This document shows, in pieces, positions 1 to 64,000 of a stretch of 64,000 nucleotides of DNA (its first letter is position 1; every line of letters starts with the position of its first letter). The position numbers and the translations under genes are program-made. The notes below the pieces were generated by a model. That model searched no databases. It was given only the letters and a program-made list of their open reading frames with translations, and was not told where the DNA came from. Location of the stretch: contig NZ_CALNWY010000010.1 of assembly GCF_940807255.1 (NCBI RefSeq), forward strand, positions 62,001-126,000, read 5' to 3'. Origin of the DNA: Mixta sp. Marseille-Q2659. GTDB taxonomy: Bacteria > Pseudomonadota > Gammaproteobacteria > Enterobacterales > Enterobacteriaceae.

Positions 1-160
1 CAGTGTGCATCGTGAATCTGAAAGGTATGGATTGCCCGTCAGGGCAGGGGAAGCATGTTACCGTTTATTGTTAACAGAAACCAGTTTCAGGCCGGGCAAC
101 CAGGCGGAAAACCGCGACCTGAAACCTTTACGTGCAGAACCGAACAGGTGCTGCAGGGCC
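1..160. other. Left-edge non-coding stretch with a nested hairpin
   Basis: No convincing gene is visible. Positions 84-91 (GTTTCAGG) and 118-125 (CCTGAAAC) are inverted, and inside them GCGG (104-107) and CCGC (112-115) close an AAAA loop, giving a nested hairpin. It lies just downstream of the YmgB-like gene, which reads leftward, and could act as a 3' structure or terminator, but there is no T-run on either strand. Confidence 0.3.
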
Positions 161-421
161 TTAGCCGATAATATCGTCTTCTGTTTTGTGGACGACCAGC
201 TCCAGAACATGACGGTAAACGTCCAGCATTACCACATCGCTTTCCAGTTCCAGGCGCTGGATAAGGCGGCCAATAATTGCTTTATTGGTCACCGGCTGCG
301 CCGTCTGTAAAATTTCCGCTACCACAGCGCCCAGAACCTCGGTTTCGCTGATAGCATCCTTCCCCTGCACCTTAAAGTACTCAGCAATATCTTTATCCGT
401 TTGCGATGTCATCGTCTGCAT
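161..421 (-). CDS. YmgB/AriR-family biofilm/acid-resistance regulator-like protein
   Basis: An 86-residue protein that resembles E. coli YmgB (AriR): shared pattern of DK-x-(I/L)A-x-YF near residue 10, then EVLG, a central NKAII-x-x-LI-x-x-LE block and a C-terminal DV-x-R-x-x-LE-(I/L)V stretch ending in T-x-DD. YmgB is a small all-helical dimer; the family is tied to biofilm and acid-stress control and, in E. coli, to the BluR/Rcs signalling network. The start at 421 is chosen because AGAGGA lies a few bases upstream on the minus strand and homology begins just after it; the longer in-frame reading adds 44 unrelated residues. It stands alone, without the ycgZ/ymgA/ymgC partners seen in E. coli. 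Family assignment is solid; the exact role here is inference. Confidence 0.8.
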   Translation of the reverse strand: MQTMTSQTDKDIAEYFKVQGKDAISETEVLGAVVAEILQTAQPVTNKAIIGRLIQRLELESDVVMLDVYRHVLELVVHKTEDDIIG

Positions 422-562
422 GTTAGTCCTCTTTAACGCGGCTGGCAGCGCGTCGAGAAATTGAATCTTTATTGTGAATCGGCAATCAGCATAGCCGACA
501 TTTAGGTTTTCGCTACAGTAACGGAATGATGAGACAGACAGGATGCAATACACCCTTCAGAC

Positions 563-654
563 GAAAAAAAACCTCTGAAGGTGGAAATCCGAGTTAAACA
601 CCTTCAGAGGCGACGCAAATGCATCATTCGTTACAGAGCTTTATTTAGCTCAGG
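563..654 (-). ncRNA. Candidate small RNA with intrinsic terminator
   Basis: On the minus strand a sigma-70-like promoter is followed by a short transcript-sized unit of about 90 nt. Its 5' part forms a hairpin, GAGCT (651-647) with AGCTC (640-636); an unpaired middle follows; its 3' part is a 12-bp perfect stem (610-599 with 583-572, CCTCTGAAGGTG/CACCTTCAGAGG) followed by eight T residues (570-563). This is the classical layout of an Hfq-type small RNA gene. It could instead be a leader or attenuator for the YmgB-like gene 140 nt downstream; a third copy of the stem sequence (TCTGAAGGGTG, 561-551) could pair with the second terminator arm. I recognise no known small RNA in it. Nothing here proves transcription. 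Confidence 0.5.
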
Positions 655-660
655 GGTAAA

Positions 661-688
661 GTTATACAAAAAAAGTAAAACTGTACAA
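661..688 (-). promoter_or_regulatory. Candidate sigma-70 promoter for the small RNA
   Basis: On the minus strand TTGTAC (688-683) and TATAAC (666-661) are 16 bp apart, placing a start near 654. The same stretch carries the related octamers TTATACAA (662-669 and 696-703) and CTGTACAA (681-688), so it may also be an operator region. Confidence 0.4.
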
Positions 689-1026
689 ACAATGCTTATA
701 CAATTTGTGCTAAATGTTAATTATCAGTTAGTTGTATGGGGGGGTAATAATAAAAAAGCTATACAAACCTGCCGTGAAAACGTTTGGCTTGTAACATTTG
801 CGAAAAAATAGCCCTCTGTCAGCGCATTTTTAGCCTCAATTGAGAATAATCCCAATATAATTAGGGTTAAGCTTGCGCCCAACGGATAAACCAGGAAGGT
901 TGAATGAGCGATGGCAAAGCGGAAAGGGAAAACAACCTGCGGTTAATCGAAATAATGCGATCGTCGGCTTGTCCGTTTATTAAAGAATAATGTCATTTTT
1001 TGCACAAGAATGGAGTGGCTGCTTGC

Positions 1027-1056
1027 TTCACAAGTGCTTTCTTGCACGCCTATACT
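1027..1056 (+). promoter_or_regulatory. Candidate promoter of the marR-efflux operon
   Basis: TTCACA (1027-1032) and TATACT (1051-1056) are separated by 18 bp, about 40 bp before the marR start. An alternative -35, TTGCAC (1042-1047), is too close to this -10. Confidence 0.4.
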
Positions 1057-1097
1057 TTAACGGCCTATTTACATTGAAGTCTAATTATCAGGTTTCT

Positions 1098-1526
1098 ATG
1101 GATTCCCATCAGCGTTTTTCTCGTTTACTGCATCTCACTGCACACGCCTGGCGGCTGGCTATCGATCGTCGCCTGAAGGATAGCGGGCTCAGCATGAACA
1201 GCTGGCTGGCCATTGCCACGTTGGCAAGCGAAAGTGAACCTATGACGCAAAAAGCGCTGGCGCAGGTGCTGGGGCTGGAAGAAGCCAGCGTGGTGCCGCT
1301 AATTGATCGACTGGTAGCACAGCAGCTTATTGAACGTCAGCAGCCGGAAGAGGATCGACGTAAGCGTCTGCTGCTGGTCACCCGGCAGGGCTCGGCGGTC
1401 TTTGAAAAAGTGAAAATTGAGGCGGATCGGCTGCGCGGCGAACTGTTAGCCGATATTGACCCGCGCGATCTGACCGTGGCGCATCGGGTGTTGCAACAGT
1501 TGCTGCATAAAACGGAAAGGCTCTGA
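1098..1526 (+). CDS. MarR-family transcriptional regulator of the adjacent efflux pump
   Basis: A 142-residue protein with the MarR winged helix-turn-helix fold: N-terminal helix with LLHLTAHAWRLAIDRRL, recognition region around residues 50-75 (TQKALAQVLG...SVVPLIDRL) and a wing with the typical DRRKR...LLVT pattern near residues 86-95. Start at 1098 is favoured because homology begins there; the longer reading adds 36 residues of promoter-like sequence. Its stop is followed one base later by the pump gene, so the four genes form one operon. MarR members usually repress such operons and are released by phenolic or aromatic ligands; that mode of control and the ligand are inference here. Confidence 0.88.
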   Translation: MDSHQRFSRLLHLTAHAWRLAIDRRLKDSGLSMNSWLAIATLASESEPMTQKALAQVLGLEEASVVPLIDRLVAQQLIERQQPEEDRRKRLLLVTRQGSAVFEKVKIEADRLRGELLADIDPRDLTVAHRVLQQLLHKTERL

Positions 1527-1527
1527 C

Positions 1528-3213
1528 GTGGCGAAATCGAATCCTTATGCACCGCGCCAGTGGCAGCCGCATGAAAAACCCATGCTGCCTGGTTCGCCTT
1601 CCACGCCGATTCATCCCACCAAAAAGCGTATCGCTTTTGGCCTGGTCGGTCTGTTAATTACGTTGACCGGTGCGCTCAGCAATGCGCTGGTAACGGCTAA
1701 CCTGACTAATTTACAGGGCACCTTTGGCGCCTATACCAATGAGATCGCCTGGCTACCGGCGGTTTACGTGATGGGAAATATTTCTATTAACCTGCTGCTG
1801 GTGAAGTTTCGCCAGCAGTTTGGCCTGCGTATCTTTACCGAAGCCTTTTTACTGCTCTATGTGCTGGTGGCCTTTTTCCATCTGTTCGTTAACGATCTCA
1901 GCTCGGCAATTATTGTCCGTACCGCGCATGGCATGGTAGCGGCGGCGCTCAGCTCACTGGGCATTTACTACCAGATACAGGCCTGGCCCGCTAAACATCG
2001 CCTGAAAGCGCTGGCGATCGGCATCAGCGCCTCCCAGTTGGCGATCCCGCTGGCGCGCCTGTTCTCTTCCGAGTTGTTGCAGCTGGAAGAGTGGCGCGGG
2101 CTTTATCTGTTTGAACTGGGGCTGGCGCTGGTGGCGCTGGGCTGCGTATTTATGCTGAAGCTGCCGCCCAGCGATCGCAGCAAAGTCTTCGAGAAAATGG
2201 ACTTCGTCACCTTTATGCTGATGGCGCCAGGCATGGCGCTGCTGTGCGGCGTACTGTCGCTGGGACGAATTGAATGGTGGTTCACAACGCCCTGGCTTGG
2301 CATCTGTCTGGCCCTGGCGTTGGCGCTGATTGTCAGCGCAGTGGTGGTGGAGCATAACCGCAAAAATCCGCTAATTAATACGCGCTGGCTTGGCAGTGGC
2401 GCGATTATCCGGCTGGGCATTGTGATGATTATGATGCGCATCGTGCTGGCGGAGCAGAACAGCGGCGCCATCGGCTTTTTGCAGCAGGTCGGCCTGCTTA
2501 ACGATCAGATGCGCGGCCTCGCGCTGGCGATTATTGCTGGCGTGCTGCTGGGCATTACCGCCAGCGCCCTGACGCTGAAGCCCGCCCATCTTAGCTGGCC
2601 CATCGTAACCTCACTGCTGATTATGATGGTCGCCTCGCTGATGGACGCGCACGCCAGCCCGGTAACGCGCCCGCACAACATGTATTTCAGCCAGTTTCTG
2701 CTCGGCTTCAGCAGCGCCTTCTTTCTGGCGCCCGCCATGCTGCTGGGCATCGGCAGCGTGGTTACGCAGCCAAAAAACCTGGTGAGCTTTGTGGTGCTGT
2801 TTGGCATGAGCCAGAATTTAGGCGGTCTTATCGGCTCGGCCATTCTTGGCACCTTTCAGATCTGGCGTGAAAAATATCACTCCAGCCTGTTGGGCGATCA
2901 GCTCTCACTGCTCGATCCGAGCGTAACCGAACGCCTTAGCCAGTACAGCGCGCTGTTCAGCAGTCAGCTGGGCGACAGCACCTTACTGAGCGCCCAGGCG
3001 ACCACACAGCTGCAAACCGTTGCCACTTTGCAGGCCAACGTACTGGCGTGGAACGATACCTATTTACTTACCGCCGGACTGGCGTTCTCCACGCTGGTAT
3101 GGGTGCTGTATCGTCTGACGCGCCAGCGCATCACTCTTCGACGCCAGCAGCAGCGTGACGCTGCTGCTGCCCAAACGATTCCGGCAACATCAGCAAGCAT
3201 GGAGAAACAATGA
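1528..3213 (+). CDS. MFS efflux pump, DHA2 (EmrB-like) family
   Basis: A 561-residue inner-membrane protein with about 14 hydrophobic segments, the size and layout of the 14-TM DHA2 proton-driven drug exporters. It opens with a short cytoplasmic tail followed by a first membrane segment near residues 33-60. The start is GTG at 1528, one base after the marR stop, with AAGG upstream. It overlaps the adaptor gene by an ATGA, implying coupled translation. With the adaptor and the outer-membrane lipoprotein it should form a pump spanning both membranes, similar in plan to EmrAB-TolC but with its own outer-membrane factor. The substrate cannot be told from sequence. Confidence 0.85.
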   Translation: MAKSNPYAPRQWQPHEKPMLPGSPSTPIHPTKKRIAFGLVGLLITLTGALSNALVTANLTNLQGTFGAYTNEIAWLPAVYVMGNISINLLLVKFRQQFGLRIFTEAFLLLYVLVAFFHLFVNDLSSAIIVRTAHGMVAAALSSLGIYYQIQAWPAKHRLKALAIGISASQLAIPLARLFSSELLQLEEWRGLYLFELGLALVALGCVFMLKLPPSDRSKVFEKMDFVTFMLMAPGMALLCGVLSLGRIEWWFTTPWLGICLALALALIVSAVVVEHNRKNPLINTRWLGSGAIIRLGIVMIMMRIVLAEQNSGAIGFLQQVGLLNDQMRGLALAIIAGVLLGITASALTLKPAHLSWPIVTSLLIMMVASLMDAHASPVTRPHNMYFSQFLLGFSSAFFLAPAMLLGIGSVVTQPKNLVSFVVLFGMSQNLGGLIGSAILGTFQIWREKYHSSLLGDQLSLLDPSVTERLSQYSALFSSQLGDSTLLSAQATTQLQTVATLQANVLAWNDTYLLTAGLAFSTLVWVLYRLTRQRITLRRQQQRDAAAAQTIPATSASMEKQ

Positions 3214-4301
3214 GCCAGCAGGAAGAAGTTAAAGCCGCCGAGCGCGAGCGCAATAACAAATTACGCATTCTCTCTGTCGCCGTCGGCAGCGGCATTGTCA
3301 TTGTCGGCGTGTTGGTGATCCTTTACGCCTGGCAGCTCTGGCCGTTCACCAGCGCGGTGCAAAGTACGGAAAACGCCTACGTGCGCGGCCAGGTCACCTT
3401 TATCAGTCCGCAGGTCAGCGGCTATATCACGGCGGTCAACGTGCAGGATTTACAGCCGGTGCATAAGGGCGACGTGTTGATGACCATTGACGACCGTATT
3501 TACCGTCAGCGCGTTGAGCAGGCGAAAGCGCAGCTGGCGATGAAACAGGCGGCGTTAGCCAATAACCAGCAGCAGCGGCGCAGCGCGGAGGCGGTCATTG
3601 CGCGCAATCAGGCCGCGCTGGAGAACAGCAAAGCGCAGGCGGCCAAAAGCGGCTTCGATTTAAAACGCGTGGAAAATCTGGTGGCGGATGGTTCGTTATC
3701 GATCCGCGAACGCGATGCGGCGCGCGCCGCTAACAGCCAGGCGGTGACGGCGATACAGCAGGCCAAAGCCACGCTTGATGTATCGCGTCAGGATTTGCAG
3801 ACGGTAATTGTTAACCGCGCCTCGCTGGAGGCGGACGTCACCAATGCCGAGGCGGCCCTGAAGCTGGCGCAAATCGATTTAGACAACACGCGCATTATCG
3901 CACCGGAGGATGGACAGCTGGGGCAGATTTCGGTGCGGCGCGGCGGCTATGTTTCGGCAGGTACGCGGCTGACGTCGCTGGTACCGGGACAAAAATGGGT
4001 GATCGCCAATATGAAAGAGACGCAGATGGCGGATGTGCGTCCCGGTCTGCCGGTCACCTTCAGCGTGGATGCGCTGAACGGCGCTATTTTCCACGGCGTG
4101 GTTGAATATATCTCGCCGGCAGCTGCTTCGGAGTTCAGCGCCATTTCACCCGATAACGCTACCGGCAACTTCGTTAAGATCGCCCAGCGTATTCCGGTGC
4201 GTATCAAAATTACCGATGATGCTCAGGCGCGCCTGCGTCCCGGCATGTCGGTGGAAGTGAATATCGATACCGCCGCCCAGCCTGCGGAGCCGCAGTCATG
4301 A
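3210..4301 (+). CDS. HlyD/EmrA-family periplasmic adaptor (membrane fusion protein)
   Basis: A 363-residue adaptor with one N-terminal membrane anchor (about residues 22-44), the ENAYVRG motif typical of EmrA-like adaptors, a split lipoyl/biotinyl-like domain (VSGYI...KGDVL near residue 65-90 and IIAPEDGQLG near 230), a long coiled-coil hairpin between them rich in Ala, Gln and Lys, and a beta-barrel C-terminal region (IAQRIPVRIKI). GGAGAAAC precedes its ATG. It overlaps both neighbours by ATGA. It should link the MFS pump to the outer-membrane factor. Family assignment is firm; substrate unknown. Confidence 0.88.
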   Translation: MSQQEEVKAAERERNNKLRILSVAVGSGIVIVGVLVILYAWQLWPFTSAVQSTENAYVRGQVTFISPQVSGYITAVNVQDLQPVHKGDVLMTIDDRIYRQRVEQAKAQLAMKQAALANNQQQRRSAEAVIARNQAALENSKAQAAKSGFDLKRVENLVADGSLSIRERDAARAANSQAVTAIQQAKATLDVSRQDLQTVIVNRASLEADVTNAEAALKLAQIDLDNTRIIAPEDGQLGQISVRRGGYVSAGTRLTSLVPGQKWVIANMKETQMADVRPGLPVTFSVDALNGAIFHGVVEYISPAAASEFSAISPDNATGNFVKIAQRIPVRIKITDDAQARLRPGMSVEVNIDTAAQPAEPQS

Positions 4302-5674
4302 TGCGCGCAAAACCGCTGGTGCTGGCGCTGCTGATCCCGCTGCTGTCTGGCTGCGCTACCGAGGTAGAAAAGGCGCCGACCGCGTTACCGATACCACAGG
4401 CGTGGCGTCAACAGGTTGGGCCGTCCGCCGCGCCGGAAGCGAACTGGTGGCGCGCCTTTGCCGATGCGGATTTAAATCGGCTGGTGGAACAGGCGCTGCG
4501 TAATAACCCTGATATTCTTACTGCCCGCTCGCGCGTCGATCAATATCGCGCGCAGCTGCGCGCCGCCGCTGGTGATAATTTCCCGACGCTGGACGCGGGC
4601 GTTGGTGTAACCCGTGCCCGTACGCTATCGGCAGCGACCGGCGTGCCGCACGACGGCAATGTCTATCAGGGGCTGCTGCAGGCCAATTATGATGTGGATT
4701 TATGGGGATCGCGCAGCAGCAGCATCGATGCGGCGCGCGCGTCGCTGGCGGCGCAACAGGCTGCGGCAGCGGCGGCTGAGCTGACTATCGCCACCTCGGT
4801 GGCCTCCGGCTATATGACGTTGCTGGCGCTGGATGAACAGCTGCGCGTCACTCAGGCGACGCTGGCAACGCGCGAGAATTCACTGAAGCTGGCGCAGCGC
4901 CAGTTCGAGGCGGGTTACACCTCGCGTCTGGAGTGGATGCAGGCCGCCTCGGAATATCAGGCGGCGAAAGCGCAGATCCCACAGCTGTCGCATCAGATTA
5001 CGCAGCAGGAGAATGCGCTCAGTATCCTGGTCGGGATGAACCCGCGCCATATTGCCCGTCAGTCGCGCTTTGCCCAGGTGATGCCGCAGCGGCTGCCATC
5101 GCTGTTGCCGTCGGAGCTGTTGCAGCGGCGACCGGATATCATTCAGGCTCAGCGCCTGCTGCTGGCGGCAGATAATTCACTGGCTTCCTCGCAGGCGCAG
5201 CTGCTGCCTTCGCTGAACCTGACCGCTTCCGGCACGTTGCAATCATCGGTGCTGCATCAGCTGGTGGATAATCCTTTTCGGCTGTGGAGCATCGGCGGCA
5301 GCGTACTGGCGCCGCTGTTAAACCGCGAGGCGCTGACGGCGCAGGTTGACGTTTCAATGGCCTCGCGCAATCAGGCGCTCTACAGCTATGAAAAAGTGGT
5401 GCGCAACGCCTTTAGCGAAGTCAACGATGCGCTGGACGCTATACAGCAGACCCAGGCGCAGTTACAGGAAGTTGAGAAGCAGCAGGAGATTGCCGCCGAT
5501 ACCTTGCGTATCGCCCGTAACCGCTATCAGAACGGCTATGCCTCCTATCTTGATGAGCTGGATGCGCAGCGCACGCTGTTTAGTGCGCAGCTGAATGTGG
5601 TGCAACTGAAAAATAACTTGATCCAGGCGCAGATCGACCTTTATCGTGCGCTTGGCGGCGGCTGGCAGCCTTAA
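4298..5674 (+). CDS. Outer-membrane efflux lipoprotein, NodT family
   Basis: A 458-residue TolC-like outer-membrane factor. The signal peptide ends in the lipobox LLSGC, so Cys19 is the likely lipidation site. Two repeated OEP-type halves are visible, including the W-x-x-F-D/A-D...L-x-x-L-V-x-x-A-L-x-x-N-P signature near residues 48-75 and RRPDI-x-Q-A near residue 278. It begins inside the adaptor stop codon and closes the operon. It should form the trimeric exit duct for the pump. No intrinsic terminator is evident directly after it. Confidence 0.88.
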   Translation: MMRAKPLVLALLIPLLSGCATEVEKAPTALPIPQAWRQQVGPSAAPEANWWRAFADADLNRLVEQALRNNPDILTARSRVDQYRAQLRAAAGDNFPTLDAGVGVTRARTLSAATGVPHDGNVYQGLLQANYDVDLWGSRSSSIDAARASLAAQQAAAAAAELTIATSVASGYMTLLALDEQLRVTQATLATRENSLKLAQRQFEAGYTSRLEWMQAASEYQAAKAQIPQLSHQITQQENALSILVGMNPRHIARQSRFAQVMPQRLPSLLPSELLQRRPDIIQAQRLLLAADNSLASSQAQLLPSLNLTASGTLQSSVLHQLVDNPFRLWSIGGSVLAPLLNREALTAQVDVSMASRNQALYSYEKVVRNAFSEVNDALDAIQQTQAQLQEVEKQQEIAADTLRIARNRYQNGYASYLDELDAQRTLFSAQLNVVQLKNNLIQAQIDLYRALGGGWQP

Positions 5675-5804
5675 TATTTCTGCGCCGATGCCGCTTTTGG
5701 GCGCGTCGGCGCGCTGCGTTCGCTCACTCGTTGAAGTGTGATTTGCGACCATGGGCCGATCCGTGTTTTTTGTTATCATCAGCGGTGTAAAGGCTGCACA
5801 GCGG

Positions 5805-5832
5805 TTACGGTTTAACCAGGCTGTGCTACACT
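5805..5832 (+). promoter_or_regulatory. Candidate promoter for the two small membrane proteins
   Basis: TTACGG (5805-5810) and TACACT (5827-5832) with a 16-bp spacer lie about 65 bp upstream of the first small gene. Confidence 0.33.
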
Positions 5833-5896
5833 GAAAAACCGCATTGCAGGAGCAGGGCGGAAGCACTGTTTACGCCCGCTGTGATGATGATAAAAA

Positions 5897-6040
5897 ATGA
5901 ATGAATCTTTGCCGCCTGAGCCCCCAGAAAGAGAAGAGTTGCCGCATCTTGATGATGCGCAGTTTGCCGTTGTGGTCCTGTTAGTGACCTCTTTAACGCT
6001 GATACTCTTCGTTCTTATCGTGACGTTATGGATGTCATAA
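5897..6040 (+). CDS. Small membrane protein, 47 residues, unknown function
   Basis: A short frame encodes an acidic, proline-rich N-terminal tail (PPEPPEREELPHLDD) and one strong membrane segment (about residues 23-45, AVVVLLVTSLTLILFVLIV) ending in LWMS. The tail-then-single-helix plan is common in enterobacterial small membrane proteins. A second gene of the same plan starts 43 nt later with a strong Shine-Dalgarno sequence. No clear ribosome site precedes this start, and ATGs in other frames surround it. I do not recognise a family. It could be chance, but composition and pairing favour a gene. Confidence 0.5.
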   Translation: MNESLPPEPPEREELPHLDDAQFAVVVLLVTSLTLILFVLIVTLWMS

Positions 6041-6083
6041 TTCATTCAGCAAGAGGTCCGGTAATTAAATAAGGAGATCGGTG

Positions 6084-6281
6084 ATGGAAACCCGGGACGA
6101 TAAACTCATCGCATTAATCGGTTTACTCTCTGCCTGCCTGATTGGCGTGGTTTTTCTCTTTACCATGACCTGGATAACCGATATTCGTCGACCGTCGCAG
6201 CCGCCGCTGGACGCCCAGTCCTGCTATATGCCGCCCGCTGCCTCTTCTGCGCCCGCCGGGAGCGCCAACAAGCGCCCTTAG
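6084..6281 (+). CDS. Small membrane protein, 65 residues, unknown function
   Basis: The ATG at 6084 has AAGGAG seven bases upstream, an excellent ribosome site; a GTG one codon earlier is too close to it. The product begins METRDDKLIALIG, has a membrane segment at about residues 9-31 and a Pro/Ala/Ser-rich tail with one Cys. Its TAG stop overlaps the stop codon of the convergent glycoside-hydrolase-like gene by 3 nt. With the preceding 47-residue protein it looks like a two-gene unit. No family recognised. Confidence 0.6.
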   Translation: METRDDKLIALIGLLSACLIGVVFLFTMTWITDIRRPSQPPLDAQSCYMPPAASSAPAGSANKRP

Positions 6282-7438
6282 TTTTTCCCCCGATTCTGTA
6301 ATTTGATTTGCTGGCTACGTAACGCCAGCGCCAGCGGCTCATAAACCGTACGGTTGCCGTTAGGATCGGGCAGGCCGAACAGCGGGCCCGGCGATCGGCG
6401 ATCGTCCGCCCATGCCGGGTATTCCACTACCGGATAGAGCGAAATACCTTCCATCGCTACCCCGCTGTCCAGCGCAAGCTGCACCTCTTCAGTCACGATA
6501 TTCAGCCAGTTAGTACGCGCCTCACCTTCGGCGCCGGTCTCCGCCAGCAGCATGGGACGCTGATAGCGCTGCCAGACCTCTGCCAGCAGCAAATGCAGCG
6601 GTCGCCAGGCGGGATGCGTGACGGTTAAGGGCGAGCCGTCACTGAGCCACTGATTATCGGGATAATAATTTAGCCCAATAATATCCAGCGCCTCCGGGCT
6701 GCCGCCCAGTTCCGGGCACTGATTACCGCAGAGCATATCCCAGGCATCGAACTGCGCCAGGTGTTGACGCTGTGCCTCTTCGCGCGCCGCCGCGCTGTTG
6801 TCCGCGGGTGCAACATGCACCAGCGGATCGGTCATCACAAAGCGCGCCTGCGGATAAACTTCCCGTATGGCAGCAATGGCGGCCAGGGTAGCGCGCACCA
6901 GCTGCTTCTTTAGCGCCAGGCCGCGTCCGCTGGCGTGCGGGTTCAGCCAGGCCACCTCCGCGCCGGCCCATGACCAGAACGAGATTTGATTGATTGGAGT
7001 AAAAAAGGGCTGCTCCACCCCCTCGTTGCGCAGCACTTCCGCCATCGCGCCAGCGAAGCGAGCAAAGGCGGTGATGAAATCCTCAGACCAAATATCAATG
7101 TGCGTGGGGTAGCCAAAGTGCGCGACTTCCCAGATAACCTGAATGCCATGCTGGTTGGCGGCGTGAATCATCGGCAGAAAAGAGGACCAGTCATATTCGC
7201 CCGGCGTTTTTTCGATCAAATACCAGCGCGCGCCGTCGCGTGCAGTCAGCAGTCGATGCTCCACCAGCGCGGCATAATCTTTATATATCAGCATGTCGTG
7301 TCCGCTGCTGATAATCATATCGAGACGCTTACCCTCGCCGCGACAGGCGCTGGAGCAGGCGAAGCTGCCCTGGAAAAAGCTGTTAAACAGGGAAGGCTGG
7401 TAACGCTGCGGCGATGCGGATGAGGAAGTGATTGGCAT
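6278..7438 (-). CDS. Clan GH-A glycoside-hydrolase-like protein (GH1-like)
   Basis: A 386-residue TIM-barrel-type protein related to short GH1-like beta-glucosidase homologues: ARDGARW near residue 68, [13 protein letters not shown] near residue 100, then an [11 protein letters not shown] segment near residue 150 and LLAETGAEG near residue 298. In clan GH-A enzymes a Glu after Asn is the acid/base and a later Glu is the nucleophile; here the first position is Gln (CAA codon at 6986-6988), while the second Glu is kept. The start at 7438 has GGAGA upstream on the minus strand. No signal peptide, so cytoplasmic. It stands alone, convergent with the small membrane genes and divergent from ymdB. 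Substrate unknown; catalytic competence doubtful. Confidence 0.65.
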
Positions 7439-7545
7439 GCGGTTCGTCTCCCATAAAAAAGGCAGGCGCGGAACGTTTCGCTAAGTCTAGACTAAAAGAC
7501 AACCCCGACCTGATTTTCACCGACAATATTGCCAGGGAGATAAAG

Positions 7546-8097
7546 ATGCAGAACAGAATCGAGATTATTCAGGGTGACATTACGCGGCAGCGGGTCGATG
7601 CGATTGTTAATGCCGCCAACAGCAGTTTGCTGGGCGGCGGTGGTGTGGATGGCGCGATTCATCGCGCCGCGGGCCCGGCGCTGCTGGCCGAATGTCGTCA
7701 ACTGGCGGCCAGCCGGGGCGGTTGCGCGACCGGCGACGCGGTGCTGACCGGCGCGGGCAACTTACCGGCGCGCGCGGTCATTCACACCGTCGGCCCGGTC
7801 TGGCACGGCGGCCAACAGGGTGAAGCCGCGCTGCTTGCCAGCGCCTATGCCAACAGTCTGCAGCTGGCGGCGGATAACCGTTTCGCCACTGTCGCCTTTC
7901 CGGCCATCAGCACCGGCATTTACGGCTATCCTAAAGCAGCGGCGGCGGCGATTGCTTTGCGCACCATTCGGCAGTTTCTGCAGCAGCACGATTATCCGCA
8001 GCAGGTCCTGCTGGTCTGCTTTGACGAAGAAAGTTATCGTCTCTACCGCCAGCTATCGGAACAGTCGGATGACGTCAGTGGACGAGAGCGTCAATAA
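7546..8097 (+). CDS. ymdB: O-acetyl-ADP-ribose deacetylase, macrodomain protein YmdB
   Basis: A 183-residue single macrodomain protein. It hydrolyses O-acetyl-ADP-ribose and in E. coli also binds and damps RNase III. Visible hallmarks are QGDIT near residue 10, [19 protein letters not shown] at 23-41 (adenosine/distal-ribose loop) and the phosphate-binding [10 protein letters not shown] near 124. The start at 7546 has GGAGAT upstream; a longer in-frame reading adds 38 residues without homology. It precedes clsC by 32 nt, the same ymdB-clsC pair as in E. coli, although the csg curli genes that flank it there are not in this window. Confidence 0.95.
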
Positions 8098-8129
8098 TAA
8101 TTATCAGGCTTATAAGGAAAGGAAAAATA

Positions 8130-9602
8130 ATGGCTGAAGCGCTTTACCCGCAGGATAACGTTAACCCTGCAGACAGCCGGACTCGACTTGCCAGGGCAGT
8201 AAAACCCCGTACCGTTCAACATCCTCAACACAGCGGCCTGCATCCTCTGAGCGACGGGCTTGATGCTTTCGCCGCTCGCTATCAACTGTTGTCGATGGCG
8301 GAAGAGCGGATCGATATTCAGTATTACATCTGGCAAAACGATATGTCCGGCCGCTTGCTGTTTATTGCGCTGCTGGAAGCGGCCGATCGCGGCGTACAGG
8401 TGCGTCTGCTGCTGGATGACAATAACACCATGGGACTGGATAAAACGCTGAGCGAACTGAATCGCCATCCAAATATCGAGGTTCGGCTGTTTAATCCGTT
8501 CTCTTTTCGCACGCTACGCGCGCTGGGTTACCTTAGCGATTTTGCCCGCCTGAACCGGCGTATGCACAACAAAAGCATTATCGTTGACGATATGGTCACT
8601 ATCGTTGGGGGCCGCAATATTGGCGACGAATATTTCGGCGCGGGCACACAGCCGCTGTTTTCTGACCTTGACGTTATGGCAATAGGGCCGGTGGTGGAAG
8701 AGGTTGCGGAGGATTTTGAGCGCTACTGGCACAGCGGGGCGGTTAAAGCCTTTACGGCCGTGGTGGATGATGCGCCCGATGATTCACGTGCTGCGGTAAC
8801 CTTGCCGGAAGCGTGGCGCGACAGCGAACAGGTGCAGCGCTATATGCAGCGTCTTCAAACGTGCGGCTATGTGTCACAGCTGGACAACGGCGAGCTGGAG
8901 ATGATCTGGGCGCCGGCGCGCTTACTGAGCGACGATCCGCGCAAGGGACTCGGCAAGGCGCGGCGCAGTACGCTGCTGCCGCAGCGCATGATCGAGATCA
9001 TTGGGCGTCCGCAGCAGCAGTTCGATATTATTTCCGCCTATTTCGTGCCGACGCGCGCGGGCGTGGCGCAACTGCTGACACTGGTGCGCAGCGGCGTAAA
9101 GATAGCCATTCTGACCAATTCGCTGGCCGCTAACGATGTCTCGGTGGTTCACGCCGGGTATGCCAAATGGCGCAAAAAGCTGCTGCGGCATGGCGTTAAA
9201 CTTTATGAGCTAAAACCGCAGGCCAGCGGCGAAGAGAAGCCGCACGATCGCGGCCTGACCGGTAACTCTGGTTCCAGCCTGCATGCCAAAACCTTCAGCG
9301 TCGATAATGAGAAAGTCTTTATCGGCTCGTTTAATTTCGATCCGCGTTCGGCGGTATTAAATACTGAAATGGGATTGCTGATCGAAAGCGAAGTGCTGGC
9401 GGGCAATATTCATCAGCGCTTTGTGGAAGAGATGCGCGAACGTGCCTGGACGTTGCGGCTCGACAAATGGGGCCGGGTAAACTGGGTGGAATATGAAGGC
9501 GAGCCGGGCGAGATCGTTCATAAACATGAGCCGAAAACGCGCTTCTATCAGCGTCTGCTGGTGCGCCTGGTCTGGCATTTACCGGTAGAGTGGCTGCTGT
9601 AG
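8130..9602 (+). CDS. clsC: Cardiolipin synthase C (phospholipase D family)
   Basis: A 490-residue member of the phospholipase D superfamily. Two HKD motifs are present: HNKSIIVDD near residue 146 followed by GGRNIGDEYF, and HAKTFSVDN near residue 385 followed by GSFNFDPRS. ClsC makes cardiolipin from phosphatidylglycerol and phosphatidylethanolamine, and in E. coli works best with YmdB present. AAGGAAAGG precedes the start. It forms a unit with ymdB and is convergent with opgC 23 bp downstream. Confidence 0.95.
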   Translation: MAEALYPQDNVNPADSRTRLARAVKPRTVQHPQHSGLHPLSDGLDAFAARYQLLSMAEERIDIQYYIWQNDMSGRLLFIALLEAADRGVQVRLLLDDNNTMGLDKTLSELNRHPNIEVRLFNPFSFRTLRALGYLSDFARLNRRMHNKSIIVDDMVTIVGGRNIGDEYFGAGTQPLFSDLDVMAIGPVVEEVAEDFERYWHSGAVKAFTAVVDDAPDDSRAAVTLPEAWRDSEQVQRYMQRLQTCGYVSQLDNGELEMIWAPARLLSDDPRKGLGKARRSTLLPQRMIEIIGRPQQQFDIISAYFVPTRAGVAQLLTLVRSGVKIAILTNSLAANDVSVVHAGYAKWRKKLLRHGVKLYELKPQASGEEKPHDRGLTGNSGSSLHAKTFSVDNEKVFIGSFNFDPRSAVLNTEMGLLIESEVLAGNIHQRFVEEMRERAWTLRLDKWGRVNWVEYEGEPGEIVHKHEPKTRFYQRLLVRLVWHLPVEWLL

Positions 9603-9625
9603 CGGACGTCCGTGCCCGCTGAGGC

Positions 9626-10756
9626 TTATGGCTGCGGGCGCGCCTTCTTCCCGGAGAAGAAAGCGCAGCAGCGGATGCGCAGATGGATTTCGTACAGAAT
9701 AAAGGCGATGCCGAAGACAAACATCAGGCCGGCGAGGAAGCCCAGCGCATTGTTATGAATATGCGGCGTGATAAAAATGCCGTACAGCAGCGTTAGCGGA
9801 TGATGTACCAGATAGATAAACAGCGAGGCATTCACCAGCCAGGTAATGCGCGGCGAATGCGCATTCAGAAAACGGTGACCGAAGGCGAACACCACGTTAA
9901 CCATCCACAGGCCCATCAGCATCGAAACCACCGCATCGATTTCGTACATCCAGCCTTCGCCGCTGCTGTAACGCTGGTTAGCCATATAGGCGAAAAATGC
10001 CAGCACGGCGCCCGCCAGCGTCCAGGGATTAAAACGCACAAAGCGCGCCTTCAGCGCCGGATTGCGCCAGGCTAAGGCGCCCAGGCAGAAGAAGGGCAGG
10101 TAAAACAGCGTCTGCATAACGGCAAAGTTAAACAGGCCATCGGTCAGCAGCGCGGGCTGAAACAGAAAAATCAGACGGCGCACTACGCACCAGCACAGGC
10201 TGTAAAACAGTATCGCCAGCGTTAATGTCAGCCAGCCGGGCGCGGCGATCTCGCCTTTTTCCTGCCTGCGCAGACGATGAAACAGCCACAGTCCGAGTGT
10301 CGTAAAAATAACCAGCACCAGTAAAAACCACAGGTGCGAAATTAACTCCCAAACTAACGTATTATATTTGTCATAAAGAGAGAAACTCGACCAGCCTGGG
10401 ATTTTTCCTGTCCATGCTTTGAGCATAAAGAACTGCGGCAGCGTAATCAGCGGAATAGCGCTGAGCATTGGAATGCCGACGCGCTCCACACGTACTTTCC
10501 ACCACTCCTTTGGCGCATAGCGCAAATAGAGCATATAAGAAAAGTAACCGGATATGACAAAAAACACCTGCATACGAAAGGCGTGAATAAAGTCATTAAA
10601 TACGGTTAGCCAAAGCGTAGGCTCCGCGCTGTTAACGGACCACTGGTGGCTGGAATAAATAAGAGAAACATGAAAAGGAACGCCAAGTAGCATCAGATAA
10701 GCGCGAATGGAATCGAGAAAATATTCACGCGGCTGGGATTTTGTACGCATAGTCAT
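9626..10756 (-). CDS. opgC: Glucans biosynthesis protein C, OPG succinyltransferase
   Basis: A 376-residue inner-membrane protein of the acyltransferase-3 type with about ten hydrophobic segments. It matches E. coli OpgC (MdoC) closely at [33 protein letters not shown] and [13 protein letters not shown]. It transfers succinyl groups to osmoregulated periplasmic glucans. A second Met two codons later (10750) is an equally possible start. It is divergent from opgGH across about 230 bp, the arrangement seen in E. coli, so the intergenic region should hold both promoters. Confidence 0.95.
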
Positions 10757-10989
10757 CCAGTTTTAGTACGTTTTATATACCGGCTCGCCCTGAACCTGAC
10801 AAAAGTAAGCGCTTTACTTTACCGGAACGGGAACCAATATAATATCAGTCGATTCTGTAACAGAAGAACAACGCAGGGTTAAGTCCTGAGGGCAGGGAAA
10901 ATGGGAACAAAACAACTGGCATACTGTCGGAAAACGGAATAATCCATTAATATGGATGGGATTGATTTAAGCACACGAAAGGGGGGGAT

Positions 10990-12555
10990 GTGCTGATTAC
11001 TAACAAAAATAAATCGGGACTGAAAAAACTGCACTGGGTTAGTGCGGCAGTTCTGTTTGCCTTGTATGCCAACACCAGTTGGGCTTTTAGCATTGATGAT
11101 GTCGCAAAAGAGGCAAAATCGTTAGCAGGAAAAAGTTTTGAAGCACCGAAGAGCAATTTGCCCTCTCAATTTCGTGACATGAAATATGCTGACTATCAGC
11201 AGATCCAGTTTAATCACGATAAAGCCTGGTGGCATCAGCTGAAAACGCCATTCAAGCTGGAGTTCTATCATCAGGGCATGTATTTCGATATGCCGGTGAA
11301 ACTTAATGAAGTCACGGCCAATACGGTACGGGAAATCAAATATAACCCGGAATATTTTAATTTCGGCAATGTGCAGCACGATCCGGAAACCATTAAAAAC
11401 CTCGGTTTTGCCGGTTTTAAAGTGCTTTACCCGTTAAACGCGAAAGGCAAAAACGACGAAATTACCAGCTTCCTCGGTGCCAGCTATTTCCGCGTTATCG
11501 GTGGCGGCCAGGTTTATGGTCTCTCCTCGCGCGGACTGGCGATCGATACCGCGCTGCCTTCCGGGGAAGAGTTCCCGCGCTTCCGCGAATTCTGGATTGA
11601 ACGTCCGAAGCCGCAGGATAAGCAACTGGTGATTTATGCGCTGCTTGACTCCCCGCGCGCAACCGGTGCCTACCGCTTTGTGCTGCGTCCGGGCGCGGAC
11701 ACCAATGTGGACGTGCAGGCGAAAGTCTACCTGCGCGACAAAGTCGGCAAGCTGGGCGTCGCGCCGCTCACCAGTATGTTCCTCTATGGCCCGAATCAGC
11801 CTTCTCCGATAGTCAACTATCGCCCGTCGCTGCATGATTCCAATGGTCTGTCGATCCATGCCGGCAACGGCGAATGGATCTGGCGTCCGCTGAACAATCC
11901 GCGTCATCTGGCGGTCAGCACCTTTACCGTGGAAAGCCCGAAAGGGTTTGGCCTGCTGCAACGCGGACGCGAATTTAGCCAGTATCAGGATCTCGACGAC
12001 CGTTACGATCTGCGCCCAAGCGGCTGGATCGAGCCGCAGGGCGACTGGGGTAAAGGTCGCGTTGAGCTGGTGGAAATTCCAACGGCGGATGAAACCAACG
12101 ATAATATCGTCGCCTTCTGGACCCCGGAGAACCTGCCGGATCCGGGTAAGGAAATGAACTTTAAATACCGTCTGCACTTTACCCGTAATGAGGACCAGCT
12201 GCATTCGCCGGAAACGGCGTGGGTGAAAAGCACGCTGCGTTCAACCGGCGATGTGAAACAGTCGAACCTGGTACGTCAGCCTGACGGCACACTCGCCTTC
12301 TTGGTGGATTTTGTCGGCCAGGATATGAGCAAGCTGGCGGATAATACGCCGGTAACGCCGCAGGTCAGCATCGGCAATAACGGCGAGATTGTGGAACAGA
12401 ACGTGCGTTACAATCCGGTGACCAAAGGCTGGCGCTTAACGCTGCGTATTCGCGTGAAAGATGCCAAGCAGCCGACCGAAATGCGCGCCGCACTGGTTAA
12501 CGGTGATAAAGCGCTGACGGAAACATGGAGCTATCAGTTGCCTGCCAATGAATAA
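10990..12555 (+). CDS. opgG: Glucans biosynthesis protein G, periplasmic
   Basis: A 521-residue periplasmic protein required for synthesis and branching of osmoregulated periplasmic glucans. Its signal peptide ends in NTSWA just before [10 protein letters not shown], as in E. coli MdoG, and the body is closely alike throughout (for example [17 protein letters not shown] and the C-terminal [11 protein letters not shown]). The frame opens with GTG at 10990, preceded by a run of seven G that likely serves as the ribosome site; an ATG two bases earlier is out of frame and stops at once. Its last codons overlap the opgH start. Confidence 0.95.
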
Positions 12556-15112
12556 ATCAATTTTAACTCCAGCTGACTATATCGACGCGCTGCCGCTCAC
12601 GCCGGAAGGCAAAGCGGCGCTGGCGCCTGACCTGCCCGCCCAGGAGGCGGGCGGCGATGTTTACAGTAGATTGCATCAACAGCTGGGCCAGGGTGGCCCG
12701 GCGGAAGCGCGTCCTGATGATGCGCCGCTGACCTCGGTAAAATCGCGTATTGAAATGAGCTGGCCGGACTCACTGGACGGCGGCAAACAGTTTGGCGAGG
12801 ATTATCAGGGGCGCACTACGCTAAAGGCGATGCCGCCGGTAAAGCGTTCGCTGATGTTCCCCGAAGCCTGGCGCACCAACCCGCTGGCGCGCGCCTGGGA
12901 TTCGCTGCGCGGCCGCAAATCGACGCCGCGCTACGCCTCAGCCGAAGAGCAGCGCCAGGAAGATAAATGGCGTCACGTCGGCTCGATCCGTCGCTATATC
13001 CTGTTACTGCTGACCATCGTTCAGACGGTGATCGCCACCTGGTATATGAAGACCATTCTGCCTTACCAGGGCTGGGCGCTGATCGATCCGATGGATATGC
13101 TGAATCAGAACTGGCAGCAATCGCTGTTGCAGCTGCTGCCCTATGTGCTGCAAACCGGCATTCTGTTCCTGTTCGCCATTCTGTTCTGCTGGGTCTCCGC
13201 GGGCTTCTGGACGGCGCTGATGGGCTTTTTACAGCTGCTAATTGGGCGCGATAAGTACAGCATCTCTTATACGCTCACCGGCAATGAGCCGATCGATCCT
13301 AACCATCGTACCGCGCTGATTATGCCTATCTGTAACGAGGACGTAGAGCGCGTCTTCGCTGGGTTGCGCGCCACCTGGGAATCGGTGGTTCGCAGCGGCG
13401 AAAGCGAGCATTTCGATGTCTATATCCTCAGCGACAGCTACGACGCCGATATCGCCATGGCCGAGCAGAAAGCCTGGATGGAACTGGTGCGCGATGTCGG
13501 CGGGGCAGGGAAGATCTTCTATCGCCGCCGCCGCCGCCGCGTGAAGCGTAAAAGCGGTAACATCGATGACTTCTGCCGCCGCTGGGGCAGCCAGTACAGC
13601 TATATGGTAGTGCTGGATGCGGATAGCGTGATGAGCGGCGAATGTCTGACCGGTCTGGTGCGCATGATGGAAGCGAATCCGAACGCCGGTATCATTCAGT
13701 CTTCGCCGAAAGCCTCCGGCATGGATACGCTCTATGCGCGCTGTCAGCAGTTTGCCACGCGCGTTTACGGGCCGCTGTTCACCGCTGGATTACACTTCTG
13801 GCAGCTGGGCGAATCACATTATTGGGGCCACAACGCCATTATCCGCGTGAAGCCGTTTATCGAACACTGTGCGCTGGCGCCGCTGCCGGGTGAAGGTTCG
13901 TTTGCCGGATCGATTCTTTCCCATGACTTCGTGGAGGCCGCGCTAATGCGTCGCGCCGGCTGGGGCGTGTGGATTGCTTACGATCTGCCCGGCTCGTATG
14001 AAGAGCTGCCGCCGAACCTGCTGGATGAGCTGAAGCGCGACCGCCGCTGGTGTCACGGCAACCTGATGAATTTCCGTCTGTTCCTGGTAAAAGGCATGCA
14101 CCCGGTACACCGCGCGGTGTTCCTGACCGGCGTAATGTCTTATCTGTCCGCGCCGCTGTGGTTCCTGTTCCTCGCGCTTTCCACCGCGCTGCAGGTAGTG
14201 CATACGCTGATGGAGCCGCAGTACTTCCTGCAGCCGCGTCAGCTGTTCCCGGTCTGGCCGCAGTGGCGACCCGAACTGGCGATTGCGCTGTTCTCAACCA
14301 CGCTGGTGCTGCTGTTCCTGCCGAAGCTGCTGAGCGTGGTGCTGATCTGGTGCAAGGGCGCGAAAAGCTACGGCGGCGCGCTGCGCCTGCTGCTGTCGAT
14401 GCTGCTGGAGATGTTGTTCTCGGTGCTGCTGGCGCCGGTGCGCATGCTGTTCCATACCGTGTTCGTGGTCAGCGCCTTCCTCGGCTGGGAAGTGGTGTGG
14501 AACTCGCCGCAGCGTGACGACGACGCGACGCCGTGGCGCGAAGCGTTTCGTCGCCACGGTTCACAGATGCTGCTGGGTATCGTCTGGGCCGTCGGCATGG
14601 GCTGGCTGGATCTCAACTTCCTCTGGTGGCTGGCGCCGATTGTTTTCTCGCTGATCCTGTCGCCGTTTGTATCGGTGATCTCCAGCCGGGCAAGCAACGG
14701 ACTGGCAACCCGGCGCGCGAAGCTGTTCCTGATCCCGGAAGAGTATGCGCCGCCGAAAGAGCTGGTGGATACCGATAGCTATCTGCAGCTGAACCGCGAG
14801 CGCGCGCTGAAACATGGCTTTATGCATGCGCTGTTCCATCCGTCATTTAATGCCCTGGCGACCGCGATGGCGACGTCACGTCACCTGAAAAGCGATCTGC
14901 TGGATCATGCCCGCGATCGTCGTGTCGAGCATGCGCTGAGCGACGCACCGGCGAAGCTGAGCCGTGATGAGCGTTTAGCGCTGCTTAGCGATCCGGTTAC
15001 GCTGGCGCGCCTGCACTATCGCCTGTGGCAGGATGCGGAGAAATATCATGAGTGGCTCGATTATTACCGCACGTTGCAACTCAATCCGCTGGCGTTAGCC
15101 ACGGCAAAATAA
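12548..15112 (+). CDS. opgH: Glucans biosynthesis glucosyltransferase H
   Basis: An 854-residue multi-membrane GT2 glucosyltransferase that builds the beta-1,2-glucan backbone from UDP-glucose at the inner membrane; in E. coli it also moonlights as a nutrient-linked inhibitor of FtsZ. The cytoplasmic catalytic domain shows [16 protein letters not shown] (DxD-type), SHDFVEA and the RDRRWCHGN (Q/RxxRW-type) motif. The central 600 residues are nearly identical to E. coli MdoH, while the N-terminal 70 residues, the part linked to FtsZ in E. coli, differ considerably. The start overlaps the opgG stop (ATGAATAA). Confidence 0.96.
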
Positions 15113-15117
15113 ATCAG

Positions 15118-15140
15118 GCGGCCTGCGGGCCGCTTTTTTT
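15118..15140 (+). terminator. Intrinsic terminator of opgGH
   Basis: GCGGCC (15118-15123) pairs with GGCCGC (15128-15133) over a TGCG loop and is followed by seven T. Confidence 0.9.
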
Positions 15141-15238
15141 ATCCGTCGTATCCGCTTTACGCTACTTTTACCTTTATGCGCCGCACCAGTGCGCGCAAAG
15201 CAGCCAGAATGTCGCAGGTTTAGTTTGAGAGGTGTAGG

Positions 15239-15478
15239 TTGAAAAAAGGATTACGCAGCGCGTTGGCGCTGACGCTGGTAATGATGTTAACCGGCTGCGG
15301 CAGTATTATCAGCCGCACCGTGCCCGGACAGGGAAACGGCAATCAATATTATCCCGGCGTACAGTGGGATGTGCGCGACACGCCGTGGCGCTTTCTGACC
15401 ATTATCGACGTGCCGCTGTCGGCCCTGCTGGATACGCTGCTGCTTCCGGTGGATGCGCACCACGGGCCCTATGAATAA
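15239..15478 (+). CDS. yceK: YceK/YidQ-family outer-membrane lipoprotein
   Basis: A 79-residue lipoprotein. The signal peptide ends in LTGC (Cys20), then GSIISRTVPGQGNGNQYYPG is nearly the same as E. coli YceK, and the C-terminus DTLLLPVDAHHGPYE is conserved. The start is TTG at 15239, with GAGAGGTG upstream. Function unknown in E. coli. It sits after the opgGH terminator with its own unit and ends 8 bp before the convergent msyB. Confidence 0.93.
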   Translation: MKKGLRSALALTLVMMLTGCGSIISRTVPGQGNGNQYYPGVQWDVRDTPWRFLTIIDVPLSALLDTLLLPVDAHHGPYE

Positions 15479-15486
15479 CTGATGGC

Positions 15487-15888
15487 TTACCAGCGGTCAG
15501 ATTCGTTATTGCTGCCGCTGTCTTCCCACTCCTGCGCTACCGCTTCGCCTTCTTCGGTATCCAGCGGCGGCTCCAGCTGAAATTCGCCTTCATCCCATTC
15601 GTGCAGCGTGTTTTCCGGCATCCATTCCTGGCGCAGTTCAACCTCATCGAAATCGCCATCAAAAATCGCCTGCGCCGCTTCGCCGGTGCGGATCGGCGAA
15701 AGCTCGCCATCGTCGCTTTCATCGGCCAGGAATTCCGCCTGCCACATGATTTCACCATCCTGCATCACATACTTTTGCAGGTTGAATTGGCCGATGGAAA
15801 TCTCATCATCATCCAGATCCGGGTTATTCGCCATGAACTCTTCGCGGGCGTTATCGATAGCTTCTTCCAGTGTGCTAAACATGCTCAT
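15487..15888 (-). CDS. msyB: Acidic protein MsyB
   Basis: A 133-residue very acidic protein matching E. coli MsyB, ending its conserved core with ENTLHEWDEGEFQLEPPLD. MsyB was found as a multicopy suppressor of secretion (secY/secA) mutants. The start at 15888 has AAGGAGA six bases upstream; a longer reading upstream is basic, lacks homology and is rejected. In E. coli mdtG lies between msyB and lpxL; here it is absent and lpxL is about 150 bp upstream. The tail (SGSNNESDRW) is longer than in E. coli. Confidence 0.93.
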   Translation of the reverse strand: MSMFSTLEEAIDNAREEFMANNPDLDDDEISIGQFNLQKYVMQDGEIMWQAEFLADESDDGELSPIRTGEAAQAIFDGDFDEVELRQEWMPENTLHEWDEGEFQLEPPLDTEEGEAVAQEWEDSGSNNESDRW

Positions 15889-16035
15889 CAGTCTCTCCTT
15901 AATCTCCTCGGGGATGGTTTCAGGAAAGAATAGACGAAGATTTGCGACGGTATGGGGTGAGGGAAGAAAAAACTGCGTTAAGCGGAGAAAAACTGACCCT
16001 TTCGCTCCGGGGCGAAGCGAAAGGGGAAACGGCAC

Positions 16036-16956
16036 TTAGTAGAGCTTCTCTTTACCCGGCGGACGGGTTTTAAAACGGCGATGGAGCCACATATATTGTT
16101 CTGGCGCCATCAGAATCGCATCTTCAACGATCTTATTCATGCGGGCGGCGGTCGCTTCTTCACTGTCCGTGGGTATATCCTCAACGCTCGGCAGAACAAT
16201 CAGCTCATAACCTTTGCCGTGCGGCAGGCGACGCGGCACGAATGGGATGACTGCCGGTTTGCCGGTGCGGATCAGCATATAGCTGCCTTTGGTGGAGGCA
16301 GCATCTGGCACGGCGAAAAAGGGCACAAACACGCTGCTCTTCGGGCCGTAATCATGATCGGGCGCATACCAGATAATCTCGCCCGTCTTCAGCGCGCGGA
16401 TCATTCCTTTCAGGTCCTTACGATCGATCATGCTTTTATTGGATCGCATGCGGCCCCAGGTTTGCAGCCAGTCAATCAGCGGGTTGTCATTGGGACGATA
16501 GACGCCGATGCCCGGATTAAGCATGCCGAACATGCGCGCGCCCAACTCCAGCGTCAGGAAGTGCATTCCGATCAGCAATACGCCTTTTTGCTCGCGCTTT
16601 GCCTGTTGAATATGTTCATTGCCAAAGCCGGTAAACCATTTGCGCACCCGCCAGTCTGGCCAGAACCAGGCGATGCCGGTTTCCAGTAAACCCATGCCGA
16701 CAGATTCAAAATTGCGCTTTACCAGCGCCTCGCGCTCGGCGGTCGGCATATCGGGAAAACAGAGTTCAATATTGCGACGGGCAATGGCCGCGCGTCGCTT
16801 CATAAAACGCATCGACAGACGACCTAAACCGCAACCGAGACGATACAGCACCGGATAAGGCAGCAGAACAATAAGATAAAGCAGGCCAATACCAAGCCAG
16901 AGTAACCAGTAACGCGGACGCAGCAGTTCGCGAGAAAATTGGGGCAACTGAGTCAT
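16036..16956 (-). CDS. lpxL: Kdo2-lipid IVA lauroyltransferase
   Basis: A 306-residue inner-membrane acyltransferase that adds laurate to Kdo2-lipid IVA during lipid A assembly. One N-terminal membrane segment (about residues 17-37) is followed by the HX4E catalytic motif HFLTLE near residue 132 and strongly conserved [16 protein letters not shown] and YAPDHDYGP segments. The C-terminus [18 protein letters not shown] matches E. coli LpxL. It is transcribed toward msyB. Confidence 0.95.
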
Positions 16957-17065
16957 GTTCTTCCAGTTTGTTCGTTGCGGCAGAGAGAAAAGGCCGCAGT
17001 GTCCAGTTTAAGGGGCGTATTGTGCCACTTTTTTACTTCTGGCTGAAAGAGTGATGTCAGCCATG

Positions 17066-17095
17066 TAAAACGGCAGCGCATCAATTGCGCTGCCG
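17066..17095 (-). terminator. Terminator downstream of the old-yellow-enzyme gene
   Basis: A perfect 10-bp stem (CGGCAGCGCA at 17071-17080, TGCGCTGCCG at 17086-17095) is followed on the minus strand by TTTTAC. Confidence 0.75.
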
Positions 17096-17101
17096 GAAGG
17101 A

Positions 17102-18196
17102 TTAAAGATTAAACAACCCTTTTACTTCGTGCGGTTCGCAGCGCCAGTATTGCGGCGGCGCCTGCACTTTCACCAGCTCGGCGGCGGCGTGCCACGGCCA
17201 GCGCGGATCGTAAAGCATGGCGCGCGCCAGCGCGATGGCATCGGCCTGGCCGCTGGTCAGGATCGATTCCGCCTGCTGCGCCTCGGTAATCAGACCCACA
17301 GCAATGACCGGCATGGTGGTCATGGCCGCCTTAATGCCGGCGGCAAAGGGCACCTGGTAATTCGGACCGACGCTGATCTGCTGCTGCGGCGACAGGCCGC
17401 CGCTGGAGACGTGAATATAGTCGCAGCCCGCCGCTTCCAGCGCCTTGCTCAGCGCGATGGATTGTGCTTCATCCCAGCCGCCTTCCACCCAGTCTGAGGC
17501 GGAAATACGCACGCCCACCGCTTTATCACGCGGGAAAACACGACGCACTTCATCGTAAATTTCCAGCACCAGGCGCATGCGGTTTTCGAGCGAGCCGCCA
17601 TATTCATCGTCACGCTGGTTGGACAGCGGGGAGAGGAACTGATGCAGCAGGTAGCCGTGCGCGGCATGAATTTCCACCAGCTCAAAGCCCAGCCGATCGG
17701 CGCGGATGGCGCTGTCGATAAAGGCCTGTTTAATCTCGGCGATACGCGCTTTGGTCAACGCCAGCGGAGCGCCGTCGTTTTCGCTGTAAGGCAGCGCCGA
17801 AGGGGCAGAGGTTTGCCAGCCGCCCTGCTGTGGCGTTAAAAAGCCGCCGCCGCGCCAGGGCACGTCGCAGGAGGCTTTGCGTCCGGCATGGCCCAGCTGG
17901 ATCCCCAGCGGCATGGTTGCGTAGCGTTTCACATCATTGATGGTTTCCGCCAGCGCCTGCTCGGTTTCATCATCCCACAGGCCAAGATCCTGCGGCGTAA
18001 TGCGGCCAGCCGCTTCCACGGCAGTCGCTTCGATGATCAGCAGTCCGGCGCCAGAAAGGGATAAGTGTCCCAAATGAATACGATGCCAGGGCGTGGCTTT
18101 ACCCTGTTCCGCCGAGTACTGGCACATGGGGGCAATAATGATGCGGTTGCTGAGTGAGAGCTTACCCAACTGCATTGGCGTAAATAGCTGACTCAT
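17102..18196 (-). CDS. Old yellow enzyme, YqjM/XenA-type NAD(P)H:flavin oxidoreductase
   Basis: A 364-residue FMN-dependent TIM-barrel ene-reductase. It has the thermophilic-like OYE signature: Cys in APMCQYSA near residue 25, QLGHAGRKAS near 101, EIHAAHGYLLHQFLSP near 176 and LARAMLYDPRWPWHAA near the end. Such enzymes reduce activated C=C bonds or nitro groups of xenobiotics; the natural substrate is unknown. It lies between lpxL and trhO, which are neighbours in E. coli, so this is an added gene, with its own terminator. No adjacent repressor is seen. Confidence 0.88.
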   Translation of the reverse strand: MSQLFTPMQLGKLSLSNRIIIAPMCQYSAEQGKATPWHRIHLGHLSLSGAGLLIIEATAVEAAGRITPQDLGLWDDETEQALAETINDVKRYATMPLGIQLGHAGRKASCDVPWRGGGFLTPQQGGWQTSAPSALPYSENDGAPLALTKARIAEIKQAFIDSAIRADRLGFELVEIHAAHGYLLHQFLSPLSNQRDDEYGGSLENRMRLVLEIYDEVRRVFPRDKAVGVRISASDWVEGGWDEAQSIALSKALEAAGCDYIHVSSGGLSPQQQISVGPNYQVPFAAGIKAAMTTMPVIAVGLITEAQQAESILTSGQADAIALARAMLYDPRWPWHAAAELVKVQAPPQYWRCEPHEVKGLFNL

Positions 18197-18403
18197 CTTA
18201 TTCTCCGTCGGTTGTCACCCTGGTAACAGATAGGGTGCTAATGAAGTACTTATGCTTAACGCTATTGGTAGCGCGGTCAATTGTCAGTATGTGCGGTTAG
18301 CCTGCCTCGTCAAATGTAGAAAAAATGCTGCAAAGCTTTGCTTCACTGTTAAATCAGGTATCATGGCGCCCGCAAAAAAAGCTCACTACCGGGAAAGAAC
18401 ACC

Positions 18404-19462
18404 ATGCCAGTGTTACATAACCTTGTTTCGAATAAAGAGCTGAAGGCGCGCATGCTGGCTGAAACCGAGCCGCGCACCACAGTCTCTTTCTATAAATATT
18501 TCACCATTAACGATCCTAAAGCCTTTCGTGATGCGCTTTACCTGGCGCTGACCGAGCTGAAGGTATTTGGTCGTATCTATGTGGCTCACGAAGGCATCAA
18601 CGCGCAGGTGAGCGTGCCGGCCAGCCTCTATCCGCGCCTGCAGGAAACGCTCTATCGCTTCGATCCAGCGCTGAATAATCTGCGGATGAATATCGCGCTG
18701 GACGATGACGGCAAATCATTTTGGGTGCTGCGTCTGAAAGTGCGCGATCGTATTGTTGCCGATGGCATTGAAGATGAAAGTTTCGACGCCAGCCAGGTCG
18801 GTGCCTATCTGAAGGCGGATGAAGTTAACGCCATGCTGGACGATCCCGACGCGGTATTTGTCGATATGCGCAACCACTACGAATATGAAGTGGGCCACTT
18901 TGATAAAGCGCTGGAAATTCCTGCCGATACCTTCCGCGATCAGCTGCCGATGGCGGTTGAAATGCTGCAGGATAAAAAAGATAAAAAGATCGTGATGTAC
19001 TGCACCGGCGGTATTCGCTGTGAAAAGGCCAGCGCCTGGATGCTGCATAACGGTTTTGAGCAGGTTTACCACGTGGAAGGCGGCATTATTGAATATGCAC
19101 GTCGGGCGCGCGAGCAGGGCCTGCCGGTGCGTTTCAAAGGCAAAAACTTTGTGTTTGACGAGCGTATGGGCGAGCGCATCTCTGATGATGTGATCGCGCA
19201 TTGCCATCAGTGCGGCGCGCCGTGCGATACGCACGTTAACTGCGTCAATGATGGCTGTCACCTGTTGTTTATCCAGTGTCCATCCTGCGCGGAAAAGTAT
19301 CAGCACTGCTGCAGCCCGATGTGCATGGAAGAGGCGGCATTGCCGCCGGAAGAGCAGCGCGCGCGCCGTGCCGGACGTGAAACCAGTAACAAAGTTTTTA
19401 ATAAGTCGCGCGGACTGTTGAACGCCACGCTGATGATCCCGGCGCTTGGCGATAACGAATAA
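18404..19462 (+). CDS. trhO: tRNA uridine(34) hydroxylase, rhodanese-domain protein
   Basis: A 352-residue protein (YceA) that hydroxylates wobble U34 of certain tRNAs, the oxygen-dependent route to 5-hydroxyuridine. An N-terminal acylphosphatase-like domain (to about residue 95) is followed by the rhodanese domain with the [11 protein letters not shown] active-site loop near residue 200, and a Cys-rich C-terminal part ([23 protein letters not shown]) that probably binds metal. The ATG at 18404 matches the E. coli start (MPVLHN). Single-gene unit, ending in structured RNA and a strong terminator. Confidence 0.95.
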
Positions 19463-19493
19463 CAGTCGCTCAGGGGCGATGGTAAACAACGTT

Positions 19494-19571
19494 CGATCGG
19501 GGAGGAGCGTGACGCTCTAAAACGTGCCTGCGCGGAGAGGCCCGTCCGATCGTAAAGACGCAAAAAACGTC
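19494..19571 (+). repeat. Structured element in the trhO 3' region, possible interspersed repeat
   Basis: CGATCGG (19494-19500) and CCGATCG (19546-19552) form an outer stem around smaller hairpins such as GAGC/GCTC (19505-19517); next comes GACG-CAAAAAA-CGTC (19557-19571), then the terminator. The layout resembles the interspersed palindromic elements often found after genes in enterobacteria. I found no second copy in this window, so repeat status is a guess. Confidence 0.35.
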
Positions 19572-19585
19572 ATCCCTGACAGCTC

Positions 19586-19619
19586 GGCCCGCGCCATTTC
19601 TGGCGCGGGCCGTTTTATT
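19586..19619 (+). terminator. Intrinsic terminator after trhO
   Basis: GGCCCGCGCC (19586-19595) and GGCGCGGGCC (19602-19611) form a 10-bp stem followed by GTTTTATT. Confidence 0.9.
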
Positions 19620-19665
19620 CTGCTGCCAGGCTACCTTAGCGTTAGCCTTGGCGTAACGGTATGGT

Positions 19666-20244
19666 CTACTTCTGGCGAACGCCTTCCACCGAAATAATCA
19701 GCTCCACTTCCTGCGAGGCGGGGCCGAGATCTTTGGTAATATTGAAATCTTTCAGCGCCAGCTTGCCTTCCGCTTCAAAACCAGCGCGGTAGCCGCCCCA
19801 GGGATCGTCGCCCTGACCCAGCAGTTTGGCTTCCAGCGTAATGGGCTTGGTCACGCCGTTCAGCGTCAGGTTGCCGGTAATATCCAGCTCATCGCCATCT
19901 TTTTTCACGCCAGTTGAAACGAAGGTTGCCTGCGGGAATTTGCTTACGTTCAGGAAATCGGCGCTGCGCAGATGTTTATCGCGCTCGGCATGGTTAGTAT
20001 CCACGCTGTTGGTATTAATGGTGACGTTAACCTTATCTGCCGTCGGGTTCTTTTCATCAAAGGTAAAGCTGCCGTCAAAATCTTTAAAGGTGCCGTACAG
20101 CCAGCTGTAGCCTAAATGCTTAATACGGAACTGAACAAAGGCGTGTTGTCCCTCTTTATCAATTTTATAGTCTGCGGCGGTGGCCGCCTGAGTGCCAAGC
20201 AGAAGCGTTGCCGCGGTCAGCGCGCAAAGTGTTTTTTTCAACAT
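19666..20244 (-). CDS. yceI: YceI-family periplasmic polyisoprenoid-binding protein
   Basis: A 192-residue periplasmic protein with a signal peptide ending ATAA near residue 24 and the YceI beta-barrel, which binds long isoprenoid chains in homologues. Visible family features: [14 protein letters not shown]-type start, [13 protein letters not shown], and [14 protein letters not shown]. In E. coli yceI and yceJ are induced by osmotic or alkaline conditions. It lies one base after yceJ and is surely co-transcribed with it. Confidence 0.93.
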
Positions 20245-20245
20245 A

Positions 20246-20821
20246 CTATTTCTCCGTTTTAATAGATGAAGTGAGGCGATAACCCAGCATACGTTTTAGC
20301 GTTATATCGCGATCGATAAAATGATGTTTCAACGCTGCCAGCCCATGCAGCAGCGACAGCACCACCACAGCCCAGGCGAGCCATAAGTGAATATCGCCAG
20401 CCAGATCGGCCTGTGCGCCGTAGCCGCTGAACGTGGCGGGAACAGACAGTACGCCAAAGACCTCAACAGGTTTGCCTTCGGCGGTAGAGATCAGATAGCC
20501 GCTGATAAAAATAGCGAACAGCAGTAAATAGAGCAGCAGGTGCGCGGCGATGGCGCTATAACGCACCAGCGGCGAGTAGCTGGCAAGGGGAGCAGGAGGC
20601 GGCGAGATAAAGCGCCAGATAGCCCGTAAAATCATTACGGCAAACAGCACCATGCCGATGCTTTTATGCAACTCCGGCGCTTTATGATACCAGGTATCGT
20701 AATAACCGAGAGAAACCATCCATAGCCCCAGCGCGAACATGCCATAAACGGCCAGCGCTACCAGCCAGTGAAGCAGTACCGACAAATGACCATATTCGTC
20801 GCCGCCATTTTTCCATCTCAT
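20246..20821 (-). CDS. yceJ: Cytochrome b561 homologue YceJ
   Basis: A 191-residue inner-membrane di-haem cytochrome b561 of the bacterial type, with four hydrophobic segments and candidate haem His residues in [20 protein letters not shown] and [12 protein letters not shown]. Start at 20821 aligns with E. coli YceJ; a longer frame adds 17 residues without homology. It likely passes electrons between quinol and the periplasmic partner YceI or superoxide; function is not fixed. Confidence 0.9.
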
Positions 20822-21557
20822 TGCCGTATCTCTTATCAATGTTTTGTCATGAGACTGAACAAGCTGAAACATAAAATCAACAAAAAAAGCGAGGCTGGCG
20901 CCTGTTTTTTATTTTGTTCGATAAAACTGATTGTCTTTGATAGCTGACTGTCAGTTTTCTCGCTTTACCAGGAGAGGAATAGCTAAGTGAAGCGTTTCCT
21001 GGCGTGCAAAAATAAAACGTGCGTCTGAGTAAGTAGCCATATATCAGGGGGAAGGGAAAACGGCAAAAAGGTGTGGAAAGGATGACGGAACCGCAAAAAA
21101 TATTTTCAATAAATTTGAGCTTGTTATGGTTTTTTGTGAGCTTTATGTCAGTTTTTGTCAATTGCAATTGCATATTTTGCCTGCGAAAAAGCCGCCAGCT
21201 CGACGTTAATTTTTATAATAATTTTATTCGCTTATTATTTAAGGAAATTGAAGGGTGCTACGAAAATGTCTGAAGAGGGAAGAAATAACCATTGTACTCT
21301 TGTGGTTATTTGTGCTGTGTTTCTGATTAAGGATGGCATTCTTCGCTATTGAAATATGACAGGATAGCTTATTATTTCGGCAAAGTTGCATTTTGTTCGC
21401 GCAATCTATAAAGTAAATCTGCGTCAACAAACGTGATATAGATCTCATTCTGTTGAACGTATTCATGCTGCGTTATAGCTTTCCTTACCATCAGCCACTG
21501 CTGGCTATGAAAGCTATGGTGCTGCCTACCGTCATCGCGTAACCGTGAGGAAACGAT
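20822..21557. other. 736-bp AT-rich intergenic region between yceJ and the ProP-like gene
   Basis: No convincing gene. A short frame at 21266-21352 (28 residues) lacks family features. The left part should hold the yceJ promoter (minus) and the right part carries a CRP-like site for the transporter. A weak AGGC/GCCT hairpin with flanking T- and A-runs lies near 20890-20920. Base composition is clearly more AT-rich than its surroundings. Confidence 0.4.
21430..21450 (+). promoter_or_regulatory. CRP-like site upstream of the ProP-like gene
   Basis: CGTGA-TATAGA-TCTCA, centred near 21440, matches the CRP consensus TGTGA-N6-TCACA at 8 of 10 core positions and keeps flanking A/T. It lies about 110 bp before the start codon. 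Confidence 0.55.
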
Positions 21558-23021
21558 ATGCACGTCACTACAGGCTCATCCGCTAAAAAACATTTCTGGC
21601 AGAAAAAAAGCCAACCTGAACTTACCGTCGATGATATTACTATCGTCGATAATGCACTGTTAAAACGCGCCGTCGGCGCGGCCGCGCTGGGCAATGCCAT
21701 GGAGTGGTTTGACTTCGGCGTCTACAGCTATCTGGCCGTCACCATTGGTAAAGTTTTCTTCCCCGGCGGCAGCCCGGCGGCGCAGCTTATCGCCACGTTC
21801 GGCGCATTCGCCGCCGCCTTCCTGGTGCGTCCCATCGGCGGCTTGTTCTTCGGTCCGCTGGGCGACCGCATCGGACGCCAAAAAGTGCTGGCGATTACTA
21901 TGATCATGATGGCGATCGGTACCTTCTGTATCGGTTTGATTCCGGGTTATAACTCCATCGGCATTGCCGCGCCGCTGCTGTTGCTGCTGGCGCGTCTGGT
22001 GCAGGGTTTTTCCACCGGTGGGGAATATGGCGGCGCGGCCACCTTTATCGCGGAATATTCGACTGACAAGCGCCGCGGCTTTATGGGCAGCTGGCTGGAG
22101 TTCGGTACGCTGGGCGGCTATCTGCTTGGCGCCGGGCTGGTAACTGCGCTAACAGCGATGCTCTCTGCCGATCAGCTGCTTGACTGGGGCTGGCGCATTC
22201 CGTTCTTTATTGCTGCACCGCTGGGACTGTTTGGTCTTTATATTCGTCTGAAACTGGAAGAAACACCGGCCTTTCAGAAACATATGGAAAAACAGGACGC
22301 GCTGGAACACAGCAAACCGCAGCTGAGCCTGTGGCAGATGCTGAAGAAATATCGCGCGCAGATGCTGAAATGTATCGGTCTGGTGCTTCTGTTTAACGTC
22401 TCCAACTACATGCTTACTTCCTATATGCCCAGCTACCTGACCGGCGTTCTGGGCTTAAGCGAGCTGAGTGGCCTGATGCTGGTGCTGGTGGTGATGTTTG
22501 TCATGATGCCGCTGACGCTGTTCTGGGGCCACTGGAACGATCGTCTGGGCCGCCGTCCGGTTATTGCGCTGGGCTCGGTAGGGCTGATTGTGCTGGCCGT
22601 TCCCTGCCTGATGCTGGTCGCGACCGGTAACCTGGTATTTGTGTTTATCGGCCTGATGATCCTCGGCGTTCTGCACAGCTGCTTTAGCGGCACTATGCCT
22701 TCGGCGTTACCGGCGCTGTTTGCCACCGATATTCGTTATAGTGCGCTGGCTATCGGTTTTAATATTTCCGTTTCTCTGTTCGGTGGTACCACGCCGCTGA
22801 TGACCGCCTGGCTGGTAGAGAAATCGCAAAACCTGCTGATGCCAGCTTATTATCTGATGGGCGCGGCGGTGATTGGTCTGATTACGGTGTTCTTTATGCG
22901 CGAAACGGCGCGTAAACCGCTGCACGGTTCCGCGCCTGCGGTGGCTTCCGAGGCCGAAGCCATTAAGCTGGTAAAAAAACTGAAGCTGCGTCGCCAGAAA
23001 GAAACAATGCAGACGCAATAA
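21558..23021 (+). CDS. ProP-like MHS-family major facilitator transporter
   Basis: A 487-residue, 12-TM proton symporter of the metabolite:H+ family, with ALGNAMEWFDFGVYSYLA at the start of the domain, GDRIGRQKVLAITM, VQGFSTGGEYGGAATFIAEY and DIRYSALAIGFNISVS, all close to E. coli ProP, the osmolyte (proline, betaine) transporter. It lacks the long C-terminal antiparallel coiled coil that tunes E. coli ProP to osmotic pressure; the tail ends KKLKLRRQKETMQTQ. GAGGAAAC precedes the ATG. It is an insertion between yceJ and solA. Substrate may be osmolytes or a carboxylic acid. Confidence 0.8.
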   Translation: MHVTTGSSAKKHFWQKKSQPELTVDDITIVDNALLKRAVGAAALGNAMEWFDFGVYSYLAVTIGKVFFPGGSPAAQLIATFGAFAAAFLVRPIGGLFFGPLGDRIGRQKVLAITMIMMAIGTFCIGLIPGYNSIGIAAPLLLLLARLVQGFSTGGEYGGAATFIAEYSTDKRRGFMGSWLEFGTLGGYLLGAGLVTALTAMLSADQLLDWGWRIPFFIAAPLGLFGLYIRLKLEETPAFQKHMEKQDALEHSKPQLSLWQMLKKYRAQMLKCIGLVLLFNVSNYMLTSYMPSYLTGVLGLSELSGLMLVLVVMFVMMPLTLFWGHWNDRLGRRPVIALGSVGLIVLAVPCLMLVATGNLVFVFIGLMILGVLHSCFSGTMPSALPALFATDIRYSALAIGFNISVSLFGGTTPLMTAWLVEKSQNLLMPAYYLMGAAVIGLITVFFMRETARKPLHGSAPAVASEAEAIKLVKKLKLRRQKETMQTQ

Positions 23022-23087
23022 TAACGACAATTTACCGATGCTAAATAATTAAACAATCATAACGGTATTAATTGCAGTAAAAATAAT

Positions 23088-23114
23088 AAGGCACAAATTT
23101 ATTGTGCCTTTAAT
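23088..23114. terminator. Bidirectional terminator between the transporter and solA
   Basis: AAGGCACAA (23088-23096) and TTGTGCCTT (23102-23110) form a 9-bp stem with T-rich sequence on the right and A-rich on the left, serving both convergent genes. Confidence 0.8.
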
Positions 23115-23115
23115 T

Positions 23116-24231
23116 TTATTTAAAACGTGCCAGTGAAAATGGCGATAAGTCAAATTGAAACTTTTTATTGCTGGCAAAGGCGCAGGCTATTTCACCTAAT
23201 ACGCTGGCAAATTTAAAACCGTGGCCGCTTAATCCGGTAATAACCATTCGATCGTTATTTTCCGGCAGCGTATCGATAATAAAATCCTCATCGGGAGAAT
23301 TATCGTAAGCGCAGGCGGCACCATGTAAACAAACGCCAACGCCCGGTAAGAAACCCCGCAGAAAATTAAAAACTTCACTGCCATCACTGGCATAAGCGCC
23401 GAAAGGTTTTCGATCTTGCGCGCCGGTCATTCGCTGCCCGCCGTCATGACGGCCTATTTTTAGTTCGTTATTATCAGCCGGGAAACCATAATATTGGCTG
23501 CCATCTTCCATCTCCACGGCAAAGCCGGGGAACTTATTGTTCTCGCTGTAGCGGCCATCGGCCTGATACCAGGCGAAGACTTTACGTACCGGCGTTACCG
23601 GCAGTTGCGGGCAAAACTGCCCGACGGCGGTGCCAGCGCTAATCAGCAGCTTGCGGCCATAATAATCGCCGTCAAGCGTAGTGACGCGCTGTAGTTCGCC
23701 TTCGCGCTCAATAGCGGAAACCGGGCAGTTAAACAGTTGAGCGCAGCCCGCTTCGCGCGCCAGGCGGATAAAGCTTCGAATCGCCATTTCTGATTTCAGA
23801 TAGCCGGAGCGCGGCTCAAAAACGGCGGTATAGCCGTCGGGCACGCTAAACGCAGGCCAGCGCGCGCGCACCTGCTCTGCCGACAGCACTTCAACCTCAA
23901 GCTGAAACTGACGGGCGCTTTCGATGACGTTTTGAATAAAAGGGGAGCGAGAAGGGGAAAGATTGATAATGCCGCTGCGATGCATGATCTGCTCGCCGCT
24001 TTGCTGCTCCAGCTCATCCCAAAGCTGCTGTGCGCGCAAAACCAGCGGAACGTAGCGCGCGCCTTCGCCATAAGCATGACGAATCAGTCGCGTCGCGCCA
24101 TGATGGCTTCCTTCCTGATGCGGCGGGTGCGCGCTGTCAATCATCAGCACCTTTAATCCGGCGCGCGTAGCGTACCAGCCTGCAGCGGCGCCGACCGAGC
24201 CACTGCCCACAACGATAAGATCATAAACCAT
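23116..24231 (-). CDS. solA: N-methyl-L-tryptophan oxidase
   Basis: A 371-residue flavoprotein of the monomeric sarcosine oxidase family; it oxidatively demethylates N-methyl-tryptophan and, more weakly, sarcosine. The FAD-binding [10 protein letters not shown] is at residues 8-17, [16 protein letters not shown] near 43, and the Cys that carries covalent FAD lies in HGAACAYDN near residue 308, followed by SPDEDFIID. It agrees in length with E. coli SolA (372). Single gene, reading toward the transporter gene. Confidence 0.93.
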
Positions 24232-24285
24232 TCAACTTCTCCTGACCCTGCAAAGGGTTAGCAGCATAGCAAAAGCGTGCAGATA

Positions 24286-24312
24286 ATAAAAAGGCACCCC
24301 GAAGGATGCCTT
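24286..24312 (-). terminator. Intrinsic terminator of bssS
   Basis: On the minus strand GGCATCC-TTCG-GGGTGCC is followed by TTTTTATT. Confidence 0.85.
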
Positions 24313-24330
24313 GTAGACCAAACGATCTGG

Positions 24331-24585
24331 TTAATGCTTTTTGTAGTCTCTGGCAAGGATTTCGCTGGCTTCTATTTTAGCGATGCCTGCTTCCAGAATT
24401 GAGATAAATTGTCTTGCAACGTCCGTAGTCAGCCAGTAAGTCGGCCCTACGTCGGCTTCATCGGGCTGCTGCTCATTAGATGAAAGCGAATGCAGACGAA
24501 TCATCATCGCATCGTACGAGTCCACGGTACTAATATCCCATCCAACGAGGGGATGTGTCTGAATGATCTCTTTATTACTGTCCAT
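24331..24585 (-). CDS. bssS: Biofilm formation regulator BssS
   Basis: An 84-residue protein matching E. coli BssS at IQTHPLVGWDISTVDSYDA and WLTTDVARQFISILEAGIAK. BssS influences biofilm formation and signal (indole, AI-2) uptake in E. coli; mechanism unknown. GGGGG precedes the start on the minus strand. Own terminator downstream. Second biofilm-linked small regulator in this window, next to the YmgB-like gene at the left end. Confidence 0.94.
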   Translation of the reverse strand: MDSNKEIIQTHPLVGWDISTVDSYDAMMIRLHSLSSNEQQPDEADVGPTYWLTTDVARQFISILEAGIAKIEASEILARDYKKH

Positions 24586-24771
24586 TATAACCCCCTTATT
24601 ACTCGTAGAACGAAGTGATTATTTGAGGTTCCAATGCGGCTTTTTTTCACAGAGCAAAAGTGATTATAACAGCGTTACAGAATTAAGCGGCACGAAAAAT
24701 GTTCAGATAGCGTAATTAAACGGCGAGAGAATAATATTTAAGCAAAATTCTGATAATGCCGGTCAACGAGA

Positions 24772-24796
24772 AAACTCCTGCTAAGGGCAGGAGTTT
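24772..24796. terminator. Terminator after the 91-residue unknown gene
   Basis: AAACTCCTGC (24772-24781) and GCAGGAGTTT (24787-24796) form a 10-bp stem; on the minus strand it runs into T-rich sequence. Confidence 0.8.
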
Positions 24797-24802
24797 ATAA
24801 AA

Positions 24803-25078
24803 TTAAACCCCAGGCTCAGCCTGGATTTTTATCGGCGCGTGGCGTTTTTCCAGCTCGGCGGCAAGGCGGGCAAAATGCTGCTGCATTCCCTCGTCATGAT
24901 TTTGATTTTGCGCTTCCAGCCGCAGGCTATGAATCAATAGCTGATTAGATTTATCGTCCAGACAAAAAGCAAGATAAGAAAATGCGTTTTCCAGTACGGT
25001 AAGACGACGCTGCTGTTCGCCAATCAGCGCCAGCAGTTCACCAAAGGTCATCGCCTCTTCGGGTTTTTCAGCGGTCAT
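24803..25078 (-). CDS. Hypothetical 91-residue protein between bssS and dinI
   Basis: The ATG at 25078 has AGGAGG eight bases upstream, and a terminator follows the stop, so this is very likely a real single-gene unit. The product is mostly helical with heptad-like hydrophobic spacing (FGELLALIGEQQRRLTVLE, then FSYLAFCLDD), suggesting a coiled-coil or four-helix protein; one Cys near residue 39. It has no signal peptide or membrane segment. I do not recognise a family and the gene is not present at this place in E. coli. Confidence 0.7.
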   Translation of the reverse strand: MTAEKPEEAMTFGELLALIGEQQRRLTVLENAFSYLAFCLDDKSNQLLIHSLRLEAQNQNHDEGMQQHFARLAAELEKRHAPIKIQAEPGV

Positions 25079-25174
25079 GGGTAACACCTCCTGTAAGCAT
25101 GACGGACGCCAGAATATGTCATCGGCTTACAACAGTCTATAACCGTGTTGGGGCGGCGGCGAGGCGGCAAAGAT

Positions 25175-25201
25175 AAAAAAAAGCCGGATGGCATATCCGG
25201 C
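25175..25201 (-). terminator. Intrinsic terminator of dinI
   Basis: On the minus strand GCCGGAT-ATGCC-ATCCGGC is followed by eight T. Confidence 0.9.
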
Positions 25202-25223
25202 AAACAACGGCACAAAGAGAAGG

Positions 25224-25469
25224 TTAGTCAGTGATAAACCAGTCGTCCGCGCTTTCCCAGGTTTCCTGCAGGATTTCGGTTACGCGATCTTTGGTTTCTT
25301 TACCACTGCCCATTACGGTCAGGTTATTTCCGCTGGCGTAACGCACTGAAATATGGTTCGCCATTTCGGGAAATTCTTTATCGATTCGTTTTGACAGTTC
25401 CTGCGTCAGCGCATCGATAGCGCCGGCAGGGAGCTGAGTAGTTTTCGCTATAGTGACTTCAACACGCAT
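25224..25469 (-). CDS. dinI: DNA damage-inducible protein I
   Basis: An 81-residue protein matching DinI, which binds RecA and modulates the SOS response and UmuD cleavage. The N-terminus MRVEVTIAKT, the central ISVRYASGNNLTVMG and the acidic C-terminal helix (ETWESADDWF) that mimics DNA to contact RecA are all present. A LexA box lies just upstream, so it is SOS-regulated as in E. coli. Confidence 0.95.
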   Translation of the reverse strand: MRVEVTIAKTTQLPAGAIDALTQELSKRIDKEFPEMANHISVRYASGNNLTVMGSGKETKDRVTEILQETWESADDWFITD

Positions 25470-25487
25470 ATCTGCCTCCGCTGTGAA

Positions 25488-25507
25488 TACTGTGTATTTA
25501 TACAGTT
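25488..25507 (-). promoter_or_regulatory. LexA (SOS) box of dinI
   Basis: CTGT-GTATTTAT-ACAG (CTG at 25490-25492, CAG at 25503-25505) fits the LexA consensus CTG-N10-CAG with the inner TA-rich alternation, about 20 bp before the dinI start codon. Confidence 0.9.
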
Positions 25508-25606
25508 AACACGGAAGCAAAGCAACGAAAAGCTGTAGGGAGAAGCGGAAAAAGCGGGAGCGATCGCAGATGCGGCCGATCCGGGAAGATCGACCGCAGA
25601 GAAGCG

Positions 25607-26647
25607 TCAGGCGATACGCCAGTTCAGCGTTTCACCGGCAAGGAAAGGCGTCAGCGTATCCTCTGCCGCCGCAACGCTTTCAGGTACGGTCCAGGGCTCG
25701 CGCACCAGACGGATTGTCCCTTCATTCAGCGGCAAGCCGTAAAATTTCGGACCATTTTCCGAGCAGAACGCCTCAAAGTGTTGCAGCGCGTCCATTTCTT
25801 CAAAAACGGTAGCGTAGGCGGGCAGTGAGGTGGGCGCATTGAAGACGCCAGCACAGCCGCAGCTGGCCTCTTTACGGTGGCGCAGATGCGGAGCTGTATC
25901 GGTACCGAGGAAAAAGCGCGGGTTACCGCTGGCGATAACATTACGCAGCGCTTCCTGATGAACGTTGCGCTTCAAAATCGGCAGACAGTAGAGGTGAGGA
26001 CGGATACCACCCACCAGCATATGGTTGCGGTTAAACATCAGATGCTGCGGCGTAATGGTCGCTGCCAGCAGGTCGTTGCCCGCTTCCACATACTGCGCCG
26101 CTTCACGGGTCGTGATGTGTTCAAACACCACTTTCAACGCCGGATAGCGTTGACGCAGCGGCTCCATCACCGTTTCGATAAAGCGTGCTTCGCGATCGAA
26201 AATATCGATATGCGCATCGGTCACTTCACCATGAATCAGCAGTGGCATGCCAATATCTTGCATGCGCTCCAGTACGCGGGCAATGGCGTCAATATGGGTA
26301 ACGCCGTGGCTGGAATTGGTGGTGGCATGAGCGGGATAAAGCTTGGCGGCGGTAAATACGCCGCTCTGGAACCCTTTTTCCACTTCATCAGCATCCAGCG
26401 AATCGGTGAGATAGCAGGTCATTAACGGCTGGAAGCGGTGGCCTTCCGGCAGCGCGGCCAGAATGCGTTCACGATAGGCGATCGCTGCCTCGACGCTGGT
26501 TATCGGCGGCACCAGGTTAGGCATAACAATGGCACGGCCATTAACGGCGCTGGTATAAGGCAATACGGCACGCAGCATCTCATCGTCACGCAGATGGATA
26601 TGCCAGTCGTCAGGGCGGCGAATGATCAATTGCTGGGGTTGTGTCAT
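25607..26647 (-). CDS. pyrC: Dihydroorotase
   Basis: A 346-residue zinc amidohydrolase that cyclises carbamoyl-aspartate to dihydroorotate in pyrimidine synthesis. Metal-binding DWHIHLRD at residues 14-21, the Lys that becomes carboxylated in [13 protein letters not shown] near 102, His in LLIHGEVTD and VFEHITT, and GTDTAPH near 250 are all visible. Length equals E. coli PyrC. A PurR-like box lies upstream. Confidence 0.96.
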
Positions 26648-26712
26648 TGGTTATGCTCCGGTGCCAGGAAAAAGAAAGGCAGTTTTTAGCCGGGGAACAA
26701 GCATAAGGATAA

Positions 26713-26729
26713 AGGCAACCGATTGCACT
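26713..26729 (-). promoter_or_regulatory. PurR-like operator upstream of pyrC
   Basis: On the minus strand GTGCAATCGGTTGCCT matches the PurR consensus ACGCAAACGTTTGCGT in GCAA, CG and TTGC. E. coli pyrC is PurR-controlled. Confidence 0.6.
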
Positions 26730-26795
26730 TGCTTTATGCCGGTGCGGTTAAAAAAGTGCGTGCAGGGGAGGAAAAGAGGGTAGTTAGCGCATTTC

Positions 26796-26826
26796 CGCCA
26801 GCCCGCGGGAACGTTGCGGGCTGGCG
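26796..26826 (-). other. Stable hairpin downstream of yceB
   Basis: GCCAGCCCGC and GCGGGCTGGC form a 10-bp stem between yceB and pyrC. No T-run follows, so it may be a terminator of poor type or an mRNA stabiliser. Confidence 0.5.
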
Positions 26827-26836
26827 GGAACATTCA

Positions 26837-27400
26837 TCAGTCAGTAAAAGGGATCACCAGTTCGCCCGGTTTCACCTCAATACCTTTCGCCAGTTTTTTC
26901 GCCATGGCTTCGGCTTTGCTGCGATCTTCGCTCAGCACATACGCCGGTTCGCGATCGAAATAACTCTTCAGCGACTGATTCAGATAGGGCGTCAGCGTTT
27001 GCAGGATCGGTTGCATTTTCTCCGGCTGCACATTGGCATCGACAATTTCCAGGTCCTTCAAAAAGATCGCGCCTTTCTCTTTATCGAAGAACGGCAGCGC
27101 TTTCATCTTCAGTTGCATATTCGCCTGTTGCGGGCCGAGCAGCGAAGTTATATTCACTTTCGCATCGCCGGAGAGCGTGACCTTGCCTGGCTCCTCGCGG
27201 CCAATCTGGCTGCTGAGGTTGCTCAGCACGATATGGGCATTAACCAGGCCGGAAACGCCAATATCTTTCTCGTAATTATTATGCTTTTGCAGGGCCTGAT
27301 TCACTTCCTGCTCGGAAATGGTGTATTGGGTAAGCTGATTACAGGCGGTCAACAGACCGGCTACCAGCAGGGCGCAGAGCGCCAAAAACGCCTTGTTCAT
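26837..27400 (-). CDS. yceB: Lipoprotein YceB
   Basis: A 187-residue lipoprotein with signal peptide MNKAFLALCALLVAGLLTAC (lipobox LTAC, Cys20) and a DUF1439 body (YTISEQEVNQALQKHNN near the start). The start at 27400 has GAGGATT upstream; a longer frame adds 21 residues before the signal peptide and is rejected. DUF1439 proteins are of unknown function, with a lipid-binding TULIP-like fold proposed. Lies between pyrC and grxB as in E. coli. Confidence 0.92.
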   Translation of the reverse strand: MNKAFLALCALLVAGLLTACNQLTQYTISEQEVNQALQKHNNYEKDIGVSGLVNAHIVLSNLSSQIGREEPGKVTLSGDAKVNITSLLGPQQANMQLKMKALPFFDKEKGAIFLKDLEIVDANVQPEKMQPILQTLTPYLNQSLKSYFDREPAYVLSEDRSKAEAMAKKLAKGIEVKPGELVIPFTD

Positions 27401-27550
27401 GACAATCCTCGAAAGTAATGCGGAGAAAGTCTCCTTTAAGGAGGCTAAGCTTGCCGCAATCACTGCCGGGAGTCACCAGGAGAATAGGTAAAGAAAGAGC
27501 AAAACGGTTAAAAAAGCGCGATACAGGCGGCGAAAAGCCGCCCTCAACCC

Positions 27551-28198
27551 TTAGCCAGCAACAGAACTTAACAAGTTAACCTGTGTTTGTTTCGCCATAT
27601 TATCGCGATATTCCGTTACGCGGCTGGGCCAGCTGATGCCTGACACCAGCGTCAGCGAGCGTAGCAGGGGAAACAGGTTGATATCATCAAGGCTCAGTTC
27701 GCCATTAACCGCGTTCGGCTTGACGATCAGTTTGTCGAGATCGCGCAGATCCTGTGAGATCTTTTTAATCAGCCCGTCAGCGTGCAGTTTCAGCTCGCTA
27801 AAGCTGCCCATATTGGCCTCTTTTTTATGCTTAAAATAAGCGCGCGCTTCCGGCGTGGCGAACTCGGCAAAACCCGCTTCGGCAACGCGCGGCAATAGCA
27901 GTTTGTTCACGTAGCCGTTTACATTGCGCAGCCAGTCGTTAATGGCAGGATTGGTTTTGCCGGTCAGCAGCGGCTCGCCGTCAGATTTATCGACATAGCG
28001 CACAATATCCAGGCTCTCCGGCATCGCGCTGCCATCCTCTTTTTGCAAAATAGGCGCCATCTTCTGGCCGATCAGCCGTTTTGGCGTTTCCTCATCGTCG
28101 TTGAGCATCACTACCAGTTCTACCGGCAGGTTTTTCAGACCGAAAATCATGCGCGCTTTCACGCAATATGGACAATGATCGTAAATATAAAGCTTCAC
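27551..28198 (-). CDS. grxB: Glutaredoxin 2
   Basis: A 215-residue GST-like glutaredoxin. The CPYC active site is at residues 9-12 of MKLYIYDHCPYC, and VNGELSLDDINLFPLLR and ITWPSRV-type segments in the helical C-terminal domain match E. coli Grx2. It reduces mixed disulfides using glutathione. The start is GTG at 28198, with AAGGAGAG upstream; the longer frame adds 17 residues without homology. Confidence 0.94.
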   Translation of the reverse strand: MKLYIYDHCPYCVKARMIFGLKNLPVELVVMLNDDEETPKRLIGQKMAPILQKEDGSAMPESLDIVRYVDKSDGEPLLTGKTNPAINDWLRNVNGYVNKLLLPRVAEAGFAEFATPEARAYFKHKKEANMGSFSELKLHADGLIKKISQDLRDLDKLIVKPNAVNGELSLDDINLFPLLRSLTLVSGISWPSRVTEYRDNMAKQTQVNLLSSVAG

Positions 28199-28309
28199 TG
28201 TCTCTCTCCTTACTGATAGCGATTGCTGACGGCGGTTTACCGTCAGCAATCATTTGAATATGTTTAAAAAGTATGGAAGAGAATCAGGGGGAGGGCAAAC
28301 CGCAGCGGC

Positions 28310-29515
28310 TTAGCCGCCGCTGAGCATCGCGGGCGCGGCGCTGCGCGGTTGGAACTGCCACCACAGCGCCAGCAGCGTAACCGCACCCGTACAGCCCAGC
28401 ATCAGCCACGGCAGTTCCGGCATCGCCAGTTCGCGTCCGGTATCGAATATCCAGCCGCCGCCGGTATAACCCAGCGCGCCGCCCAGCGCCAGACCCAGGC
28501 GGCTGAAGCCTAAATAACTGCCGCGCGCCCGCGCGCTGGCCAGCTCCGCGCTCAGGGTCTCACGCGCCGGCTCGGCAATAATCGCGCCGATGTAAAACAG
28601 ACAGATCAGTACAAACAGCTGCTGTAAAGAATCGGTCAGGCCAATCGGCAGCAGACTGAGCGTCATCAGCAGCAGGCCAGCCATCAGGCGATGCTCCAGG
28701 CGAAAGCGCTTTTCGCTCCAGCGCGCAATGGGGTAAAGCAGCGACAGCGACAGCGTGGCTTCGATGGCGTACATCCATTTTACCGCGCTGGCGGTGCCGG
28801 CAATCTGATTTACCATAATCGGCAGCATCAGCATTACCTGAACTGCCAGCATGTAATAGCCGGTTAAGGTCAGAACATAGGTACAAAAACGGCGATCCTT
28901 CAGTACGCGGCTCAGCCCTTCGCGCATCGGCGTTGGCACCGTTGAAATGCGCCAGGCGGGCAGGAACAGCGCGTTAAACAGCGCGGCCAGCACAAACACC
29001 AGCGCGCCCGTCCAGCAGACCAGACGGAAATCCCAGGCCAGCAGCCAGCTGCCGATCAGCGCGCCCAGTACCGCCCCGGCGCTGTCCTGCATCATCAACA
29101 GTGAAAAAAAGCGCCCGCGCGCTTCGGGCCGGATCAGCTTCACCACCAGCGCGGTACGCGGCGGATCGAACAGCGTACCGCCGATACCGGAAAGCAGGCA
29201 GGAGAACCAGAGTATCCACGGCTCATGCGCGACGGCCATGGTGGCGAAACCGGCGGCGCGCAGCAGCATTCCGCTAACGATCATCGGCTTGGCGCCAAAA
29301 CGATCGGCGATGGCACCGCCAAACACGCCCAGTCCCTGCTGTACCAGCTGGCGTAGTCCCAGTGCAATGCCTACCATTATCGCTGCCCAGCCGAGCTGGT
29401 CGACAAAGCGAATGGAGATCAGCGGGAAAACCACGAAAAATCCCAGCACCACCAGCATATTGTCCACCAGCAGAAAAACCCGACCAAGCTGTCGGGCGCG
29501 CGCAACTCCAGCCAT
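28310..29515 (-). CDS. mdtH: Multidrug MFS transporter MdtH
   Basis: A 401-residue, 12-TM inner-membrane exporter nearly collinear with E. coli MdtH, for example [37 protein letters not shown] (MFS motif A) and [20 protein letters not shown]. In E. coli overproduction raises quinolone tolerance. It is the second drug exporter in the window; the usual mdtG near lpxL is missing. Confidence 0.94.
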
Positions 29516-29807
29516 GCTGATTCCTTAGCAAAAATAAACAAATCTGTTATTCAGAAGGGATATTTTGCGCGTCGGCTGGTTAATTTGACAGCAAGCCGGG
29601 AATGATATTTTTTTATCGATCTTTGACAAAATGTGCTGTAATTTCAGTGTAGTAATGGTGTTTACCGTGCGATAGCGGGCACAGCGTATAACAGGCTTTC
29701 GTCTGGATGGTGAGAGCAATAAACGCCGGATTGCCTGGAGGCGCTGGCCGTTAACCCGTTGCTCATCAATCAATTTTGTTTATCAGCCATGGTTTTCAGG
29801 AGAAGAG

Positions 29808-30398
29808 ATGTTTGGCTATCGTTCTGCCGCGCCCAAAGTGCGCCTGACCACCGATCGGCTGGTGGTACGTCTTGTTCATGAGCGTGATGCCTGGCGGCTG
29901 GCTGATTATTATGCGGAAAATCGCGCTTTTCTGAAGCCCTGGGAACCGGTACGCGACGAAAGCCACTGCTATCCGTCCGGCTGGCAGGCGCGCCTTGGGC
30001 TGATTACCGATATGCATAAACAGGGCAGCGCCTTCTATTTTATCGTGATGGATCCCGACGAGAAGGAAGTGCGCGGCGTGGCCAACTTCAGCAATGTGCT
30101 GCGCGGTTCGTTTCACGCCTGCTACCTCGGCTATTCGCTGGGTGAAAAATGGCAGGGGCAGGGGATGATGTTTGAGGCATTGCAGGCGGCCATCCGTTAT
30201 ATGCAGCGGCAGCAGCGGATGCATCGCATTATGGCAAACTATATGCCGCATAATCAGCGCAGCGGTAATCTGCTGGCGCGGCTGGGCTTTGAAAAAGAGG
30301 GCTACGCCAAAGATTACCTGCTGATAGACGGCCGCTGGCAGGATCATGTATTGACCGCGCTGACCTGGCACGAGTGGGCAGCGGATAAGCGTAGCTAA
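29808..30398 (+). CDS. rimJ: Ribosomal protein S5 N-alanine acetyltransferase
   Basis: A 196-residue GNAT-family enzyme that acetylates the N-terminal Ala of ribosomal protein S5. Acetyl-CoA loop [15 protein letters not shown] near residue 110 and [22 protein letters not shown] near 145 are typical of the RimI/RimJ group. GGAGAAGAG precedes the ATG. TTGACA at 29623-29628 about 180 bp upstream may mark a promoter. In E. coli yceH follows; here mviM follows directly. Confidence 0.94.
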
Positions 30399-30452
30399 AA
30401 CGCTATACATTTTAACAGTGCGCCGTCAGAGCAAACGGCGCGGGAGTCTGCA

Positions 30453-31373
30453 ATGACAGTAAAGATTGGAGTTGTGGGATTAGGCAGTATTGCGCAAAAA
30501 GCCTGGCTGCCGGTGCTGGCGCGCGCCGATGAATGGACGCTGATGGGCGGCTTTTCGCCGAACCAGCAGAAGGCGCAGCAGGTGTGCGACAGCTGGCGGA
30601 TGCGCTGCTATTCCCAGCTCGACGCGCTGGCTGCCGACTGCGATGCGGTATTTGTTCACAGCAGCACCGCCAGCCACTATCGCGTGGTGCGCGCGTTGCT
30701 GGAGCTGGGCGTGGATGTCTGCGTGGATAAGCCGTTGGCGGAAACGCTTGGCGAAGCGGAAGAGCTGGTGGCGCTGGCGCATAAGCGTGGACGAAAGCTG
30801 ATGGTGGCCTTTAACCGTCGCTTTGCGCCGCGCTATCAGCAGCTTAAAGCTGCCCTGCAGCAGCCCGCTTCCATTCGCATGGAGAAACACCGCAGCGACA
30901 GCGTCGGCCCGCACGATCTGCGTTTTACCCTGCTGGATGATTATCTGCACGTAGTGGATACCGCTTTGTGGCTGGCGGAAGGAAACGTCACGCTGCGTCA
31001 CGGCCATATTCAGACCACCGACGCAGGCGAAATGCTCTATGGCGAACATCACTTCAGCGTTGGCCAAACGCAGGTCACCACCAGCATGCACCGCCGCGCC
31101 GGGACGCAGCGCGAATCGGTAACGGCCATTGCCGACGGCGGCGTCTGGCAGCTGGATGAAATGCGTGACTGGCGGCACGAGCGCGATGGCCAGACGCTGG
31201 TGGAGCCGGTGCCTGCCTGGCAAACCACGCTCGCCCAGCGCGGCTTCGACGGCGCGGCGCGTCATTTTATCGCCTGCGTACAAAATCAGACAATGCCGGA
31301 AACCAGCGGCGAGCAGGCGCTAAAAGCCCAGCGCGTGGTGGAAAAAATCTGGCGTGACCTTGAGCGCGAATAA
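30453..31373 (+). CDS. mviM: Gfo/Idh/MocA-family oxidoreductase MviM (YceM)
   Basis: A 306-residue NAD(P)-binding oxidoreductase-like protein. The Rossmann motif GLGSIAQKAWLP is at residues 9-20, and DKPLAETLGEAEELV near 95 is the family EKP-type motif (DKP here). Substrate is unknown. GGAG lies upstream. It precedes murJ by about 120 bp as in E. coli, and follows rimJ by only 54 bp because yceH is absent. Confidence 0.92.
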   Translation: MTVKIGVVGLGSIAQKAWLPVLARADEWTLMGGFSPNQQKAQQVCDSWRMRCYSQLDALAADCDAVFVHSSTASHYRVVRALLELGVDVCVDKPLAETLGEAEELVALAHKRGRKLMVAFNRRFAPRYQQLKAALQQPASIRMEKHRSDSVGPHDLRFTLLDDYLHVVDTALWLAEGNVTLRHGHIQTTDAGEMLYGEHHFSVGQTQVTTSMHRRAGTQRESVTAIADGGVWQLDEMRDWRHERDGQTLVEPVPAWQTTLAQRGFDGAARHFIACVQNQTMPETSGEQALKAQRVVEKIWRDLERE

Positions 31374-31496
31374 TCTGCTGTAACAATCCTTTGTGGTTAT
31401 TTCCCTGCGTATCGGTAGACTAACCGCCGGATCGGCCCGCCGCCGGTCCGCCATTGTCTGTTAACCGGATTGAATCTTCAGGATGCGCAGTTAACC

Positions 31497-33033
31497 ATGA
31501 ATTTGTTGAAATCCCTGGCAGCGGTCAGCTCGATGACGCTGTTTTCCCGCGTGCTGGGCTTTGCCCGCGATGCCATTGTGGCAAGAGTCTTCGGCGCCGG
31601 GATGGCCACCGATGCCTTTTTCGTTGCCTTTAAGCTTCCCAATCTGCTGCGCCGTATTTTTGCCGAAGGCGCCTTTTCCCAGGCGTTTGTCCCGATTCTG
31701 GCGGAGTATAAAAGCAAGCAGGGCGAAGAGGCGACGCGCGTTTTCGTCGCTTATATTTCTGGCCTGTTAACCCTGGCGCTGGCGCTGATTACCTTTCTCG
31801 GCATGATCGCGGCGCCCTGGGTGATTATGATCACCGCGCCGGGTTTTGCCGACACCGCCGATAAATTCGCCCTTACCAGCAGCCTGCTGCGCATCACCTT
31901 TCCCTATATTTTTCTGATTTCGCTCGCTTCGCTGGTGGGCGCGATTCTGAATACCTGGAACCGCTTCTCTGTACCGGCCTTTGCCCCGACGCTGCTCAAT
32001 ATCAGCATGATCGGCTTTGCACTGTTCGGTGCGCCGCATTTCCATCCGCCGGTGCTGGCGCTCGCCCGGCCGTAGTCGTCGGCGGCGTGCTGCAGCTAGG
32101 CTATCAGCTGCCGCACCTGAAAAAATCGGCATGCTGGTGTTGCCGCGCCTGAACTTTAAAGATGCGGGCGTCTGGCGCGTGCTGCGGCAGATGGGCCCGG
32201 CGATTCTTGGCGTTTCCGTCAGTCAAATCTCGCTGATTATCAATACTATTTTCGCCTCCTTCCTGGTTTCCGGCTCGGTGTCGTGGATGTACTACGCTGA
32301 CCGCCTGATGGAGTTTCCCTCCGGCGTGCTGGGCGTGGCGCTCGGTACCATCCTGCTGCCGTCGCTGTCGCGCAGCTTTGCCAGCGGCAATCATGATGAA
32401 TATTCGCGCCTGATGGACTGGGGTTTACGCCTCTGCTTCCTGCTGGCGCTGCCAAGCGCGGTGGCGTTGGGGATCCTCTCCGGCCCGCTCACCGTTGCGC
32501 TGTTCCAGTATGGCAAATTCACCGCCTTTGACGCCGCGATGACGCAGCGCGCGCTGATCGCCTATTCGGTCGGGCTGATGGGGCTGATTGTGGTTAAGGT
32601 GCTGGCGCCGGGTTTCTACTCGCGTCAGGACATCAAAACGCCGGTGAAAATCGCCATCGTGACGCTGATTATGACGCAGCTAATGAACCTGGCTTTTATC
32701 GGGCCGTTAAAACATGCCGGTCTCTCACTTTCTATCGGGCTGGCTGCCTGTCTGAACGGCGCGCTGCTTTACTGGCAGCTGCGGAAAAAGCAGATTTTTC
32801 AGCCGCAGCCGGGCTGGGGCGCGTTTTTGCTGCGCCTGATTCTGGCGGTGCTGGTCATGGCGGGCGTACTGGTTGCCATGATGATGGTGATGCCCGCTCG
32901 GGATATCGGCAGCATGCCGTATCGTCTGGTACGTCTGGCGGTGGTTTGCGCCGTAGGCGGTGGCGCTTACTTTATCGTGTTGGGCCTGCTGGGATTCCGC
33001 CCCAAAGATTTCGCCCGCCGCTCAGTCGCCTGA
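31497..33033 (+). pseudogene. murJ: murJ (lipid II flippase) broken by two one-base losses
   Basis: MurJ flips lipid II across the inner membrane and is essential in E. coli. Residues from [22 protein letters not shown] onward match the E. coli protein until ...PPVLALAR, where the frame hits TAG at 32076-32078 region; a middle piece ([16 protein letters not shown]) is in a second frame, and [12 protein letters not shown] to the C-terminus is in a third. The two losses lie at about 32066-32070 (GCCCGGCC where GCCTGGGCC is expected from E. coli ALAWAV) and in the A-run at 32120-32125 (six A, seven expected). Corrected, the protein is 512 residues with 14 membrane segments. Because the rest is intact and the gene is essential, sequencing error is the likeliest cause. 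Start 31497 matches the E. coli N-terminus. Confidence 0.9.
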
Positions 33034-33048
33034 TCGCAAACAGACGAC

Positions 33049-33076
33049 CCCGCCGGAAGCGCATCCGGCGGGTATT
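33049..33076 (+). terminator. Terminator after murJ
   Basis: CCCGCCGGA (33049-33057) pairs with TCCGGCGGG (33064-33072) and is followed by TATTTG. Confidence 0.7.
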
Positions 33077-33187
33077 TGTGAAGCCTGACTCGCCTAACAC
33101 CTTCGTTTATAAAATCTTCAGATGTGCCAACGCCGCTGGAATGTTCCGGCGGTTCAGCGCGCTAAGAAATTTTTAAACGAAAGAAAA

Positions 33188-33244
33188 CAGACGACACCTA
33201 AGCCTGAAGCAAGGATGCAACAGACGACACTTAAGCCTGAAGCG
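33188..33244. repeat. Two 24-bp direct repeats, period 33 bp
   Basis: Copies at 33188-33211 and 33221-33244 differ at one base (ACAGACGACACCTAAGCC versus ACAGACGACACTTAAGCC, both continuing TGAAGC). A partial third copy, ACAGACGAC, lies at 33040-33048 beside the murJ terminator. Confidence 0.75.
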
Positions 33245-33428
33245 GGAGTTGTTCAGGCCAGGAGTAAAGCGTCCCGCGCCAGGGAAGGCGCGGGTCGAGC
33301 GTGTCATGGATGACGGCAATTGCGTCTTTACGGAAGGCCGGAACCTCTCACGCAGACACCGTACGCCCAGACAAATCTCCGCAAACGAACATCCCCAGCC
33401 TGCCAACAAACGCCATCCTTCAGACGTG

Positions 33429-33458
33429 CAAAAACCGCCGAAACCTAATCCGGCGGTT
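33429..33458 (-). terminator. Intrinsic terminator of flgMN
   Basis: On the minus strand AACCGCCG and CGGCGGTT flank a ten-base loop and run into TTTTT. Confidence 0.85.
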
Positions 33459-33486
33459 ATCTGCTATGTGGGCATCTGCTATGCCA

Positions 33487-33918
33487 TCAAACGCGGCGTG
33501 AGCCGAAGCTGCCTGACGTTGCCTGACCATCCGGGCCATAAAACGCCTGCGTCTGATGCGGCTTCAACAGTGCCAGCGCCTGATGGTTATAGGCCACCTG
33601 CTGATTCAACAACATCCCATTATGCGTATTGTTATCGCGTAGCTCCCGCGTCCGCTGCTCAATCACCTGCCAGCGGCGCGCCAGTTCCGGCTGCGCGCGA
33701 TAGGGCGCCTGCACCCGAAACTGCTTCTCTGATTCCCGTCGCATACCGTCAAGATAGTTCAGCGTCGTTAACAGTGAACTCTTATCCTCGGTAATTCGCT
33801 GAAGCAGGCTGCTGTTAATGAGGCCGGCAGAAAGCTGCTCGTGTTCTTCCTTCATTACATTACTCAGCGAACTGAGAACTTCCTGCATTTTATCCAGCGC
33901 GGTAATCAGGCTGTTCAT
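33487..33918 (-). CDS. flgN: Flagellar export chaperone FlgN
   Basis: A 143-residue helical chaperone that protects and delivers the hook-filament junction proteins FlgK and FlgL, both encoded in this window. Typical features: LITALDKMQEVLSSL at the N-terminus, ITEDKSSLLTTLNYLD near residue 42 and the C-terminal NQQVAYNHQALALLK substrate-binding helix. It lies five bases after flgM and shares its sigma-28 promoter. Confidence 0.93.
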   Translation of the reverse strand: MNSLITALDKMQEVLSSLSNVMKEEHEQLSAGLINSSLLQRITEDKSSLLTTLNYLDGMRRESEKQFRVQAPYRAQPELARRWQVIEQRTRELRDNNTHNGMLLNQQVAYNHQALALLKPHQTQAFYGPDGQATSGSFGSRRV

Positions 33919-33923
33919 AGCGG

Positions 33924-34223
33924 TTATTTATCCTGTAGAGACGATTTCGCTTCCTGAATCAGGGCATCAGCAATTTTGCCGGTATCCATCTTCAGTTCGC
34001 CATTACGAATGGCGGTTTTTAATTGCTCAACGCGAGCAGTATTAATATCCTGACTGCCCGACGTCATCAGCTGGGCCTGGGCGCCGCTCAGACTTACCTG
34101 CGCTGCGCTGTCTGCTGTTTTAACGCTGCCGGACTGACGTACCTTTGCATTGCCGTTGTCGTTAGTTTCACGCGGTTGCACGGTGCTGACTGGCTGCGAA
34201 GCTTTGGTTTTGTCGATGCTCAT
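33924..34223 (-). CDS. flgM: Anti-sigma-28 factor FlgM
   Basis: A 99-residue protein, disordered N-terminal half and a helical C-terminal half ([32 protein letters not shown]) that holds FliA. Export of FlgM through the finished hook releases FliA. The N-terminus MSIDKT matches E. coli. AGGAG is upstream of the ATG, and a sigma-28 promoter precedes it, so FlgM is part of its own feedback loop. Confidence 0.95.
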
Positions 34224-34294
34224 GGTCTGGCTCCTGTAATTTCAGGCATTAACGCTGCCTGATAGGCAAAGGGATACAATGTATGTTGATCACA

Positions 34295-34321
34295 CTATCG
34301 GCAGATGGACAGTCATCTTTA
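34295..34321 (-). promoter_or_regulatory. Sigma-28 (FliA) promoter of flgMN
   Basis: On the minus strand TAAA, 15 bases, then GCCGATAG match the FliA consensus TAAA-N15-GCCGATAA, about 70 bp before flgM. Confidence 0.9.
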
Positions 34322-34326
34322 GCGCT

Positions 34327-34986
34327 TTATAACGATATAAGAATATTCCCATCCGCACCCACATTGCCGCTGACGATTTGCCCGTTACCCATCCGCACCC
34401 GTACCCGCTGCGCCGCCGTGGCATTATTCAGCGCGCGCCCTTCGCTACTGACGTTAAAACCGTCGCCCTGAGCAATCACGATCACCGGCTGACCGGCCTT
34501 CACGCGCCAGGGTTGACGAACCATTGACAGCGTTAACGGCTGATCCGGCATCAGATCGCGCACGCTAACCGCTTCTACTATTTGTTGAGGATCCAGCACC
34601 GCGCGCGCCGGCAACGTATCAAGCCGCCCCTGCTTAACCAGCACATCACTGGCCGTTAAGGTCGTGCCGCGCAGAATCTGGCGATTAACCACCACATACT
34701 CGCCGGTAACCTGAACCTCTACCTGCAAAAAACGCCGCTCCCGATCGCAGGTCGCTGCGATACTCATCGGCCCCCACAGACGGCTATTGCCCGGCAGACT
34801 AAACTGCGGCGCGGCGCATGTCGGCCATTGCTGCTCTGGCGTACGCACCACCACATTCATTCCGGCGGCATGCAGCGGATCGCGCGCTTTAAAAAACTGG
34901 TTAAGCTGCGCGCTAAGATCGTCTGCCCATACCGGCATCACCAGCAAAGTCAGCATCGCAATCAGCCACCACTTTATTACTCGCAT
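34327..34986 (-). CDS. flgA: Flagellar P-ring assembly chaperone FlgA
   Basis: A 219-residue periplasmic protein with a signal peptide (MRVIKWWLIAMLTLLVMPVWA) that helps FlgI assemble into the P ring. The SAF-like C-terminal domain shows LRGTTLTASDVLVKQGRL and the end RVRMGNGQIVSGNV...ILISL typical of FlgA. Start at 34986 gives the E. coli length; a Met eight codons earlier is possible. It is divergent from flgB, with an FlhDC box between, and its stop lies only a few bases from the flgM promoter. Confidence 0.93.
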   Translation of the reverse strand: MRVIKWWLIAMLTLLVMPVWADDLSAQLNQFFKARDPLHAAGMNVVVRTPEQQWPTCAAPQFSLPGNSRLWGPMSIAATCDRERRFLQVEVQVTGEYVVVNRQILRGTTLTASDVLVKQGRLDTLPARAVLDPQQIVEAVSVRDLMPDQPLTLSMVRQPWRVKAGQPVIVIAQGDGFNVSSEGRALNNATAAQRVRVRMGNGQIVSGNVGADGNILISL

Positions 34987-35042
34987 CTCTTTATCCCCTT
35001 CATACCTCATGGCGCTGATTTTACCCGCGCGCGCAATTTTTC

Positions 35043-35085
35043 AAGGCAAAAAATAGCGATGCTTTTTAGCGCTATTCCGGCGATA
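35043..35085. promoter_or_regulatory. FlhD4C2-binding box between flgA and flgB
   Basis: AAGGCAAAAAATAGCG (35043-35058) and CGCTATTCCGGCGATA (35070-35085) are inverted half-sites 11 bp apart, close to the FlhDC consensus AATRGCAGAAATAGCG and its complement. It should switch on flgA and flgBCDEFGHIJ as class II genes. Confidence 0.92.
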
Positions 35086-35141
35086 GCTTTCTCAACGCCC
35101 GATTATGCTGACAACTCAAAATTTTCACTTTCGGAGGAAGC

Positions 35142-35555
35142 ATGCTTGACAAACTGGATGCAGCTTTGCAGTTCGGCACCGAAGCATTAAACCTGCGGGC
35201 TCAGCGTCAGGAAATCCTGGCATCCAATATCGCCAACGCCGATACGCCGGGCTACCAGGCTCGCGACATCGATTTTGCCAGCGAGCTTAACCGCGCGCTG
35301 GAAAAAGGGCGGGCACAGGGTTCCGGCCTGTCGCTGGCGGTAACGTCGGCACGCCATATTCCTGCCCAGACCGCGACGCCGCCGTCACTGGACCTGCTGT
35401 ATCGCATTCCCGATCAGCCGGCGATGGATGGCAACACCGTCGATATGGATCGTGAGCGTACACAGTTCGCGGATAACAGCCTCAAATACCAAACCGACCT
35501 CACGCTTATCAGCAGCCAGATTAAAGGCATGATGAGCGTGTTGCAGGGACAATAA
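35142..35555 (+). CDS. flgB: Flagellar proximal rod protein FlgB
   Basis: A 137-residue rod protein, exported by the flagellar type III system. The rod-family N-terminal motif [22 protein letters not shown] is at residues 23-44 and the C-terminal [22 protein letters not shown] forms the second packing helix. GGAGGAAG precedes the start. First gene of the flgBCDEFGHIJ operon. Confidence 0.95.
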
Positions 35556-35558
35556 CCG

Positions 35559-35963
35559 ATGGCACTGCTTAATATTTTTGATATCGCCGGTTCGGCGATG
35601 ACTGCACAGTCACAGCGTTTAAACGTGGCCGCCAGCAACCTGGCTAACGCCGACAGCGTGACCGGCCCCGACGGACAGCCTTACGTCGCCAAACAGGTGG
35701 TATTCCAGGTGGATGCCGCGCCAGGCCAGGCTACCGGCGGCGTGCGCGTTGCGCAGGTCGTGGAAGATCAAAGCCCGGCGAAACTGGTTTTTGATCCGGG
35801 CAATCCGCTGGCCGATGCCAAAGGCTACGTCAAGATGCCCAATGTCGATGTGGTTAGCGAAACGGTTAACAGCATGGCGGCGTCACGCAGCTATCAGGCG
35901 AACGTCGAAGTGCTGAACACCGTCAAGTCAATGATGATGAAAACCCTGACCATCGGTCAATAA
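35559..35963 (+). CDS. flgC: Flagellar proximal rod protein FlgC
   Basis: A 134-residue rod protein with [23 protein letters not shown] near the N-terminus and the C-terminal [20 protein letters not shown] helix. It starts three bases after the flgB stop. Confidence 0.95.
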
Positions 35964-35975
35964 CGGAGAACAACC

Positions 35976-36650
35976 ATGGGCTTAGCCGTTGGCGTAAATG
36001 AAAAGATCGATCCCAGTGTCCTTACCAGCACTACTGGCGCATCGAGCAGCAGCAGCGCAACCGACCTGCAAAGTAACTTCCTGACGCTGCTGGTCGCGCA
36101 GTTGAAAAACCAGGATCCCACCAATCCGATGGAAAACAACGAACTGACCACGCAGCTGGCGCAGATCAACACCGTAAGTGGGATTGAAAAGCTGAACACC
36201 ACGCTGGGTTCGATCTCCGGTCAGATCAACAGCAACCAGTCGGTACAGGCATCAACCCTGATCGGCCATGGCGTCATGGTGCCGGGCACGCAGATCCTGA
36301 CAGGGAAAGGCGAGACCACGCCGTTTGGCATTGAACTGACGCGCGCCTCTACCGCGACTACCGCCACTATTACTGACGGCAGCGGCAAAGTGGTACGCAC
36401 GATCGACCTCGGCGGCCTGACGGCGGGCGTCCATACCTTCTCATGGGATGGCTCCTTAACCGACGGCACCACCGCGCCGGATGGCAAATATAACGTTTCC
36501 ATCGCTGCCAGCGACGGAACGGAGCAACTGGTGGCGCAGCCACTGAATTACGCCTTAGTGAACGGTGTGACCACCGATTCCAGCGGGGCAATACTCGACC
36601 TCGGGACGATGGGCACTTCCACGCTCGATAAAATTCGTCAGATTCTCTGA
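35976..36650 (+). CDS. flgD: Flagellar hook-capping protein FlgD
   Basis: A 224-residue hook scaffold protein that sits at the growing hook tip and guides FlgE polymerisation. The conserved N-terminal LQSNFLTLLVAQLKNQDPTNPMENNELTTQLAQI block is visible at about residues 30-63, followed by Tudor/fibronectin-like domains rich in Thr and Gly. CGGAG precedes the start. Confidence 0.95.
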   Translation: MGLAVGVNEKIDPSVLTSTTGASSSSSATDLQSNFLTLLVAQLKNQDPTNPMENNELTTQLAQINTVSGIEKLNTTLGSISGQINSNQSVQASTLIGHGVMVPGTQILTGKGETTPFGIELTRASTATTATITDGSGKVVRTIDLGGLTAGVHTFSWDGSLTDGTTAPDGKYNVSIAASDGTEQLVAQPLNYALVNGVTTDSSGAILDLGTMGTSTLDKIRQIL

Positions 36651-36680
36651 TACGACACAACATTTACTCAGGAGTGACAC

Positions 36681-37880
36681 ATGGGCTTTTCACAAGCGGT
36701 CAGCGGCTTAAACGCGGCCTCCAGTAACCTCGACGTTATCGGCAACAACATTTCCAACTCCGCAACGGCGGGTTTCAAATCCAGCACCGTCTCTTTTGCC
36801 GACATGTTCGCCGGTTCAAAAGTCGGTATGGGTGTTAAAGTTGCGGGCGTTATCCAGGACTTTAACGACGGTACGCCGACCACCACCAGCCGTGGCCTGG
36901 ATGTGGCAATTAGCCAGCAGGGCTTCTTCCGCATGACCGATGACAGCGGTGCGGTCTATTACAGCCGTAACGGCCAGTTCACGCTGGATGAAAACCGCAA
37001 CATCGTTAACATGCAGGGCATGCAGCTGACCGGCTATCCGGTCGCGGGCACCCCGCCAACCGTACAGACCGGCGCTAACCCGGTTGGACTCAGCGTACCG
37101 ACCACCCAGATGACTGCCAGCGCGACCACCACCGGTAATCTGGTGGCTAACCTGAACTCGTCTGACGGCACTAAGGTTGACGCTGATTTCGACAGCACCG
37201 ATGCCACCAGCTACAACGCCAAGTCATCAATGACCACCTATGACTCGCTGGGCAACGCGCACACCATCGACCTCTACTTCGTGAAAACGGCGGACAACAG
37301 CTGGAACGTGCATCCGATTGACTCCAGCAGCGGCACCACGACCACGCCGTTTACCATGAGCTTTAACCCCAATGGTGTGATGACCTCTGCGACCAGCCAG
37401 ACCATCTCTATGGGCGCGCTGAACGGTTCCAACGCGCAGACTTTTACGCTGGATTTCACCGGCAGCATGCAGCAGAACACCGGTTCCAACACCTTCGGCA
37501 ACCCGACGCAGGATGGCTACAAGCCGGGCGACCTGGTGAGCTACCAGATCAACAACGACGGCACGGTAGTAGGTAACTACTCCAACGAGAAAACCCAGGT
37601 GCTGGGACAGATCGTACTGGCGAACTTCGCTAACGCCGAAGGTCTGAAGTCTGAAGGCGACAACGTCTGGTCATCAACCGCCTCTTCGGGCCAGCCGCTG
37701 ATCGGCCTGGCAGGCACCGGCAACCTCGGTACCCTGACCGCTGGCGCGCTGGAGTCCTCCAACGTCGATCTGAGTAAAGAACTGGTGAACATGATCGTCG
37801 CGCAGCGTAACTATCAGTCGAACGCGCAGACCATCAAAACTCAGGACCAGATCCTCAACACGCTGGTTAACCTGCGTTAA
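36681..37880 (+). CDS. flgE: Flagellar hook protein FlgE
   Basis: A 399-residue hook subunit. N-terminal GFSQAVSGLNAASSNLDVIG and C-terminal VDLSKELVNMIVAQRNYQSN are the conserved axial-protein ends; the middle is Thr/Ser/Asn-rich and variable, with DLYFVKTADNSWNV typical of the D1/D2 domains. CAGGAGTG precedes the start. Confidence 0.95.
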   Translation: MGFSQAVSGLNAASSNLDVIGNNISNSATAGFKSSTVSFADMFAGSKVGMGVKVAGVIQDFNDGTPTTTSRGLDVAISQQGFFRMTDDSGAVYYSRNGQFTLDENRNIVNMQGMQLTGYPVAGTPPTVQTGANPVGLSVPTTQMTASATTTGNLVANLNSSDGTKVDADFDSTDATSYNAKSSMTTYDSLGNAHTIDLYFVKTADNSWNVHPIDSSSGTTTTPFTMSFNPNGVMTSATSQTISMGALNGSNAQTFTLDFTGSMQQNTGSNTFGNPTQDGYKPGDLVSYQINNDGTVVGNYSNEKTQVLGQIVLANFANAEGLKSEGDNVWSSTASSGQPLIGLAGTGNLGTLTAGALESSNVDLSKELVNMIVAQRNYQSNAQTIKTQDQILNTLVNLR

Positions 37881-37901
37881 TACGGCTGACGGGAGAGCGC
37901 T

Positions 37902-38660
37902 ATGGATCACGCTATTTATACCGCCATGGGCGCGGCAAGTCAGACGCTCAATATGCAGTCGGTGACGGCCAGCAACCTGGCCAACGCCTCAACGCCGGGT
38001 TTTCGTGCGCAGCTCAGCGCGCTGCGTGCGGTGCCGGTAGAAGGCTTATCGCTGCCGACGCGCACGCTGGTCGCCGCGTCAACGCCGGGCGCCGATATGA
38101 CGCCGGGCGCCCTTGATTATACGCAGCGTCCGCTCGACGTTGCGGTACAGCAGGATGGCTGGCTGGCGGTACAAACGGCAGATGGCACGGAAGCCTATAC
38201 CCGCAACGGCAATATGCAGATCAGCCCGACCGGGCAGCTGACCATTCAGGGTCATCCGGTGATGGGCGACGGTGGTCCGATTGCGGTGCCGCAGGCGGCG
38301 GAAATCACCATCGCCGCCGACGGCACCATTACCGCGCTGAATCCGGGCGATGAGCCTAACGCGACGGTACAGCTGGGACGTTTGAAGCTGGTTAAGGCTA
38401 CGGGGCAGGAAGTGGTGCGCGGCGATGACGGCATGTTTCGTCTGAGTCCGGCGGCGCAGGCCCAGCGCGGCGCGGTGCTGCCTAACGATGCGACGGTGCA
38501 GGTAATGCCCGGCGTGCTGGAAGGCAGCAACGTCAAGCCCGTAGCAACCATGGTTGACATGATTGCCAACGCCCGCCGCTTTGAGATGCAGATGAAAGTC
38601 ATCTCCAGCGTCGATGAAAACGAACAACGCGCCAACCAGCTGCTCAACATGACCAGCTAA
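37902..38660 (+). CDS. flgF: Flagellar rod protein FlgF
   Basis: A 252-residue proximal rod protein. It has [20 protein letters not shown] and the [15 protein letters not shown] motif at the N-terminus, [15 protein letters not shown] in the middle and [23 protein letters not shown] near the C-terminus. Confidence 0.95.
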
Positions 38661-38677
38661 GGCAAGAGGAAAACAGC

Positions 38678-39460
38678 ATGATCAGCTCCTTATGGATCGC
38701 TAAAACCGGACTTGATGCCCAGCAAACCAATATGGACGTCATCTCCAACAACCTGGCCAACGTCAGCACCAACGGCTTTAAGCGTTCGCGCGCGGTCTTT
38801 GAAGATCTAATGTATCAGACCATGCGTCAGCCGGGCGCTCAGTCTTCTGAGCAGACCACGCTGCCGTCAGGTTTGCAGATCGGTACCGGCGTGCGTCCGG
38901 TTGCCACCGAGCGTCTGCATACGCAGGGCAACCTGTCGAAAACCGACAACTCGAAAGATGTGGCGATTAACGGCCAGGGCTTTTTCCAGGTACAGCTGCC
39001 GGACGGTACTGCAGCCTATACCCGCGACGGTTCGTTCCAGGTGGATCAGAACGGTCAGCTGGTGACCAACGCCGGTTTCCCGGTGCAGCCTGGTATTACC
39101 ATTCCATCTAACGCCCTGAGCATTACTATCGGGCGCGACGGCGTAGTCAGCGTCACCCAGCAGGGCCAGACGCAGCCGGTACAGGTTGGTCAGCTGACGC
39201 TGAGTACCTTTATCAACGATACCGGCCTCGAAAGCATGGGCGAGAACCTTTACAAGGAAACCCAGGCTTCCGGCGCGCCGACCGATAGCACGCCAGGTCT
39301 GAACGGCGCCGGTCTGCTCTATCAGGGCTATGTTGAAACCTCGAACGTCAACGTAGCGGAAGAGCTGGTCAGCATGATCCAGACGCAGCGCGCCTATGAG
39401 ATCAACAGTAAAGCTATTACCACCTCCGATCAGATGCTGCAGAAACTGACGCAGGTATAA
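38678..39460 (+). CDS. flgG: Flagellar distal rod protein FlgG
   Basis: A 260-residue distal rod protein with [20 protein letters not shown] at the start, [23 protein letters not shown] near residues 22-44, and [21 protein letters not shown] near the end. Highly conserved through its length. Confidence 0.96.
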
Positions 39461-39487
39461 CGGCAATAAGCGCGCTCAGGCGCGGAC

Positions 39488-39509
39488 TGGCGGGGCGCAG
39501 GCCCCGCCA
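39488..39509 (+). other. Hairpin between flgG and flgH inside the operon
   Basis: TGGCGGGGC (39488-39496) and GCCCCGCCA (39501-39509) form a 9-bp GC-rich stem with a GCAG loop. No T-run follows, so it more likely tunes mRNA stability or read-through than ends the transcript. Confidence 0.6.
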
Positions 39510-39524
39510 ACCCAAAGTTAAATA

Positions 39525-40247
39525 ATGAAAGGTATACACGTCGTGGCGAAGCAATTCACATTCAAGCCTGGACATTTGGTTATCGCCACCTTGGTGATGA
39601 CTCTTAACGGTTGTGCCCTTGTTCCCCGTACACCGCTGGTCACCGGCCCGACAACGGCTCAGCCGCTGCCCGCTTCGCCGCCCGTGGTAAACGGTTCTAT
39701 TTTCCAGGGGGTGATGCCGATGAGCTACGGCTATCAGCCTCTGTTTGAAGATCGTCGTCCGCGCAATATCGGCGACACCCTCACTATCGTGCTGCAGGAA
39801 AACGTCAGCGCCAGCAAGAGTTCCTCGGCTAATGCCAGCCGCGACGGCAGCGCCAGTCTTGGCCTGACCGCCGTACCGCGTGCGCTGGAAGGCCTGCTGG
39901 GTGGCAACAAGACCTCGCTGGATGGCGAAGGCAAAAATGATTTCGCAGGTAAGGGCGGCGCTTCCGCGAATAACACCTTTACCGGCACCATTACCGTTAC
40001 CGTCAATCAGGTACTGCCGAACGGCAACCTGAATGTCGTCGGTGAGAAACAGATCGAGATCAACCAGGGCACCGAGTTTATTCGCTTCTCTGGCGTGGTT
40101 AACCCGCGCACCATCAGTGGCAACAATACCGTGGTGTCAACGCAGGTGGCCGACGCCCGCATCGAATATGTCGGTAACGGCTATATCAACGAAGCGCAGA
40201 ACATGGGTTGGCTGCAGCGCTTCTTCCTGAACATCTCACCGATGTAA
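39525..40247 (+). CDS. flgH: Flagellar L-ring lipoprotein FlgH
   Basis: A 240-residue outer-membrane lipoprotein that forms the L ring. The lipobox is LNGC; then [20 protein letters not shown] and [20 protein letters not shown] match E. coli closely. The ATG at 39525 lacks a good ribosome site; a GTG six codons later (39543) has AAAGG upstream and gives a more usual signal peptide, so the start is uncertain. Confidence 0.93.
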
Positions 40248-40256
40248 GAGGCTTTT

Positions 40257-41366
40257 ATGTCACAGTCACGCATTATTCGTTTCGCGCTCTCCCTGCTGCT
40301 GCTCGGTGTTAGCGCTGTAGCAAGTGCCGATCGTATCCGCGATCTCACCACCATTCAGGGCGTTCGCGATAACCAGCTGATCGGCTACGGTCTGGTGGTG
40401 GGCCTCGACGGCACCGGCGACCAGACGGCACAAACGCCGTTTACCACCCAGTCGCTCAATAACATGCTGTCACAGCTGGGCATTACCGTACCGACCGGCA
40501 CCAATATGCAGCTGAAAAACGTGGCGGCGGTAATGGTGACCGCCAATCTGCCGCCTTTTGGCCGTCAGGGACAGCAGATCGACGTGGTGGTTTCCTCCCT
40601 GGGCAACGCCAAAAGCCTGCGCGGCGGTACGCTGATTATGACGCCGCTGAAAGGCGTCGATAACCAGGTTTACGCGCTGGCGCAGGGCAACATTCTGGTC
40701 GGCGGCGCGGGCGCATCGGCAGGCGGCTCCAGCGTCCAGGTCAACCAACTGAACGGCGGACGCATTACCGGCGGCGCGACCATTGAACGTGAAATCCAGA
40801 GCAACTTCGGCAGCCAGGGCACCATCAATCTGCAGCTGAATGAAGAAGATTTCAGCATGGCGCAGCGCATCAGCGACGCGATTAACAGCCGTGGCTACGG
40901 CGTGGCGCAGGCGCTGGACGCCCGTACCGTACAGGTTCGCGCGCCGATGAATAACAGCTCACAGGTGCGCCTGCTGGCTGATATTCAGAATATCGACGTG
41001 GCGGTCGCGGTGCAGGATGCCAAAGTGATCATCAACTCGCGTACCGGCTCGGTGGTAATGAACCGCGAAGTCTCGCTCAGCTCTTGTGCGGTAGCGCAGG
41101 GCAACCTGTCGGTCACGGTAAACCAGCAGCAGAACGTCAGCCAGCCTGACACGCCGCTGGCCGGTGGACAGACGGTGGTCACGCCGCAAACCCAGATCGA
41201 TATGCGTCAGGAAGGCGGCGCGTTGCAGCGCGTGAACGCCAGCGCCAACCTGAACAGCGTGGTACGTGCGCTGAACGCCCTTGGCGCAACGCCAATGGAT
41301 CTGATGTCGATTCTTCAGTCAATGCAGAGCGCGGGCTGTCTGCGCGCCAAACTGGAAATTATCTGA
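40257..41366 (+). CDS. flgI: Flagellar P-ring protein FlgI
   Basis: A 369-residue periplasmic ring protein. Signal peptide ends VASA before [21 protein letters not shown]. Conserved [27 protein letters not shown] and the C-terminal [21 protein letters not shown] are present. AGAGG precedes the ATG. Its TGA overlaps the flgJ ATG. Confidence 0.96.
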
Positions 41367-42334
41367 TGAATGATACGCAATCTGTAATGAGCGCGGCCTA
41401 TGACAGCCAGGCGCTCAACAATCTGAAACGTCAGGCCAGCAGCGATCCGCAGGGAAAAGCGCTGCAGGTGGCGAAGCAGGTGGAAGGCATGTTCGTACAG
41501 ATGATGCTGAAGAGCATGCGTCAAGCGCTGCCGCAGGAAGGGCTGCTCAGCACTGAACAGACGCGGATGTTCACTTCAATGTATGACCAGCAGATTGCGC
41601 AGGAGATGGGCAATAAAGGTCTGGGGCTGGCGGATGTCATCGTCAAGCAGATGATGCCAGCCCAGGCACCGGATGAAAGCGCGGGCACCGTACCAATGCC
41701 GCTTGACCGTTCGGTGGTGATCAATACGCTGCTGCCGCGACAGCTGGAACAGGTGCAGACGCAGATGGCGCAAATGGTGCAGCGCGCGGTACCGAAACTG
41801 CCGCAGCCCACCGCCACGGCACCGCTGAGCGGCGACAGTAGCGATTTTATCGCCAAACTGACGCAGCCCGCGCAGCTCGCCAGTCAGCAGACCGGCATTC
41901 CTCACCAACTGATCCTCGCCCAGGCGGCGCTGGAATCAGGCTGGGGACAGCGACAGATCATGACGCAGGACGGCAAGCCGAGCTACAACCTGTTCGGCAT
42001 TAAGGCCACCGGCAGCTGGCAGGGGAAAACCACTGAAATCACCACCACCGAATATGAAAACGGCGTGGCGAAAAAAGTGAAGGCAGCGTTCCGTGTCTAT
42101 GACTCCTATATCGATGCGCTGGCTGACTATGCCAACCTGCTCAGCAAAAACCCGCGTTACGAGAAAGTAACGACGGCGAAAACGGCGGAAGAGGGCGCGC
42201 ATGCCCTGCAGGAAGCGGGCTATGCGACCGATCCGAAATACGCCAAAAAGCTGGTAGGCATGATTCAGCAGTTTAAAAGTTTGGGTGAAAAAGTCGCCAA
42301 AGCTTACGGTAGCGAAATCGGCGATCTGTTCTGA
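41366..42334 (+). CDS. flgJ: Peptidoglycan hydrolase/rod cap FlgJ
   Basis: A 322-residue dual protein: the N-terminal half (MSAAYDSQALNNLKRQA, then QVEGMFVQMMLKSMRQALP) caps the growing rod; the C-terminal half is a glucosaminidase that opens the wall for the rod, with ALESGWGQRQ (catalytic Glu near residue 190) and YNLFGIKATGSWQG. It overlaps flgI by one base. Confidence 0.95.
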   Translation: MNDTQSVMSAAYDSQALNNLKRQASSDPQGKALQVAKQVEGMFVQMMLKSMRQALPQEGLLSTEQTRMFTSMYDQQIAQEMGNKGLGLADVIVKQMMPAQAPDESAGTVPMPLDRSVVINTLLPRQLEQVQTQMAQMVQRAVPKLPQPTATAPLSGDSSDFIAKLTQPAQLASQQTGIPHQLILAQAALESGWGQRQIMTQDGKPSYNLFGIKATGSWQGKTTEITTTEYENGVAKKVKAAFRVYDSYIDALADYANLLSKNPRYEKVTTAKTAEEGAHALQEAGYATDPKYAKKLVGMIQQFKSLGEKVAKAYGSEIGDLF

Positions 42335-42342
42335 TTTTTTAC

Positions 42343-42369
42343 TCAAGTTTCACTTAAGCACGCCGATAA
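42343..42369 (+). promoter_or_regulatory. Sigma-28 (FliA) promoter of flgKL
   Basis: TCAA (42343-42346), 15 bases, then GCCGATAA (42362-42369) fit the FliA consensus TAAA-N15-GCCGATAA with one mismatch, about 90 bp before flgK. Confidence 0.9.
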
Positions 42370-42459
42370 CCAAAACAGGCCAGAAAGCGCGCGAAGCGCT
42401 TGCGGCACCCGATTCGTTGAATGCCGCCCGGTGCGTTACCGGGGCAAAAAGGAACCGAC

Positions 42460-44100
42460 ATGTCCAGCTTAATTAACTCCGCAATGAGCGGGCTGAGCGC
42501 CGCGCAGGCTGCGCTGAATACCACCAGCAATAACATCAGCAATTACAATGTGGCCGGGTATTCACGTCAGACGGCCGTGCTGTCCTCGCAGCCAAGCACC
42601 CTGAACGGTGGCAACTATTACGGTAACGGCGTGACCATCAGCAGCGTTCACCGCGAGTATGATGAGTTTATTACCGGGCAGCTGCGCAGCGCCTCGGCGC
42701 AAAACAGCGGGATTACCACCCAGTACAACCAGATTTCTAATATCGACGATCTGATGTCTTCGTCTTCCAACAGCCTGTCAACCACGCTGTCGGACTTCTT
42801 TACCAACGTGCAGAACGTGGTGAGCAACGCCAACGATCCCTCGGCGCGTCAGACGCTGCTGGGCAAAGCGGATGGACTGGTTAACCAGTTTAAGGTGACC
42901 GATCAATATCTGCGTAATATGGATGCCAGCATCAATACCAGCATATCTTCGTCCGTTGAGCAGATTAATAGCTACTCCAGCCAGATTGCTAACCTGAACA
43001 CTCAGATCGGCAAACTGCAGGCGGCGGGCGCGGGTGCCGATCCCAACAGCCTGCTGGATCAGCGCGATGCACTGGTCAGCAAGCTGAACGACCTGGTAGG
43101 CGTCAGCGTTTCCCAGCAGGACGGCAGCTATATCGTCTCGATGTCAAACGGCCTGGCGCTGGTGAACGGTGCCGATACGCGTCAGCTGGTGGCGATGACT
43201 GCCAGCAACGATCCGACGCGCACGACGGTCGGCTATGTAGATAAAACCGCGGGCAACGTTGAGATCCCTGAAAGCCTGGTCAGCACCGGCTCGCTGGGCG
43301 GTCTGCTGAAGTTTCGTACCGAAGATCTCGATCCCGCACGCAATAAGCTTAACCAGCTGGCGTTGAATTTCGCCGACAGCTTTAACACGCAGCATAAAGC
43401 GGGCTTCGACAGCGAAGGCAACGCCGGTACCGATTTCTTTACCATCGGCGGCCCGACCGTGGTCAGCAACAGCAAAAACGGCTCTACCGCGGCGCTAACC
43501 GCCAGCTGGAGCGATACCAGTAAGGCGCAGGCCACCGATTATAAGGTGAGCTGGGACGGCAGCAACTGGAACGTTAAACGCCTGTCAGACAATACCAGCG
43601 TCAGCGCGACCCTGGATGCGAATGGCAAGCTCAATTTCGACGGCTTACAGCTTACGCCTTCCGGCACGCCAGCCGCCAATGACAGCTTTATCGTTAAGCC
43701 GGTCAGCAACGCTATCGTGAATATGGGCGTGGCGATTACCAATGAAGCGCAAATCGCGGCTGCCGGTTCGGCAACGGGCGGGGAAAGCGATAACCGTAAC
43801 GCCCAGAGCCTGCTTGATTTGCAGAGCAAGAATCTGGTCAACGGCAACGCGACGCTGGCGCAGGGTTATGCCAGCCTGGTGAGCGACATCGGTAACAAAA
43901 CCAATACGCTAAAAACCACCAGCGAAACGCAGACGAACGTGGTGACGCAGCTGACCAACCGCCAGCAGTCGGTATCGGGCGTTAACCTTGATGAAGAGTA
44001 CGTGAACCTGCAGCGCTATCAGCAATATTACATGGCGAATGCGCAGGTCCTGCAGACGGCGTCGGCTATTTTTGATGCCTTGATCAGCATCCGTGGCTAA
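42460..44100 (+). CDS. flgK: Flagellar hook-associated protein 1, FlgK
   Basis: A 546-residue hook-filament junction protein. N-terminal SSLINSAMSGLSAAQAALNT and SNNISNYNVAGYSRQ, and C-terminal VNLDEEYVNLQRYQQYYMAN are conserved; the middle is Ser/Asn/Thr-rich. The start at 42460 has AAAAAGGAAC upstream and matches E. coli; an in-frame ATG 13 codons earlier is rejected. Needs FlgN for export. Confidence 0.95.
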   Translation: MSSLINSAMSGLSAAQAALNTTSNNISNYNVAGYSRQTAVLSSQPSTLNGGNYYGNGVTISSVHREYDEFITGQLRSASAQNSGITTQYNQISNIDDLMSSSSNSLSTTLSDFFTNVQNVVSNANDPSARQTLLGKADGLVNQFKVTDQYLRNMDASINTSISSSVEQINSYSSQIANLNTQIGKLQAAGAGADPNSLLDQRDALVSKLNDLVGVSVSQQDGSYIVSMSNGLALVNGADTRQLVAMTASNDPTRTTVGYVDKTAGNVEIPESLVSTGSLGGLLKFRTEDLDPARNKLNQLALNFADSFNTQHKAGFDSEGNAGTDFFTIGGPTVVSNSKNGSTAALTASWSDTSKAQATDYKVSWDGSNWNVKRLSDNTSVSATLDANGKLNFDGLQLTPSGTPAANDSFIVKPVSNAIVNMGVAITNEAQIAAAGSATGGESDNRNAQSLLDLQSKNLVNGNATLAQGYASLVSDIGNKTNTLKTTSETQTNVVTQLTNRQQSVSGVNLDEEYVNLQRYQQYYMANAQVLQTASAIFDALISIRG

Positions 44101-44125
44101 TTGAATTGATGAAGGAATAACCACC

Positions 44126-45091
44126 ATGCGACTCAGTACCAGCATGATGTATGACCAGCAGATGCGCGGCGTGACCAACGCCCAGTCGAGCTGGCTGAAA
44201 GCGGGCGAACAGCTCTCTACCGGCAAACGCGTGATTAACCCATCGGACGATCCGCTGGCCGCCGCGCAGGCCGTGGTGCTTTCGCAGGCACAGGCAGAGA
44301 ACAGCCAGTATCAGCTGGCGCGCAACTTCGCCACCCAGAGCGTTTCGCTGGAAGAAAGCACGCTGCAAAACGTGACCTCGGCGGTGCAGAGCGCGCAGAC
44401 GCTGGTTATTTCCGCAGGCAACGGCGCACTTTCTGATGATGACCGCGCCTCCTATGCGACCCAGCTGGAAGGTGTGCGCGATCAGCTGCTCAACCTGGCT
44501 AACAGTACCGATGGCAACGGACGCTATATTTTTGCCGGTTATAAAAGCGACAGCGCACCCTTTACCGAAGATGCCAACGGCAACGTAGTTTATAACGGCG
44601 GTACCGATGCGATTAAGCAGAAAGTCGATGCCAGCCGTACGATGGCCACCAGCCATACCGGCGAACAGGTATTTATGTCTGTAACCAGCAACGCGGTGGC
44701 CGAGCCAAACGGCGGCACCAGCGAAAAGAATATTTTCGCTACGCTGGATGCGGCCATCAGCGCGCTGAAACAGCCGATTCAGAATGGTGATGATGCGACG
44801 AAAGCCGCATCGAAAGATGCGCTGGATAAGGCAACACGCGGCCTGAGCAACTCGCTGAACAATATTCTGGCAGTACGTTCCGAGCTGGGTACGCAGCTGG
44901 ATGAGCTGGAGAAACTGGATAGTCTGGGCGAGGATCGCAGCACCTTGCAGGCAACAAAAATGAGCAACCTGGTGGATGTGGATTACACCAGCGCGATCTC
45001 GATTTATACCATGCAGCAGCAGGCGCTGCAGGCTTCTTATAAGACTTTCAGCGATATGTCGCAGATGTCTCTGTTCCAGATGAACAGCTAA
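44126..45091 (+). CDS. flgL: Flagellar hook-associated protein 3, FlgL
   Basis: A 321-residue flagellin-like junction protein. N-terminal MRLSTSMMYDQQMRGVTNAQ and INPSDDPLAAAQAVVLSQAQ, and C-terminal DYTSAISIYTMQQQALQASY are conserved. GAAGGAAT precedes the start. It is followed by a strong terminator that ends the flagellar block. Confidence 0.95.
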   Translation: MRLSTSMMYDQQMRGVTNAQSSWLKAGEQLSTGKRVINPSDDPLAAAQAVVLSQAQAENSQYQLARNFATQSVSLEESTLQNVTSAVQSAQTLVISAGNGALSDDDRASYATQLEGVRDQLLNLANSTDGNGRYIFAGYKSDSAPFTEDANGNVVYNGGTDAIKQKVDASRTMATSHTGEQVFMSVTSNAVAEPNGGTSEKNIFATLDAAISALKQPIQNGDDATKAASKDALDKATRGLSNSLNNILAVRSELGTQLDELEKLDSLGEDRSTLQATKMSNLVDVDYTSAISIYTMQQQALQASYKTFSDMSQMSLFQMNS

Positions 45092-45136
45092 AAAATGAGT
45101 TTTTGAGCGTGCTTAAACCGGGCGCGTTCATTTTTC

Positions 45137-45176
45137 CCCGTCACCGATGGCTTATCGTCGCTGACGGGTTTTTTTT
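45137..45176 (+). terminator. Terminator of flgKL
   Basis: CCCGTCA (45137-45143) pairs with TGACGGG (45162-45168), with a smaller inner stem, and runs into eight T. Confidence 0.88.
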
Positions 45177-45318
45177 GCCCTGAAAACGGCGCAAGGCAGC
45201 GAGCAACAACGCGTCCGCGCTGGATACACCTGAAAATATTCGCCAGACGATGTTATATCGCCAGTCGTACAGGGAAGGCGGTTTGTTACGGGCTGCTATA
45301 CAAAAAGTGGCGGTTTTG

Positions 45319-45480
45319 CAGGAGTAACGGCGCGCTACAAAGGGCTTAAATATCGGCTCTGTCCAGAGTTACGGTGCCCTATGAGCAGGCGCCCAGCAAG
45401 GCTCAGATATTGGGCTTCTTTACAGGGCAACGGCGTGCTATGAACAAGCGTTCAGAAGAATTTCACAGGGGCAACGGTGG
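45319..45480. repeat. Degenerate repeat cluster, about four units
   Basis: A motif CAGG-(A/G)-(G)-x-AACGG-x-G appears at 45319, 45364 (CAGAGTTACGG), 45423 (CAGGGCAACGG) and 45466 (CAGGGGCAACGG), with starts 45, 59 and 43 bp apart. The longer flanks also align: (C/T)TATGA-AGGCG...GGCTCAGATATTGGGCTT beside CTACAAAGGGCTTAAATATCGGCTCT. Spacing and sequence are too loose for a CRISPR array. Confidence 0.5.
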
Positions 45481-45544
45481 GTGACGAATTGGAATCCTAA
45501 AAATCAGGCGTCGCGGTAAGCGGCAGATTCCTAAAACTTGCCAT

Positions 45545-45570
45545 AAAAAACCCCGGCCTGGGCCGGGGTT
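45545..45570 (-). terminator. Intrinsic terminator of rne
   Basis: On the minus strand AACCCCGGCC-CA-GGCCGGGGTT is followed by TTTT, a very stable stem. Confidence 0.92.
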
Positions 45571-45589
45571 GATATTAGCTTAATGGCTA

Positions 45590-48500
45590 TCAGGGTTTCG
45601 TGGCCGGGGCCGTTGCCTGATGGGTCGCGCTGTGGCCACCGGCGGCGCCTTTGCCTTCAAAATGGAAAGGCGGGCGCACCCAGTCGCTATGACGCGGCGC
45701 TTCCGGCTGCCATTCTGGAGCGGGCGCTTTCGTCATCGGCGCGCTGGCATGATACTTGCCAGCCATCAGCGAAGCCTGATTGACCGTCGATGCAGGCGCT
45801 GTATCACGTGCCGGAACCGGCGCATGCGGTTCGTTAACCGGCAGCGTCTCTTCCGGCTCAATGGCGGGCGCATTCAGCACCTGCTCAACCTGAGCGGCGA
45901 TTTCAGCGCTGACATCGTTGGCGCTGGCTTCGGCAACGTCGCTGGCCTGCTGTTCGGTAGCGTCAGATGCCGCCGCAGTCTGCTGCGTTTCCTGAGCTGC
46001 TTCAGCAACGACCGGCGCGGTTTCTACCGGAGTTGCCTTGGGAGCTTCCACGCCGGTTCCGCCTGCGCCGCAACCTGAGTCGCTTTGCTGGCTTCTTCTG
46101 CTGATTCTGCCTGCGTCGCAGCCTGAGCCGCTTTGCTGGCTTCATCCGCCGGCTCCGCCTGGGCGGCAACCTGAGCGGCGCGCGCTTCGGCAGCGGCTGG
46201 GATTACGGATGGCTCTTCATTGACCGGCACATCGATCGCCGACGTATCATGCGTATCTACCGGCGTTGCGGGCGCATCGGCCACCTGCTGCGGTGCTACT
46301 TCCTGTACTGCGTTCTGAGCCGCCACGGTCACCAGCGCTGATTGCTGTTCCGCATTCGCTTCGCTGGCGACGTCAGGTAACGCTACGGCAGCAGCGGTTT
46401 CGGTGCGATCGTAATCCGGCGTTGCCTGTTGCGCAGCGACATCCTGCTCATGTTCATTGCTGACCTGAACGACCGGGTAGCGCACCCAGACTTTACCTGA
46501 AGCCATTTCCGGCGAAGCGGCGGCACAGGCGATAGGCATCGGCGACTGCGTCGGGTAACGCTCGTCGCGGTAACGGCGACGACGCTGACCACTAACGCGC
46601 AGGTGACGCGGAGAACGACGCGAACGACGCGGCATATTGCCGTTGTCACGGTTTTCCTGTTCTTCCTGCTCTTCCGGCAGTGCTTGCGATTCTGCTGGCA
46701 GCGCTTCCTTAACCGGCGCGGCTTTTACCTCTTCGGTGACCGGTTTGGTCTCCGCAGTCTGCGCGCTTTCTACGCGAACTTTCTGGGCCAGCTGGCGCGG
46801 TTTGCGGCGCGGCATGACCTGAACGCGCTCTTCAGCGTTATCTTCGCTTTCTTCAACTGGCGCGGCCTGCTGCTCTTGCTGTGCGGCGGCTTTAGCAGCT
46901 TCCTGCTGCTGGCGGCGCTCTTCCTGGCGACGACGCTGACGTTCGGCACGCTGTTCGCGACGCTGCTGCTGCTGTTCTTCACGCTGCGCGCGCGCTTCAT
47001 CAGTCAGCGCATTCTGCGTCTCTTCACGCACCTCAGCATTAGCCTGCTGACGTTTGTTGTTACGACGCGGCTCTTCGCGCGTTTCACGGTTCTCACGCGC
47101 CTGTTGCGGGGCGTTTTCTCCGTTGCGATCGCGGTTACGATCGCGGCGATTGTTGTTACTGCGGCGATTGTTATTCGGACGGCGTTCACGCGGTTGCTGC
47201 GTGGACTCCTCGCTGGCGGGCTTCTCCTGCTGCGGTTGTTCAACCGTTGCGGAGGCGGCCGTTTCACCGGCAAACAGTTTTTTCAGGCCGCCAAACAGAC
47301 GTCCGATAAAACCGGTCTGGGCAGCAGGCTCTGCGACTTTTTTCGCTTCAACTGGCTGAGCCGTCGCTTTCTTCTCGCTAACTGCGGTTTCCTGCGGCGC
47401 AGGCGGCGCATCAGGCATCACAAAGGCGGCGAGGGCAGGCTGCTCAGGACGACGGCGTTCGGCCTGCTCATCTTCCGACGGCAGCGCCATTTCCGCTTCA
47501 TGCAGCTTCGGCAGATGATAGCTGAGGGTTTGCGTCTCTTCGCCGCTGCGCACGCGCAGCACGGAGTAGTGCGGCGTCTGCATCTGGTCGTTCGGGACGA
47601 TAATCGCGCGTACGCCGCCCTGACGTTTTTCGATGGCGCTTACGGCGTCACGTTTTTCGTTCAGCAGGTAAGAGGCGATCGGCACTGGAACAATGGCGTG
47701 AACTTCTTTGGTGTTCTCTTTCAGCGCTTCTTCTTCAATCAGACGCAGAATAGAGAGCGACAGCGATTCGTTATCGCGGATGGTGCCGGTTCCGCTACAG
47801 CGCGGGCAAACATGATGGCTTGACTCGCCCAGCGACGGGCTAAGGCGCTGGCGTGACATTTCCAGCAGGCCGAAGCGGGAGATATGGCTGATCTGAATGC
47901 GGGCGCGATCCTGACGTACCGCTTCACGCAGGCGGTTTTCTACCGCGCGCTGGTGGCGCACCGGCGTCATATCGATAAAGTCGATCACAATCAGGCCGCC
48001 GAGGTCGCGCAGACGCAGCTGGCGCGCGATTTCATCGGCTGCTTCAAGGTTGGTGTTAAAAGCTGTCTCTTCGATATCACCGCCGCGCGTGGCGCGCGCT
48101 GAGTTAATATCAATGGCAGTCAGCGCTTCGGTGCTGTCGATAACAATCGAGCCGCCGGAAGGCAGGCGCACTTCGCGCTGAAAAGCAGATTCGATCTGCG
48201 ATTCGATTTGGTAATGGCTGAACAGCGGGATTTCACCGGTGTACAGTTTAATTTTGCTACTGAAATCAGGACGGCCGAGGGCGGCGATATGCTGGCGCGC
48301 CAGATCCAGAACCTTCGGGTTATCGATCAGGATCTCGCCAATATCAGGGCGCAGATAGTCGCGGAAGGCGCGCACGATGACGTTGCTTTCCTGATGAATC
48401 AGGAAAGGCGCCGGGCGGCTGTCTGCCGCTTTCTTGATCGCTTCCCAATGCTTCAGACGGAAGCTCAAATCCCACTGCAGCGCTTCGGCGGATTTTCCGA

Positions 48501-49017
48501 CGCCTGCGGTACGGACGATTAAACCCATGCCTTCCGGTAGTTCAAGGGAAGAGAGCGCTTCTTTCAGCTCGGTACGATCGTCGCCTTCAATACGGCGAGA
48601 AATGCCGCCCGCGCGCGGGTTATTCGGCATCAGAACCAGATAGCTGCCAGCCAGGCTGATAAAGGTGGTCAGGGCTGCGCCTTTATTCCCACGTTCTTCT
48701 TTATCGATCTGAACAATAACTTCCTGGCCTTCGCGCAATACATCTTTGATATTAGGACGACCATGAGCGTTGTAGCTGGCGGGGAAATACTCGCGGGAAA
48801 TTTCTTTAAGCGGAAGGAAACCGTGTCGTTCAGCGCCGTAATCAACAAATGCCGCTTCCAGGCTGGGTTCAATGCGGGTGATCTTTCCTTTATAGATGTT
48901 AGCCTTTTTCTGTTCGTGTCCGGGGCTTTCAATATCCAGGTCGTACAGACGTTGTCCATCCACAAGGGCTACACGCAACTCCTCCTGTTGAGTTGCGTTT
49001 ATTAACATTCTTTTCAT
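45590..49017 (-). pseudogene. rne: rne (RNase E), frameshifted near its 3' end
   Basis: RNase E, the essential endonuclease and degradosome scaffold. The catalytic half is intact: [22 protein letters not shown]1 domain (residues 37-120), [13 protein letters not shown] and [10 protein letters not shown] with the metal-binding Asp residues (about 303 and 346), and the Zn-link CPRCSGTGT near 404. Then come the membrane-binding amphipathic helix ([15 protein letters not shown]), Arg-rich RNA-binding stretches and an Ala/Gln/Glu-rich region. Near 46047-46054 one base is missing (GCGTGGAA where GCGGTGGAA is expected): the frame as written stops at 46024 after 997 residues, whereas the last 150 residues, ending in the PNPase-binding ...PRHSDW...FEGKGAAGGH segment, continue in the next frame. 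Corrected length is 1142 residues. Sequencing error or a genuine tail truncation are both possible. Confidence 0.9.
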
Positions 49018-49084
49018 CGTAACGTACTCGTTATTCTTACGTGAGTGACTAAGCTGCGGGCTAAGTAACACTGGACGAAGAATA

Positions 49085-49186
49085 ACCGACGGCCCCGTGT
49101 CTTATCGCTACATCGTCAACCTCACGGTTGTCGGTCGCTCAAGGGGCGCAAAAATCTCGGCAGCCTGTTTTTATAAGGAAAAACAG
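49085..49186 (-). promoter_or_regulatory. Structured rne 5' leader (autoregulatory element)
   Basis: In E. coli the long rne 5' UTR (Rfam rne5) holds hairpins through which RNase E degrades its own mRNA. Here CTGTTTTT/AAAAACAG (49165-49186) forms one hairpin and ACCGAC/GTCGGT (49085-49090 with 49130-49135) encloses CAACC-TCAC-GGTTG (49117-49130) to form another, at comparable distances from the start codon. Confidence 0.6.
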
Positions 49187-49400
49187 CGCTCGGATGAGGG
49201 AACCGCCACTGAATTTACCAGAGAGAGTCAATCCCGTCTTATCGTCCAGGCTGCAACCCGCAGCCCGCTAAATGCCTGATTTCACAATACGTCTTACGCC
49301 ATTGCTGCGTGTATGTGCTATCCGGCAAAATTTCTTAATTCGCTATTTATGGTTTCCTGACGGTAAGGGCTCAGGAGACCGGGTCATTATTCCATTGCTA

Positions 49401-49418
49401 ACCTTGTTATAGCAAGGT
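49401..49418 (-). promoter_or_regulatory. Candidate rne promoter -10 within an inverted repeat
   Basis: On the minus strand the -10-like TATAAC (49411-49406) would start transcription near 49399, giving a leader of about 380 nt, close to the 361 nt known in E. coli. It sits inside the inverted repeat ACCTTG-N6-CAAGGT (49401-49418). Confidence 0.45.
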
Positions 49419-49589
49419 GACTTTTCATTACTGATAAACTTTCTTGCACCATTACGCATTCATTTTGCAGGCTTTTTCACCACCACTACAGAAAATCAGG
49501 AAACAGGCCGCAAAATTGGCGGTGCGTTGTCAGTTAAGCACATAAAAAGAAGTGGCGCTATTATCCGCCACTCATTAGAATCGCCGCCC

Positions 49590-50558
49590 ATGAATATGAA
49601 TACGCCATCAGTACAAATCGTCGCCATCTCCGCTGAAGAAGCGGGGCAGCGTATCGATAATTTTTTGCGCACGCAGCTTAAAGGCGTGCCGAAAAGTATG
49701 ATTTATCGCATTTTGCGTAAAGGTGAAGTGCGGGTGAATAAAAAACGCATTAAGCCTGAATATAAATTGCAGGCTGGTGATGAAGTGCGCATTCCGCCGG
49801 TGCGCGTGGCGGAACGCGAAGAAGCGGCTATTTCGCCTAAACTTGAGCGCATTGCCAGTCTCGCCGATGCCATCCTGTATGAGGATGATTACATCCTGAT
49901 CCTGAATAAGCCTTCCGGGACGGCGGTACATGGCGGCAGCGGCTTAAGTTTCGGCGTCATTGAAGGGCTGCGCGCGTTGCGGCCGGAAGCGCGCTTCCTT
50001 GAACTGGTGCATCGTCTCGACCGTGATACTTCCGGCGTACTGCTGGTGGCGAAAAAGCGCTCAGCGCTGCGATCGCTGCATGAACAGCTGCGCGAAAAGG
50101 GAATGCAAAAGGATTATCTGGCGCTGGTGCGCGGACAGTGGCCGTCGCATCTGAAGACGGTGCAGGCGCCGCTGTTGAAAAATATTTTGCAGAGCGGTGA
50201 GCGCGTTGTACGCGTTAGCGGCGAAGGTAAACCCTCTGAAACTCGTTTTAAAGTAAAAGAGCGCTATGCCCATGCCACACTGGTCAAAGCCAGCCCGGTA
50301 ACCGGACGTACGCATCAGATTCGCGTCCATACGCTGCATGCCGGTCATCCTATCGCGTTTGACGATCGCTACGGCGAGCGGGAGTTTGATAAACAGCTCA
50401 GCGCGACCGGCCTGCATCGGCTGTTTCTGCATGCGGCGGCGTTGACCTTTACCCATCCGCACAGCGGCGACAGAATGCGTATTGAAGCGCCACTGGATGA
50501 CGAGCTTAAAAAATGCCTGGCGGCATTAAGAAAACAGCAGCCGCAGGCTGGCCGCTGA
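49590..50558 (+). CDS. rluC: 23S rRNA pseudouridine(955/2504/2580) synthase
   Basis: A 322-residue RluA-family enzyme. An N-terminal S4 RNA-binding domain (QRIDNFLRTQLKGVPKSMIYRI to GDEVRIPPVRV) precedes the catalytic domain with HRLDRDTSGVLLVAKK, whose Asp near residue 145 is the catalytic one, and GRTHQIRVH near 238. The start at 49590 fits E. coli (eight residues before PSV-type homology); a frame 21 codons longer is rejected. Divergent from rne as in E. coli. Confidence 0.95.
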   Translation: MNMNTPSVQIVAISAEEAGQRIDNFLRTQLKGVPKSMIYRILRKGEVRVNKKRIKPEYKLQAGDEVRIPPVRVAEREEAAISPKLERIASLADAILYEDDYILILNKPSGTAVHGGSGLSFGVIEGLRALRPEARFLELVHRLDRDTSGVLLVAKKRSALRSLHEQLREKGMQKDYLALVRGQWPSHLKTVQAPLLKNILQSGERVVRVSGEGKPSETRFKVKERYAHATLVKASPVTGRTHQIRVHTLHAGHPIAFDDRYGEREFDKQLSATGLHRLFLHAAALTFTHPHSGDRMRIEAPLDDELKKCLAALRKQQPQAGR

Positions 50559-50607
50559 CAGAAATGCATCACTGACAGCGCGGGAGCATACGCGACATCA
50601 GTAAAAG

Positions 50608-50640
50608 CGGGCAGAGGGCGACAGCGTCTTCTGCCCGTTT
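50608..50640. terminator. Terminator between rluC and yceF
   Basis: CGGGCAGA (50608-50615) and TCTGCCCG (50630-50637) form a stem followed by TTTCGCTTTATTT on the plus strand. Confidence 0.75.
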
Positions 50641-50644
50641 CGCT

Positions 50645-51235
50645 TTATTTGTGAGCCGTTAACGGGTTAATGCCCGCCTCGCGTAATAAATCGCACAACG
50701 CTATCAGCGGCAGTCCTATTAATGTATTAGGGTCACGTCCTTCCAGGCGCTCAAAGAGCGTAATGCCTAATCCTTCGCTTTTAAAACTTCCTGCACATTG
50801 CAACGGCTGCTCGATATTCACATAAGCCGTTATTTCCGCTTCGCTCAGCGGGCGAAAATAAACACGAAAGGTTTCATAAAGAGAAAACATTCGTTTTTGT
50901 TCAGCGCAATAAAGCGCCAGGCCAGTATAAAAAGTAATGACTTTACCGCTGGCGGCGCGTAATTGTGCGCGTGCATTTTCTTCAGTGTGAGGCTTGCCGG
51001 TTATTTTTCCATCCAGCACGCAAACCTGATCGGAGCCGATTATCCAGCCGTGTGGATAATTAGCCGCCAGCGCCTGCGCTTTGGCCTTTGCCAGACGTTC
51101 TACCAGCTGCGGCGCCGTTTCATTTGGCAGCGGCGCTTCATCTGTCTCAGGCGCAGCGGTAATAAAAGGAAGGCCCAGTTTATTTAACAACGCCTGACGA
51201 AATGGAGAGGTTGAGGCTAAAATCAGTTGTGTCAT
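50645..51235 (-). CDS. yceF: Maf-family nucleotide pyrophosphatase YceF
   Basis: A 196-residue Maf-fold protein; E. coli YceF hydrolyses 7-methyl-GTP and so clears modified nucleotides. Motifs [12 protein letters not shown] at residues 6-17, GSDQVC near 69 (catalytic Asp), [14 protein letters not shown] and [23 protein letters not shown] are visible. Divergent from yceD. Confidence 0.94.
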
Positions 51236-51377
51236 AAATTTTCAGTTAAAATATAGCGAATCGGATGCAGACATTTTAAACTGTGCGTCGCATTGGATGC
51301 GAATACCAGGTGAAAGATGCTGTTAAACAGCCTTTTTCTTTGACTCTATGTCGTTACAAAGTTAATATGCGCGCCCT

Positions 51378-51899
51378 ATGCAAAAGGTAAAATTACCCCT
51401 GACACTTGATCCGGTTCGTGCCGCTCAAAAACGCCTTGATTACGAAGGTGTGTATGCACCTGAGCAGGTAGAGCGCGTGGCTGATTCTGTTGTCAGTGTG
51501 GACAGTGATGTGCAATGCGTAATGTCGTTTGCCGTTGACAACCAACGCCTGGCCGTTCTGAAAGGAACCGCCGACGTTAGCGTCACGTTGAGCTGCCAGC
51601 GCTGCAACAAACCGTTTGCACATCAGGTTCACGTAACGTATTGCTTCAGTCCGGTCAAAGATGATGACCAGGCAGAAGCGTTACCGGAAGCCTACGAGCC
51701 GATCGAGGTCAACGATTTCGGTGAAATCGATCTGCTGGCGGTGGTGGAAGATGAAATCATCCTCGCCCTGCCTGTAGTTCCGGTGCATGATTCTGAACAC
51801 TGTGAAGTGTCCGACGCGGACATGGTCTTTGGCAAACTGCCTGAAGAGGCGGAGAAACCAAACCCATTCGCCGTATTAGCCAGTTTAAAGCGTAAGTAA
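51378..51899 (+). CDS. yceD: 23S rRNA accumulation protein YceD
   Basis: A 173-residue protein of the DUF177 group, needed for normal 23S rRNA levels in E. coli. The conserved Cys pair in [12 protein letters not shown] and ALPVVPVHD...C are present. Leads the operon yceD-rpmF-plsX-fab, with rpmF 14 bp downstream. Confidence 0.94.
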
Positions 51900-51913
51900 T
51901 AGGAGTAAGGTCC

Positions 51914-52084
51914 ATGGCCGTACAACAGAATAAACCAACCCGTTCCAAACGTGGCATGCGTCGTTCTCACGATGCGCTGACCACTTCCACTCTGTCCGTA
52001 GATAAAGTTTCTGGCGAAACTCATCTGCGTCACCACATCACTGCGGATGGCTACTACCGCGGTCGCAAGGTCATCGTTAAGTAA
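51914..52084 (+). CDS. rpmF: 50S ribosomal protein L32
   Basis: A 56-residue basic protein, [20 protein letters not shown] at the start and [13 protein letters not shown] at the end, clearly L32. AGGAGTAAGG precedes the ATG. Together with plsX and fabH it couples ribosome and lipid synthesis genes, as in E. coli. Confidence 0.97.
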
Positions 52085-52110
52085 TTCTTGCGGCAACGCA
52101 AGGCGATACT

Positions 52111-53145
52111 TTGACACGTTTGACCCTGGCCATTGATGCTATGGGCGGGGATTTCGGTCCCTGCGTGACAGTGCCTGCAGCTTTGCAGGCACTGGCCTCA
52201 CATTCGCAACTGCAGCTTCTTCTGATCGGCGATCCCGCCGCTATCACGCCATTACTTGCTAAAGCTGATTCCGCTGTAAAAGGGCGTCTGCAGGTTATCC
52301 CTGCCGAATCGGTTATCGCCAGTGATGCCAGACCCTCTCAGGCTATCCGCCACAGCCGCGGTAGCTCCATGCGCATTGCGCTTGAGCTGGTCAAAGAAGG
52401 CAAAGCGCAAGCGTGCGTCAGCGCCGGTAATACCGGTGCCCTGATGGGGCTGGCGAAACTATTATTAAAACCGCTGGACGGCATTGAACGTCCGGCGTTG
52501 ACGACCGTACTGCCACATCAGCAGCGCGGGAATACTCTGGTGCTGGATCTGGGCGCCAACGTAGAATCTGACAGTGCCATGCTGGTGCAATTTGCCATTA
52601 TGGGTGCGGTGATGGCGGAAGAAGTGCTGGCCATAGAACGACCGCGCGTGGCGCTGCTGAATATCGGCCAGGAAGAAACCAAAGGGCTGAATTCGATTCG
52701 TGAGGCTGCGGAACAGCTCAGGGCGTCGCCGCAAATTAATTATATCGGCTATCTTGAAGGCAACGATTTACTGACCGGCAAGACCGATGTGCTGGTTTGC
52801 GACGGTTTCGTTGGCAATGTCACGCTGAAAACCCTGGAAGGCGTGGTAAGAATGTTCCTTTCGCTGCTGAAATCATCAGGCGAAGGGAAAAAACGGGCAT
52901 GGTGGATGAAGCTGCTGGAGCGCTGGATTAAAAAACGTCTGGCTAAGCGTTTCGGTCATCTGAACCCCGACCAGTATAATGGCGCCTGCCTGTTAGGATT
53001 GCGTGGCACAGTAATTAAAAGCCACGGCGCAGCAAATCAACGTGCTTTTGCAGCAGCGATTGAACAGGCAGAGCAGGCGGTGCGGCGGCAAGTCCCGGAG
53101 CGGATTGCCGCGCGCCTAAAGGCTGTATTAGCCAGGAGTGATTGA
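52111..53145 (+). CDS. plsX: Phosphate acyltransferase PlsX
   Basis: A 344-residue enzyme that makes acyl-phosphate from acyl-ACP, the first step toward phosphatidic acid. [14 protein letters not shown] at the start, [18 protein letters not shown] near 93 and [22 protein letters not shown] near 291 are strongly conserved. The start is TTG at 52111, matching the homologous N-terminus MTRLTLA, with AAGG upstream. Confidence 0.95.
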
Positions 53146-53151
53146 GCGGAC

Positions 53152-54105
53152 ATGTATACCAAAATAATCGGTACGGGCAGCTATCTGCCCGCTCAGGTGC
53201 GGACTAACGCCGATCTGGAAAAAATGGTCGAAACGACGGACGAGTGGATTGTTACCCGTACCGGCATTCGTGAACGACGTATCGCAGCACCTGATGAAAC
53301 CGTAGCGACCATGGGTTTTCAGGCGGCTGAACGCGCGCTGGAAATGGCGGGCGTGGATAAAAACGATATTGGTCTGATTATCGTTGCCACCACATCAGGC
53401 AGCCATGCTTTCCCCAGCTCAGCCTGTATGATCCAGAATATGCTGGAGATCAAAGACTGCGCGGCCTTCGACCTGGCTGCTGCCTGCGCTGGTTTCACCT
53501 ACGGCCTGAGCGTTGCCGATCAATACATTAAAAACGGCGCGGTCAAACATGCGCTGGTGATCGGCGCCGATGTGCTGGCGCGTACGCTCGATCCCAACGA
53601 TCGCGGCACGATTATTCTTTTTGGCGATGGCGCTGGCGCCGTCGTGCTTTCCGCCAGCGAAGAACCTGGCATTATCTCTACTCATCTGCATGCTGATGGC
53701 CGCTACGGTCAGTTGCTGACGCTGCCTTATCACGATCGCGCACAGCCTGACCAGCCTGCCTGGCTCACCATGTCCGGCAACGAAGTGTTCAAAGTTGCGG
53801 TTACCGAACTGGCGCATATCGTTGACGAAACGCTGTCAGCCAATAACCTGGAACGCTCCGAGATCGACTGGCTGGTGCCGCATCAGGCTAACCTGCGCAT
53901 CATCAGCGCAACGGCGAAAAAGCTGGGCATGGGTATGGATAAAGTGGTCGTTACGCTCGATCGCCACGGCAATACTTCCGCAGCCTCCGTTCCCGCCGCG
54001 CTGGACGAAGCGGTGCGCGATGGCCGTATTAAACCCGGACAGCTGGTGCTGCTGGAGGCTTTCGGCGGCGGTTTCACCTGGGGCTCGGCGCTGGTTCGTT
54101 TTTAA
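53152..54105 (+). CDS. fabH: Beta-ketoacyl-ACP synthase III
   Basis: A 317-residue condensing enzyme that starts fatty acid synthesis from acetyl-CoA and malonyl-ACP. The catalytic triad is visible: Cys in [13 protein letters not shown] near 112, His in VPHQANLRI near 244 and Asn in [10 protein letters not shown] near 274. It starts six bases after the plsX stop. Confidence 0.97.
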
Positions 54106-54120
54106 TCGAAGGAACAGAAG

Positions 54121-55050
54121 ATGACGCAATTTGCAATGGTTTTTCCGGGGCAGGGTTCCCAAACCGTTGGCATGCTGGCCGAGCTGGCTGCGGACAATCC
54201 CATTATTGAAGCGACGTTTAAAGAAGCTTCTGATGCTTTAGGTTACGATCTTTGGCAGCTGACGCAGCAGGGTCCGGCAGAAGAATTAAATAAAACCTGG
54301 CAAACGCAGCCTGCGCTGCTGGCCGCTTCGGTAGCGATCTTCCGTCTGTGGCAGCAAAAGGGCGGTCAGACGCCATCAATGATGGCCGGGCACAGTCTGG
54401 GTGAATATTCGGCGCTGGTTTGTGCTGGCGTGCTGGACTTCGCTGAGGCGATCAAACTGGTAGAACTGCGCGGTAAGCTGATGCAGGAAGCGGTACCGGC
54501 AGGCACCGGCGCGATGCAGGCGATTATCGGCCTGGATGACGCCGCTATCCGCCAGGCGTGCGAAGAAGCGGCTCAGGGCCAGGTTGTCTCTCCGGTCAAC
54601 TTCAACTCGCCGGGGCAGGTTGTTATCGCCGGTAATAAAGAGGCGGTTGAACGTGCAGGCGCAGCCTGTAAAGCCGCAGGCGCGAAGCGTGCGCTGCCGC
54701 TGCCGGTCAGCGTACCTTCCCACTGCGCATTGATGAAGCCAGCGGCGGAAAAACTGGCAGTTGCGCTGGAAAAAGTGACTTTTAACGCACCAGCCTTACC
54801 GGTTGTAAATAATGTTGATGTAAAATGCGAAACCTCGCCGGAAGCCATCCGCAGCGCGCTGGTACGTCAGCTCTACAGCCCGGTGCGCTGGACAGAGTGC
54901 GTAGAATTTATGGCGGCGCAAGGCGTAACTTCGCTGCTGGAAGTCGGTCCGGGTAAAGTCCTGACGGGCCTGACGAAACGTATTGTTGACACCCTGACAG
55001 CCTCGGCGGTAAACGATCCCGCCAGCCTGGCAGCGGCGCTTGAACAATAA
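54121..55050 (+). CDS. fabD: Malonyl-CoA:ACP transacylase
   Basis: A 309-residue transacylase that loads malonate on ACP. FPGQGSQ at residues 8-14, the nucleophile Ser in GHSLGEYSALV near 92, and His in SVPSHCALM near 201 are present. GAAGGAAC precedes the ATG. Confidence 0.97.
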   Translation: MTQFAMVFPGQGSQTVGMLAELAADNPIIEATFKEASDALGYDLWQLTQQGPAEELNKTWQTQPALLAASVAIFRLWQQKGGQTPSMMAGHSLGEYSALVCAGVLDFAEAIKLVELRGKLMQEAVPAGTGAMQAIIGLDDAAIRQACEEAAQGQVVSPVNFNSPGQVVIAGNKEAVERAGAACKAAGAKRALPLPVSVPSHCALMKPAAEKLAVALEKVTFNAPALPVVNNVDVKCETSPEAIRSALVRQLYSPVRWTECVEFMAAQGVTSLLEVGPGKVLTGLTKRIVDTLTASAVNDPASLAAALEQ

Positions 55051-55062
55051 CAGAGGATAAAA

Positions 55063-55797
55063 ATGAGCTTCGAAGGAAAAATTGCCCTGGTAACCGGCGC
55101 CAGCCGTGGTATTGGCCGCGCTATTGCGGAAACCCTGGTGGCGCGCGGTGCGAAAGTGATTGGCACAGCAACCAGTCAGAGCGGCGCAGATGCAATTAGC
55201 GCCTACCTGGGAGATAACGGTAAAGGTTTGCTGCTGAACGTTACCGATCCGGCGTCAATTGAGAGCGTACTGGAAAATATCCGCGCTGAATTTGGCGAGG
55301 TGGATATTTTAGTCAATAATGCTGGCATTACGCGTGATAATCTCCTGATGCGCATGAAGGACGATGAGTGGCAGTCCATTCTGGACACCAATCTGACCTC
55401 CGTATTCCGCTTGTCCAAAGCGGTTATGCGCGCCATGATGAAAAAACGCGTGGGCCGTATCATTACCATCGGTTCCGTTGTTGGTACGATGGGTAATGCG
55501 GGCCAGGCAAACTACGCGGCAGCAAAAGCGGGTTTGATCGGCTTCAGCAAGTCACTGGCGCGAGAAGTTGCGTCACGTGGTATTACCGTTAACGTCGTGG
55601 CTCCCGGTTTCATTGAGACCGACATGACGCGCGCGTTGAGCGACGATCAGCGCGCTGGCATTCTGGCGGAAGTCCCGGCGGGTCGTCTTGGCGACGCGCA
55701 GGAAATCGCCAATGCCGTTGCATTTTTAGCCTCTGACGAGGCAGCGTACATCACTGGTGAGACGCTGCATGTCAATGGCGGAATGTACATGGTCTGA
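55063..55797 (+). CDS. fabG: 3-oxoacyl-ACP reductase
   Basis: A 244-residue short-chain dehydrogenase that reduces beta-ketoacyl-ACP with NADPH. TGASRGIGRAIAETL at 12-26, NNAGITRDNLLMRMK near 86, catalytic Ser in GSVVGTMGNAGQANYAAAKAG with Tyr and Lys near 151 and 155. Follows fabD by 12 bp. Confidence 0.97.
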   Translation: MSFEGKIALVTGASRGIGRAIAETLVARGAKVIGTATSQSGADAISAYLGDNGKGLLLNVTDPASIESVLENIRAEFGEVDILVNNAGITRDNLLMRMKDDEWQSILDTNLTSVFRLSKAVMRAMMKKRVGRIITIGSVVGTMGNAGQANYAAAKAGLIGFSKSLAREVASRGITVNVVAPGFIETDMTRALSDDQRAGILAEVPAGRLGDAQEIANAVAFLASDEAAYITGETLHVNGGMYMV

Positions 55798-55951
55798 TAA
55801 TTACGAAAATTATTTGCGTTAATTGCGGTAATAGCCGCAAAATAGCGTGAAATCGTGGTTGGACCAGCCGGGATTGAGTTGCATCTTTTCCAACTTTTTA
55901 TACACTACGAAAACCATCGCGAAAGCGAGTTTTGATAGGAAATTTAATAGT

Positions 55952-56188
55952 ATGAGCACTATCGAAGAACGCGTTAAGAAAATCATCTCCGAGCAGCTTG
56001 GCGTTAAGCAGGAAGAAGTCACCAACGAAAAATCTTTCGTTGAAGATCTTGGCGCTGATTCTCTTGATACCGTTGAGCTGGTAATGGCTCTGGAAGAAGA
56101 GTTTGATACTGAGATTCCGGACGAAGAAGCTGAGAAGATCACTACCGTTCAGGCAGCCATTGATTATATCAATAGCCATCAGGCCTAA
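55952..56188 (+). CDS. acpP: Acyl carrier protein
   Basis: A 78-residue acidic [20 protein letters not shown]..., with phosphopantetheine site Ser37 in [18 protein letters not shown]. The start at 55952 is fixed by identity to E. coli; the upstream 150 bp contain TTGCAT (55879-55884) and TACACT (55901-55906), a likely own promoter allowing high expression. Confidence 0.98.
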
Positions 56189-56198
56189 TGAACTACCA

Positions 56199-56229
56199 TC
56201 AGGCGGTCACTTGACCGCCTGAGTTTTTT
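56199..56229 (+). terminator. Terminator after acpP
   Basis: TCAGGCGGTCA (56199-56209) and TGACCGCCTGA (56212-56222) form a stem followed by GTTTTTT; probably partial, allowing some read-through to fabF. Confidence 0.88.
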
Positions 56230-56244
56230 GATCGCCCCACATAG

Positions 56245-57516
<1,272 letters not shown>

Positions 57517-57533
57517 AGGTATCATTGCTGATT

Positions 57534-57560
57534 AAAGGCCCGCCTTGCGGGCCTTTTTTA
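57534..57560 (+). terminator. Terminator after fabF
   Basis: AAAGGCCCGC-CTT-GCGGGCCTTT followed by TTT. Confidence 0.9.
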
Positions 57561-57649
57561 CATCTGGACTGTTCAGGGCCGGCGACAGATGTCAGCAAGG
57601 CAAGAGCGCGGTAAGCTTATGCCCGTGATGTCAGGAAGCGAGCATTAAA

Positions 57650-58453
57650 ATGATTTGGATTAATGGTGTACCTCAGCAGCAGATTGCGGTCAGCGATCGC
57701 GCTTTACATTATGGCGATGGCTGTTTTACTACGGCTCGCCTGCAGCATGGCGTTATCAACTGGCTGGATGCGCATCTTCAGCGACTCCAGGAAGCCACTT
57801 CCGCATTAATGATCGATGGCATTGACTGGGTTTCATTAAAAGCAGAGATGTTGAATGCGGCTGCAAGTTGGCCGCAGGCGGAAGGCGTAGTGAAAGTTAT
57901 CCTGTCACGCGGCTCTGGCGGACGCGGCTACAGCGGAGCCGCCTGTCATCAGCCCGTAAGGCTGATCATGCTTTCTGCCGCACCGACGCACTATACAGCG
58001 CTGCGGGAAAGCGGCGTCCGGTTGAAAACCAGCCCCGTCCAACTCGGTATTAATCCCCGGCTGGCCGGCATTAAACATCTCAACCGGCTGGAGCAGGTAT
58101 TGATCCGTACAGAGCTTGAGCAGAGCGGGGCGGATGAAGCGCTGGTGCTTGACACCGAGGGGCGGCTGGTGGAATGCTGTGCGGCTAATTTATTCTGGCG
58201 CAAAGAAAACCGGCTGTTTACCCCCGATCTGAGCGGTGCAGGCGTCAACGGTATTATGCGCAGGCAGGTAATGAAACTGGCGGGGCTGCACGGCTATCGT
58301 TGTCAGGAAGTACGCGAACAGCCCCAGACGCTGGCGGATGCGGAGGAAGTATTTATTTCCAATGCGCTGATGCCCTTGCTGCCGGTACGTCAGATAGATA
58401 GCTGGCACTATCACTCGCGCACGCTTTATCAGCTGCTGCTGCCAGATTGTTAA
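57650..58453 (+). CDS. pabC: Aminodeoxychorismate lyase
   Basis: A 267-residue PLP fold-type IV enzyme that makes p-aminobenzoate from aminodeoxychorismate for folate. MIWINGVPQQQIAVSDRALHYGDG marks the N-terminus; the PLP Lys is in GIKHLNRLEQVL near 142; EEVFISNALMPLLPV is near the end. Starts a unit with mltG, tmk, holB and ycfH. Confidence 0.94.
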   Translation: MIWINGVPQQQIAVSDRALHYGDGCFTTARLQHGVINWLDAHLQRLQEATSALMIDGIDWVSLKAEMLNAAASWPQAEGVVKVILSRGSGGRGYSGAACHQPVRLIMLSAAPTHYTALRESGVRLKTSPVQLGINPRLAGIKHLNRLEQVLIRTELEQSGADEALVLDTEGRLVECCAANLFWRKENRLFTPDLSGAGVNGIMRRQVMKLAGLHGYRCQEVREQPQTLADAEEVFISNALMPLLPVRQIDSWHYHSRTLYQLLLPDC

Positions 58454-58465
58454 AATGGATTAATC

Positions 58466-59488
58466 ATGACCCGTAAAACAAAAATTTTTGCGACCGTAGC
58501 GCTGATCATCATCGCTGCCGCCGCCGTTTGTTACTGGCAGGTGCGTCAGTTTGCTGCCTCGCCGTTAACCATTACCCAGGAAAAAATATTTACCCTGCCT
58601 GCCGGCACCGGGCGCGTCGCGCTGGAAGCGCAGCTGGAAAGCCAGCATATCGTCAAGCCGTCGCCGTGGTTTGGCGTACTGCTGAAGCTGGAGCCGGAGC
58701 TGGCGAAATTTAAAGCGGGAACCTATCGTCTCGACACAGGCATGAATGTGCGTCAGCTATTGACGCTGCTGGCCAGCGGTAAAGAGGCGCAGTTTCCGGT
58801 GCGATTCACCGAGGGGACTCGCTTGCAGGATGTCCTGCACGAATTGCGCAGCTCGCCGTGGATTAAACATACCCTGAAAGACGATCGGCCAGAAACGGTC
58901 GCAGCTGCCCTGAAGCTGAAAGAGGGCGAAAGCCTTGAAGGCTGGCTGTGGCCTGATACCTGGCTTTATACCGCCAATACTACCGATGTTGCGCTGCTGC
59001 AACGTGCGCACCAGCGTATGAAAACGGAAGTCGCCAGGATCTGGCAGGAACGGATGCCCGATCTGCCTTATAAAACGCCGAATGACTTAGTCACCATGGC
59101 TTCTATTATTGAAAAAGAGACGGCGGTCAGCGACGAGCGCACAAAAGTTGCCTCGGTCTTTATCAATCGTCTGCGTACCGGCATGCGTCTGCAAACCGAT
59201 CCGACCGTTATTTACGGCATGGGTGAGAGCTACAACGGCGCCCTGACGCGCAAGGATCTGGAAACGCCGACGCCTTACAACACCTATACCATCAACGGCC
59301 TGCCGCCAGGGCCTATCGCTTTACCGGGCAAAGCCTCGCTGGAAGCGGCGGCGCATCCGGTCAAAAGCAATTACCTCTATTTTGTTGCGGACGGAAAGGG
59401 CGGGCATACGTTTACCACTAACCTGGCCAGCCATAACCGGGCCGTGCAGGCCTGGCGCATGACAATAAAGGAAAAAAATGAACGCTAA
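58466..59488 (+). CDS. mltG: Endolytic murein transglycosylase MltG
   Basis: A 340-residue inner-membrane enzyme that cuts nascent peptidoglycan strands and sets chain length. One N-terminal membrane segment (about residues 7-25), a LysM-like domain, and the YceG catalytic region with [20 protein letters not shown] (catalytic Glu near 217) and [14 protein letters not shown]. It overlaps tmk by 11 bp. Confidence 0.95.
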
Positions 59489-60110
59489 GTTTATTGTGAT
59501 CGAAGGCCTGGAAGGCGCAGGAAAAACTACGGCGCGCGACTGCATTGTTGAGCAGCTGCGCGAACAGGGCATTACCGATATTGTCTTTACCCGCGAGCCG
59601 GGCGGTACGCCGCTGGCAGAAAAGCTGCGTGAGCTGATCAAGCAGGGACTGGACGGGGAAAAAATTACCGATAAAGCGGAGCTGCTGATGCTCTATGCCG
59701 CACGCGTGCAGCTGGTGGAAACGGTCATCAAACCGGCACTGGCGCGCGGTGCCTGGGTGGTAGGCGATCGGCACGATCTCTCTTCGCAAGCTTATCAGGG
59801 CGGCGGCCGCGGCATCGATCGCCAGTTGATGGAAACGTTGCGTGACACGGTGCTGGGCGATTTCCGCCCTCATTTAACTCTCTATCTTGATGTCACGCCG
59901 GAAATCGGCCTGCAGCGCGCACGCGCGCGCGGTGAGCTGGATCGCATCGAGCAGGAGTCGCTGGCCTTTTTTGCGCGCGCCCGTCAGCGTTATCTGGAAC
60001 TGGCCGCCAGCGATGATTCTATACAAACTATTGATGCGACTCAGCCGCTGGCAGATGTGACAGTGTCACTTAAACAGGTCATGCGTAGCTGGCTGATGGA
60101 GCAGCGCTAA
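59478..60110 (+). CDS. tmk: Thymidylate kinase
   Basis: A 210-residue dTMP kinase. P-loop [10 protein letters not shown] at 9-18, [16 protein letters not shown] near 36 with the DR(E)PGG-type motif, [17 protein letters not shown] near 95 and LID residues [13 protein letters not shown]. Stop overlaps the holB start by one base (TAATG). Confidence 0.95.
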
Positions 60111-61108
60111 TGAACTGGTATCCGTGGCTTAATCCCGTTTATCGCCAGATCATTGCACAGCATCAGGCTGAGCGGGCGCACCACGCCTTACTGATACAGG
60201 CATTGCCGGGCATGGGCGACGAGACGTTAATCTGGGCCGTAAGTCGTTGGCTGCTATGCCAGCGCCGTGACGGGTTAAAAAGCTGCGGCCACTGTCACGG
60301 CTGTCAGCTGATGATGGCCGGAACGCATCCTGACTGGCACCGGCTGGCGGCGGAAAAAAATAAAAGCGCGCTGGGTATTGATGCGGTGCGCGATGTGAAT
60401 GAAAAACTGTTTCACCATGCTCAGCAGGGCGGAGCGAAAGTGGTCTGGCTGCCCGATGCGGAAGAGCTGACGGAAGCGGCCGCTAACGCGCTGTTAAAAA
60501 CGCTGGAAGAACCGCCGAAAAACAGCTGGTTTTTTCTCGGCAGCGTCGAACCGTCACGGCTGCTGCCGACGCTGCGCAGCCGCTGCCTGCGGCTGCATCT
60601 GGCACCGCCGGATGAGCAACAAAGCCTGCACTGGCTGCAAAAACAGCACGCTGGCTCCCATGAGTCTTTATTGACCGCGCTGCGTCTGAGCAGCGGTGCG
60701 CCTGCCGCCGTCCAGGCATTGCTTGATAAGGCGCGCTGGGAACAGCGCCATGCGCTGTGTGAAACGCTGGCGCAAGCGCTGGACGGCGATGTGCTGATGC
60801 TGTTGCCCCAGCTGAATCACGATAATGTCGCCGAGCGCATTGCCTGGCTGATGACACTGCTGACGGATGCGCTGAAATGGCAGCAAAGCGGCGATCGCTT
60901 TATTACCAATGTCGATCGGCCACAGCTTATTGCGCAGCTGGCACAGCGTTTGCCCGCTGCCGCGCTGGATAAAAGTCTGCGTCAGTGGCTACTCTGCCGT
61001 GAGCGCCTTCTGCATATTGTAGCGGTCAATCGCGAGCTGTTGCTGACCGAACAGTTGCTGAACTGGGAAACTTTGCTCAGGCCTGCGGCGACGTCGCTGG
61101 CTCATTAA
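60110..61108 (+). CDS. holB: DNA polymerase III delta' subunit
   Basis: A 332-residue clamp-loader subunit. AAA+ fold without a working P-loop, a zinc module with Cys in CQRRDGLKSCGHCHGC near 50-65, and LLKTLEEPPKNSWFFLGS near 130 with the arginine-finger SRC motif (LRSRC near 157). It begins at the tmk stop. Confidence 0.95.
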   Translation: MNWYPWLNPVYRQIIAQHQAERAHHALLIQALPGMGDETLIWAVSRWLLCQRRDGLKSCGHCHGCQLMMAGTHPDWHRLAAEKNKSALGIDAVRDVNEKLFHHAQQGGAKVVWLPDAEELTEAAANALLKTLEEPPKNSWFFLGSVEPSRLLPTLRSRCLRLHLAPPDEQQSLHWLQKQHAGSHESLLTALRLSSGAPAAVQALLDKARWEQRHALCETLAQALDGDVLMLLPQLNHDNVAERIAWLMTLLTDALKWQQSGDRFITNVDRPQLIAQLAQRLPAAALDKSLRQWLLCRERLLHIVAVNRELLLTEQLLNWETLLRPAATSLAH

Positions 61109-61123
61109 TCAAAGAGAGTTGTT

Positions 61124-61924
61124 ATGTTTTTAGTTGATTCCCACTGCCATCTTGATGGCCTGAATTATGAAACGCTGCATAAAGACGTGGATGATGTGCT
61201 GGCAAAAGCCGCCGCACGCGACGTGAAATTTATGCTGGCGGTGGCCACTACGCTGCCCGGGTTTAAAGCCATGGCGCAGCTGCTGGGCGATCGGCCCAAT
61301 ATCGCCTGGTCATGCGGCGTGCATCCGTTAAATCAGGAAGAGGAGTGGGATTTTGCGGAGCTGCATCAGCTGGCCGCCGATCCGCGCGTTATTGCGCTCG
61401 GCGAAACCGGGCTCGATTATTACTATCAGCAGGAAACCAAAGCGCGTCAGCAAGCCTCCTTTCGCGAGCATATTCGCGTCGGACGTAAGCTGAACAAGCC
61501 GGTTATTGTCCATACGCGCGATGCGCGAGAAGACACGTTGGCAATCCTGCGCGAAGAGCAGGTTGAAGGCTGTGGCGGCGTACTGCACTGTTTTACCGAA
61601 GATCGTGAAACGGCGGCAAAGCTGCTGGATATGGGCTTTTATATCTCATTTTCCGGCATCGTGACCTTCCGTAATGCCGAAGCGCTGCGCGATGCTGCCC
61701 GTTATGTACCGCTGGATCGTATGCTGGTGGAGACCGACTCGCCTTATCTGGCGCCGGTTCCCCATCGCGGCAAAGAAAACCAGCCAGCCTTCACCCGCGA
61801 TGTCGCGGAGTATATGGCGGTGCTGAAAGGCGTGGATTTGGAAACGCTGGCGGAAACCACCACGCAAAACTTCTCCAGACTTTTCCACGTGCCCGCATCA
61901 AGGCTTACCGATACGCCTGCCTGA
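61124..61924 (+). CDS. ycfH: TatD-family metal-dependent hydrolase YcfH
   Basis: A 266-residue TIM-barrel DNase-like hydrolase. Metal ligands in DSHCHLD at 5-11, GETGLDYYY near 91, VHTRDA near 128, LHCF near 153 and [17 protein letters not shown] near 204. E. coli YcfH is of uncertain substrate. Follows holB by 15 bp. Confidence 0.94.
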
Positions 61925-61956
61925 CTTCTTTTATAGCTCGTAATTAATCGCCAAAA

Positions 61957-62000
61957 ATCGTAAAGTGCAGCGCAAAAATCGCGGCCTTTACGGTTTTTTC
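61957..62000 (+). terminator. Terminator after ycfH
   Basis: CGTAAAG (61959-61965) pairs with CTTTACG (61986-61992), followed by GTTTTTT. Confidence 0.75.
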
Positions 62001-62061
62001 TGTGCAAAAGATGGCAAAACAATAAAAAATATCCTAAAGGTTAGCCGCCTGATGGGCGAAA

Positions 62062-62077
62062 CGTGACAGGTATCAAA
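62062..62077 (+). promoter_or_regulatory. CRP site of ptsG
   Basis: CGTGA-CAGGTA-TCAAA resembles the CRP site of E. coli ptsG (CGTGATAGCCGTCAAA) with the same flanks (AA..., ...CAAA). Confidence 0.7.
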
Positions 62078-62090
62078 CAAAATCGGACAG

Positions 62091-62115
62091 ATTTATTTTA
62101 CTCTTCGTAATAAAT
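62091..62115 (+). promoter_or_regulatory. Mlc operator of ptsG
   Basis: ATTTATT-TTACTCTTCG-TAATAAAT is an AT-rich inverted repeat like the Mlc sites of E. coli pts genes, located over the expected promoter downstream of the CRP site. Confidence 0.65.
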
Positions 62116-62192
62116 CCAGAGAGCCTTAACAAGCTCCAATGGCAGAAGATCCTCCCTCTTTTGCCACGCGTACCACGCGATTAAAAGCACTC

Positions 62193-62203
62193 ATACTCAG
62201 GAG
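62193..62203 (+). promoter_or_regulatory. SgrS-pairing region and ribosome site of ptsG
   Basis: ATACTCAG (62193-62200) is the stretch that pairs with the small RNA SgrS in E. coli, overlapping the AGGAG ribosome site (62199-62203). Its preservation implies sugar-phosphate-stress silencing of ptsG. Confidence 0.7.
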
Positions 62204-62212
62204 TTCCACAAT

Positions 62213-63646
62213 ATGTTTAAGAACGCATTTGCAAACCTGCAAAAGGTCGGTAAATCGCTCATGCTACCGGTGTCGGTTCTGCCGATTGCCGGTATTTTAT
62301 TGGGCGTCGGCTCGGCAAACTTTACCTGGCTGCCTGCTGTTGTTTCACATGTCATGGCGGAAGCGGGCGGATCGGTGTTCGCCAACATGCCGCTGATCTT
62401 CGCTATTGGCGTAGCATTAGGCTTTACCAATAACGACGGCGTTTCGGCGCTGGCAGCGGTTGTTGCTTACGGCATCATGGTGAAAACCATGGCGGTGGTT
62501 GCACCGCTGGTTCTGCACTTGCCGGCAGAAGAGATCGCCAGCAAACACCTGGCGGATACCGGGGTACTGGGCGGCATCATTGCCGGTTCTATCGCCGCCT
62601 ATATGTTTAATCGCTTCTACCGCATCAAGCTGCCTGAATACCTGGGCTTCTTTGCCGGTAAACGCTTTGTACCGATTATTTCCGGTATGGCGGCGATTAT
62701 TCTGGGCGTGATTCTCTCCTTTATCTGGCCGCCGATTGGTAGCGCGATTCAGGACTTCTCCCAGTGGGCAGCCTATCAGAACCCGGTTGTGGCCTTTGGT
62801 ATCTACGGCGTAATCGAGCGTTCGCTGGTGCCGTTCGGTCTGCACCATATCTGGAACGTACCTTTCCAGATGCAGATTGGCGAATTCACCAACGCAGCGG
62901 GCCAGGTCTTCCACGGCGACATTCCGCGCTATATGGCGGGTGACCCGACCGCAGGTAAACTGTCTGGTGGCTTCCTGTTCAAAATGTATGGTCTGCCGGC
63001 AGCAGCTATCGCCATCTGGCACTCTGCGAAACCAGAGAACCGTGCGAAAGTGGGCGGCATCATGATCTCCGCGGCGCTGACTTCGTTCCTGACCGGCATC
63101 ACCGAGCCGATCGAGTTCTCTTTCATGTTCGTGGCGCCGATTCTGTATGCAATTCACGCCATTCTGGCAGGTCTGGCCTTCCCGATCTGTATCCTGCTCG
63201 GCATGCGTGACGGTACCAGCTTCTCACACGGTCTGATCGACTTTATCGTACTGAGCGGCAACAGCAGCAAAATCTGGCTGTTCCCGATTGTAGGTATCGT
63301 TTATGGCCTGGTTTATTACACCATCTTCCGCGTACTGATTGCGAAGCTGGATCTGAAAACCCCTGGCCGTGAAGAAACCACGAATGAGCAGTCTACCGGT
63401 ACAGCCAACGAAATGGCGGCCAACCTGGTTACCGCGTTTGGCGGCAAAGAAAACATCACCAACCTGGATGCTTGTATTACCCGTCTGCGTGTTAGCGTGG
63501 CCGACGTATCTAAAGTGGATCAGGCTGGTCTGAAAAAATTGGGCGCTGCTGGTGTGGTAGTGGCAGGCTCCGGCGTACAGGCTATCTTCGGCACCAAGTC
63601 CGATAACCTGAAAACCGAAATGGATGACTATATTCGCAACAGCTAA
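62213..63646 (+). CDS. ptsG: PTS glucose transporter subunit IIBC
   Basis: A 477-residue glucose permease that imports and phosphorylates glucose. The IIC domain (about ten membrane segments, residues 10-385) includes [29 protein letters not shown] and [10 protein letters not shown]; a linker rich in Thr/Glu precedes the IIB domain with the phosphorylated Cys in [13 protein letters not shown] near 421. It gets phosphate from EIIA-Glc. Length equals E. coli PtsG. Confidence 0.97.
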
Positions 63647-63661
63647 TCGCTGCAGCGAAAC

Positions 63662-63690
63662 AAAAAGGCGAGCTTCGGCTCGCCTTTTTT
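63662..63690 (+). terminator. Terminator after ptsG
   Basis: GGCGAGC-TTCG-GCTCGCC flanked by A and six T. Confidence 0.92.
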
Positions 63691-63787
63691 ACGTTTATGG
63701 CTGCTCACTTTAGCGCGGCATAGCGGGCTGCGGTGTCTGACAGCGGCCCCGCAAACAGGGCCGTTTTGCGGAACATAACCTGACGGC

Positions 63788-64000
63788 TCAAAGGTAAACG
63801 CGCAGATACTCTGTCAGACAGAGCAGCGCCATGGCCTGGCCATAAGGCATAGACGTAAGCGGTATCTGGCGATAGTAGTCCAGATCGCTGCCCATCGCCG
63901 TACCGAAGGAAACCTGCGTCAACTCGCCATCGCTGTTGATATGCTGCACAACGCCTTTTACCGCCCGCTCAGCCATCGGCAGATAGTCACGCGAAAGATA
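63788..64000 (-). CDS. Partial CDS, GH105-type (unsaturated rhamnogalacturonyl hydrolase-like), C-terminal part
   Basis: The frame on the minus strand is open to the window edge; only the last 70 residues are seen. The end SFGTAMGSDLDYYRQIPLTSMPYGQAMALL...EYLRVYL resembles the C-terminus of GH105/GH88 hydrolases that cleave unsaturated uronyl residues from pectin fragments after lyase action. In E. coli this position (after ptsG) is held by fhuE, so this is an accessory gene, consistent with plant association. The rest lies outside. Confidence 0.65.
   Translation of the reverse strand, partial: YLSRDYLPMAERAVKGVVQHINSDGELTQVSFGTAMGSDLDYYRQIPLTSMPYGQAMALLCLTEYLRVYL

Follow-up and report, generated by a model that had tools for sequence, protein, structure and literature searches.

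Organization of the locus

The window (the whole stretch of 64,000 nucleotides of Mixta DNA that was analysed) carries a gene for a biofilm protein of the YmgB/AriR family on its minus strand and, ahead of it, the elements of a putative small RNA gene (Table 1). Read from position 703 down to 564, these follow one another on the minus strand in the order promoter, 5' hairpin, open word, second hairpin and terminator. An earlier reading, made from the sequence alone, had described a promoter-like pair, a 5' hairpin, a single-stranded stretch and a perfect 12-bp terminator stem with eight T, and all of these are borne out: the stem arms (572-583 and 599-610) form a perfect 12 bp plus one G.U pair, and the eight T occupy 564-571. 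The same reading had placed the terminator about 140 nt ahead of the ymgB-like start; the distance from the T-run to the start of the YmgB ORF (421) was measured at ~143 nt. The 5' end of the predicted RNA is inferred, having been set 7 nt past the -10 element.

The fold energy of the RNA is -35.8 kcal/mol, compared to a mean of -18.4 kcal/mol for 200 dinucleotide shuffles (z -5.06), none of which equalled it. A scan for simple consensus motifs missed both promoter and terminator, in our reading because the -10 element ends in C and the terminator loop is 15 nt long, which places them outside the rules of the scan. Divergent from the RNA, window positions 1098-5674 encode a MarR regulator, an MFS transporter and an HlyD-type protein (all by Pfam); the next ORF after the HlyD-type gene resembles, by eye, an outer-membrane factor, the whole being an EmrAB-type efflux operon.

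Table 1. Features of the putative small RNA locus (positions are those of the window).
Feature	Position	Strand	Basis
Predicted small RNA, ~91 nt	564..654	-	sequence; fold z -5.06; family-model match 1.2e-18 at the locus
-35 element TTGTAC	683-688	-	sequence
-10 element TATAAC, 16-nt spacer from the -35	661-666	-	sequence
Promoter with BluR/MlrA-type inverted repeat TTTGTACAG-N11-TTGTATAACTT, covering -35 and -10	659..689	-	motif search
Upstream word ATTTAGCACAAATTG	701..715	-	sequence
5' hairpin, sequence variable among copies	636..651	-	fold and comparison of copies
Word 1, TGTAACGAAT, single-stranded, complementary to rpoS leader ATTCGTTACA	626..635	-	sequence match
Second hairpin GATGCATTTGCGTC	612..625	-	covariation helix 1: 2/5 pairs with two-sided change
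Intrinsic terminator, 12-bp stem plus G.U, 15-nt loop, U8	564..611	-	covariation helix 2: 10/13 pairs with two-sided change
Word 2, CGGATTTCC, in terminator loop, complementary to rpoS leader GGAAATCCG	583..591	-	sequence match
Third copy of the stem word, CTGAAGG, found in Mixta loci	554..560	-	sequence
Stretch of the ymgB leader nearly complementary to word 1 and the start of hairpin 2 (CATCATTCCGTTAC)	518..531	-	sequence; pairing shuffles
YmgB/AriR-family gene, 86 aa	161..421	-	Pfam PF10798, E 2.7e-26

A structured RNA family

A search with the 153-nt stretch matched nine of 60 genomes – all eight Mixta genomes (that of the window included) and G027, from another genus – and also turned up diverged second copies. 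A covariance model built from 12 copies found matches in 50 of the 392 genomes of the GTDB family examined, spread over 22 of 154 genera and reaching up to four copies per genome; with a wider model (36 copies) each of the eight Mixta genomes yielded two or three. In an order-level sample six of 394 genomes matched, every one of them within the same GTDB family. Both the family-level and the order-level counts are lower bounds, given the strict filters applied. A 22-base pattern extracted 51 stretches from named contigs, most of them labelled Pantoea; one pattern match (L145), in a Lachnospiraceae bin, is probably due to chance.

Across 36 aligned copies, of which 32 are distinct, pairing is seen in 97.5% of cells, and 12 of the 18 base pairs change on both sides. 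None of 500 shuffles reached any of these measures, and slid versions of the alignment paired at 33.5-46.8%. Fitting the alignment to the model biases it towards the structure, and the 5' hairpin was left outside the model. Together with presence in all eight Mixta genomes, this covariation supports the suggestion of an unannotated small RNA ahead of a YmgB/AriR-like gene: conservation of the hairpins in relatives, which the sequence-only reading had named as a check by covariance search, was found.

No Rfam family is matched at the locus, as that reading had anticipated. The single match at gathering level in the whole 64 kb lies away from it and is rne5, the RNase E 5' UTR element (49042-49372, 214.2 bits). 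Lowering the threshold to E values of up to 10 over positions 450-800 returned snoR110, SCARNA14 and mir-617, which are eukaryotic, fall far under their thresholds and were set aside as chance. A blastn search of the diverged copies L094 and L095 (the window copy excluded) against an E. coli collection gave no match, and a literature search found no published description of the RNA.

Some copies reside on mobile elements. An unannotated copy is found near the lysis genes of Salmonella phage vB_SosS_Oslo (JQ806764; L219 849-918, 59.5 bits, E 1.1e-13), and copies L094 and L101 are also near prophage-type lysis genes. Two Pantoea copies, L220 1498-1569 and L221 1500-1571, are carried by megaplasmids (77.2 and 76.0 bits), and on pPAT9B01 the RNA-ymgB pair adjoins terminase and HNH genes.

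Gene neighbors

Of 51 named loci, 43 have a YmgB-like ORF within 1.3 kb of the RNA, as do 25 of 47 others (the two sets overlap); by our count, 41 and 24 of these ORFs, respectively, follow the RNA directly and in the same orientation. In four loci (L081, L085, L091 and L092) ymgB starts ~20 nt past the T-run, which leaves no room for another promoter between the two. On the facing strand, iraP is found at five loci; neither gene accompanies the RNA at 17 of the 47. The RNA is kept with no ymgB detected in M. theicola L008 and at several other loci. Pfam confirmed the assignments for all five YmgB proteins tried and for the one IraP. The Pantoea plasmid copy in X85 is near two YmgB genes.

In L011 (1564-2040) the second copy in the genome of the window faces a gene for the IraP anti-adaptor (Pfam E 7.6e-24), so that two copies lie beside regulators linked to RpoS or Rcs.

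Promoter and candidate regulator

When up to three mismatches are allowed, the motif RTTRTACAA-N11-TTGTATAASTT precedes 66 of the 92 distinct loci, compared to none of 1960 mononucleotide shuffles; the motif was derived from the very loci in which it was counted. The word TAGCA[C/T] precedes 35 of the 92. Linkage of the RNA to the operator motif and to ymgB is a result of computation. Seven copies (L081, L085, L158, L160-L162 and L164) have TGGT-N-ACCA upstream of the RNA, which is reminiscent of a GntR/FadR-type operator; none of these is of the window type.

A comparable arrangement exists in E. coli, where the BluR-controlled ycgZ-ymgA-ariR operon likewise combines a YmgB/AriR gene with a TGTACA/GTACAA-box promoter and a TAGCAC-AATTG word: the counterpart of the upstream word ATTTAGCACAAATTG ahead of ycgZ is TTAGCACTAATTG. 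No RNA of the new family was found in 8 kb of the E. coli ycgZ region, even with filters off. According to PMC3509220, the MlrA site is AAAGTTGTACA-N12-TGCACAATTTT and the BluR footprint over the ycgZ promoter contains TGTAC...GTACA. A regulator gene of the MlrA/BluR type is present in all eight Mixta genomes (in two pieces in G007). The copy in the genome of the window shares 67% identity with BluR and 56% with MlrA; unlike the E. coli operon, the Mixta system has its regulator gene beside yehW, the position of mlrA in E. coli. Membership of a BluR/MlrA regulon would call for an operator over the promoter and a gene for the regulator: both are in place in the sequence, binding and control being inferred.

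Complementarity to the rpoS leader

Words 1 and 2 are exact complements of adjacent stretches of the rpoS leader in all eight Mixta genomes, the leaders of which contain ATTCGTTACAAGGGGAAATCCG. Each of the eight genomes has the double site, ATTCGTTAC no more than 30 nt from GGAAATCC, a single time and always in the rpoS leader, and a reversed-pattern control gave none. A structured family, two rpoS-complementary words and a single rpoS site per Mixta genome are shown by computation. All 25 further carriers looked at have the rpoS element unaltered, but since it falls within the coding sequence of nlpD, this constancy is weak evidence by itself. The element is the site that DsrA binds; it folds over the region of the rpoS start, and the fold predicted for the Mixta leader has it paired with the Shine-Dalgarno sequence and start codon.

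Net pairing energies (duplex plus opening cost) are -7.1 kcal/mol for word 1 and -5.8 kcal/mol for word 2, compared to -8.6 kcal/mol for E. coli DsrA and its own rpoS leader by the same method. A longer pairing of word 2, extending into the stem, nets only -1.4 kcal/mol: opening costs 13 kcal/mol. Among 1000 shuffled rpoS leaders, two matched word 1, 14 matched word 2 and none matched the sum of both. Over the 68 ORF starts of the window the best value was -22.4 vs -28.6 for rpoS, which ranked best.

Of 50 copies fetched, 41 contain AACGAA, 33 contain GGATTTCC and 38 contain GG[A/G]TTTCC (AACGAA is gone from nine and GG[A/G]TTTCC from 12). Copies L165 and L171 keep neither word, and L166 keeps word 2 only; in four diverged copies GGGTTTCC still pairs, by way of G.U. 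The search models include the words, and these rates of conservation are upper estimates. The two words stand in the opposite order to those of DsrA, and a single continuous duplex is therefore impossible: word 1 may lead with word 2 helping, a pseudoknot may form, or two RNA molecules may take part.

Comparison with RprA and DsrA

RprA (RF00034) has its own separate locus in all eight Mixta genomes (the single G000 match is on a different contig, C35), and its model gives no match at the locus (450-800). The sequence-only reading had noted that the start of the transcript shares only short words, AACGAAT among them, with RprA. The word is part of a complement to the rpoS leader, and E. coli RprA carries it; the Mixta RprA lacks it (that of the genome of the window reads GTGAAGAATTGC). 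What likens the RNA to RprA is this word of the E. coli form together with a role at rpoS. A wide family model run on 16 of 20 RprA loci found nothing better than E 0.21. We also considered a sponge for RprA, prompted by the GGAAATCC that E. coli RprA contains; for Mixta the idea was dropped, the word being absent from the Mixta RprA stretch.

DsrA (RF00014) was not detected in any of the eight Mixta genomes under strict filters, and its model gives no match at the locus (450-800) at E values of up to 10. The two RNAs share the TGTAACGAAT word, a GATTTCC word and the same rpoS leader site, and both comprise a 5' hairpin, a second hairpin and a terminator. They differ in that the words are reversed, GGATTTCC being in the terminator loop of the new RNA and in the 5' hairpin of DsrA, and in that the new RNA is multi-copy, without Rfam match, and located ahead of ymgB or facing iraP, whereas the dsrA gene of E. 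coli is flanked by yodD and yedP. On the present tests the RNA belongs to neither DsrA nor RprA. That Mixta has no detected DsrA, and an RprA without AACGAAT, is consistent with rpoS activation having passed to the new RNA but does not prove it.

Termination and read-through

The sequence-only reading had proposed either a free small RNA or a premature-termination leader, and both seem to hold: the RNA mostly starts the ymgB unit, yet it also occurs with no ymgB detected. In this it resembles small RNAs from premature termination in 5' leaders, being the terminated leader of a coding gene and possibly trans-acting; it differs from them in also standing alone, in multiple copies and on mobile elements.

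In all eight Mixta loci the RNA core can pair, at its start, with the stretch past the terminator; 0-19 of 300 shuffles did as well, compared to 25-299 of 300 for the 11 other loci tried. In the fold, the Mixta leader element pairs with word 1 and the terminator stem stays intact. On this predicted pairing, the element may cover word 1 in read-through RNA, or be a target in trans. The sequence-only reading had further suggested that a third copy of the stem sequence could alter the structure of read-through transcripts. The copy, CTGAAGG, does exist; the switch is not supported outside Mixta, the copy being absent from the five Pantoea leaders examined, and in a fold of the longer leader of the window the terminator stem is intact despite it. 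A role for the copy as antiterminator was accordingly dropped.

Proposed function

The predicted RNA is a conserved one, most likely a DsrA-like regulator of rpoS produced from the ymgB transcription unit. That it activates rpoS, and arises by early termination within the unit, is in our judgement probable; transcription, use of Hfq, activation over repression and control by the Mixta MlrA/BluR-type regulator are inferred. According to this hypothesis, termination ~90 nt into the unit would yield the ~91-nt RNA and read-through would yield ymgB mRNA. By pairing in trans with the leader of rpoS mRNA, the RNA would most likely do as DsrA does: unfold the hairpin that covers the rpoS start and increase synthesis of RpoS. 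With a putative BluR/MlrA-type operator at the promoter of the unit, a single promoter would serve RpoS by way of the RNA and, probably, Rcs by way of YmgB.

The shared layout of hairpin, word, hairpin and terminator raises the question of whether the RNA is a distant DsrA homologue with its second pairing word moved, as opposed to a separate family. When the wide family model was run on ten DsrA loci, the sole match in each of nine was the DsrA gene itself, from TGTAACGAAT to the terminator, and the match lists of the two families have no more than a single genome, G035, in common. However, the DsrA loci score poorly (10.8-19.0 bits, E 0.0073-0.87), the shared word and a terminator accounting for the match, and the gene neighborhoods differ: common descent thus seems rather unlikely. 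Nor do we favor a purely cis-acting attenuator, the terminator of which sets ymgB expression and leaves the short RNA as a by-product without target. The arrangement it needs, a terminator between promoter and gene, is present: the terminator ahead of ymgB is strong and linkage on the same strand is tight (directly downstream in 41 of 51 named loci). Against this, the unpaired words are conserved and match rpoS, no alternative fold common to the family was found in the leaders compared, and there are copies facing iraP or without detectable ymgB (M. theicola L008 and several others), which makes attenuation alone unlikely.

A DsrA-like activator is also to be distinguished from an RNA that pairs with rpoS without activating it (repressing it, or being titrated by rpoS mRNA), or one whose main targets are other mRNAs. 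Complementarity in itself gives no sign of the effect, no genome-wide ranking of targets lies behind the assignment to rpoS, and the order of the words is reversed with respect to DsrA. Yet in the predicted fold it is the bound element that masks the rpoS Shine-Dalgarno sequence and start codon, so that binding should open the fold; we regard these possibilities as quite unlikely.

One published data set speaks against expression of the RNA. If gene order is kept, the two P. ananatis copies are expected at ~1.618 and 1.969 Mb of LMG20103 (positions derived by distance from RprA). Table 3 of PMC6749038, which does not cover the full supplementary list, has no entry there; the table gives selected RNAs only, and the cultures were taken at OD 0.2 and 0.6, so that an RNA repressed in them would also fit.

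A fuller picture, possible rather than probable when all its parts are taken jointly, is that of a multi-copy family, carried in part by prophages and megaplasmids, which constitutes the terminated leader of a YmgB connector under a BluR/MlrA-type promoter and makes two non-collinear contacts with rpoS, one through its own terminator loop (an intermolecular pseudoknot). Such an RNA would stand in for DsrA in Mixta, and read-through would mask the rpoS-pairing word, termination choosing between RpoS and YmgB output.

What is known of RpoS control by DsrA, RprA and ArcZ comes from E. coli. An amplified family of small RNAs, distinct from these and acting on the rpoS leader in Pantoea, Mixta and relatives, would show how enterobacteria other than E. 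coli have rewired RpoS, and one transcript would tie the RpoS stress switch to the BluR-YmgB-Rcs branch. The family, missing from Rfam 15, would also provide a clean test of whether a terminator loop can act as a target-binding site. As to the regulator itself, the gene at L208 1489-2262 holds the mlrA position and is nonetheless nearer BluR, an observation that bears on the proposed history of the BluR/MlrA duplication.
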